Source: an uncultured Spartobacteria bacterium
GTDB lineage: Bacteria; Verrucomicrobiota; Verrucomicrobiia; Chthoniobacterales; Terrimicrobiaceae
NCBI GenBank assembly: GCA_937888355.1
Contig: CALAPX010000181.1
Location: 1-43,906, forward strand
Length of the DNA stretch: 43,906 nucleotides
Direction: 5' to 3'
Shown here: piece after piece, positions 1 to 43,906 of the stretch
Position numbering within the stretch: the first letter of the stretch is position 1
How the letters are laid out: the number at the start of each line of letters is the position of its first letter
Translations under genes and position numbers: made by a program
The notes under the pieces: generated by a model
What the model saw: the letters and a program-made list of their open reading frames with translations, nothing else
Told to the model about the DNA's origin: nothing
The model's database searches: none

Positions 1-2
1 GT

Positions 3-89
3 GAACCTCATCAGTGGCACCTTGGGCAAACCAGCCTTGAGGAGGCTTTCATCCACCTTACACGCGGCTCGACCCCCCGCAGCCTGTGA
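3..89 (+). CDS. ABC transporter ATP-binding protein, C-terminal end (partial)
   Basis: Reading from base 3 gives 28 codons and then TGA at 87-89. The peptide contains SLEEAFIHLTRG, which resembles the usual C-terminal end of ATPases that partner ABC-2 export permeases. The rest of the gene lies before the window. Its stop overlaps the GTG start of the next gene in a GTGA overlap, as expected for an ATPase-permease operon. The substrate cannot be told. The call rests on a short tail plus context. Confidence 0.7.
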   Translation, partial: EPHQWHLGQTSLEEAFIHLTRGSTPRSL

Positions 90-1222
90 CTCCCAAGCTC
101 TCTATTGCACGCCTCCAGGCCATGGTTGTGAAGGAATTCATCCAGATGGCACGTGACCGGATGACCTTTGCCATGATCCTCGGCATTCCCGTCCTCCAGC
201 TTCTATTGTTCGGCTACGTTATCAACACCGACCCACGTCACATGCCCGCAGCGGTTCTCCTTGCCGACACCGGCCCTCAAGGCCGAACGCTTCTGCAAGG
301 CCTTAAAAACAGCACCTACTTTGATTTCGAGCGCCAAGTGAAGACCGTTCATGAAGGACGGCGCCTTCTCATGCAGGGTCAAGTGCAGTTTCTTGTAACG
401 ATCCCTGAAAACTTCTCCCGTGACCTGCTTCGTGGTGAACGGCCAGCTATCCTCATCGAGGCCGATGCCAGCGACCCAACGGCCACAAGCGGTGGCCTCG
501 CCGCACTTGGCGGGGTACTCCACACTGCCATGCAGGCTGACTTCAAAGGCCCTCTCAGCCACCTTTCAACCTCCTTTCCAGCAATCGACCTCCTTGTCCA
601 CCCGCTTTACAACCCTGAAGCTATCACACACTATAACATCGTCCCGGGCCTCATGGGGGTCGTACTGACGATGACCCTCGTTCTCATTACCGGCTTGGCA
701 ATCACCCGCGAAACGGAACGCGGCACCATGGAAAACCTCCTAGCCATGCCGCTGCATCCCTTGGAGGTACTTGTTGGAAAAATCATCCCCTACATTTTTG
801 TTGGTTATATCCAAGTCGCCCTGATTCTCCTGGCGGCTCGCTATCTGTTTGATGTTCCCTTCCATGGCAACCTGCTGGTCCTCTTAATCGCGTCCCTATT
901 TTTCATCGCCGCGAACCTTGCCTTGGGGATCACCTTTTCGACCCTTGCAAAAAATCAGCTTCAGGCGATTCAAATGTCCTCGTTCATCTTCCTTCCTTCC
1001 GTCATGCTGTCTGGGTACCTTTTTCCCTTCAGGGGAATGCCTCTCTGGGCACAGATCATTGGCGAAACGCTGCCAATCACCCATTTTTTGAGAATTGCCC
1101 GGGGGGTTATGCTCAAAGGCATGGATTCTGAAGACCTGGGTCGCGAACTGTGGCCTATCGCTCTTTTTGCTCTCGTGGTCCTCTGGGTTGGCATCAGGCG
1201 ATATCGGCAAACGCTCGATTGA
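86..1222 (+). CDS. ABC-2 type transporter permease (YhhJ/YbhS-like)
   Basis: A 378-residue inner-membrane permease of the ABC-2 export family. The N-terminal part has the typical KEFIQMARDRMTFAM stretch followed by a first membrane span around residues 28-48. A soluble domain of about 130 residues follows (roughly 50-180), then a C-terminal block of about five hydrophobic spans including TRETERGTMENLLAMPL. Length matches the YhhJ/YbhR/YbhS group. The start is GTG at 86, overlapping the stop of the preceding ATPase gene, so translation is probably coupled. Such pairs often work with an HlyD-like adaptor in export across both membranes. The adaptor may lie upstream of the window. The exported substrate is unknown. 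Confidence 0.85.
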   Translation: MTPKLSIARLQAMVVKEFIQMARDRMTFAMILGIPVLQLLLFGYVINTDPRHMPAAVLLADTGPQGRTLLQGLKNSTYFDFERQVKTVHEGRRLLMQGQVQFLVTIPENFSRDLLRGERPAILIEADASDPTATSGGLAALGGVLHTAMQADFKGPLSHLSTSFPAIDLLVHPLYNPEAITHYNIVPGLMGVVLTMTLVLITGLAITRETERGTMENLLAMPLHPLEVLVGKIIPYIFVGYIQVALILLAARYLFDVPFHGNLLVLLIASLFFIAANLALGITFSTLAKNQLQAIQMSSFIFLPSVMLSGYLFPFRGMPLWAQIIGETLPITHFLRIARGVMLKGMDSEDLGRELWPIALFALVVLWVGIRRYRQTLD

Positions 1223-3334
<2,112 letters not shown>

Positions 3335-3417
3335 TCCACGAAAAAACCCTTTAACAATCCGTTCTGGTCCGTACAGGGCCGGGGCATGTTAAAAACCAAC
3401 CAACAAGAAAAACACAC

Positions 3418-3714
3418 ATGGCAAAAGCAAACATTAGACCCCTCGCCGATCGCGTGCTCGTAAAGCCGCTCGAGGCCGAGGAGCAAACCAAAGGTGGAAT
3501 CATCATTCCTGATTCCGCAAAGGAAAAGCCTCAAGAAGCCGAGGTTGTTTCCCTCGGAACCGGCAAACGTGACGACGATGGCAAGCTCATCGAATTCACC
3601 GTCAAGGTCGGCGACAAGGTCCTCATCTCCAAATACGGGGGAACTGAGGTGAAAGTAGAGGGCGAAAGCTACCTCATCATGCGCGAGGACGACATCCTTG
3701 GCATCATCGGATAA
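3418..3714 (+). CDS. groES: Co-chaperonin GroES
   Basis: A 98-residue Hsp10 that forms the heptameric lid of the GroEL chamber. The N-terminal [20 protein letters not shown] motif, the mobile-loop region just after it ([19 protein letters not shown]) and the C-terminal [11 protein letters not shown] strand are all typical. The gene starts 83 bases after dnaK and 43 bases before groEL, so it belongs to the same chaperone cluster. It may also have its own promoter in the dnaK-groES gap. The leader is A-rich without a Shine-Dalgarno motif. Confidence 0.97.
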
Positions 3715-3733
3715 CCGAAAATTAAAACCTTAA

Positions 3734-5398
<1,665 letters not shown>

Positions 5399-5432
5399 GT
5401 CCAAGCTTCACCAAGCCAAAACTCAACAACTC

Positions 5433-5467
5433 AGCCGGGTTCGCGTGAACCCGGCTGTTTTTGTTTT
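5433..5467 (+). terminator. Rho-independent terminator after groEL
   Basis: A perfect 10-bp stem, AGCCGGGTTC paired with GAACCCGGCT around a GCGT loop, is followed by GTTTTTGTTTT. It lies 34 bases after the groEL stop and 24 bases before the 3' end of the convergent symporter gene. It is the clearest terminator in the window. On the minus strand the following bases are only partly T-rich, so it works best for the chaperone operon. Confidence 0.9.
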
Positions 5468-5490
5468 GAGATTAAACCATAAAGCATCGC

Positions 5491-7113
5491 TCAATCTTCC
5501 GGGTGACACTCTTCGCATCGCGGAGAACTAACAGCCGGAGCAGGGGTCGCAAAATGGTGGCAGATCCTCCAGACATGATACCCCACTCTGTCGAGCCAAC
5601 GCATGGCATCAAGGTGGAGGAGGATTTCGTCCGGGGGGCTGGAGGTGCTTTTACCTTCATCCAATACACGAATCCGCCCCTGTTTTCTCAAATTTGCTAG
5701 AGATTTGGCGGACTCTCGCACTTGTTCATGCCAACCAATGCATGCCTCGCCTTCCAATCCCTCGATTGCGAGGTTCAGCAGATTGATTGTCACGTCGACC
5801 TCCTCGTGAAGCAATCGGGTTTGCAGCACCGTTCTTATGGCCTCATGCGGTAAGATTCTGGACTGAAGGCGCACTAGATGGTCAATCACGTGCAGTTGGG
5901 CAACAAAAGCCTGACGCCCGTTTGTTAAAGGGATTGCCGCTACAAACTCCTCAATTTTGCGGATGGCAGCGGATAATTGGACCGATTTGCTCTCAAGGGC
6001 ACTTTCAGCGGGCTCTTCCAAAAGCTCCAATCGAATCAACCGGAGCATCTCTATTGAGACCTCGCGAAGTGCCCTGCCTGAGGCCTCGATGGCAACACTG
6101 GGGGTTTGCAATAGCAGTGAGTCGAGATGCCTTGTCAGGACAGGCCCCCTTTCTGGCAACAGGCGCTCGACGAGCCTTGCGTATGGACGAACAAATGGAA
6201 GAAAGACACCCACCCCAACGGCGATAAACAGGGTATGGAATGCCGCAAGGGCTTCGGGACCTGTGTTGAGCCCAAGGCATGGCAGCACCACTGGAATGAC
6301 ACTCAGGAATAGAGGCAATGCGACAAGAGCAATAAAGCCCGTGCAAAGATTGAACACCACAAACGCCAGGGCCGTGCGTTTTGCAGGCGACCCGGCTCCC
6401 AGCGCTGCTAGGCTGGCGCTAACCGTGGTGCCAACCGCCGCGCCGATCACAATTCCCGCTGCTTGTTCCAAGTTGAGCGTTCCAGCCTGTAGCGCGACCA
6501 TGCAGGCCGCCACCGCAGCGCTTGACGATTGCATCACCAACGTCAAAACAAACCCAGTAAGCATTGCCGCCGCACGCCCACCAAATCCTCCGGAAGGAAA
6601 ACCAGCCAAGGAAATTTGCTTCGATAAAGCCTCCATTCCATGCTGCAACGCATCCACCCCGACAAATATCAAACCGAACCCTGCCAGGGCCATTCCTGCC
6701 GGCTTCCATCTCGCGCTCCCGAACAAGCGCATGCCTGCTCCAGCAAAAACCAACAACAACGCATGTGCCCCAATATTTATTTTTAAGCCCAGAAGAGCGA
6801 CCAGCCAGCCGGTGCCGGTTGTGCCGAGACTCGCCCCAAACACAACACCGATTGCCTGCGGAAAGGTCAGAATCCCTGCGCTGACAAATCCGATGACCGC
6901 CACTGTAGTCGCACTAGAAGATTGCACTAACAATGTGGCCAGCATCCCCGAAAAACAGGCCTTCGCCGGCGTGCCTGTGAAGCGTAGCAGGGCTTGTCTA
7001 AGCGACGAACCTGCGAATGATTTCACCCCCTCGGTTAAAAGCAGCATTCCAAGAAGGAATAATCCTGATCCTCCGAGCAGTGCGGAAAGCATCTGGAATA
7101 AAGACAAGGGCAT
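5491..7113 (-). CDS. Na/Pi-cotransporter II-related protein with PhoU-like C-terminal domain
   Basis: A 540-residue membrane protein of the Na/phosphate symporter family (NptA/YjbB type). Two inverted repeats each carry a QSSSA signature (LVQSSSATT and VMQSSSAAV) and a GAxxGTT motif (GASLGTTGT and GAAVGTTVS), giving about nine membrane spans in the first 310 residues. The last 200 residues are a soluble helical region like PhoU. It probably moves phosphate or another anion with sodium. The start chosen is ATG at 7113, which shares its A with the TGA of the RND gene (TGATG). A longer reading from 7152 would overlap that gene by 40 bases and is less likely. Confidence 0.85.
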   Translation of the reverse strand: MPLSLFQMLSALLGGSGLFLLGMLLLTEGVKSFAGSSLRQALLRFTGTPAKACFSGMLATLLVQSSSATTVAVIGFVSAGILTFPQAIGVVFGASLGTTGTGWLVALLGLKINIGAHALLLVFAGAGMRLFGSARWKPAGMALAGFGLIFVGVDALQHGMEALSKQISLAGFPSGGFGGRAAAMLTGFVLTLVMQSSSAAVAACMVALQAGTLNLEQAAGIVIGAAVGTTVSASLAALGAGSPAKRTALAFVVFNLCTGFIALVALPLFLSVIPVVLPCLGLNTGPEALAAFHTLFIAVGVGVFLPFVRPYARLVERLLPERGPVLTRHLDSLLLQTPSVAIEASGRALREVSIEMLRLIRLELLEEPAESALESKSVQLSAAIRKIEEFVAAIPLTNGRQAFVAQLHVIDHLVRLQSRILPHEAIRTVLQTRLLHEEVDVTINLLNLAIEGLEGEACIGWHEQVRESAKSLANLRKQGRIRVLDEGKSTSSPPDEILLHLDAMRWLDRVGYHVWRICHHFATPAPAVSSPRCEECHPED

Positions 7114-10100
7114 CACCGGAGTTCGCTTGAATTCAGGAGACGCTTGATCCACCCGTTCCAGTCGTCAAGAACCGCATACAAACATGGGATGAGAACCAGC
7201 GTGATCAAGGTAGCGAAGGTAAGGCCAAAGACAATTGCCTGCGCCATGGGGGCAAGGAACTGTTCCTGACCGGATGTAGTAAATGCGAGGCTCATCAATC
7301 CGGCGACCGTTGTCGCGCTGGTCAGAAAGACGGGACGGAAGCGGAGAGCGGCGCTATGCATGATAGAACGCCAACGTGTGCCGGAGGCAATCGTGCCTGA
7401 ACGTTTGATGTCGCCATGGGCACTTAACACGTTTGAGCGGTATTGATTGATAAAATCCACAAATACCACCGAGTTGTTCACCACAATACCGGCTAGGGCA
7501 ACGGTTCCCATAATCGACATCAAGCCCATGGGTTGTCCGACCAACAACAATCCCAGAATAACCCCTACGATTCCAAAAGGGATCACGGACATAATGACAA
7601 CGGGCTGGAGGAAGGAATTTGTGATCACTGCCAGCAGGCCGTAGATAAGCAACATCGCGACGATCGCAGCGAATTTCATGCTCTCAACGCTCCGCTCGCT
7701 GTCTTCATTTTCACCAGTGAGAGCCGCACGCACGCCGGGGTGTTGCGCTAGGATACCAGGCAGCCAGCCCGAAATAATACCGTTCGCCTCAGCGGATGTC
7801 GTAAGGCGGCTGTCCAGATCTGCTGACACTGTGACCACTCGCTCCTGGTTGGTGCGTTTGATCCTCGAAACACCTGTGACGCTTTGCATGGTAGCCACGC
7901 TTGAAAGTGCAACAGGAAGGCCTTCGTTGTTTATGAGCTTCAACCCGTAAAGCAATTCAGGATCTTGAGCAACGGACTCTGCCAGTTTGACGCGCAGGAT
8001 AACCTCCTCATTCCCCCATCGCATGCGATCCGCCTCCAACCCAAAAAATCCCCCTTGGAGCGCCCGGGCTACACTTGTGGCATCGAGCCCCAGTTCGCCT
8101 GCACGGGCCGCATCCACACGCACGCGGAGCTCGGTTTTGCCCCGGGGAAAATCATTTCCTTCGTTGTAAACTCCCGGAATCTCCTCCAAACGGCCCCCGA
8201 TCTTGTCGGCAACAAGTAACAACTCGGTGAAATCTGGTCCGCTCAATTCGACATTTACTGGACGCCCAACGGGGGGGCCACCCTCCTTGATATTTACCTC
8301 CAATTGCACGAATTCGGGAAATTCTTTAATGATGGAACGTAAACTGCGGGCGATCTCCGATGCTTTCCTGCACGCTGGGTTCTCCTCATCGAGATCGACC
8401 GTCACCAATGCAAGATTTGTTCCATATTCTAGAAAGTCATTGGTCGGATCGAAGCGGGCCCCGATGCGGGTGACCAACGCCAGAACATCATCGGCCGGCA
8501 ACACCTCTGCAATCCGGCGCTCAAGGCGTGCGATGGCCAGCGAGGTTTGCTTCAGGCTGTAGTCTGCAGGCAGTTCAGCCTTCACAAAAATGAGGTCCGC
8601 GAAATCGGTGGAGAACAACTTAAATGGAACCAAACCCGCGCCCACGAGTCCCCCGGCTCCAACGAGCAACATCAAAAACATTCCAGCCGCCGCATATCGC
8701 CAGCGAAGAGCAATCGTCAACAAATGGAGATAGAGTTGGATAACCGCCTTCAGCATTATGTCCACTGTGTCCCGCATATCACGGTAGGTAACCCGCACCA
8801 TGCGGGGGATGAGCGCCAATCCCTTCGCCGGCGGCAACGCGTCTAGCTCAGCAGCCGTTTTACCGCGCTTCACAAAGTCCGCCAGATGGCTCGGCAGGAC
8901 GATGAATGCCTGTACCAGCGAGAAGACCAGCGCGGAAATCACGACAACAGGAACGATCATGAGAAACTTTCCGATGATGCCCTCGGCCCAGATCAACGGC
9001 AGAAAAGCTGCCACTGTCGTACTTACACTCCCAAGCACCGGCCAGAATACTTCAGAAGCTCCGCGAATCGCCGCATCGTGAGGGCTTACACCATTCTGTA
9101 AATGGCGATAAGCATTTTCGGCCATCACAACGGCGTCATCCACCACCATGCCTAGGGCCATGATCATCCCAAAGAGAGAGAGTAGATTGATGGTGAATCC
9201 GCCTGCTTGGAGGACAAGCATCGTGCCCGCGAAGGAAATGGGCAGACCGACTGCAACCAGCAGGGCAAGCCGCCAATTGAGCATCAGAAGCAGAAGCACA
9301 GTTACAAGCACGAGGGCCTGCACGCCATTCTGAACGACCGTATTGATTCGAACCTTTATGAAACGCGTCGTATCGCTGAGGGCGCGGGTCTCAACTTCGG
9401 GAGGAAGTTCTTTAGCGCCCTCAGCAAACACTTTCCGGCATGCTTGAACAGTTTTAATAGCATCGGCGCCCTTCTTCTTGATGATCGTGAATGTCACCGC
9501 CGACCGCATATCCGCACGCCCCATGGTGCGAGCTTCCTCGGTGGTGTCGCGGAATGTTGCCAGATCCCTTAAGAGCACCATCTCTCCTCCACGAACTGGT
9601 ATGGCGGTGTCGGCAAGATCCTGGGCAGACGTGATCTCGCCGATCAGACGCACGATGCGCTGACCGCCGGAGGCATCAAGTCGTCCCCCAACGGCATTGA
9701 TATTTTTTCGCCGCACCGCCTCGTTTACCTTTTCGATGGAAAGACCTGCGGCCTCAAGCTTGTGTGGGTCGAGCTCCACCCATACCTCGCGACGATCCAG
9801 GCCGTCGGCCAAAACTGCCGAGACCCCTGAAATGATGCGCAACTTCCGCTCCAACCGCTCGAGCTGGGGACGGATCGACATAGGATCGAAGCCGGAAGGG
9901 TAGGACACCGTGAAAGTGATCAGGGGAAACGGAATATCAAATTCATCGATCACAGGAGGCTCGATCGTAGCCGGCAATCTTGACTTTGCTTTATCCACGG
10001 ACTGCCGGACTTCGTTTAAAATGGGATCGATATTTGTAATTGAGGATTCGAGTTCGATGAAAATGTTCGAAAAGTTGTCCTCGGAAAATGAACGGATTTT

Positions 10101-10340
10101 TTTAATCCCCTCCACGCTCGCCAATTCGACCTCAATCGGCACCGTGATGGTTCTCTCGATCTCCTCGGATGAACTGGTCGCGGGATCCAGTGTTGTGACC
10201 TGAATGAAATTCGTTGAGACATCAGGAAAAAGGTCGAGCTTCAGGCGAGTGGTTGCGCTCATCCACCCGGCGATGAGCAAAAACACGCACAGCAAGTTTA
10301 CCGCCACACGGTTGTTAACACTCCACTCGGAAAGTTTCAC
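7113..10340 (-). CDS. RND efflux transporter permease (AcrB/HAE-1-like)
   Basis: A 1075-residue proton-driven pump of the inner membrane, part of a tripartite efflux system. It has the standard RND plan: TM1 near residues 12-30, a large periplasmic loop, TM2-6, a second loop and TM8-12. TM4 carries GMVVDDAVVMAENAYRH with the paired Asp of proton relay. TM10 carries GIVVNNSVVFVDF. These motifs fit the drug or lipophile class rather than the heavy-metal class. It starts with GTG at 10340, overlapping the adaptor stop by 4 bases (GTGA), and its stop overlaps the symporter start. No TolC-type outer membrane partner is in the window. The substrate is unknown. Confidence 0.92.
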   Translation of the reverse strand: MKLSEWSVNNRVAVNLLCVFLLIAGWMSATTRLKLDLFPDVSTNFIQVTTLDPATSSSEEIERTITVPIEVELASVEGIKKIRSFSEDNFSNIFIELESSITNIDPILNEVRQSVDKAKSRLPATIEPPVIDEFDIPFPLITFTVSYPSGFDPMSIRPQLERLERKLRIISGVSAVLADGLDRREVWVELDPHKLEAAGLSIEKVNEAVRRKNINAVGGRLDASGGQRIVRLIGEITSAQDLADTAIPVRGGEMVLLRDLATFRDTTEEARTMGRADMRSAVTFTIIKKKGADAIKTVQACRKVFAEGAKELPPEVETRALSDTTRFIKVRINTVVQNGVQALVLVTVLLLLMLNWRLALLVAVGLPISFAGTMLVLQAGGFTINLLSLFGMIMALGMVVDDAVVMAENAYRHLQNGVSPHDAAIRGASEVFWPVLGSVSTTVAAFLPLIWAEGIIGKFLMIVPVVVISALVFSLVQAFIVLPSHLADFVKRGKTAAELDALPPAKGLALIPRMVRVTYRDMRDTVDIMLKAVIQLYLHLLTIALRWRYAAAGMFLMLLVGAGGLVGAGLVPFKLFSTDFADLIFVKAELPADYSLKQTSLAIARLERRIAEVLPADDVLALVTRIGARFDPTNDFLEYGTNLALVTVDLDEENPACRKASEIARSLRSIIKEFPEFVQLEVNIKEGGPPVGRPVNVELSGPDFTELLLVADKIGGRLEEIPGVYNEGNDFPRGKTELRVRVDAARAGELGLDATSVARALQGGFFGLEADRMRWGNEEVILRVKLAESVAQDPELLYGLKLINNEGLPVALSSVATMQSVTGVSRIKRTNQERVVTVSADLDSRLTTSAEANGIISGWLPGILAQHPGVRAALTGENEDSERSVESMKFAAIVAMLLIYGLLAVITNSFLQPVVIMSVIPFGIVGVILGLLLVGQPMGLMSIMGTVALAGIVVNNSVVFVDFINQYRSNVLSAHGDIKRSGTIASGTRWRSIMHSAALRFRPVFLTSATTVAGLMSLAFTTSGQEQFLAPMAQAIVFGLTFATLITLVLIPCLYAVLDDWNGWIKRLLNSSELR

Positions 10341-11377
10341 TGGATGTAGACCTTGTCACCCGGTTGAAGCCCCTCCAATACCGGAAACTTACCGCGAATC
10401 TCGGGACCAACTTTGATTTTCACAGGCAAGGGACCCTCTGGCATGTCCTTGATGACAATGGCATCCGCTCCAGCGAATCGAACCGCCACAGCAGGAATCA
10501 CAGGTCCGGGGGAAAACTCCTGCACCGTGACATCAACACTGCCTTGGATTCCTCCAGGCAAACTGCTTTCAGCATTTTCCAATACCGCCTCAACCTTGAA
10601 GAGCCGCGTTGCAGGGTCCGCGGAACGGCTTACAAAACGCACCACTGGCTCGAGCTTCCCTCCCAAGCCGGAGGCAAGGCGCAATGGCAACTTGGTGCCC
10701 AGCGGGAACGCGGACAGGTCGTTCTCACTGACAAAAAGTTCTGCTCGTAATTTATTAAGATCCACCATATCGACCACAGGCTCGTTGACATTGACCGCAT
10801 CACCCACATCCACCAGACGTGCATTTACGGTGCCGTCGAAGGGGGCTTTGACCGTATGACGCTGGACCGTATCACGGGCTTCGGCGAACACGGCTCTAGC
10901 GATCCTTGCCTCAGACAATGCTGATTCATAAGCCGTGGCGGAAATGGCTTTCACATCCCTCAAGCGCTCGGCCTCTTTTAACAACCGCTCTGTTTCAGAC
11001 ATGCGCAGCGATGCCGCATCGAGGAGGATCTGCGCGCGGGATGCATCAAGTTTGATCAATATTTTCCCCAAGGCGACACGGTCACCAGCTTCAACAAATG
11101 CCTCCACAACCCTGCCGGCAACCTCGGCAGGAACCCCGGCGCTCATCCAAGGCTCTAGGGTTGCTGTAAATTTCCGCATGCGCTCAAGTGCTGCCGATTC
11201 GATTATCACTGGCACTGGCGGTGGGGCCAAAAGCTCCTTCCGCTCCACCTCGCTGCGTCGCCGCTCCCTCTGCGCGTCAATATACCTATTCATGCCCGCA
11301 AGCACTCCTGCAACCAAAAGGCCAAGAGCAAGAAAGCCGAGCACGGCACGCTTTGTCCGTCGATGAAACATTGCCAT
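10337..11377 (-). CDS. RND efflux periplasmic adaptor (membrane fusion protein)
   Basis: HlyD/AcrA-type adaptor that links the RND pump to an outer membrane channel. A membrane anchor lies near residues 11-30. A biotinyl-lipoyl half-motif (AEVAGRVVEAFVEAGDRV), a helical hairpin of about 70 residues (SLRMSETERLLKEAERL onward), the second lipoyl half (VKAPFDGTVNARLVDVGDAV) and beta-barrel and proximal domains follow. The start taken here is ATG at 11377. Another ATG at 11371 sits at good spacing from AGGGA and may be the true one. A TTG at 11425 would add 16 residues. First gene of the adaptor-pump-symporter operon, divergent from ftsB. Confidence 0.88.
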   Translation of the reverse strand: MAMFHRRTKRAVLGFLALGLLVAGVLAGMNRYIDAQRERRRSEVERKELLAPPPVPVIIESAALERMRKFTATLEPWMSAGVPAEVAGRVVEAFVEAGDRVALGKILIKLDASRAQILLDAASLRMSETERLLKEAERLRDVKAISATAYESALSEARIARAVFAEARDTVQRHTVKAPFDGTVNARLVDVGDAVNVNEPVVDMVDLNKLRAELFVSENDLSAFPLGTKLPLRLASGLGGKLEPVVRFVSRSADPATRLFKVEAVLENAESSLPGGIQGSVDVTVQEFSPGPVIPAVAVRFAGADAIVIKDMPEGPLPVKIKVGPEIRGKFPVLEGLQPGDKVYIQ

Positions 11378-11470
11378 GTCCCTAGGCAACACTGCCCTTC
11401 TTGGCAAGGATGGTTCATTTTTCAAAATCCCAGCTGGATATCTGGGCTAGTGTAAGAGTAGGGATATTAT

Positions 11471-11815
11471 GTGGCCCAACTTCGCTCGCAACGCCGCCGC
11501 AAAACCGAACACTGGAAGAAGGCCAACCTCGCTCTTCAAGGGTTGATCGCCGCCGGCGTGGTTCTGCTGTGTGTTTTTATTTTCTATCCCCAAATTGAAC
11601 GCCGCAACGCGTTGGCCCATCAATTGGAGAATGAGCGAGCCGCCCTGCGCGACGAGGAGAACCAGCGCGCTCTCCACCGCCGTGAAGTCCACCTGCTGGA
11701 GAACGATCCAGAATATGTCGAGATTATTGCCCGCGATCGAATTGGTGTAATGAAAGAAGGGGAAACAATTTTTCGCTTCGACACCCCCGCTCCGGACCTT
11801 GCTCCACGCGAATAG
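11471..11815 (+). CDS. ftsB: Septum formation initiator, FtsB/DivIC family
   Basis: A 114-residue bitopic membrane protein of the cell-division complex, where FtsB bridges FtsL and FtsQ. It has a basic N-terminal tail (RSQRRRKTEHWKK), one membrane span at about residues 22-42, a coiled coil (ERRNALAHQLENERAALRDE) and the family's C-terminal motif ENDPEYVEIIARDRIGVMKEGE. The start is GTG at 11471 with a possible AGGGA seven bases upstream. An overlapping ATG at 11469 is out of frame. It lies 59 bases before prfB, so the two may be co-transcribed. The gene symbol is assigned by family; DivIC would be an equal name. Confidence 0.85.
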   Translation: MAQLRSQRRRKTEHWKKANLALQGLIAAGVVLLCVFIFYPQIERRNALAHQLENERAALRDEENQRALHRREVHLLENDPEYVEIIARDRIGVMKEGETIFRFDTPAPDLAPRE

Positions 11816-11874
11816 TAGTTCTTTGGAACTCCCAGATTGCATGCGCGTGCAACCGTATCTATTGTTCCTTTTTA

Positions 11875-13015
11875 ATGACTGAGGAACTACAAAATTTGGA
11901 CACCTCCGCGATCAAAGGCCGTCTGGCTTCGATGCGGAGGTTTCTTTGACTTGCCCGCATTGACCCTCCGCCTGTCCGAACTTGAATCGCGCATGGCGGC
12001 ACCTGATTTCTGGGATCACCGCGAGCGGGCTCAGAAGGATGTCGCCGAGGTCTCTTCGATTCGGAATAAAATAACTCCTTTAGCTTCCCTCAAATCCCGT
12101 ATCGAGGATCTTGATGTGCTCCGCGAAATAGCCCTCGAGGAACCTGATGAAAAACGCCCGGCAGCGGCGGCTGAGGTTCTGACTGAGCTCGACTCGATAG
12201 TGAAGGCTTTGGACAAATTCGAGATCGCTGCACTTCTCTCGGGAGAACATGACAACTGCCCCGCATTTCTATCCATCCAAGCCGGTGCTGGGGGCACCGA
12301 ATCTTGCGACTGGGCTGATATGCTCTACCGCATGTATCAACGCTGGATGGAGCGGCATGGCCTCCAATTTGCCATCACGGACATTCAACTTGGCGACGAG
12401 GCAGGGGTGAAATCCGCCACGCTCCGCGTCACCGGTGAGAATGCCTACGGCTACCTTAAAACAGAAATTGGCGTGCACCGCTTGGTTCGCATCTCGCCAT
12501 TTGATTCCAACAAGCGCCGCCACACTTCGTTCGCCGGTGTCGATGTCGTGCCGGAAATTGAGGATGTCCCGGTCGAAGTGAACGAAGCGGACATCAAGCT
12601 CGACACCTTCCGCTCCGGGGGAAAGGGTGGCCAGAACGTGAACAAGGTCGAGACCGCCGTACGCCTCACCCACATTCCCAGCGGAATCGTTGTCGGGTGC
12701 CAAGCCGAGCGCAGTCAGGGCCGCAACCGCGAAATGGCCATGCAAATGCTAAAGGCGAAACTTTACCAGATCGAAGCCGACAAAAAACGCGCTGAGATCG
12801 ACCGCCATTATGGAGAGAAAGGCGATGTTGCCTGGGGCAACCAGATCCGGAGTTATGTCTTTCAGCCCTACCAGATGGTGAAAGATCTGCGCACTGGCGT
12901 GAAAACCGGCGATATTCAGGCCGTCATGGACGGCGACATTGATGCCTTTATCGAAGGCAAGCTCCGTGGACTCACATACAAAAAAGGCGCTGCAAACGAC
13001 GAAAACGACGATTAG
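11875..13015 (+). CDS. prfB: Peptide chain release factor 2 (programmed +1 frameshift)
   Basis: RF2 releases the peptide at UGA and UAA codons. The gene begins with ATG at 11875 and reads 24 codons to an in-frame TGA at 11947-11949. A +1 shift at CTTTGAC then continues from GAC at 11948 to TAG at 13015, giving 379 residues. The joined protein carries the stop-recognition SPF (residues 207-209) and the catalytic GGQ (251-253), nearly the same positions as in E. coli. The TTG at 11951 is therefore not a start. The gene is autoregulated: when RF2 is scarce, the TGA is read slowly and the shift is favoured. No Shine-Dalgarno sequence precedes the ATG. Confidence 0.96.
11936..11950 (+). promoter_or_regulatory. 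prfB programmed +1 frameshift signal
   Basis: GGAGG at 11936-11940, three bases (TTT), then the slippery CTT TGA C at 11944-11950. This is the canonical arrangement, in which an internal Shine-Dalgarno-like sequence three bases upstream of CTT pushes the ribosome forward by one base at the UGA. Spacing equals that in E. coli prfB. It also implies that this organism's 16S rRNA keeps an anti-Shine-Dalgarno sequence, although most starts in the window do not use one. Confidence 0.95.
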
Positions 13016-13140
13016 CCAGCAGGTCACCCCCTCCTGCTATGCCAAGGTTTCGCAGGAGGATAAAGAATCTGACTGGTTTGCCTCTTGCCAATGCGGCCTA
13101 CACTCGCTTTTCTACACCCTTTTTCCAATTCACCCTACCT

Positions 13141-15123
13141 ATGAGTTTAGATATTTCCTCACTTGAGTTAGCCTCCCGCGATGCCCGCGGGCTTGCGATG
13201 GATGCCATCGCCAAATGCAAATCCGGCCACCTCGGCCTTCCCTTGGGTGCTGCCGAGATCGGAGCCGTCCTTTTCGGCTCGGCAATGTCCTACAATCCCG
13301 CCGAACCCCGCTGGTTGAACCGTGACCGATTTATTCTCTCGGCCGGCCACGGCAGCATGTTCCTATACTCTTGGCTGCACCTATCGGGATATGCCCTATC
13401 ACTCAACGATGTGAAGGCATTCCGTCAACTTCATAGCATTACCCCGGGGCACCCTGAATTCCATGAAACGCCGGGTGTTGAAGCCACGACTGGTCCTCTT
13501 GGGCAAGGCGTCGCGAATGCTGTAGGTTTTGCCATCTCGGGCAAAATGTGCGAGGCCCGCTTCAATACCTCGGAGCACCGGATTTTCGACAACCATATCA
13601 TCGCCCTCGCTGGCGATGGATGTCTGCAGGAGGGGGTTGCTCAAGAGTCCAGCGCCCTGGCCGGTCATCTAGGCCTTGACAATCTGATCCTCATTTTTGA
13701 CTCCAATAATGTCACCCTCGATGCCATGGCTCCTGTGTCACAGAGTGAGGACACCGCCGCCCGCTATGCCTCATATGGCTGGGAGGTCCACCAAGTGGAT
13801 GGACACAATTTGGAAGCCATCGCGGGGGCCTTGTGCAAGGCCAAAGGGTCAACCAGCGGAAAGCCTCAGTTTATTATTGCTAAGACTCTTATTGGAAAAG
13901 GAATCCCCGAGGTTTCTGGCACCAACAAGGCCCATGGAGAGGCGGGAGTCAAGTTTACCACCGAGGCCCGCAAGGCGATGGGGCTTCCCGCCGAAGCCTT
14001 TCATGTTTCTGCAGAAACGACCGCCTATTTTGGAAAGCACAAAGCAGCGCTTCAATCAGCCCACGCGGAATGGGACAAAACCTACCAGGCTTGGCGCGCA
14101 TCAAATGCCGACTTGGCCAAGGAAATCGATGATGCTCTTGCTGGAAAAACCCCTGCCCTTCTTCAAGCGATCCCTCCATTTGATCCCTCAGTGACCATTG
14201 CAACCCGCAAGGCGGGCAGTGAAGTGCTCCAGCATGTTGCGGCCGGCATGCCCCTCCTCGTCGGAGGCAGTGCCGATCTCTACGGCTCGACACTGAACTA
14301 TATAAAGGACGGTGGGGATTTTAATCGCGACAATCGCAACGGCAGGAATATCCACTTCGGAATCCGCGAGCACGCCATGTGTGGCGTGATGAATGGCCTC
14401 GCTTACGATGGAATTTTCCGCCCGAGCGGTGCGACATTCCTCGTTTTCAGTGATTACGGACGCCCATCGATCCGCATCGCTGCATTATCTCACCTCCCTG
14501 CCGTCTACATTTTCACCCACGACTCCGTTGGCGTGGGCGAGGACGGGCCTACTCATGAACCCGTTGAAACTGTTGCCGCCTTGCGCGCCATTCCAGGGTT
14601 GGATGTCATCCGCCCGGCCGATCCGGAGGAAACAGCCGGAGCCTTTACCGCAGCATTCGAGAAGACGAATGGACCAACTTTACTTGTCCTCTCCCGTCAA
14701 AACCTTCCCACGCAAAACGACATTCCCGTCTCAGTGCGCCGTGAGGGTGTGTTAAAAGGCGGCTATATCGCCAAAAAGGAGACCGCTTCGCTGGATACAA
14801 TCCTGCTCGCATCTGGAAGTGAACTCCAGCACGCCATGGTCGCTGCAGATGAGCTCGGCGCTGGCACACGCGTTGTCTCGATGCCCTGCTTCGAGCGCTT
14901 TGAGGGCCAGACAAGGGAATACAAGGAATCAGTCCTCCCCTCCTCATGCCGTAAACGCGTTTCGATTGAGGCCGGGGTCTCAGATCCGTGGTTTCGCTAT
15001 GTAGGCTTGGATGGCAAAGTTGTTGCGATTGACCGCTTCGGCCTGAGCGCGCCTGGGAATATTGTTATGGAACTGCTCGGCATGACTGCGGCAAATGTTG
15101 TCGCAGCAGCAAAATCACTTTGA
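13141..15123 (+). CDS. tkt: Transketolase
   Basis: Thiamine-diphosphate enzyme that moves two-carbon units between sugar phosphates in the pentose phosphate pathway. The 660-residue length is normal. The N-terminal domain carries [18 protein letters not shown] and the ThDP/Mg motif [19 protein letters not shown] with NNVTLD. The middle domain carries the catalytic glutamate in [16 protein letters not shown]. The sequence [16 protein letters not shown] follows. The start is set at ATG 13141, where homology begins ([20 protein letters not shown]). An upstream extension to 13039 adds an unlikely basic leader. It follows prfB by 125 bases. No Shine-Dalgarno sequence is seen. Confidence 0.95.
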
Positions 15124-15146
15124 TAAACCATTCCAAACAGAACTTC

Positions 15147-15168
15147 GGCGCGAAATGCGCCCTCTTTT
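15147..15168 (+). terminator. Possible terminator after transketolase gene
   Basis: A short GGCGC/GCGCC stem with GAAAT loop is followed by CTCTTTT. It lies between the tkt stop and the cysH start. The stem is only 5 bp, so it may be weak or allow read-through. Confidence 0.4.
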
Positions 15169-15173
15169 AGCCA

Positions 15174-15902
15174 ATGCCATCGCTCCACGACCGTGACATG
15201 GTTCGGAGTAAAGCCGAGGAGTTTGAGACATCTCCTCTCCGCGACATTCTTGCCTGGGCCTGGGAGACTTTTGGAGAGCGTGCAGCAATTGGCACAAGTT
15301 TCCAAGGGGCCGGATTGGTCGCGATGCATACAGCTTACTCCCATGGATTCCGGTTTCCTGTCTTCACAATTGATACCGGCCTCCTATTTCCTGAAACCCT
15401 TGCGCTGAAGCAACAGATCGAAACCCAGCTGGGCACCACCATCGAGTCGCTCCACCCTGATCAGACCCTCGCTGAGCAAGCCGCTGAACTTGGACCAGAG
15501 CTGTGGAAATCAAAGCCTGACCTCTGCTGCTCACTCCGAAAGGTCATTCCCCTCCAGAAAAAACTCTCAACCATCGATGTCTGGATCACAGGCCTGCGCC
15601 GCCAGCAGAACCAGAGCCGCGAATGCACGCAAATCGTCGAACTCTACCACTTCGATGTCCTCCGTGACCTCTACATCATCAAACTTAATCCGATGGCCAC
15701 TTGGACGCGCGAACAGGTTCAAGATTACATCAAAGTCCACGACCTGCCGCTAAATGCCCTCACTGCGCAAGGTTATCGCTCGATTGGTTGCCAGCCCTGC
15801 ACGCGCCCCGTTACAGAAGGCGAGAGCGAACGCGCTGGCCGTTGGACCGGATTCGATAAAAGCGAGTGCGGTATCCATACATTTTTGGGCAGCAACATTT
15901 GA
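15174..15902 (+). CDS. cysH: Assimilatory adenylyl-sulfate (APS) reductase
   Basis: Reduces adenylyl sulfate to sulfite and AMP in sulfate assimilation. The protein has 242 residues. Two cysteine pairs, C118-C119 (DLCCSLRK) and C206/C209 (GCQPC), form the ligand set of the [4Fe-4S] cluster that marks APS-type rather than PAPS-type CysH. The catalytic cysteine C232 is in the ECGIH motif close to the C-terminus. The PP-loop region includes GTSFQGAG and FTIDTGLLFPET. No sulfate adenylyltransferase or sulfite reductase gene is nearby. It lies 50 bases after tkt and converges on the flavoprotein gene. Confidence 0.93.
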   Translation: MPSLHDRDMVRSKAEEFETSPLRDILAWAWETFGERAAIGTSFQGAGLVAMHTAYSHGFRFPVFTIDTGLLFPETLALKQQIETQLGTTIESLHPDQTLAEQAAELGPELWKSKPDLCCSLRKVIPLQKKLSTIDVWITGLRRQQNQSRECTQIVELYHFDVLRDLYIIKLNPMATWTREQVQDYIKVHDLPLNALTAQGYRSIGCQPCTRPVTEGESERAGRWTGFDKSECGIHTFLGSNI

Positions 15903-15960
15903 AGCCTGCGGGCCAGACAAATGAAATGCCTTAGTTGATGTGGGGCATGTGGTGCCACTT

Positions 15961-17184
15961 TTAACCCGCCATCGCTCGGCCGGCAGCCCAAGCAGTTGTC
16001 CAAGCGGCTTGGAAGTTGAACCCGCCGGTGATACCATCAATATCAAGCGCTTCGCCGGCGAGGTGGAGGCCTTCAACGACGCGGCTTTGCATCGTTTTGA
16101 AATCGATCTCCGGAAGGGGAATTCCTCCACAAGTGACGAATTCCTCTTTGTTCATACTTTTGCCACTAACTGGCAACTCGGTTGCCTTGAGAAGGGAGAC
16201 GAGTTTTAATGCCTCTGGCTTGGCTAGGCGAGCCCATTTGGTTTCAGGGGCGATTCCGGACTGCAGCACTAGTTGCTCCCAAAGCCGCGCTGGAAGAGGA
16301 TTCCATCGGGAACGCAAGATGCTTTGTCCCCCGTGCGACTCACGCCGGCCTTGAAGATCATCAAGAATTGCGGCGGGCTTGTCGTCAGGCAACCAAGCGA
16401 TGCGCAGAGTAAAGCGATAGTCTAAATTATAAAGTTCCCGTGCACCCCAAGCCGACAAGCGCAGAATAGCAGGCCCGCTTACGCCGACATGGGTTATAAG
16501 CAGTGGCCCGCGTTGTTGAATAGGCGTGCCGGGAATGGATACTTGGACATTTTCGACAGAAACACCGGGCAGGGCGCTAAGCCACGGCGAGTCGATATGG
16601 AAGGTGAACAGGGATGGGACGGGTGGGATGAGCTTGTGCCCAAGAGGCACAAGCGGATGCCGTTCTGCACGGCAGCCACCGGCGGCCCACAAGATACGGT
16701 CAGACTCAAGCCTTGATCCATCTGTAAGATGAAGCAAAAAGCCCCCACCGGAACGGCATTCGATTGTCTCCACGCCCGTCTGGAGGCGAATGGCGATGCC
16801 GGCATTCTTTGCGGAGTCCATCAAGCAATCGATAATGGATTGGGAGGAATCCGTAACAGGGAACATCCGACCATCTGCTTCGGTTTTCAAATTCACCCCC
16901 CGAAGACGGAACCACTCAATCGTTTCACGAGGACCAAAGCGGGTGAATGGGCCGATCAGGGCGCGCCCACCGCGTGGATATCGCTGGGCGAGATCACGCG
17001 CGTCAAAGCATGCGTGGGTCGTATTACAGCGCCCCCCCCCAGAGATTCGCACCTTCGCAAGAACATGGCGGGATTTTTCCAAAATAGTAACTGAAGCCCG
17101 TGGATTGGCTTCCGCAGCGGCGATAGCCCCGAAAAAGCCTGCCGCACCACCACCCACGACCACGATTTCAAGTGGAGCGCTCAA
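15961..17184 (-). CDS. HI0933/BaiN-family NAD(P)/FAD-dependent oxidoreductase
   Basis: A 407-residue flavoprotein. The N-terminal VVVGGGAAGFFGAIAAAE is the FAD-binding Rossmann motif. The family motif RISGGGRCNTTH follows near residues 46-57. A late GLHLAGEALDIDGITGGFNF binds the flavin ring side, as in YhiN and HI0933. The exact reaction of this family is mostly unknown; one clostridial member (BaiN) acts in bile-acid dehydroxylation, which should not be carried over here. The only usable start is TTG at 17184, since an in-frame stop lies eight codons upstream and no ATG lies before the FAD motif. The glycine codons contain a run of nine G (C at 17032-17040) but the frame is intact. Confidence 0.85.
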   Translation of the reverse strand: MSAPLEIVVVGGGAAGFFGAIAAAEANPRASVTILEKSRHVLAKVRISGGGRCNTTHACFDARDLAQRYPRGGRALIGPFTRFGPRETIEWFRLRGVNLKTEADGRMFPVTDSSQSIIDCLMDSAKNAGIAIRLQTGVETIECRSGGGFLLHLTDGSRLESDRILWAAGGCRAERHPLVPLGHKLIPPVPSLFTFHIDSPWLSALPGVSVENVQVSIPGTPIQQRGPLLITHVGVSGPAILRLSAWGARELYNLDYRFTLRIAWLPDDKPAAILDDLQGRRESHGGQSILRSRWNPLPARLWEQLVLQSGIAPETKWARLAKPEALKLVSLLKATELPVSGKSMNKEEFVTCGGIPLPEIDFKTMQSRVVEGLHLAGEALDIDGITGGFNFQAAWTTAWAAGRAMAG

Positions 17185-17212
17185 AGTGTCAGATGGGGTG
17201 AATAGTCACGGC

Positions 17213-17656
17213 TCAGAAGTTCCCGAAGCTCATGACTCCAGCGTCTGGAGCATAGGTCTCGGGCATTTCCAAACTCCTGAGATATGCAATGCGCTTATCC
17301 CCCTGCCTAAGAATGGGAACCTGCCCAGGCCCAAGCCACCCAGGCGGACGGGCCTCAAGGGAATAAACGATGTTGAGCACATCCCCTGGCTTGAGATCAC
17401 TGGCCGTCCGGAAGACCTTCTCAACGGCAACAATCAGCAGAATATCCTGGGTGGATTCGGGTTGGGCTGGCTGAATATCTATACGTAAGACATGAATTTG
17501 GAGATGCTCAGGCGCTTTGGACTGCATGCCCTCATAAGCGGACGGCGGCAATTCCGCTTTAGCAGTACAGACAGCAACTAGTAATAGGCAGAGGGTAGGC
17601 AGAAGACTCACATTCCTTTTCTTGCTCAACAGGCCAAGCCGTGCAAGTGAATCCAC
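17213..17656 (-). CDS. Small secreted protein of unknown function
   Basis: A 147-residue protein with a likely signal peptide: a basic start (LLSKKRN), a hydrophobic stretch (LLPTLCLLLVAVC) and an AKA cleavage site near residue 33, leaving a mature protein that starts at about ELPPSAYEGM. The mature part has alternating strands (IHVLRIDIQP, ILLIVAVEKVFR, VLNIVYSLEARP), suggesting a small beta fold, with RQGDKRIAYLR near the end. I do not recognise a family. The start is GTG at 17656. It lies 28 bases upstream of the flavoprotein gene on the same strand, so the two may share a transcript, and is divergent from fcl. Confidence 0.65.
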   Translation of the reverse strand: MDSLARLGLLSKKRNVSLLPTLCLLLVAVCTAKAELPPSAYEGMQSKAPEHLQIHVLRIDIQPAQPESTQDILLIVAVEKVFRTASDLKPGDVLNIVYSLEARPPGWLGPGQVPILRQGDKRIAYLRSLEMPETYAPDAGVMSFGNF

Positions 17657-17713
17657 TAAGAAGAAAATGGAGTCACTTCAACCAGACCCTCTTTTACAAC
17701 AACACGTTTTCAG

Positions 17714-18649
17714 ATGACATTTGACTCAAAGATCTTTGTGGCCGGTCACTGCGGCATGGTCGGTAGCGCGATTGTGCGCCGATTGGAACGTGAGGGATTC
17801 TCGCGAATAATTGTGCGCTCAAGGCGTGAATTAGACCTGCGCGGGCGTGTTGCTGTAAGAGAATTTTTCGCGGAGGTTCGCCCGGATGTTGTGATAGATG
17901 CCGCCGCGCGGGTCGGAGGGATTATGGCCAACTCTGAAAAACCAGTTGAGTTTCTCCTCGAAAATCTTGCGATCCAGAACAACGTGATCGAAGCATCGGC
18001 CGACTATGGCGTTCAAAAACTGCTATTCCTCGGAAGTTCCTGCATTTACCCGAAGCTTGCTCCACAACCAATACGCGAGGAATCACTTCTTAGCGGCCCG
18101 CTTGAACCGACCAATGAGGCCTATGCGATCGCCAAAATTGCCGGTATCAAACTGTGCCAAGCCTATGCAAGGGAGTATGGAAAACCATTTATCTCCGCAA
18201 TGCCCACTAATCTTTATGGGCCGAAGGATAATTTCGACCTCCACACCTCCCATGTCCTTCCCGCGTTGATCCGCAAGGTGCACGAAGCAAAAAAAAACGG
18301 CGCCAGCGAGATTGTCGTCTGGGGCTCAGGCTCTCCCCGACGCGAATTTCTCCATGCTGACGATCTTGCGGATGCCTCTCTCTTCCTTCTCCAAGCTCAT
18401 GAACCTGTAGACTTGGTAAACATCGGCTGTGGCGAAGATCTTACCATCCGCGAACTGGCTGAAACCGTGTGTCGCGTTCTTGAATTCTCTGGACAGCCTG
18501 TGTTCGATACCTCCAAGCCTGATGGCACGCCTAGGAAGCTCCTTGATATCGGGAGGATTCGAGCGATGGGCTGGAAGCCCAGCATCCCTCTGGAGGTAGG
18601 GATCAAAAAGACTTATGAGTGGTTCATTGCGTTTTCCGAAGGCTTTTAA
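17714..18649 (+). CDS. fcl: GDP-L-fucose synthase
   Basis: Short-chain dehydrogenase/reductase of 311 residues that epimerises and reduces GDP-4-keto-6-deoxymannose to GDP-L-fucose for surface polysaccharides. The NADP-binding motif GHCGMVGS lies near residues 11-18. The catalytic set is SSCIYP (near 107-112) and YAIAK (near 136-140). The family-typical [15 protein letters not shown] and [18 protein letters not shown] stretches are present. No GDP-mannose dehydratase (gmd) gene is in the window, so the pathway partner must be elsewhere. The start ATG at 17714 has no Shine-Dalgarno sequence. Confidence 0.93.
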
Positions 18650-18738
18650 CGCGTGCATCGCATTCCATCGCGTGAATGTTTTTCCAATGGCTACAGGATT
18701 GCTCTGTTGAAGCGATTCTGTTTGCTTCGGCTCAGCCT

Positions 18739-19845
18739 ATGAAAAAGATCCTTACGTTTCTTGGAGTGGCACTGTCACTGGGCGCGATGCTTCACTCTCT
18801 TCGCTTGCAAGCGTGCACCGGTGGCGCCATTACGGCGAAGGATGGATCTGTTGTCGTGGGCCGCACCCTTGAGTTTGGCATGCCGCTCGATTCAAAAATT
18901 GCCATCTGGCCCGCAGGCTCGGAATTCACTGGCGCCGGAGTGAATGGTCCCGGCCTTAAATTCACTTCACAATTCGGCTTTTTAGGGGCTTCTGTGGGCG
19001 ATTACCTCGATCAAATACTCGATGGGGTTAATGAAAAGGGCCTGAACGTTGGGCTTTTTTACTATCCGGGCTCCGCTCAATACCCTCTGCCAACCCCTGA
19101 AAGCGCCTCTAAGGCCTTGGCGCCGGGACAACTCGGCACTTGGATCCTTGCCAATTGCGCAAACGTAGCGGACGTGCGCGCAAAGATCGCCTCAGTTGCT
19201 GTGGAGCCTGTGGCATTGGATATTCTTAACTCCGTTCCGGAAGTGCATTTCAAGGTCCAGGACTCCAGTGGTGCTTGCATTGTGATTGAACCAGTCGCTG
19301 GGGAATTGAAAGTCCACGACAATCCCGTGCGCGTGCTCACAAACTCCCCGGAATTCCCTTGGCATCTCACAAACCTTAGAAATTACCTGCATCTCAGCGC
19401 CCATAATCCAGCAAATGCCGTAATCGGCGGATTGCCTCTATCACCTGTCGGGATGGGGGGTGGCGGCTTGGGGATCCCGGGCGATTTTACTCCTCCGTCA
19501 CGCTTCGTGCGCATGTCATTCTTTCTTCATAATCTGGCTGAGCAACCCGATTCAGTAGCTGCAGTGTCGACGCTGTTCCATGTGCTCAACAATTTCGATA
19601 TTCCTTTGGGCAGCGCGCATCCTTCCGCAGGAACTGCCGAGATCAACCCTGATTTCACATCTTGGACGGCAGTCAGCCAACTCAAAACCCCGGCATTCCA
19701 CTGGAAAACATATGGCTCACAAACTGTGCGCGTCATCGATCTTGCTCAGGCTTTGAAAGCCGCTGCTGGCAAGCCGTTGTCTATTGAAATGGGCCCTCAG
19801 AAACCCTCAAGCATTTCAAATTCGGTTCCATTCATCGTTAAATAA
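18739..19845 (+). CDS. Secreted Ntn-hydrolase, choloylglycine hydrolase/penicillin V acylase family
   Basis: Hydrolase of linear amide bonds (C59-type Ntn hydrolase). The start is taken at ATG 18739, which gives a clear signal peptide (MKKILTFLGVALSLGAMLHS) and 368 residues. An upstream reading from 18676 would bury it. Cleavage after LRLQA would expose C26, the expected N-terminal nucleophile, followed by TGGAI. GRTLEFG holds the conserved Arg that follows, and NEKGLNVGLFYYPG and NSPEFPWHL fit the later active-site regions. The substrate could be a bile-salt-like, penicillin-like or acyl-homoserine-lactone amide; sequence alone does not decide. It lies 89 bases after fcl and is probably unrelated to it. 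Confidence 0.85.
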   Translation: MKKILTFLGVALSLGAMLHSLRLQACTGGAITAKDGSVVVGRTLEFGMPLDSKIAIWPAGSEFTGAGVNGPGLKFTSQFGFLGASVGDYLDQILDGVNEKGLNVGLFYYPGSAQYPLPTPESASKALAPGQLGTWILANCANVADVRAKIASVAVEPVALDILNSVPEVHFKVQDSSGACIVIEPVAGELKVHDNPVRVLTNSPEFPWHLTNLRNYLHLSAHNPANAVIGGLPLSPVGMGGGGLGIPGDFTPPSRFVRMSFFLHNLAEQPDSVAAVSTLFHVLNNFDIPLGSAHPSAGTAEINPDFTSWTAVSQLKTPAFHWKTYGSQTVRVIDLAQALKAAAGKPLSIEMGPQKPSSISNSVPFIVK

Positions 19846-19864
19846 AACTAGCGCGGAGCGTTAG
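19844..19864 (-). terminator. Terminator of the bactofilin operon
   Basis: On the minus strand CTAACGC and GCGCTAG form a 7-bp stem (one G-U pair) around a TCC loop, followed by TTTTATTT. It lies 24 bases beyond the stop of the zinc-ribbon bactofilin gene and touches the stop codon of the convergent hydrolase gene. On the plus strand no T run follows, so it should serve the minus-strand operon. Confidence 0.5.
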
Positions 19865-19888
19865 GGATGGGCCTTCCTTCCCCAAACA

Positions 19889-20635
19889 TCAGTCCTGCTG
19901 CGGAGGCATTACTTCTGGAGCGGCAGCATCTTCAGCCCGGGTGATTTCACAGTGCCCAAAAAACACCCCCCCCTTCTCAACAATCATCGATTTTGTTTTC
20001 ACCTGTCCCTCCAAGCGACCACCGCTGTGAACTTGAACGGCACCTCGGCAGACAACATCGGCAAGCATGGTTCCTCTCACTGCCAAGTGATCGGTTTCCA
20101 TCTGCTGCCCGCATGAAAAGGTAGTTTTTTTTTCGATCAGAACGGCCCCTGCAGTCACACGACCGGCACATGGTTTTACCATCGCAAGACGCACCTCCCC
20201 TTCACAACGGAGATGCCCATGGATTCCCCCCTCGATACGTGCTGACCCACAGACGATCCATTGGTTGTTCAGTGACCCCTTCTCGGAAATCCTTAATGCT
20301 CCGCGAGTATCAACCGCCCGAGATGAGGGTCCGGTGATTTTCACCTCAATCAACTCAATCGGAGCATAACAACCGGGACAGATCGTGCTCTGGGCTTTCT
20401 TGGAGACTCGGTGGGTGCGAGCACACTTGAGACACGCAACCTCCTTCCCTGCGTCCTGTTTGGCGCCGGCGAACGATGGTAGTTCGGTGACGCCGCCCGC
20501 ACGCACCCCTTCTGCCGACGCCTCGTAATGCGCCCCGCAGGAGCGGCAATTTGTCGAGACAAGATGGGGTGGCTCAAGCTGCACGAAACCGCACACCGGA
20601 CACCGGAAAGGTGTTTTCGGCGGGGTAGACGGCAT
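19889..20635 (-). CDS. Bactofilin-like polymer-forming protein with N-terminal double zinc ribbon
   Basis: A 248-residue protein with two parts. Residues 1-95 carry two four-cysteine sites, C12/C15/C30/C33 and C68/C71/C86/C89, each a zinc-ribbon pattern. Residues about 110-235 form a repetitive beta-helix-like region with short G-spaced turns (GSARIEGGIHGHLRCEGEV, AGAVLIEKKTTF, GRLEGQVKTKSMIVEKGG, FFGHCEITR), typical of bactofilins, which polymerise into filaments without nucleotide. Zinc binding is inferred from the cysteine spacing. The gene lies 9 bases after the second bactofilin gene and is surely co-transcribed with it. A likely role is a scaffold for envelope or cytoskeletal machinery. 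Confidence 0.8.
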   Translation of the reverse strand: MPSTPPKTPFRCPVCGFVQLEPPHLVSTNCRSCGAHYEASAEGVRAGGVTELPSFAGAKQDAGKEVACLKCARTHRVSKKAQSTICPGCYAPIELIEVKITGPSSRAVDTRGALRISEKGSLNNQWIVCGSARIEGGIHGHLRCEGEVRLAMVKPCAGRVTAGAVLIEKKTTFSCGQQMETDHLAVRGTMLADVVCRGAVQVHSGGRLEGQVKTKSMIVEKGGVFFGHCEITRAEDAAAPEVMPPQQD

Positions 20636-20644
20636 GGGAACGCC

Positions 20645-21088
20645 TTAGGAGTTGTCCTCGCTCGAGTCGTTCTGACTGGAGATAGTCGGGGCAGTAGGCG
20701 TGGTCAGACGGGAGGTCGACTTGCCTGGCGTCACCTCGGAATGTCCGATAAATGTAGCTCCCTCTTCGATAATGATTCGCATCGCTTTGAGATCACCAAG
20801 AAGTTCGGCGTTGGATTTGAGCTCACAGCGTTCCTGCACAGTGACATTGCCGTTTACTGACCCATGAATCGTTACGGACTTGGTCCGGATTTCCCCTTTA
20901 ACAACCGCGTTTTTTCCAAGCGTCAGCGTTCCTTCAGAGATAACCTCCCCATCAAGTTTGCCATCAAAAATCATGTCGGTATCGAATTTGATCGTCCCCT
21001 TCAGCTCTACGTCGCTGGTGAGGATGTTTTTAGAGGTGGACGCGGAGGGCGATTCTGAGACGAGCGAGGTGATGTTGTTGAGGTTCAT
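20645..21088 (-). CDS. Bactofilin (polymer-forming cytoskeletal protein)
   Basis: A 147-residue protein of the classical bactofilin type: a short polar N-terminal tail, a central right-handed beta-helix domain (about residues 20-115) with repeats such as GTIKFDTDMIFDGKLDGEVI, TLTLGKNAVVKGEIRTKSVTI, and NGNVTVQERCELKSNAELLGDL, ending in GATFIGHSEV, and a proline/serine-rich tail. Bactofilins form stable filaments that position cell-wall enzymes or other partners. The start is ATG at 21088; a TTG four codons upstream is also in frame. First gene of a two-gene operon with the zinc-ribbon bactofilin, divergent from the histidine kinase. Confidence 0.88.
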   Translation of the reverse strand: MNLNNITSLVSESPSASTSKNILTSDVELKGTIKFDTDMIFDGKLDGEVISEGTLTLGKNAVVKGEIRTKSVTIHGSVNGNVTVQERCELKSNAELLGDLKAMRIIIEEGATFIGHSEVTPGKSTSRLTTPTAPTISSQNDSSEDNS

Positions 21089-21210
21089 GCTGCTTACCAA
21101 GCTACACGGACGATCCGTGCATGGTCAATCTGCGGAAATAGGAAACTTTCGGGGCTTCTTGACGATCCAAACCAGTCTGGAAATTGGCTTTGCAATTGAC
21201 GCAATCGGGC

Positions 21211-22857
21211 ATGGCGCATACGTTGGATGGCCGCCTTCACAACGGAATGTCGAAACCCTCAGCAGCTCCCTCCCACCTACGACATCACACGGTAAAGGCC
21301 CCCATAAATGGCGGTCATGCGTTAGATGTCAAACGGGATGAGTCACTTCACCTAGTTTGGGAAATGCTTCCAACCGTCTTTTGGAAATTGTCCCATCGCG
21401 GTGTTGTGCTCTCCGCAAACCGTGCCAGCGAGGAACTGATTGGCTTCCCCTCTTCTGAGTTTATCGGGCGTTCACTGGAGGATATCCTTATTGAGTCAAT
21501 TGATCTGGATTTTCTTATTCACCGCCTTGATACATCCGGCACTATACGAAATCTCGAGACCTGCATTCGCCGCAAGGATGACTCTACTCGCAATATTTTG
21601 ATCGATGCCGCATTGATCGATGATGGTGCTGGCTTGTTAACGATTCATTGCCTCGTCAGGGATAATTCCATCATTAAAAAAACCGATGTTCACCTCCGCG
21701 AACAGGCCGGCTATTTTACCAAGTCTGCGGAGGCCTTGATCATGCTTGATGATCAAGGGGTAGTGAGGCACTGGAACAAGGGGGCGGAGGAACTGTATCA
21801 ACTTCCTTCCGTCAATATTGTTGGACATCCCTATCCTGCGGGACTCAGTAGCAATCCCGACGCCGATGCGCTGGCCTTTAAATCCGTTCTTCAAGGCCTC
21901 GAGTGGACTGGCCGGTTGGCGCACACCACCTCCTTGGGAAACCCATTGGAGATCGAATGCCGTTGGGTGCGATTGCCGGGCGTGATTGCCGGGGCCGGCA
22001 GCATCCTTGTTATTGCAGAGGACGCTGCTGGCCTGCGCGAACTTGAGGAAGCCCGCCTCCGTGATCAGCGTCAGGAATGCCTTGGGACTCTTGCTGGAGG
22101 AATCGCCCATGATCTTAACAATATCCTTCAGCCGATTTCTATCGCGATTGACCTCTTCCGTGCCCGCACAGCAGACACCGAGAGCCAGGAAATGCTCGAT
22201 GTTGTAGATGAAAACCTCCGCCGCGCCACCGACCTTGTAAGGCAGATTCTCTCTTTTACATCCGGCGTTGGCACCGAACGCCGCCGCATCGAGATAGCTA
22301 TACTATTTAAGGACATTGCCAGCTTTATCCGGCAGGCTTTTCCAAAGACAATCCATCTTCATATGACCTTGGATGAGGGATTGGATCTGGTTCTGGCCGA
22401 CCAAACGCAAGTTGAACAGATTCTCATCAATCTCTGCGTCAACGCGCGCGATGCGATGCCAGAAGGGGGGCGACTCCGCTTAGAAGCCTGCAATTTTTAT
22501 GTCGATGAGGGATTTTCCAGCCGCCAATCTGGCTGCAAGCCGGGCCCCTACGTGCGACTCACCGTGGGAGACACAGGCCTTGGCATTCCTCGTAAAATAA
22601 GAACAAAAATATTTGAGCCGTTCTTTACCACTAAAGGACCGGAAAAAGGAACCGGGCTGGGCTTGGCTACCACGCTCGGGATTGTGCGCAGTCATGAAGG
22701 CTTCATCACGCTTGAAACCGAGGAGGGATGTGGCACCTCATTCCATGTTTTCCTCCCTGCATTACACAGCCCCCCCCCCCCAATCCACTTCAGTCCTCCC
22801 CTTCCAGCGCTCCACCGAGCTTTCCGGTGGAGGAGAATCTATCCTCCTCGTCGATGA
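21211..22857 (+). CDS. PAS-PAS sensor histidine kinase, kinase part of a split hybrid kinase
   Basis: A soluble histidine kinase without membrane spans. From ATG 21211 it has PAS domain 1 (about 45-155), PAS domain 2 (about 165-285), a HisKA dimerisation helix with the phospho-acceptor H300 in GGIAHDLNNIL, and an ATPase domain with the N-box NLCVNARDAMPEGG, DTGLGIP and KGTGLGLAT. The natural end at HVFLPAL is followed by the run of 12 C and then 25 out-of-frame residues (ending RWRRIYPPRR) before a stop. One base fewer in the run would fuse it to the receiver domain that follows. In-frame TTG at 21184 is an alternative start. It is divergent from the bactofilin operon. Confidence 0.9.
   Translation: MAHTLDGRLHNGMSKPSAAPSHLRHHTVKAPINGGHALDVKRDESLHLVWEMLPTVFWKLSHRGVVLSANRASEELIGFPSSEFIGRSLEDILIESIDLDFLIHRLDTSGTIRNLETCIRRKDDSTRNILIDAALIDDGAGLLTIHCLVRDNSIIKKTDVHLREQAGYFTKSAEALIMLDDQGVVRHWNKGAEELYQLPSVNIVGHPYPAGLSSNPDADALAFKSVLQGLEWTGRLAHTTSLGNPLEIECRWVRLPGVIAGAGSILVIAEDAAGLRELEEARLRDQRQECLGTLAGGIAHDLNNILQPISIAIDLFRARTADTESQEMLDVVDENLRRATDLVRQILSFTSGVGTERRRIEIAILFKDIASFIRQAFPKTIHLHMTLDEGLDLVLADQTQVEQILINLCVNARDAMPEGGRLRLEACNFYVDEGFSSRQSGCKPGPYVRLTVGDTGLGIPRKIRTKIFEPFFTTKGPEKGTGLGLATTLGIVRSHEGFITLETEEGCGTSFHVFLPALHSPPPPIHFSPPLPALHRAFRWRRIYPPRR
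22770..22781 (+). repeat. Homopolymer of 12 C at the kinase-receiver junction
   Basis: Twelve consecutive C between the ATPase domain and the receiver domain. With 12 C the kinase frame stops at 22857. With 11 C the codons would read AGC, three CCC, CAA, TCC and continue into the receiver domain without a stop. This is either a phase-variable tract, a site of polymerase or ribosome slippage, or an error in the assembled sequence. Confidence 0.95.
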
Positions 22858-23224
22858 CGAGGCCACCGTTCTCAAGGTCATGCAGCGATCGCTCGAAAAA
22901 TCCGGCTACAAGATTTTCACTGCGGAGGATGGCGAGCAAGGATTGGAAGTCTTCTCCCGACATGGTGATGAAATCCGCCTTGTCATCACAGACATGGCCA
23001 TGCCTGGCATCGATGGACCTGGTATGATTTCCGCACTCCGGAAATTTGACAAGGATGTAAAAGTTATCTGCACAAGCGGCCTCACCACCCACTCAAGCAT
23101 GGAATCCCTTGCGACGCTTGGAGTGGAAACCGTTCTATCAAAGCCCTGCACCTCAAAGACAATTCTCCAAGCCATCAAAAAAGCTCTTGGAGAGCAGCCC
23201 TTGGCCCATCCAACTGACCTGTGA
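22782..23224 (+). CDS. Receiver (REC) domain, displaced C-terminal part of the hybrid histidine kinase
   Basis: Reading in the frame +1 to the kinase gives a complete response-regulator receiver domain: ILLVDDEATVLKVM with the acidic pair, the phospho-acceptor Asp in VITDMAMPGIDGPG, the T/S position in VICTSGLTTHSS, and the conserved Lys in VLSKPCTSKTIL. The domain follows the kinase as in ordinary hybrid kinases, joined by a linker of about 25 residues. It has no output domain. The same frame has an ATG at 22745, inside the kinase, so a separate 159-residue protein cannot be excluded, but that start has no support. The stop TGA at 23222-23224 shares its A with the start of the next gene. Confidence 0.85.
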
Positions 23225-24162
23225 TGCTGCGCCGGCGCAAAAGCACATTCAAATTGCGTGACTTCCGCAGGCTCTTCGTGGGCATTTTTACCGGATTATT
23301 GCTACTTGAAACATTGCTGCTCGTGATTGCAATGCGTGAACGCCAAGTTCATGAAATTTCGCTTTCCGATCAATTGCTCCTACTGCAGGCCCGTGAAGCG
23401 ATTGACACTGAGTTGGCAGTATTTTCCCAACTCTCGGACCTTGCGCTGACGGCAGCACGTTCCGGAGACAAAAAACAAGCGAAAGCCCATGAGGATCTCG
23501 CGGCGAGTCAATTTCGGAAAAATAGTGCATCCACTTCTCAGAACTCTTTTCAACTCATGGCTGCTGACATCCCGTTGCATCTCCAGCTATTGCAGGGAGG
23601 TGATGCCCATTTTCAACCCAAGGAGTTTTCGGCCCTTGAGATGGCGATCAAGGATGCCCAAGAACTCTTAAAATCGGATCGCAAGGCTCTCCATGCAATC
23701 CGTGGACTCTTTCCAGACACCGATGGAGAGTTTACCGTTCGTGGTCAGGGCGATCAAACGCAGTTGTTGGCTTTACTGACGGATGAATCCTCAGCGAAAA
23801 AACGTGCGGTCGTTCGCAAAACTCTATCCGCCTTCATTGCCGCCCTCGATGTTCGGATGTATGCATCAGTCGAAAAAAACGCCTCGGCGATCAGGCAATA
23901 TTCACGATTCCTTTCGGTGGTGCTAGGCATCCTGCTGCTCTCAACTGCATCATCGGGCTTCATCCTCTATCGGAATATCAGAGACCCTCTGCACTCGTTT
24001 AAAGTACATTCAAGAAAGATCAATGACGACCTGGCCCGGACACTTGCTCAACTGGAGACTGTGATCGCCGAGCGGGATATCCTTCGAAAAGGGGCTGGAA
24101 TTGCAACATCTGATACTGATCTGCAGCCGCGCCCTACAGATAGCCTCACTGAAATGCCATAA
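23224..24162 (+). CDS. Two-pass membrane protein, sensor-like, no kinase domain
   Basis: A 312-residue protein with a basic N-terminus (MLRRRKSTFKLRDFRR), a first span near residues 17-37, a mostly helical domain of about 185 residues that should face the periplasm, a second span near 226-247 (VVLGILLLSTASSGFILY), and a cytoplasmic tail with a coiled-coil (RKINDDLARTLAQLETVIAERD). This is the plan of the sensory half of a receptor (four-helix-bundle type) followed by a HAMP-like or signalling helix, but it stops before any kinase or methyl-accepting region. Its ATG is coupled to the receiver stop by TGATG. It probably passes an envelope signal to the soluble kinase next to it. Family not recognised. 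Confidence 0.7.
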   Translation: MLRRRKSTFKLRDFRRLFVGIFTGLLLLETLLLVIAMRERQVHEISLSDQLLLLQAREAIDTELAVFSQLSDLALTAARSGDKKQAKAHEDLAASQFRKNSASTSQNSFQLMAADIPLHLQLLQGGDAHFQPKEFSALEMAIKDAQELLKSDRKALHAIRGLFPDTDGEFTVRGQGDQTQLLALLTDESSAKKRAVVRKTLSAFIAALDVRMYASVEKNASAIRQYSRFLSVVLGILLLSTASSGFILYRNIRDPLHSFKVHSRKINDDLARTLAQLETVIAERDILRKGAGIATSDTDLQPRPTDSLTEMP

Positions 24163-24178
24163 TTGTTATTAGGCATCC

Positions 24179-25609
24179 ATGCACATGACATTCTATGCGC
24201 TGGCAACATTGTTACTTGAAGCCTTCGGTATTTTTTTTGCCCTGCGCGCGGTGTTGATCGCCCGCACTCCACAATCAGCCATCGCTTGGGCCGCAGTACT
24301 TGTCATCGTTCCACTTATTGGAATTCCTCTTTTTCTTGTGTTCGGAGAATCGCGCTTCGCCGGCTACACGCTCGCAGGAATTGGTCTCTCTAAGAAGCTG
24401 GATCAGGCTTTTCAATCAGTCATCAGACACTTGGATGGATATAGAGAGTCATTTACTGCAGCGTTTTTTGAGGCCTCTCGCATGGCCACCAACCTTTCAC
24501 GCATTCCCTCCAGCGGAGGCAACAAGGTCGATCTGCTGATTGATGGAAAAGCCACTTTCACTGCAATTTTTGAGGCCATCGACGAGGCCCGGGAATCAGT
24601 ATGGGTACAATTTTTTATTATTCATGATGACACACTCGGGCGTGAACTGGCTGATCGACTGACTTGCGCTGCCAAGCGCGGCGTGAAATGCCTTGTGCTC
24701 TACGACCAGGTCGGCTCAAAGGCCCTCCCCGCCAGCTGGGCTGCTGGTTTGCGATCTGCGGGAATCGACGTTGAATCGTTTGTCACAAACCGCCAGTTCG
24801 GCAGGCGCTTCCAAATCAATTTTCGCAATCACCGGAAACTTGTGGTGGTTGATGCACGCTTGGCTTTTCTTGGTGGCCTGAATGCCGGAGACGAATACAT
24901 GGGCCGTACCGCCCGTTTCGGTGCATGGCGCGACACCCACATACGGATCGAGGGTCCCGCAGTCGCCGGGTTCCAGATGTCATTCCTTGAGGACTGGAAC
25001 TATGTGACACGTCAAATGCTCAAATTTCGCCTTCCGCCGCCGGCGACTAGCCATGGTGGACGTGCTGTGGTCTTTCCCATCGCCTCTGGGCCTGCGGAGG
25101 CTTGGAGCCTGTGTCCGGCTGTCTACCTCTCGATCATCAACGCGTCCTCCCGCCGTCTATGGATTGCGAGCCCCTACTTTGTTCCATCAAGCCCATTGCT
25201 GTTTTCCATTTGCCATGCATCACTTCGGGGCGTCGATGTGCGCTTGATGTTGCCTCAATCGGCAGACCACAAGCTCCCGTGGCTCTCCTCCTTCACTTAC
25301 TATCCGAAGCTTCTGGAGGCTGGAGTGAAAGTCTTCCGGTATCAAACCGGGTTTATGCATCAAAAGGTTCTTCTGGCAGACGAAGACATCGCTATCGTTG
25401 GCTCGATCAACCTAGACTATCGCTCGTTCATGTTGAATTTCGAGCTCTCTGCAGCTATCCAAGACAAGGAATTTGCCAGCCGGGTTGAGCACATGCTCCT
25501 TGCCGACTTCGACAACTGCCGCCAGGAAAACCTCCTCGCATTCGAGAAGGGATCACTTCTTTTTCGTCTCAAATGCCGTCTTGCGGCGCTAATGAGCCCT
25601 GAGCAGTAG
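24179..25609 (+). CDS. cls: Cardiolipin synthase (phospholipase D family)
   Basis: Membrane enzyme of 476 residues that condenses two phosphatidylglycerols to cardiolipin and glycerol. Two N-terminal membrane spans (about residues 5-25 and 37-57, with VPLIGIPLFLVFGESR) precede two HKD motifs: HRKLVVVDARLAFLGG with H218, and HQKVLLADEDIAIVGSIN with H394. This is the ClsA-type architecture. The gene starts 16 bases after the membrane sensor gene, so it may be in the same operon as the two-component genes. Its 3' end overlaps the convergent 95-residue gene by 41 bases. Confidence 0.92.
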   Translation: MHMTFYALATLLLEAFGIFFALRAVLIARTPQSAIAWAAVLVIVPLIGIPLFLVFGESRFAGYTLAGIGLSKKLDQAFQSVIRHLDGYRESFTAAFFEASRMATNLSRIPSSGGNKVDLLIDGKATFTAIFEAIDEARESVWVQFFIIHDDTLGRELADRLTCAAKRGVKCLVLYDQVGSKALPASWAAGLRSAGIDVESFVTNRQFGRRFQINFRNHRKLVVVDARLAFLGGLNAGDEYMGRTARFGAWRDTHIRIEGPAVAGFQMSFLEDWNYVTRQMLKFRLPPPATSHGGRAVVFPIASGPAEAWSLCPAVYLSIINASSRRLWIASPYFVPSSPLLFSICHASLRGVDVRLMLPQSADHKLPWLSSFTYYPKLLEAGVKVFRYQTGFMHQKVLLADEDIAIVGSINLDYRSFMLNFELSAAIQDKEFASRVEHMLLADFDNCRQENLLAFEKGSLLFRLKCRLAALMSPEQ

Positions 25610-25856
25610 GCTCTCCATGGCCCTCCAGCCAAGCTAGCGCCTTTAAATAACTCTGTCGCTCCAGATAATGGCGGATCATAGGATCCGCATCAGCAGGCAA
25701 TAAAGCAACGCAGGCATCAAGCGCTGCGGCAGCGTCCTTGAGACTCTCGAGATGTGCGGCGGGGTCGCTTGTGCGTAGAGCCACATTAGCCACTACATCC
25801 AATCGCCGCTTCAAGGCGTCCCGCAGAACAGGATATAATTTCTCGGCGCATCTCAT
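25569..25856 (-). CDS. Small hypothetical protein coupled to smc
   Basis: A 95-residue, mostly helical and acidic-to-neutral protein with no signal peptide or membrane span. I do not recognise a family. Segments such as ALKRRLDVVANVALR and SYLKALAWLEGH suggest amphipathic helices, as in a small helical-repeat or adaptor protein. The ATG at 25856 overlaps the smc stop in ATGA, which supports real translation as the last gene of the smc operon. Its 3' end runs 41 bases into the end of the convergent cls gene. Length and coupling support a gene; the function is unknown. Confidence 0.6.
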   Translation of the reverse strand: MRCAEKLYPVLRDALKRRLDVVANVALRTSDPAAHLESLKDAAAALDACVALLPADADPMIRHYLERQSYLKALAWLEGHGEPTAQGSLAPQDGI

Positions 25857-28800
25857 GAAATCGCCGGCTCCCCGTTGCTAGGTTCTGGGATTACGGCCTT
25901 AGCTCCCTCTACATCCTCGCTGGCAAGATTTTCGGATTTCCCAAGAGCTTTTGCCACGCTTTCACTGGACTTTGCCTCATCATTTGATTTTCCGCTGAAG
26001 CGAACGCTGACGAGTTTGCTGACACCATGCTCCTCCATGGTGACGCCATACAGCATGTCTGCGCGCGAGATGGTACGCTTGTTGTGGGTGATGGTTACAA
26101 ACTGGCTCTGATCCACAAACCGATCGAGGATTTTGATGAATCGAGTGATATTCGATTCGTCGAGCGGGGCATCCATTTCATCGAGGACACAAAACGGGCT
26201 GGGCTTTACCATATAGATGGCAAACAGCAGCGATACAGCGGTCATAGTGCGCTCGCCGCCCGAAAGGAGGCTCACGCTCTGAAGCTGCTTGCCAGGCGGC
26301 TTTGCAATGATCTCGATACCGCATTCGAGAGGGTCATTCTCATCAACCAGCATCAGGTTGGCACGACCGCCGCCGAAAAGCTCTGTGAACATGAATTGAA
26401 AGTTCTCACGGATTTTTTCGAATGTCTCGGCGAAGAGCGCCTTGGTGGTGTGATTTATTTTTGCGATGACCTCTAGAAGTTCCGCTTTTGATGAGACAAG
26501 GTCAGCATTCTGTTTTTCTAGAAAAATATATCTCTCTTCGAGTTCATCGTATTCTTGAATGGCGTCCATGTTGACAGGCCCCATGGAATCGATGCGCTCA
26601 GTGAGTTCAGCCACGAGTTCTTCGATTCGGTCCCAAGGAATGCCTCCGCCCTCGACAGGCATGGTCTCTTCACTTGCCTGCATTTGCTGGGCAGCAGCAT
26701 CTGACGTTTGGGCTGTGTCGGTCTGTGTATTCAAGCGTTTGTTCCGCTCGCGGAGAGCCACCATGAGCGCGTAGGAATCAGGCTCGAAAGCCTCTAGATC
26801 CGTCTGGTAACGCCTTGATACATGGTCACGGATATTTTCCATGCGCATCTCAGTCTGGGCTATACGCACCTCGAGGCGCCCACGCTGGTCTTGGAGAGTC
26901 GCCAATTGGTGTCTGGCGGACCGGAGAGCTGAATCGATAGCATCGGCGCTTTCGGTGACCTCCGACCGTTTTGCGAGAACGGTGGCGAGGCTGGATTCTT
27001 TGGATTCGAGTTCCTCACGCCATTCACTAATCGAAACCTCAAGGGCTGTATTTTCACCGGTTAGCGTCTCGATGCGGGACTCGTAGTTTGCAATGTCTGC
27101 ACGTCGCGCATCGAGGAGTTCGTTGAGTTCGATCATGCGCGCTGCCATGGGGCCGCGCTGGCGGTGAAGACCCTCCTGCTGCTGCCTCTCGGTGGCGACC
27201 CGGACGCGAATTTCATTCAAGGCATCGGAGGCCGCACTCTCACTTTCGCGAACTACCTGAATGCGCGCTTCGCATTCCGATCGGGCTACACGCAAAGAAT
27301 CGATGGCGCAAGTGGACTCGGCAATGCGGGATTCGAGTTCACCCAATTGTGCGAGACTGCCACGGAGTCCCTCCTCAATATTGGCCGCCTCGCGTTGGAA
27401 CGAGGCGCGCTTGGCTTCGAAATCCGCACGTTGGCGTTCCGCATGCCGACGTTCGTTATCTACCGATGCGGATTCAATTTGGGCTACCTGCATCGATTCT
27501 CGAGCCAACTTGAGCCGTTCGGTCGCCTGATCCATGGCGCCGACGGCAGCAGCCTTTGTGGCTGCTAGAGTTTCAATGTTTGCCATCGCTGCAGCTAGTT
27601 CAACTTCGAGTTCCGTGATCTGTATTTTGCGTTGGAGGATGGATTGGCCTATATTTTCGCCCGTGGCGCCTCCTTGGATAATGCCCTCCTTGCCGATAAA
27701 TGCGCCATCAAGGGAGGCAAATGCAAGCGAAGGATTCTGGGCACGTAGGCGAAAAGCACTTTCCAAGTTGTCGACAATGAATACCTCGCTCAACAGAGCC
27801 CTTGCCAATAAAACTGCCTCCCCCTCTCCTTGAACCATATCCGCCGCTTTTCCGAGGACTCCGAACGGCACTTCGGCGGCGGGTATTTCAGATTCTTTTA
27901 TCCATTCTGCCGGGATTACTGACGCCTTTCCGAGTTTCTTGCCGGAAAGGGTCGCGAGGGCCGCCTCGGCAACGCTTGGATCCTTGAAGACAACCGCCTG
28001 AAGAGACTTGCCCAAAGCGGCTTCTATAGCGGCGATGAATCTCTCTTCCACTCGGATGTGTTGGGCAAGCGTACCTTTGACTGCAGCTTGAAATAAGCTC
28101 GGATTGTCTAAGCCCTTCAGGATGGCTTGGGTGCCTTCATCCAGGCCCTCGCCTTGCTCTTGGAGTTGTCGAAGGATTTCCAAGCGGGATTCAATACCTG
28201 CCGCCTCCTTTCCGGCGGTATTTAGAATGGCTTCAGTATCCTGCCGTTGCAACTGGGCAGTCTCGTGATCTGACATGGCACCTGAGGTTTCGGCTTGGGA
28301 ATGCTCCAGCGCCAGATGAGCAGAATCCGATCGCCGCTTTAGCTCATCGAGGTTGATAGAAATCGCTTCTGTCTCGCGGGAGGCCGCTTCGATTTCATTT
28401 TGGAGTAAATGGAGACGCGTCTCGCCCGACTCGCGCCGACTGGTGGCGCTGGAAATCTCCCCACGTAGCGAGTTCATTCTGGCCTCAGCGTTTGAGAGTT
28501 CCGAGGTTTGCAAGGTCAGTTTGCGCTCAGCGGCGAGGCGCTCCTCCTTCACGGCATTTAATCGAGCAACGTGTTCGTCGAGGGTCTCCTGGTGAGTACG
28601 CAGACTGTCGATCATTTGCTCGAGCAATGTTTCGGTTTGCTCAATTTGCTCCTGCTGAGTTCGGATTTTTTCTTCCGCCTGAATGATCTCTAGGCGGTGA
28701 CGATTGATGAGATCCGATGCCTCAGTCGTGCGCTCGTGGTTGGTTGAGATTCTATTTTCGGCAGAAAAGATGCGGTTTCGCAGGGTTTGCATCCCATCGC

Positions 28801-29659
28801 GGACAGCCGCTGCTTCGCCTTCAAGTTCTTGCAGACTCAGGCGGTATCCAGCGAGTTCCGCCTCCTGCTGCGCAATCTCGATCTCATGAATTTGGCGGGC
28901 CTCATCGCCTTGCCCCAATTGCTGGCGCAGTTCCACGAGTTCAGAGGAGAGGGCGCTGTAGTTTTTATGGGAGATGTGCGTATCGAACACGCGCAAATCT
29001 TGAAGGATGGATTGGTATCGGTGCGCCTTCGCCGCTTGGCGCTGAAGCGATCCGATTTGCCTCTTCACTTCCTTGATAATATCCTGAACGCGCACGAGGT
29101 TCGCCTCGGTATATTCAAGTTTTCGGAGGGCTTCTTTTTTTTGTGCCTTGAACTTTGTGATTCCCGCCGCCTCCTCAAAGATTGCCCGCCGGTCCTCCGG
29201 ACGGTTGCTCAAAATCTGGTCGATCTTACCCTGCTCCATGATCGAGTAAGCGCTACGGCCGATGCCGGTATCCATGAAAAGTTGATGAATATCACGCAGC
29301 CGGCAGGGGGTTTTATTAAGAAAATACTCGCTCTTCCCATCGCGGTGAACGCGGCGGGTAATGCGAACCTCATTCCACTCGGTGCCTAGTTCTTTTTCGC
29401 ACTCGGAGAATGTCATCGATACCTCCGCCATGCCCAGCGCAGGACGGCTGTCTGTTCCGCTGAAAATGACGTCCGCCATTTCACCTCCGCGGAGAGCCTT
29501 AGCTGATTGCTCTCCGAGGACCCACCGCATGGCATCAAGGACGTTGGATTTTCCGCAACCATTCGGACCAACAATAGCGGTAACACCCCGGTGGAAGTTA
29601 AGAATGGTTTTTGCGGCGAAGGATTTGAAGCCGATGATTTCTAGGGATTGCAGATACAT
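25853..29659 (-). CDS. smc: Chromosome segregation protein SMC
   Basis: ATP-driven chromosome organiser that forms a ring with ScpA and ScpB. The protein has 1268 residues from ATG 29659 (MYLQSLEIIGFKSF), the classical SMC start; a longer reading to 29791 adds 44 unlikely residues. Walker A is GPNGCGKS at residues 31-38. A first long coiled coil precedes the hinge (around 515-660, including AAVKGTLAQHIRVEERF). A second coiled coil follows, then the C-terminal head with the signature LLSGGERTMTAVSLLFA and the Walker B VLDEMDAPLDE. A tail of about 45 residues rich in S, E and A follows the head. scpA and scpB are not in the window. It is divergent from the M20 peptidase gene. Confidence 0.95.
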   Translation of the reverse strand: MYLQSLEIIGFKSFAAKTILNFHRGVTAIVGPNGCGKSNVLDAMRWVLGEQSAKALRGGEMADVIFSGTDSRPALGMAEVSMTFSECEKELGTEWNEVRITRRVHRDGKSEYFLNKTPCRLRDIHQLFMDTGIGRSAYSIMEQGKIDQILSNRPEDRRAIFEEAAGITKFKAQKKEALRKLEYTEANLVRVQDIIKEVKRQIGSLQRQAAKAHRYQSILQDLRVFDTHISHKNYSALSSELVELRQQLGQGDEARQIHEIEIAQQEAELAGYRLSLQELEGEAAAVRDGMQTLRNRIFSAENRISTNHERTTEASDLINRHRLEIIQAEEKIRTQQEQIEQTETLLEQMIDSLRTHQETLDEHVARLNAVKEERLAAERKLTLQTSELSNAEARMNSLRGEISSATSRRESGETRLHLLQNEIEAASRETEAISINLDELKRRSDSAHLALEHSQAETSGAMSDHETAQLQRQDTEAILNTAGKEAAGIESRLEILRQLQEQGEGLDEGTQAILKGLDNPSLFQAAVKGTLAQHIRVEERFIAAIEAALGKSLQAVVFKDPSVAEAALATLSGKKLGKASVIPAEWIKESEIPAAEVPFGVLGKAADMVQGEGEAVLLARALLSEVFIVDNLESAFRLRAQNPSLAFASLDGAFIGKEGIIQGGATGENIGQSILQRKIQITELEVELAAAMANIETLAATKAAAVGAMDQATERLKLARESMQVAQIESASVDNERRHAERQRADFEAKRASFQREAANIEEGLRGSLAQLGELESRIAESTCAIDSLRVARSECEARIQVVRESESAASDALNEIRVRVATERQQQEGLHRQRGPMAARMIELNELLDARRADIANYESRIETLTGENTALEVSISEWREELESKESSLATVLAKRSEVTESADAIDSALRSARHQLATLQDQRGRLEVRIAQTEMRMENIRDHVSRRYQTDLEAFEPDSYALMVALRERNKRLNTQTDTAQTSDAAAQQMQASEETMPVEGGGIPWDRIEELVAELTERIDSMGPVNMDAIQEYDELEERYIFLEKQNADLVSSKAELLEVIAKINHTTKALFAETFEKIRENFQFMFTELFGGGRANLMLVDENDPLECGIEIIAKPPGKQLQSVSLLSGGERTMTAVSLLFAIYMVKPSPFCVLDEMDAPLDESNITRFIKILDRFVDQSQFVTITHNKRTISRADMLYGVTMEEHGVSKLVSVRFSGKSNDEAKSSESVAKALGKSENLASEDVEGAKAVIPEPSNGEPAIS

Positions 29660-29771
29660 GGGAGACCGGATAAAGAAGTCTCCGAAGCGTAAAATTCGGG
29701 GTGGGTGCGACAAGAAAAAAATACTACATCCAGCGTATGCCCTCCTGTAAGACCACAAGATATTGTTTTTT

Positions 29772-31106
29772 ATGATGAATGACCCTCGCATTGAAGAGTT
29801 ATTGGATTTTGTCCGTTTTCCTACTGTATCCGCACAAAAGATTCATCGGACTGATATGCTTGCATGCGCCGACTGGTTGGTCGCAAAGTTCCGCCGGATG
29901 GGCTTGGATGCTCGGGCCGCATCAACGCCTGGCTTCCCTGTGGTGGTAGCAAAATCTCTGCGCGATCCAAACAAGAAGACGGTTCTGATATATGGTCATT
30001 ATGACGTTCAACCTGCTGATCCTCTTGACCTTTGGTCATCGCCCCCTTTCAATCCTATTATTCGCAATGGGCGTATCATTGGGCGTGGCGCATCGGACAA
30101 CAAAGGGCAAATACTTGCGCATATCTTTGGCGTCGAAGAGGCTATCAAGGAAGGAGAACTTCCTGTGAATGTGGTGTTTTTGATTGAAGGAGAAGAGGAG
30201 ATTGGCAGTGCTCACCTTGGGACATTTTTGGAAGCTCACCGCGATGAATTGGTGTGCGATGCGATCGCGATTTCCGATACCGGCATGGCTGCAGAAGGGT
30301 ATCCGACCTTAAGCTATGCACTCCGCGGAATAGCCACGCTGGAAGTGCAGGTGAAAGGACCGGCCATGGATTTGCACTCAGGAATTTATGGGGGCGCGGT
30401 GGCTAATCCGGTGACTGCAGCCGCACGCTTGGTAGCAAGTTTGCACGATGCCGATGGCCGCGTGGCGATCGAAGGGTTCTATGACACAGTCCAACCGATG
30501 GCAAATTGGGAGCGTGAAGCCGCCGCGGATTCTCCGGTGAGCGATGATGCAATTGCGGCGCAGGCCGGAGTGACTGTATTGTGGGGTGAGGCAGGGTATT
30601 CTGCTGTCGAGCGTGTTGGTGCCAGACCGACCGCCGAAATCAATGGATTTGGTGGCGGCTACCAAGGCGAGGGCAGCAAAACGGTGTTGCCTGCCGAGGC
30701 GTTTTTCAAGGTCTCATTCCGCCTCGTGCCAGACCAGCGTCCCGATACGGTGCTCGCCTTGGCTCGGCGACATTTTGAAAAGCACTGCCCGCCGGGAGTC
30801 ACCCTAACGATCATCAACGGTCACGGAGGCGACCCATTTTTTTTGGATCCCACACTTCCCCAAGGAATGGCTGCTCAGCGTGCGCTGGAGGAGGTTTTTG
30901 GTAAAAAACCTGCGCTTACGCGTGAAGGGGGCTCAATTCCAATCCTCACCGAATTCCAGCGCACGCTGAGGCACCCCGCCTTGTTGCTAGCGCTGGCATC
31001 TCCGGATTGTCGAGCCCATGCACCTGATGAAAATTTCCCGATCGAGAATTTCCTGATGGGAATCCGCCTTAACAAGGCACTATTGCGTGAGTTGGCGAAG
31101 TCTTAG
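29772..31106 (+). CDS. M20 family dipeptidase/metallopeptidase
   Basis: Cytoplasmic zinc peptidase of about 444 residues, close to the CNDP-like dipeptidases. Metal ligands are visible in GHYDVQPADP (His, Asp), GRGASDNKGQ (bridging Asp), EGEEEIGS (catalytic Glu and ligand Glu) and SDTGM. A dimerisation domain (GIATLEVQVKGPAMDLHSG onward) sits in the middle, and GGSIPILTEFQ and DENFPIENF occur near the end. The start is ATG at 29772, with a second ATG right behind at 29775. Its TAG stop overlaps the stop of the convergent small gene by 3 to 4 bases. The peptide substrate is unknown. Confidence 0.88.
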   Translation: MMNDPRIEELLDFVRFPTVSAQKIHRTDMLACADWLVAKFRRMGLDARAASTPGFPVVVAKSLRDPNKKTVLIYGHYDVQPADPLDLWSSPPFNPIIRNGRIIGRGASDNKGQILAHIFGVEEAIKEGELPVNVVFLIEGEEEIGSAHLGTFLEAHRDELVCDAIAISDTGMAAEGYPTLSYALRGIATLEVQVKGPAMDLHSGIYGGAVANPVTAAARLVASLHDADGRVAIEGFYDTVQPMANWEREAAADSPVSDDAIAAQAGVTVLWGEAGYSAVERVGARPTAEINGFGGGYQGEGSKTVLPAEAFFKVSFRLVPDQRPDTVLALARRHFEKHCPPGVTLTIINGHGGDPFFLDPTLPQGMAAQRALEEVFGKKPALTREGGSIPILTEFQRTLRHPALLLALASPDCRAHAPDENFPIENFLMGIRLNKALLRELAKS

Positions 31107-31522
31107 GAGCAACAGCCACCAGGGTTGCAGCCACACCCTGAAGCAGCCGCAGCGGGCAATTCCTCGTCAGTCGAAATGAGGATCGTTTCAAGATGAATCT
31201 GTTGGAGGGCGAGCTGTTCCTCCGCCTGCTGAAGGAGTCCCAAAGCCAGCGGGCTGGGCTGGTGGCGCGTGCGCAGCTGAATTTCCACTCCCTTGCCAAG
31301 AAATTGGGGAAATGCCTCTGCCATTTCGCCATCAAGAATAAACGATGCGTAGGCATTTAGTTTTTCCTGAAGTTGGAGGATTTGATCCTCACCGCCAGTC
31401 CATGGGCGAGTCTCATACATGGCAAGCACAAGAAGGTCACGCCGCTTGTCGTGGGCGAATGCATCGAGGACGGATGGGTGGGCGACCCCCATTGGTCGGG
31501 AAGATGTTTCTGACGGGCTCAT
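31103..31522 (-). CDS. DUF6572-like protein with cysteine-rich C-terminal tail
   Basis: A 139-residue soluble protein. Residues about 18-115 (SVLDAFAHDKRRDLLVLAMY, then LQLQEKLNAYASFILDGEM, then GKGVEIQLRTR) look like the DUF6572 pattern of a strand, a Trp, and an LQxKLNxY helix. The last residues are GCGCNPGGCCS, four cysteines in ten positions, which could bind a metal. The gene is the last of the minus-strand cytochrome oxidase operon, 39 bases after the DUF420 gene, where copper handling is a natural theme. Metal binding and any link to the oxidase are inference. The domain call is by eye. Confidence 0.6.
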   Translation of the reverse strand: MSPSETSSRPMGVAHPSVLDAFAHDKRRDLLVLAMYETRPWTGGEDQILQLQEKLNAYASFILDGEMAEAFPQFLGKGVEIQLRTRHQPSPLALGLLQQAEEQLALQQIHLETILISTDEELPAAAASGCGCNPGGCCS

Positions 31523-31561
31523 GGTTTTATTAGCGGCGGGTTGAGTGGTTGAGGCATGGTC

Positions 31562-31996
31562 TCATACGACTTTAGGGAACCATTGGTAGAGCATGAAATA
31601 AACGAGCACTCCTGTTATGGACACATAAAACCAAAGAGGGAATGTCCACCTCGCCCAAGAGCGGTGGCGTTCGAAGCGGCCTTTGAGTGCATGTGTCATG
31701 GTTACTAGGATCAGCGGCACAATCACGATGGCCAGAATGATATGCGACACGAGCATGCCATAGTAAAAGGTCCGCCAAATCCCCTCCCCTCCGAAGGGCG
31801 TGTGGACGCCTTGGACGAGGTATTTGTGGAGAACGTAAAAGAACAAAAAGACGCATGACACAGCAAATGCCCCGAGCATGCAAAAACGATGCGCGATCTT
31901 ACGCTCAATTTTGATGCAGATGAACCCCGCTAGGAGAAGAACCGTCGCAATAGCGTTCAACCCAGCATTCAACGCCGGAAGATCCGTGACCGTCAT
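31562..31996 (-). CDS. DUF420 membrane protein (oxidase-cluster type)
   Basis: A 144-residue membrane protein with four predicted spans (about 10-28, 42-60, 78-100 and 118-138). The motif HKYLVQGVHTPFGGEGIWR and the following YYGMLVSHIILAI and HRSWARWTFPLW stretches, with conserved histidines near the membrane, are typical of DUF420 proteins, found in cytochrome c oxidase clusters such as that of Bacillus (CtaM, YozB relatives). A role in oxidase maturation is likely from context. The ATG overlaps the stop of the 81-residue gene by ATGA. Confidence 0.85.
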   Translation of the reverse strand: MTVTDLPALNAGLNAIATVLLLAGFICIKIERKIAHRFCMLGAFAVSCVFLFFYVLHKYLVQGVHTPFGGEGIWRTFYYGMLVSHIILAIVIVPLILVTMTHALKGRFERHRSWARWTFPLWFYVSITGVLVYFMLYQWFPKVV

Positions 31997-32238
31997 GGAT
32001 TATTGCGCACGCGGTCCAATTGCCTGCAGGTAGAAATTATATAAAACGTCATGCCTCCGACTATCATCAACACGATCGCTAGCATTCCCAAGACTCCCCA
32101 TGAGAGGGCGATGCCAGCGGTGATGGTTTGCGGCTCCACCGGCCCACTGGAGCCAGGTTGACGACACCCAACGCACCCAGCGGCTTCATGAATGAGTGAA
32201 AAGAGAATCGCGAAAACAATGGCTGGAATGTGCTTCAT
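31993..32238 (-). CDS. Small membrane protein with CxxC motif in the oxidase operon
   Basis: An 81-residue protein: a signal-like N-terminus (MKHIPAIVFAILFSLIHEAA), then GCVGCRQPG, a short polar loop, one membrane span near residues 45-68, and a basic end (CRQLDRVRNNP). The CVGC pair would face the periplasm and could bind copper or act in thiol exchange, but this is inference. It is placed between sco and the DUF420 gene, 17 bases after the former and overlapping the latter. I do not recognise a family. The overlap and operon position support a real gene. Confidence 0.7.
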   Translation of the reverse strand: MKHIPAIVFAILFSLIHEAAGCVGCRQPGSSGPVEPQTITAGIALSWGVLGMLAIVLMIVGGMTFYIISTCRQLDRVRNNP

Positions 32239-32255
32239 TTTATAATTGTATCTTT

Positions 32256-32882
32256 TTACTGCAAGAGGCCCCCGATATCGACCATGAGCTTTTGGACGAC
32301 CTCTGGATCTACTCCGTCTTGATAGCTGCGAAGCCAGCCATCTGCATCAACGAGAACAAAGCGCGTGGAGTGGGCGGGCGTGCCGTCTGGTTCCTTGGCA
32401 ACAGGTTGCAGAAGACCTTTCACGACGATTTTATCAATGTCCTCCTGAGACGTGGATAAAAGCTTCCAAGAGGCTGGATCCGCTCCTTGGGCGAAGCCAT
32501 ATTTCGCAAGGACCTCTGGTGTGTCGTATTCGGGATCCACCGTAAAAGATACCAGCACCACTTGATCGCGAACTTTCCCCAGCTTGGCGTTTAGGTCCGC
32601 CATGCGTGTGGTGATAAGCGGGCAGGGGCCCTTGCACCTCGTAAAGATAAAATTAGCAACCCAGATTTTTCCTTTTAGATCATCAAGAGTGAGCGCTTTT
32701 CCGGTCTGGTCTTTGATGTTGAACGGAGGAACTTTTGCAATTTTTTCCAGCTGCGGCTGATGCGTTCTCGGCGTAATGGATTTAAGGCTGATATAGGCGG
32801 CCGTGAGCAAGGATGCAGCAACAGCAAATGCAACAACCCAACCGAGAGGTGAAATCCCCCGGCGCGGCACGCGATCAGACAT
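32256..32882 (-). CDS. Sco1/SenC copper chaperone for cytochrome oxidase
   Basis: A 208-residue protein anchored by one N-terminal span (residues 12-33) with a thioredoxin-like domain outside. The copper ligands are C83 and C87 in TRCKGPCPL and H171 in AHSTRFVLVD, matching the CxxxC...H set of Sco proteins that load the CuA site of oxidase subunit II. Its ATG at 32882 overlaps the end of the subunit III gene by 8 bases. This gene implies that a CuA-bearing subunit II exists, though it is not encoded in this window. Confidence 0.92.
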   Translation of the reverse strand: MSDRVPRRGISPLGWVVAFAVAASLLTAAYISLKSITPRTHQPQLEKIAKVPPFNIKDQTGKALTLDDLKGKIWVANFIFTRCKGPCPLITTRMADLNAKLGKVRDQVVLVSFTVDPEYDTPEVLAKYGFAQGADPASWKLLSTSQEDIDKIVVKGLLQPVAKEPDGTPAHSTRFVLVDADGWLRSYQDGVDPEVVQKLMVDIGGLLQ

Positions 32883-33498
32883 AGTAAAGGAGCGTCAGGA
32901 CAACGATCCAGACGACATCCACGAAGTGCCAGTAGAGGGCCACATTCGCCAGGGCTGGATGGTGTGACGGGGTGAAGCAGCGGGTAAAGAGTTGGCGCAG
33001 GAAACACCACAAGATCAGCAACACGCCGATAGCAACGTGCAAGCCGTGGAATCCAGTGATAACAAAGAAGCCTGAACCGTAGACGCCACCGGTATTGAAC
33101 CAAAGACCTTCATGGTGGAGGTGCCACCACTCATAGCATTGGATACCGACGAATAGAGCACCTAGGCAGATGGTGACAAATAACCAGCCCAAGCCTGATT
33201 TTCCCTTCATGACGGCTCCTTCGGCCAAGTGGAAGGTTACACTGCTCGCGAGGAGAAAGATCGTGTTAACAGAGGTTAAGAAAACAGGCAATGCTGGGAT
33301 TCCAGCATCAGGGGGCCACGCATGATTTTCCTGCCAAGGAAATCCATTTTCCGACCAGCGAAGGATGAAATATCCGCCAAGCAGACCCGCAAAGAGCATG
33401 GCTTCCGACAAAAGGAACATGATCATACCAAATTTGGCGACTGCGGGTGAGGCCCCCTCGTGGCCGTGGGAATCGTGGGCTATGGCTGCTGTGGACAT
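32875..33498 (-). CDS. ctaE: Cytochrome c oxidase subunit III
   Basis: A 207-residue integral membrane subunit of the haem-copper oxidase. Five spans are seen, as in the short subunit III form that lacks the first two helices. Motifs are FLLSEAMLFAGLLGGYFILR, FLTSVNTIFLLASSVTFHLAE, YEWWHLHHEGL and FFVITGFHGLHVAIG. The start is ATG at 33498 (MSTAAIAHDSHGHEG); a longer reading to 33603 overlaps the small peptide gene and is rejected. It follows that gene by 29 bases and overlaps sco by 8. Confidence 0.93.
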   Translation of the reverse strand: MSTAAIAHDSHGHEGASPAVAKFGMIMFLLSEAMLFAGLLGGYFILRWSENGFPWQENHAWPPDAGIPALPVFLTSVNTIFLLASSVTFHLAEGAVMKGKSGLGWLFVTICLGALFVGIQCYEWWHLHHEGLWFNTGGVYGSGFFVITGFHGLHVAIGVLLILWCFLRQLFTRCFTPSHHPALANVALYWHFVDVVWIVVLTLLYYV

Positions 33499-33527
33499 GG
33501 AGCGTTTGTGTTGGTTGTAAAATCGGG

Positions 33528-33650
33528 TCAGGGCACTTGGTAAGACCCGCGCATATTCATGAGTATCAGAACAAGTGCCGTAAGTGAAATAGCAAAAACC
33601 CACAGGATCACCATAAGGCGCAAATTTTTTGAACGCGGGGTCTTTTTCAT
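33528..33650 (-). CDS. 40-residue single-span membrane peptide of the oxidase operon
   Basis: An unrecognised small open reading frame between ctaB and ctaE. It starts with ATG at 33650, overlapping the ctaB stop in ATGA, and ends with TGA at 33528-33530. The peptide has a basic N-terminus (MKKTPRSKNLR), one hydrophobic span of about 20 residues (LMVILWVFAISLTALVLILM) and the tail NMRGSYQVP. This plan recalls the small accessory subunits of haem-copper oxidases (CcoQ or subunit IV type), but similarity cannot be shown for so short a sequence. Exact filling of the gap and coupling to ctaB are the main evidence. Confidence 0.6.
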   Translation of the reverse strand: MKKTPRSKNLRLMVILWVFAISLTALVLILMNMRGSYQVP

Positions 33651-34537
33651 TTTTTTGTTAGCACCAGCAGACCAAGGAGCAGCGGCAAATAGAGGATTGA
33701 AGCAAAAAATAACGCCCTTGCAGAGGGGACGTCACGCCGGCGCATGAACACAAAAGCAAATCCGGCAAAGGCAAGGCCCATACCAAGCGCGCAGAAAAAC
33801 CAGACGGCAGAATTAAATCCAAGCACTCCAGGAAGGAGCGTGATTACCAGCAGGAAAAGCGCGTAGAAAAAGGCCTGCCGGGAAGTAGCATACCCATTAG
33901 GGTCAGCGGCGGTAAGCATGATGCATCCACCTTTGGCGTAATCCTCGCGATACATCCAAGCGATCGCCAAAAAGTGAGGCATTTGCCAAAACCAAAGAAT
34001 CGCAAAGAGAAGCCCCCCCTCAAGCTCGTAGTGACCACGGGAGGCCATCCAACCAATCAATGGCGGCAGCGCTCCAGGCACCGCACCCACCAATGTATTC
34101 AGCGAACTAATCCGCTTCATCGGGGTGTAAACCAGGATGTAAATAGCGATTGTCGCGAAGGCAAGAAATGCGGCTCCGGAATTCGTGAATAGCGCAAGAA
34201 TGGCAATTCCAGTTAGGGAAAAGAAAAGGCCGAACATGAGCGCATCGGAAGGCTGAATCCTGCCGGCAGGCACCGGCCTAGAACTCGTGCGCTTCATTTT
34301 CGCATCACCATCGCGTTCCCACCACTGGTTGAGTGCTGCCGCACCCGCCGCGCAAAGCGCGGTTCCAATCAAAGTGGCTCCCAGTAGAAGCCAGTCGATA
34401 GGTCCCCTCCAGCCCAAGAGGAATCCAACCAAGGTGGTGATGAGCACTAAAAATGACAACCGTGCCTTGACTAGGACAAGCACGTCATCCACCAACCCTT
34501 GCTCACGGGACTCAGAAATGGCGACGGTCGTTTTCAT
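33647..34537 (-). CDS. ctaB: Protoheme IX farnesyltransferase (heme O synthase)
   Basis: Integral membrane prenyltransferase of 296 residues that adds farnesyl to haem b, giving haem O, the precursor of haem A. The first aspartate-rich motif NQWWERDGDAKMKRT with SSRPVPAGR is clear, and the second polar motif is in YREDYAKGGCIML. About nine spans are seen. Its ATG at 34537 overlaps the ctaA stop by ATGA, and its own stop overlaps the start of the small peptide gene by ATGA, so it lies in a chain of coupled genes. Confidence 0.95.
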   Translation of the reverse strand: MKTTVAISESREQGLVDDVLVLVKARLSFLVLITTLVGFLLGWRGPIDWLLLGATLIGTALCAAGAAALNQWWERDGDAKMKRTSSRPVPAGRIQPSDALMFGLFFSLTGIAILALFTNSGAAFLAFATIAIYILVYTPMKRISSLNTLVGAVPGALPPLIGWMASRGHYELEGGLLFAILWFWQMPHFLAIAWMYREDYAKGGCIMLTAADPNGYATSRQAFFYALFLLVITLLPGVLGFNSAVWFFCALGMGLAFAGFAFVFMRRRDVPSARALFFASILYLPLLLGLLVLTKK

Positions 34538-35580
34538 GCCACATTAGAGTAGACTTTCGCCAGTGGCGCATCCGGAGCAATAAACCGGGAGGCCTGAACG
34601 CCGCGGCACAACCGGAAGCTCAAAAGAACCCCCACGAGAAGGGAAAGTGCCCCAACCGCCATGTGGGCCGTGGCAATATCAGCTGCCTTGTTCGACCAGA
34701 TCGTCCACGCTCCCAGCGCCGCTTGTATAAGAATCATGGCGAACCAAATAGTGCACAAGACTGCTGCACTCCTACAGGAAATACCTCCCCATGAGCGAAC
34801 GGCAACACCTGCCACAAGAGCGAGAATAACAACCGCCATGCCTCTGTGGGCCACTTGGATCCAGATATGTTCAGCCGTTGTGGGAACCTGATTGTTTATA
34901 ACGCGCGCTTTATTGATCTCAGCAAGCCGGTCCGAGGAGGTGTTCGGTATTATTTGTCCGTAAGCCAGAGGAAAATCGGGGATAGACAACCCGGCATGTT
35001 CATGCCTCATCGTGGCTCCTAGGCCGAGTTGAAAGAAAATAAGAATCGTCCCCGCCACAGCTAGATTTCTTAAAACAATGTCGGGAAGAAAGACATCCCA
35101 CCCGCCTCGAATGAAACGTGGGCTGGTGACGATTGTAATGATCCCTAACAAGCAAAAAAACGACTGGGCCAGCATGCCGTGGAAAATTCCTATCTCGTCT
35201 TTGTAGAGAGACACCCGCATGCCTCCGAGTAGGCCTTGAATACAAACCCCAATAAATGCCGCAACCCCTAGCATTTTTACCCAGCGGCGGGGTTCACAAT
35301 TGAGCATCGATGCGGCGAGAATCATGGTCATCAGACCCACTCCAGAGGCGATCAACCGGTGGCTGTGCTCGTAAAAAATCCCCCCGACCCACCCGGAAAT
35401 TGGGAATAGAAACATATTGTAACCATAGGTGGTCGGCCAATCAGGCACTGACATGCCTACCCCCTTTGATGTAACGATCCCCCCGCTACAGAGTAAGAGG
35501 AACGTCGCACCAAGCGTGCAAACCGCCCACGCGTGGAGAGCCACCCGCTGCATGGAGACGCTTTGTGTTCCTTCTGCCAT
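34534..35580 (-). CDS. ctaA: Heme A synthase (COX15/CtaA family)
   Basis: Oxidises the methyl group of haem O to the formyl group of haem A. The protein has about 348 residues and eight spans in two halves. Conserved histidines occur in YEHSHRLIASGVGL, GIFHGMLAQSFFCLLG, IQVAHRGMAVVIL and ATAHMAVGALSLL. The VPDWPTTYGYNMF and IPDFPLAYGQI repeats are typical of the COX15 type. The start is taken at ATG 35580 (MAEGTQSVSM). A TTG at 35595 would overlap the ctaD stop (TTGA) and could be the coupled start instead. Confidence 0.93.
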   Translation of the reverse strand: MAEGTQSVSMQRVALHAWAVCTLGATFLLLCSGGIVTSKGVGMSVPDWPTTYGYNMFLFPISGWVGGIFYEHSHRLIASGVGLMTMILAASMLNCEPRRWVKMLGVAAFIGVCIQGLLGGMRVSLYKDEIGIFHGMLAQSFFCLLGIITIVTSPRFIRGGWDVFLPDIVLRNLAVAGTILIFFQLGLGATMRHEHAGLSIPDFPLAYGQIIPNTSSDRLAEINKARVINNQVPTTAEHIWIQVAHRGMAVVILALVAGVAVRSWGGISCRSAAVLCTIWFAMILIQAALGAWTIWSNKAADIATAHMAVGALSLLVGVLLSFRLCRGVQASRFIAPDAPLAKVYSNVA

Positions 35581-35591
35581 GCAATCGCGAA

Positions 35592-37355
35592 TCAATGCGA
35601 CTCTAGACGCGCTGAAGCCGGAGCGGGCTCGGTTTGCGGCAGGTAGTCCTTGTCGATACCTGGCACACTGTATTCGTACGGACCATGGTAGACGACAGGG
35701 GTTTTAGGGAAGTTTCCGTGCCCGGGAGGCGATGGCACAGTCCACTCAAGCGTGTTGGCATTCCAAGGATTCATTGGTGCCTTTTCACCGCTTCTCAACG
35801 AACGGATCACGTTCCAGATGAAGACGAATGTGGTAAAGCCAAGGCCGATTGCTCCAATAGTGCAGAGTTGGTTCAGCGGTTGAAGTTGGCGGAGATGCTC
35901 ATAGACTGTGGGGTCCGCAATACGACGCATCATTCCTCCAAGGCCCAGGTTATGCATCGGGAAAAAAGTCAGGTTGAAAAAGATCAACGTCAAAAAGAAG
36001 TGCCACTTGCCGAGAGTCTCATCAAGCATGCGTCCAAACATTTTAGGGAACCAGAAGTAAAGAGCCCCGAAAATTGCGAAGATGCTCCCGCCAAACAGCA
36101 CATAGTGGAAGTGGGCAACAATAAAGTAGGTGTGGTGCACGAACAGGTCGATCGGGGTCGATGCCATGAAAATACCACTCAATCCGCCGATCACGAACAT
36201 TGATACGAAGGAAAGAGCGAAGCACATCGCGGTGGTAAACTCAATCGAGCCTCGCCAGATGGTTCCCATCCAGTTGAAGGTCTTAATGGCTGAGGGAACA
36301 GCGATGACCATGGTTGACACTGAGAACGCTGCGCTGAGCGTAAGGCTCATGCCGCTGACAAACATGTGGTGACCCCATACAATAAACCCAAGAAATCCAA
36401 TGGCGATCATCGCGTAGACCATGGCCTTGTACCCGAAGATCGGCTTGCGGGAGAAGACAGCTAGAATTTCTGAGGTCAGACCCATTGCCGGAAGGATCAT
36501 GATGTAGACTTCTGGATGACCAAAGAACCAAAATAGATGCTGCCAAAGGAGCGGTTGGCCGCCTCCGGCCGGCGAGAAAAAGCTGGTGCCGAGGTTCAAA
36601 TCAGCGAACAGCATCGCTGCAGCTGCTGAGAGAATTGGCACAGCAAGAATCAGAAGGATCGCTGTGATGAATAGCGACCACACCGTGAGCGGCATGCGGA
36701 ACATCGACATGCCGGGCGCACGCATATTCACTACTGTGGTGATGTAGTTTGTTGCTCCAGCTATAGAGGACAAACCATTAACAAAAAGGGCTATCCCCCA
36801 AAGGCTTTGACCAATCTTTACGCCATTGTAAGCTGCCACTGAACTCAATGGCGCGTAAGCGGTCCAACCCGTACCTGGAGCCCCTCCCGGGACAAAGAAG
36901 GCAGCCATCAAAATTACACCGGAGAGCACATACAGCCAGTAGCTCAATTCGTTCAGCAAAGGAAACGCCATGTCCCCAGCGCCGATTTGAAGAGGAATGA
37001 GGTAATTGCCAAAGGCACCAATCAACAACGGCATGACTACGAAAAAGACCATCACTGTGGCGTGCATCGTCACAAGCATGTTGTAGCCACCTGGAATGAT
37101 CGAACCGTCTACCGCCACGGTCTCCGGCAAAAACTGGCCGATGATTGGCACTGCCGCGCCTGGGTAGCCGAGTTGCCAGCGGACGCCAAGCGCGAGAGCA
37201 CCGCCGATGAAAAGAAAGGCGAGGGCCGTCCAGAGGTATTGAAGCCCGATCATTTTGTGATCAAAGGTCCAAAGGTATTTATGGAAGAAGCCAACCTCGT
37301 GTTCGTGGTGGGCGGCTTGCTCTGTGGCGTGAGAGTCTGCGGTGGTAGCTGTCAT
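35592..37355 (-). CDS. ctaD: Cytochrome c oxidase subunit I (A-type haem-copper oxidase)
   Basis: Catalytic subunit with low-spin haem, haem a3 and CuB, which reduces oxygen and pumps protons. It has 587 residues and about 12 spans. The low-spin haem ligand is in NMLVTMHATVMVFF. The D-channel entry is in GAGDMAFPLLNELSYW. The CuB and active-site region has FFGHPEVYIMILPAMG, with the glutamate of the A1 type, and VWGHHMFVSGM. AHFHYVLFGGSIFAIF carries the haem a3 and second haem ligands. It is the first gene of the operon. No Shine-Dalgarno sequence precedes the ATG. The usual upstream neighbour ctaC is absent; tRNA-modification gene tgt lies there instead. Confidence 0.97.
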   Translation of the reverse strand: MTATTADSHATEQAAHHEHEVGFFHKYLWTFDHKMIGLQYLWTALAFLFIGGALALGVRWQLGYPGAAVPIIGQFLPETVAVDGSIIPGGYNMLVTMHATVMVFFVVMPLLIGAFGNYLIPLQIGAGDMAFPLLNELSYWLYVLSGVILMAAFFVPGGAPGTGWTAYAPLSSVAAYNGVKIGQSLWGIALFVNGLSSIAGATNYITTVVNMRAPGMSMFRMPLTVWSLFITAILLILAVPILSAAAAMLFADLNLGTSFFSPAGGGQPLLWQHLFWFFGHPEVYIMILPAMGLTSEILAVFSRKPIFGYKAMVYAMIAIGFLGFIVWGHHMFVSGMSLTLSAAFSVSTMVIAVPSAIKTFNWMGTIWRGSIEFTTAMCFALSFVSMFVIGGLSGIFMASTPIDLFVHHTYFIVAHFHYVLFGGSIFAIFGALYFWFPKMFGRMLDETLGKWHFFLTLIFFNLTFFPMHNLGLGGMMRRIADPTVYEHLRQLQPLNQLCTIGAIGLGFTTFVFIWNVIRSLRSGEKAPMNPWNANTLEWTVPSPPGHGNFPKTPVVYHGPYEYSVPGIDKDYLPQTEPAPASARLESH

Positions 37356-37454
37356 GACAGTGTGCTGATTGGAAAGTGAGAGCGGATATTTAAGAGTATT
37401 TCCCTACCTGTGAACATGAAAATTTTTGCCCTCTGACGTTTCAGCGGAACAACC

Positions 37455-39512
37455 TCACCGCTGCAAAGCGGCAATCTGGCGTGGCCCATTGGCAACGAAT
37501 TGCGGGTGCAAACGGACGAGCTCTTCAAAAGAAGGCCTCTCGGTCATGGGCAGGTCATTGGGAAATTTTGCAGCTGAACGCTCCCACTTGGCCAACCAAT
37601 CAGCTCCTAATACCTCACGACCGCGTTTGTGGGCCAGATCCAGCGAAGTGCAGGCGATGGTCGTCTCCCGTTTCTCCCCAGCATTTCGTCCGCGTGCAAC
37701 ATAAAATCCAGCAGAGAGCATCGCCACGCGCGAGGCGGTTGAGCAGGTATAAGTGAACAGCTCGACATCCTTTTCTCGAAATGCGGCGCGGATTTTATGG
37801 AACGCCTCAATAGTCCACGCCGAGGCACATGTTTTTCCCGAGAACATATCGTAAAAGACAATGTCCGGAGCTGGACTTCTTCCAATTTGATCAAGGAAAT
37901 CACCCTCGAGAAGTTCCCAAGATAAGCCTTCATGGGTTTTTGAACGCCAGATGCCTGATTTTAGAATTTCTGCAGGTCCCCCATGGCGTAAGTAGGGAAA
38001 GAGATCGTTGTTTTTAAAAGCAAGCCGCAAGGAATCGAGATCGTTCTCGAAACTGATGATGCGCATCTGACGGCAGCCCACTGCAGCAACAGCGGAGTGC
38101 TCATAGCAAAAAACCGCCGCCATCGCATTTGCTGCGGCACCAAGACCGACATCCCAAAGCACCAACTCGCCCCCGCCATCCATGCAAGTCAACCGCTCAG
38201 CTAACTCCGATTGTTCGACGTAGAGACGCTGGGCCTCCTCCATCGGCGGAGTGCGTGAGTGCATGATCTCGCCAGAGGCATCGTGGAGAATGCTGGAAAA
38301 ACCCTCTACCGCTGTGTGGATGCGATAAGCCCCGCGAGTCAACCGCCTCGGAGGATTTCTTCGCATCGGTACTACCGGATTATCGATATCGTCTAGCATC
38401 AGCGTCTCGCGTGCCTCCCTGTGGTAGGTAGCGAACGTTCCTGCGAGAATACGCGCCCGGATTTTCTCCATGAGCCGGTGGTAAAAGAAAATATTGTGTT
38501 GCCCCAGGAGTTGCCAACCGAGCGTCTCCTTGCATTTAGTAAGGTGGTGCAGGTAGGCGCGGCTGTAACGGGCACACGTCAGGCAAGCACACACGGGGTC
38601 GAGCGGTTCCTCGGATGTTTTATAAACACCGCGCCTCAACTGCAAATAGCCGCGAGAGGTGAACGCCCCCCCCCGCTGCGCGACTTGCGTGGGAATAATG
38701 CAGTCGAACATGTCCACGCCTCGGTGGACGGCTTCGAGAATATCAAGTGGCGTGCCGACACCCATGAGGTATCGAGGAAGATCCCTCGGCAGAAGAGCAG
38801 TGGTGAGTTCGCAGGTGTCCTCGCGTTCACTTTTTCCCTCGCCTACCGCAAGGCCGCCGATCGCAAATCCGTCAAACTCCATTGCGCAAAGCGCCGCAGC
38901 GCTGGCTTGGCGCAATCGAGGATGCAATGCCCCTTGGACAATGCCGAAGATTGCCTGCCGCGAATCCCCGCGCGCCGCGAGACTGCGGGCCGCCCAGCGG
39001 TGCGTGAGCTCCATGGCGGCTAGGGCGGTGGGTTCGTCCACTGTTGATGGCACACACTGGTCGAGCGCCATCATGATATCGCTGCCAATTGCCATCTGGG
39101 TTTCGATACTTGTTTCGGGGCTCAACAAGATTGACCGGCCGTCGATGTAGCTTTGGAAAACAGCCCCCTCCTCCTGCATGCTTCTTGAGTGGGGAAGCGA
39201 AAAAATCTGGAACCCTCCGGAGTCGGTCAGCACCGCATGCGGCCATGACATGAACTGGTGGATTCCACCCGTCTTCCGAAATACCTCGGCTCCCGGCCGC
39301 AGCAAGAGGTGGTAGGTGTTGGCCAGAAGTATGCGGGACCCGCTCGCATCAAGCGATACTGGATCTTGCGCTTTGACCGTGGCTTGCGTGCCAACGGGCA
39401 TGAAAATGGGTGTCTGCACCGTCCCGTGAAGCGTATGAAAAGTTGCTGCGCGGGCACGCGAATCCAAGGCCTCTGCCTCGATGCGGAAGGAAAGTCGCTT
39501 GGATGTAGACAT
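37455..39512 (-). CDS. tgt: tRNA-guanine transglycosylase fused to an MnmC-like methyltransferase domain
   Basis: A 685-residue protein. Residues 1-385 are a complete queuine/preQ1 tRNA-ribosyltransferase with D97 in LTDSGGFQIF, the nucleophile D270 in GVDMFDCIIP and the zinc set C308/C310/C313/H339. It exchanges G34 of certain tRNAs for a deazaguanine. Residues about 395-625 resemble the SAM-dependent methyltransferase half of MnmC (DUF752): DVGLGAAANAMAAV for SAM binding, DIVFYDMFSGKTCASAWT in place of DxFSPxxNPxxW, and GEKRETTIA. A further 60 residues follow. The flavin half of MnmC is absent. The start is ATG 39512; a GTG at 39545 is less likely. A run of nine C (38666-38674) lies within intact frame. 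Confidence 0.88.
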   Translation of the reverse strand: MSTSKRLSFRIEAEALDSRARAATFHTLHGTVQTPIFMPVGTQATVKAQDPVSLDASGSRILLANTYHLLLRPGAEVFRKTGGIHQFMSWPHAVLTDSGGFQIFSLPHSRSMQEEGAVFQSYIDGRSILLSPETSIETQMAIGSDIMMALDQCVPSTVDEPTALAAMELTHRWAARSLAARGDSRQAIFGIVQGALHPRLRQASAAALCAMEFDGFAIGGLAVGEGKSEREDTCELTTALLPRDLPRYLMGVGTPLDILEAVHRGVDMFDCIIPTQVAQRGGAFTSRGYLQLRRGVYKTSEEPLDPVCACLTCARYSRAYLHHLTKCKETLGWQLLGQHNIFFYHRLMEKIRARILAGTFATYHREARETLMLDDIDNPVVPMRRNPPRRLTRGAYRIHTAVEGFSSILHDASGEIMHSRTPPMEEAQRLYVEQSELAERLTCMDGGGELVLWDVGLGAAANAMAAVFCYEHSAVAAVGCRQMRIISFENDLDSLRLAFKNNDLFPYLRHGGPAEILKSGIWRSKTHEGLSWELLEGDFLDQIGRSPAPDIVFYDMFSGKTCASAWTIEAFHKIRAAFREKDVELFTYTCSTASRVAMLSAGFYVARGRNAGEKRETTIACTSLDLAHKRGREVLGADWLAKWERSAAKFPNDLPMTERPSFEELVRLHPQFVANGPRQIAALQR

Positions 39513-39716
39513 GCTTTTGTGCGTGAAAGATCGGACACTAAACACGCGTCCCGATGCTTCTCAAAGCGCATTCTGGCCTTAAACACTTCATCCAGCTTTT
39601 ACCATTGCATGTCCGCCTTATTTTTACGTGACAGGAGCCTGCATCTTTGGAATAGGGAATCACGTTTTTTCCATGTCGCGGATAACAAACAAACTCGCCT
39701 GCACTAATCTAACCCG

Positions 39717-40583
39717 ATGAAAAATATTTCTTACGGTGTGGGAGATATTTTGTTCCGGGAAGGCGAAAAAAGCTCCGAGGTTTACCGCATCCTTCGTGGT
39801 CGGGTAGAAATTTCAATCGATGGGAATCAGAAAGCCGTAACGCTCGCCCAATTAGGGGAAGGCGACATCTTCGGCGAGATGGCCATGATCGATGAGCGCC
39901 CGCGTTCATCCACTGCTCGAGCCACGACCCCCGTGGAGTGCGAGGTTATGTCTCCAGAGGATTTTCAACATGCCATTTTCGAAAATCCCCGTAGCCTGAT
40001 ACCGTATCTGGCGAGTTTTTTTGAGCGACTTCGCACGCTTAATGATCGCCTGCAGCTTGAAACCAGACTCCGCATGACCGAACAAGCCTCGTCTCCAGCA
40101 CTTCAAAAACAACACTCTTTACGCGCTCCACACCACCCAGAGCGCTCCCGATTTCCTTTACAAATGGACACTATTCACATCGAACCACCTGCTGGAGCTC
40201 GCACAGCGATTATCCACCCCATGACGCCCCTCTGTGCCTCAAAAATCGATTCCGATGGCTCCCCTGTTCAGATAGAAAAGTTCCCCTTCCGCATCGGACG
40301 CCAGTCGGAACATGTCGATAAAACAGTGAACATTTTTTCGGCAAACGATTTTCCTCTCCTCGATCAAGAGCCCTATCAGATTTCTAGGAGCCATTGCTCT
40401 ATCGAGCGCGAAGGCGACTCATTTTTTGTTCGAGACCGCGGGAGCAAGCTTGGCACGATTGTTAACGGCAACCCTATCGGAATACACCATTCCACCCTCA
40501 CCTGCGACCTTCGCGAAGGAGTCAACACCGTGATCTTGGGCTCCATCCGGAGCCCTTTCAAATTCCAAGTTGAACTGGAATAG
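39717..40583 (+). CDS. Cyclic-nucleotide-binding domain fused to FHA domain
   Basis: A 288-residue soluble signalling protein. Residues 1-120 form a Crp-type cyclic nucleotide-binding domain; the phosphate-binding cassette FGEMAMIDERPRSSTARA (52-69) keeps the Gly-Glu and Arg-Ser-Ser positions that contact cAMP or cGMP. A linker of about 65 residues follows, rich in P, Q and H. Residues 188-288 form an FHA phosphothreonine-binding domain with FRIGR (191-195), SRSH (223-226) and GSKLGTIVNG (242-251). There is no helix-turn-helix, so it is not a transcription factor. It may link cyclic nucleotide level to Ser/Thr phosphorylation. It is divergent from tgt and 72 bases before the ABC ATPase gene. 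Confidence 0.85.
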   Translation: MKNISYGVGDILFREGEKSSEVYRILRGRVEISIDGNQKAVTLAQLGEGDIFGEMAMIDERPRSSTARATTPVECEVMSPEDFQHAIFENPRSLIPYLASFFERLRTLNDRLQLETRLRMTEQASSPALQKQHSLRAPHHPERSRFPLQMDTIHIEPPAGARTAIIHPMTPLCASKIDSDGSPVQIEKFPFRIGRQSEHVDKTVNIFSANDFPLLDQEPYQISRSHCSIEREGDSFFVRDRGSKLGTIVNGNPIGIHHSTLTCDLREGVNTVILGSIRSPFKFQVELE

Positions 40584-40655
40584 GCTTCCCTCTGTGAGTG
40601 CTTCCCGAACAGAATGTCGGGTGGCAAAAAACCCCATGCCGTGTCATATTCAGCC

Positions 40656-41444
40656 ATGTCCTTGCTCGAGGTAGAAAATCTCTGCACATGGTTCCCGGTC
40701 CACGGGGGCCTTCTGCGCCGCAAAACCGGCGATATTCGTGCTGTTGATGGCGTGACATTTCATGTGGAAGCAGGTCGTACAGTTGGCCTTGTCGGGGAAA
40801 GCGGGAGCGGAAAAACTACTGTGGGTCGTACAATCCTCAAACTCGCACAGGCAACATCCGGAAGCGTCAGGCTCGATGGCCGTGAGATCCTTCCACTTGC
40901 TGAACGCGAATTCCGCCCGCTCCGTCGCGAGATGCAAATGATTTTCCAAGATCCCTACGGGTCGCTAAATCCCCGCTTTACGATCGGCGCAATTATCTCC
41001 GAGGCATTGGAAATTCATTTTCCTCGAATGACGCGATCTGACCGATCTGACCGCGTCGCGGAACTTCTGCGACTGGTCGGCTTAAATCCAGACATGATGC
41101 GTCGCTACCCTCACGAATTCAGCGGGGGGCAGAGACAACGCATTGGCATTGCCCGCGCGCTTGCCGTGAAGCCCCGCTTTATCGTGTGTGACGAACCGGT
41201 TAGCGCACTTGATGTGAGCGTCCAAGCACAGATCGTGAATCTCCTCCAAGATCTCCAAGAACAATTTGGCATAGCCTACCTCTTCATAGCCCATGATCTC
41301 GCAGTGGTTGAGCACATCAGCGACCATGTGCTCGTCATGCACTGTGGAAAAATTGTCGAGTCTGCCAGTGCCGAGGCTATCTACCGCGATCCACAGAACG
41401 ACTACACCAAATCACTTCTTGCCGCTGTTCCGGCTATTGGCTGA
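40656..41444 (+). CDS. Oligopeptide/dipeptide-type ABC transporter ATPase (OppF/DppF-like), orphan
   Basis: A 262-residue ABC ATPase. Walker [10 protein letters not shown], the Q-loop [13 protein letters not shown], the signature [15 protein letters not shown], Walker [15 protein letters not shown] and the switch AHDL are all present. The [10 protein letters not shown] stretch and the end region ([17 protein letters not shown]) mark the OppF/DppF subfamily. The start is ATG 40656 (MSLLEVENL); 40614 would add 14 residues. No permease, OppD or binding protein gene is adjacent. Its TGA shares its A with the rodA ATG (TGATG), so the two are translated together. Confidence 0.88.
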
Positions 41445-42544
41445 TGCATCCATTGCTCCGAAATTTCCTTCGCATGAACTGGGCGCTGAACGTCCTTGTG
41501 GTATTGTTGCTGGCTTACGGCATCTATGCGATCCAAAGCGCCACATGGATGCGTGACCAGGATTTCGCCAAGTCCCAAAGCCTTTGGATTTTACTCAGCT
41601 TTCCCATCTTCATGATCGTCTCGCTCATTGATTACCGGTGGGTGCGTTTTGGAGCGATCCCCCTGTATGTCATTTCGATTCTTGCACTCACGGCCACCAT
41701 GTTCTTTGGGGCAAAACGCTATGGAGCGAGGAGCTGGATCGATCTCGGCCCAATGAGCTTCCAACCTTCACAGTTGGCGATTATCGCGGGCATTATGACC
41801 CTTGCGCTTTTCCTTTCCAACACGCGCGCGATGCCTCCGGTTTTGAGGCTTCTATGCTGCGGAGCAATCGTTGGAGCCCCATGGCTAATGATCCTCCTCC
41901 AACCTGACCTCGGATCCTGTATTGTCTGGATTCCTGTCCTCCTCACCATGCTATTTGTCGGACATATTCCGAAACGTTGGCTAATTCTCATGCTGGTAAT
42001 CGGACTGGCGCTCATCCCGCTGGTCGTGCACTTCGGCCTGAAACCCTACCAGTTTTCACGCATTACCACGTTTTTGAACCCAGAGGGCGACCCGCTTGGC
42101 GATGGTTGGAATATCACCCAATCACTCATCGCAATCGGTTCTGGGGGCCTTACCGGCAAGGGATTCATGGCTCCGAACTCCCAAAATGCGCTTGGGTTTC
42201 TTCCCTATACCATCGTGCATAACGATTTTATTTTTTCCGTTATGGGAGAGCAGCACGGCTTCCTCGGCGGCGTGCTTCTAATTTCCGCATTTACACTTCT
42301 TTTTCTAGTCATGCTCGGGATTGCGATGAATGCCGAAGACGATATTGGCCGCCTGCTTGCCATTGGGATAACCATGCTCTTTTTCACTCACACCTTTATG
42401 AATCTTGGCATGACAATTTCACTGACGCCGATAACAGGATTGCCACTTCCACTGGTCAGTTACGGAGGGTCATTTCTCCTCATCACGATGCTCAGCTTAG
42501 GGATGCTCCAGAGCATTTGGATTCACCGCCGGTCGACGCGATAG
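41444..42544 (+). CDS. rodA: Rod-shape glycosyltransferase RodA (SEDS family)
   Basis: Peptidoglycan polymerase of the elongation machinery, acting with a class B PBP and MreBCD. The 366-residue protein has about ten spans. Family motifs are SWIDLGPMSFQPSQLAII, LLQPDLGSCIVW, LGFLPYTIVHNDFIFSV with GEQHGFLGG, and the C-terminal TGLPLPLVSYGGS. The catalytic Asp of SEDS proteins is likely in HNDF. It begins at ATG 41444 in a TGATG overlap with the ABC ATPase gene. The mre genes and pbp2 gene are not in the window. Confidence 0.93.
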   Translation: MHPLLRNFLRMNWALNVLVVLLLAYGIYAIQSATWMRDQDFAKSQSLWILLSFPIFMIVSLIDYRWVRFGAIPLYVISILALTATMFFGAKRYGARSWIDLGPMSFQPSQLAIIAGIMTLALFLSNTRAMPPVLRLLCCGAIVGAPWLMILLQPDLGSCIVWIPVLLTMLFVGHIPKRWLILMLVIGLALIPLVVHFGLKPYQFSRITTFLNPEGDPLGDGWNITQSLIAIGSGGLTGKGFMAPNSQNALGFLPYTIVHNDFIFSVMGEQHGFLGGVLLISAFTLLFLVMLGIAMNAEDDIGRLLAIGITMLFFTHTFMNLGMTISLTPITGLPLPLVSYGGSFLLITMLSLGMLQSIWIHRRSTR

Positions 42545-42598
42545 TGCTCGAGGGATTTCATTGATTCCACCGACTGACTGGCAATAAGCTAGTTCACA

Positions 42599-43573
42599 AT
42601 GATGAAGATTTTAGTGACCGGTGGCGCAGGCTACATTGGGAGCATCTGTGTCGAGGAAATGCTCAATAAAGGCTACGAAGTAGCTGTATTTGACAACCTC
42701 AGCGAAGGGCATGCGGGTTCTGTGGACCCGCGGGCAGTGTTTTTTCAAGGCGACTTGGCTGATAGAACCGTCCTTCGCCATGCCTTTGGTGAAGCCAAGC
42801 CTGATGCCATCATGCATTTTGCTGCGAATGCGCTTGTGGGTGAATCGATGCAAAACCCGTCGAAATATTTCCGCAACAATGTTGCCTCAGGAATCAACCT
42901 CCTCGACATGGCCGTGGAGTTCGATGTCAAAAAATTCGTCTTCTCCTCGACATGCGCGACCTTTGGCATTCCAGACCGCATGCCTTTAGACGAATCGCTG
43001 CCACAAAACCCTATCAATCCCTATGGAGAATCGAAGCTCATGTTTGAAACGATTCTTCGCTGGTATCGTCAGATCCATAATCTATCGTTCGTTGCCCTGC
43101 GCTACTTTAATGCCGCAGGTGCCTCAGCGAAATATGGTGAGGACCACCGCATCGAAACGCATCTCATCCCGAATGTTCTAAAAGTCGCCTTAGGCCAAAA
43201 AGACCACGTTGAGATTTACGGCACCGACTACCCAACGCCCGACGGCACTTGCATCCGCGACTACATTCACATTCTCGATCTGGCTCAAGCGCACATTCTT
43301 GCCCTTCATACCGACCGTAGCGACTTCTACAACATTGGCACCGGTGGCGGCACCTCAGTTCGCGAGGTCATCGAGACTTGTAAAAAAGTCACCGGCCGCG
43401 AGATCAAGGCTGTGGAAAAACCCCGCCGCCCTGGTGACCCGCCCCGCCTCATCGCCGCCTCCGAAAAAATTCGCGCCGAACTAGGCTGGGAACCGAAATT
43501 CCAAAATATCCTGCCAATCGTTGAAAGCGCCTGGGAATGGCATGTTAAGCGCCCGCGCGGCTATGGCGATTAG
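42599..43573 (+). CDS. galE: UDP-glucose 4-epimerase
   Basis: Extended short-chain dehydrogenase of 324 residues that interconverts UDP-glucose and UDP-galactose for envelope sugars. The NAD motif is GGAGYIGS at residues 8-15. The catalytic Ser-Tyr-Lys set is in FSSTCATFG and NPYGESKLM. RYFNAAGAS and TPDGTCIRDYIHILDLAQAH are typical of GalE rather than other epimerases. The start is ATG 42599 or the ATG right behind at 42602; no Shine-Dalgarno sequence is present. It lies 54 bases after rodA and 82 bases before the LptA-like gene. Confidence 0.94.
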   Translation: MMKILVTGGAGYIGSICVEEMLNKGYEVAVFDNLSEGHAGSVDPRAVFFQGDLADRTVLRHAFGEAKPDAIMHFAANALVGESMQNPSKYFRNNVASGINLLDMAVEFDVKKFVFSSTCATFGIPDRMPLDESLPQNPINPYGESKLMFETILRWYRQIHNLSFVALRYFNAAGASAKYGEDHRIETHLIPNVLKVALGQKDHVEIYGTDYPTPDGTCIRDYIHILDLAQAHILALHTDRSDFYNIGTGGGTSVREVIETCKKVTGREIKAVEKPRRPGDPPRLIAASEKIRAELGWEPKFQNILPIVESAWEWHVKRPRGYGD

Positions 43574-43655
43574 TGTTTGCTGCCCCACGCAGACCCTCCA
43601 AAAGCCCAATTCCACCCTTGATATAGCAAAAAGCTCCCGCTAGCGTCGGCCGCCC

Positions 43656-43906
43656 ATGAGGAAGTTCCTGCCAACCCTTTTTGTAGCGGTGTCGCTGATC
43701 TCTGCGCACGCCCAATTCGGGAGCTTCGGGGATGCGCCGGTCGAGATCACGGCAGATGGAGAAACAAAGCTTAATCAAGGCGTCGCGATCGCCGAAGACA
43801 ATGTCCAGATCCACTATGGGGACTACAGCATTTTCTGTGACTATGCTGAATATAACCCAGAAACGCGGGATGTTCTTCTCGTGGGCAACATCCGCGTCTA
43901 CACTCC
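43656..43906 (+). CDS. LptA/OstA-like secreted protein, N-terminal part (partial)
   Basis: An open frame from ATG 43656 runs off the window end. The first 19 residues are a signal peptide (MRKFLPTLFVAVSLISAHA). The following part (PVEITADGETKLNQGVAIAE, then YSIFCDYAEYNPETRDVLLV, then GNIRVY) has the OstA/LptA pattern of short strands with a Gly-Asn near the turn. This fits LptA or the N-terminal domain of LptD, which move lipopolysaccharide to the outer membrane. The full length is not visible, so the two cannot be separated. It supports a Gram-negative envelope. Confidence 0.7.
   Translation, partial: MRKFLPTLFVAVSLISAHAQFGSFGDAPVEITADGETKLNQGVAIAEDNVQIHYGDYSIFCDYAEYNPETRDVLLVGNIRVYT

Follow-up and report, generated by a model that had tools for sequence, protein, structure and literature searches.

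An established example of a sensor kinase gene switched by a C run is bvgS of Bordetella pertussis, in which C6 encodes the full-length protein and C7 a truncated one (PMC1891110). Frame breaks of similar appearance may also be artefacts: in a GeneTack survey, breaks that were supported by BLAST but remained unclustered were expected to be mostly sequencing errors, not genuine indels (PMC3711429). Here, we describe a hybrid histidine kinase gene from an uncultured Spartobacteria bacterium in which kinase and receiver lie in different frames on the two sides of a run of 12 C. As in bvgS, a sensor kinase gene carries a C run in which a one-base change shifts the frame (PMC1891110); in B. pertussis, however, the two alleles have each been isolated and the truncated protein is non-functional, whereas the present locus is known from one consensus, has a longer run, and breaks after an intact kinase core. 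As in the GeneTack singletons, the break is supported by homology and absent from all orthologues examined, and we found no difference from that class. The domain order is that of CckA-like PAS-HisKA-HATPase-REC kinases, and CckA models are the best NCBIfam matches of both halves, with scores of 215 and 79 that are far under the cut-off of 1000; unlike CckA-like kinases, the kinase has no predicted membrane helices.

The window, i.e. the whole stretch of 43,906 nucleotides that was analysed, is contig C181 of a draft assembly of 2.62 Mb in 404 contigs. The sample comprised one consensus sequence, with one genome per species.

Architecture of the locus

The kinase open reading frame spans 21184 to 22857 (557 aa); its true start is probably the ATG at 21247, as judged by alignment with the sequence MSNTSAPLP of the nearest relative. 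Pfam matches in this frame are PAS, a partial second PAS, HisKA and HATPase_c, and the signature motifs GGIAHDLNN, NLCVNARDAM, DTGLGI, EPFFTTK and GTGLGL were read directly. The +1 frame yields a full-length Response_reg match (Pfam) and the motifs LVDDE, VITDMAM, CTSG and LSKPC. The original prediction, which had described kinase and receiver as whole but in different frames, with catalytic motifs intact on both sides, agrees with these matches and motifs on either side of the C run. Its interval 22745-23224 corresponds to the receiver frame from an ATG at 22745, which falls upstream of the tract within the kinase FHVF codons.

The run consists of exactly 12 C (C12); no C/G run in the window is longer, and the genome of 2.62 Mb has no other of this length. 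When the whole window was segmented into seven states by codon usage, the frame changed within one gene at this position. The kinase frame (codon starts 1 mod 3) ends with a stop at 22855-22857, and the receiver frame (2 mod 3, +1 relative to the kinase) with TGA at 23222-23224. Read with 11 C, kinase and receiver join in one frame (...FLPALHSPPPQSTSVLPFQRSTELSGGGESILLVDDE...); read with 12 C, the kinase is followed after the tract by a tail of about 25 codons that contains HRAFRWRRIYPPRR and is out of frame with the conserved gene. Coordinates are given in Table 1.

Table 1. Positions of the kinase, the C run, the receiver and the adjoining gene in the window
Feature	Position	Strand	Remark
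Kinase frame, PAS-PAS-HisKA-HATPase_c	21247..22857	+	Open reading frame from TTG 21184; start by alignment with L003
ATG in receiver frame, just upstream of tract	22745..22747	+	GGAGGG about 17 nt before
Run of 12 C, kinase-receiver linker	22770..22781	+	11 would keep one frame
Linker remainder and receiver domain, +1 frame	22781..23224	+	Without in-frame start between tract and domain
Downstream partner gene, two predicted membrane helices	23221..24162	+	Start overlaps receiver stop (GTGATG)

The protein encoded by the downstream gene has no match in Pfam or NCBIfam; homologues follow the kinase in many, not all, congeners. As the start of this gene overlaps the receiver stop, it is likely to be translationally coupled to the kinase-receiver gene, and the 12-C frame would uncouple it. 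Its product may act with the soluble kinase as a membrane-bound sensor. On the other side, two bactofilin genes on the minus strand (19889-21100) are divergent from the kinase; the nearer of them keeps its position in some congeners (L004, L016, L017), and glyA is found there in G010.

Comparison with congeneric genomes

The kinase gene is present in all 15 congeners. Two of these loci end at contig ends and were left out of the fusion count; in the other 13, kinase and receiver lie on one contig and form a single open frame throughout, so that HisKA, HATPase_c and receiver belong to one polypeptide, as defines a hybrid kinase, while the window has all of these domains in two frames. The gene is best read as an ordinary soluble hybrid histidine kinase of the architecture PAS-PAS-HisKA-HATPase-REC, which is one protein in the genus. 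A scan of genome contigs gave only L052, from a Terrimicrobiaceae MAG, as nearest relative, along with distant kinases.

The linker, counted from FLP to the receiver motif E-x-I-L-x-VDDE, measures 24 or 25 aa in the twelve congeners analysed by script and 25 aa in L014, which was counted by eye. Its sequence is hardly conserved across the congeners; its length is kept. In the window, the linker read with 11 C has 25 aa, in line with the original prediction that removal of one C would yield one continuous PAS-PAS-HK-REC protein whose linker is normal. None of the twelve linkers measured by script contains a C run of more than 5, and none of the 13 congeners with the whole locus has a split between kinase and receiver or a long C run there. 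This comparison of sequences marks the fused hybrid kinase as ancestral and as the form that has been maintained, because all 13 whole congeneric loci are read in one frame, with a linker of 24-25 aa and no long C run; the C run appears as an acquisition of this lineage, and among the genomes compared only this one has the run and the split. The original prediction had also envisaged relatives without the C run in which the two proteins are always separate: the run is indeed absent from the relatives, and the domains are, on the contrary, always fused.

Protein identity to the nearest relative, G010, is 69% for the kinase and 78% for the receiver (dN 0.13, dS saturated). Against the same genome, third codon positions are saturated and first and second positions conserved in both kinase and receiver, with no sign of decay of either half, as had been predicted for this gene. 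Both halves being conserved, the break, if real, is therefore very recent or reversible.

C/G tracts in the genome and the genus

C/G runs of 8, 9, 10, 11 and 12 occur 43, 17, 3, 0 and 1 times in this genome, so that C12 is the longest and not far beyond the tail of the distribution. The 64 tracts of at least 8 were checked for the frames on both sides, except for a few at contig or locus edges. Gene breaks were found at 0 of 43 tracts of 8, 1 of 17 of 9, 0 of 3 of 10, and at the single tract of 12. That only longer runs break genes fits length-dependent slippage in cells, PCR or assembly. A generally indel-ridden assembly was ruled out, as no 8-base C/G tract breaks a gene. Six frame changes flagged by script at tracts were, on inspection, gene boundaries, and L172, a candidate broken gene, turned out to be the HI0933-type gene, which is intact and had been read on the opposite strand. 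A mutator background was rejected, since MutS is full length and MutL is present (cut by the contig end).

The second break lies in an FAD/NAD(P)-binding oxidoreductase gene, where a C9 at C345:456-464 (L188, L193; G000) has one C too many, so that the protein reads ...LLLTPP in one frame and continues in the next with PAQSSALL.... The orthologues in congeners are single frames of 335-340 aa and read ...LLLTPPPAQSRALL....

Across the genus, C/G runs of at least 10 occur in 13 of 16 genomes, mostly in frame, intergenic or at gene ends. Among those inspected in these 13 genomes, none divides two domains of one gene, so that genus-wide contingency loci found no support. Two congeners have runs of 11 and 12, at L031 (G015:C52:31701) and L049 (G004:C48:61018), near the end of response-regulator or hybrid-kinase genes, with only a few codons left to the stop; slippage there would change the C-terminal tail only. 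In the draft itself, a G10 at G000:C261:2541-2550 (L134) is located just upstream of the start of a gene for a glycine-rich, PEP-CTERM-like extracellular protein and is a possible expression-level contingency tract.

Origin of the split

In the assembly, the C run is genuine and so is the kinase gene; the split is probably not a functional feature. Most probably it reflects a chance surplus of one base at a C run prone to slippage: the variable linker would have drifted into a C run in this lineage, and the assembled consensus carries one C extra. The C345 case, an unrelated gene with an equal +1 C defect, favours assembly error or unselected slippage for the window break too, and as an unclustered break supported by homology the split falls in the class expected by the GeneTack study to be sequencing errors. 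Two unrelated +1 C breaks fit a slippage error of library or assembly as well as unselected mutation, whereas the one in C345 would be unexpected under a dedicated receiver switch. The excess may be a wrong tract length in the draft consensus, which we consider a serious candidate short of being probable, and a real, unselected slipped-strand allele is placed on the same footing. Runs of 9 are usually called correctly by short-read assemblies; for this reason, and as no 8-base run breaks a gene, at least one of the two breaks may be a real mutation. A point against an incidental excess is the position of C12 at a domain boundary, where a change in length would give a meaningful product.

A rival reading takes the tract as a phase-variable switch: through replication slippage, 11 or 14 C would give the hybrid kinase and 12 or 13 C a kinase lacking the receiver, and translation of the downstream membrane-protein gene would be coupled or uncoupled at the same time. 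A 12-base C run falls within the range of known phase-variable tracts; this one has sufficient length for slippage and coincides exactly with the kinase-receiver junction, between two halves that are both intact and under constraint, and C-run switching is established for a sensor kinase in bvgS. Whether selected or not, an allele of 12 C in cells would yield a receiver-less kinase with some 25 residues after the tract, and ribosomes would terminate about 363 nt short of the downstream gene, which is likely to be coupled. Contingency loci combine a long frame-altering tract within a gene, as given here by C12 and the single frame at 11 C, with a tract kept at variable length in relatives, where instead no congener has a C run at the linker (longest in 13 congeners, 5). 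With C12 not far past the tail of run lengths in the genome, the same +1 C defect in the C345 oxidoreductase, and no inspected run of at least 10 in 13 genomes of the genus that splits a gene between domains, we regard a phase-variable switch as unlikely. Its specific form, in which slippage adds or removes the receiver while the kinase core stays intact, so that the output alternates between phosphorelay and free kinase instead of the gene being turned off, with the membrane partner coupled or uncoupled, is rated a little more doubtful still; literature searches turned up no precedent for a hybrid kinase that loses its receiver by phase variation. Helicobacter HP0165/arsS was considered as a C-tract kinase parallel and set aside, as the literature consulted on it showed no such tract.

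Programmed recoding and true gene fission are, even taken together, very improbable. In the former, slippage of ribosomes or RNA polymerase along the C run, at a fixed frequency, would yield kinase and kinase-receiver from one mRNA. The shift needed is +1 and the kinase frame has three CCC codons; tRNA-Pro is known to slip by +1 on CCC-C, and its UGG isoacceptor in E. coli is reported to be inherently shift-prone (PMC4519876). Programmed +1 sites are recognised by a frame break and a slippery site conserved in orthologues, but here all orthologues are single-frame, and programmed slippage lacks support, as tract and split are absent from every congener. Moreover, no stimulatory element was seen at C12, whereas prfB (release factor 2, RF2; window 11877-13015) has the AGG...CTTTGAC signal, in its classical programmed +1 form AGGTTTCTTTGAC at 11938-11950. 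This gene, which a naive ORF caller starts at 11951, is the only other same-strand frame change in the window beyond a plain gene boundary; apparent frame switches at 31158-32265 and about 11813-11935 resolved into small separate genes and prfB. Recoding at C12 is accordingly a very slender prospect, and fission, by which the lineage would have settled on separate kinase and receiver proteins, is the least credible explanation. The receiver-frame ATG preceding the tract would offer a start, but GGAGGG is too far away for a well-placed ribosome-binding site, and with no start codon after the tract either, an independent receiver start was rejected; no congener has split genes, and the ancestral linker length is kept when the linker is read with 11 C. 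Of the three origins offered by the original prediction, programmed slippage is thus unsupported, assembly error is favoured alongside an unselected allele in view of the C345 break, and phase variation is left with a small share.

Implications

If the one-base excess is erroneous or a chance allele, the locus calls for a model of one hybrid kinase, and annotation pipelines would misreport it as a kinase and an orphan receiver. If the tract were a true switch, a signalling protein of an environmental Terrimicrobiaceae-type bacterium would be phase-variable in its output, outside the pathogens in which such variation is usually studied.
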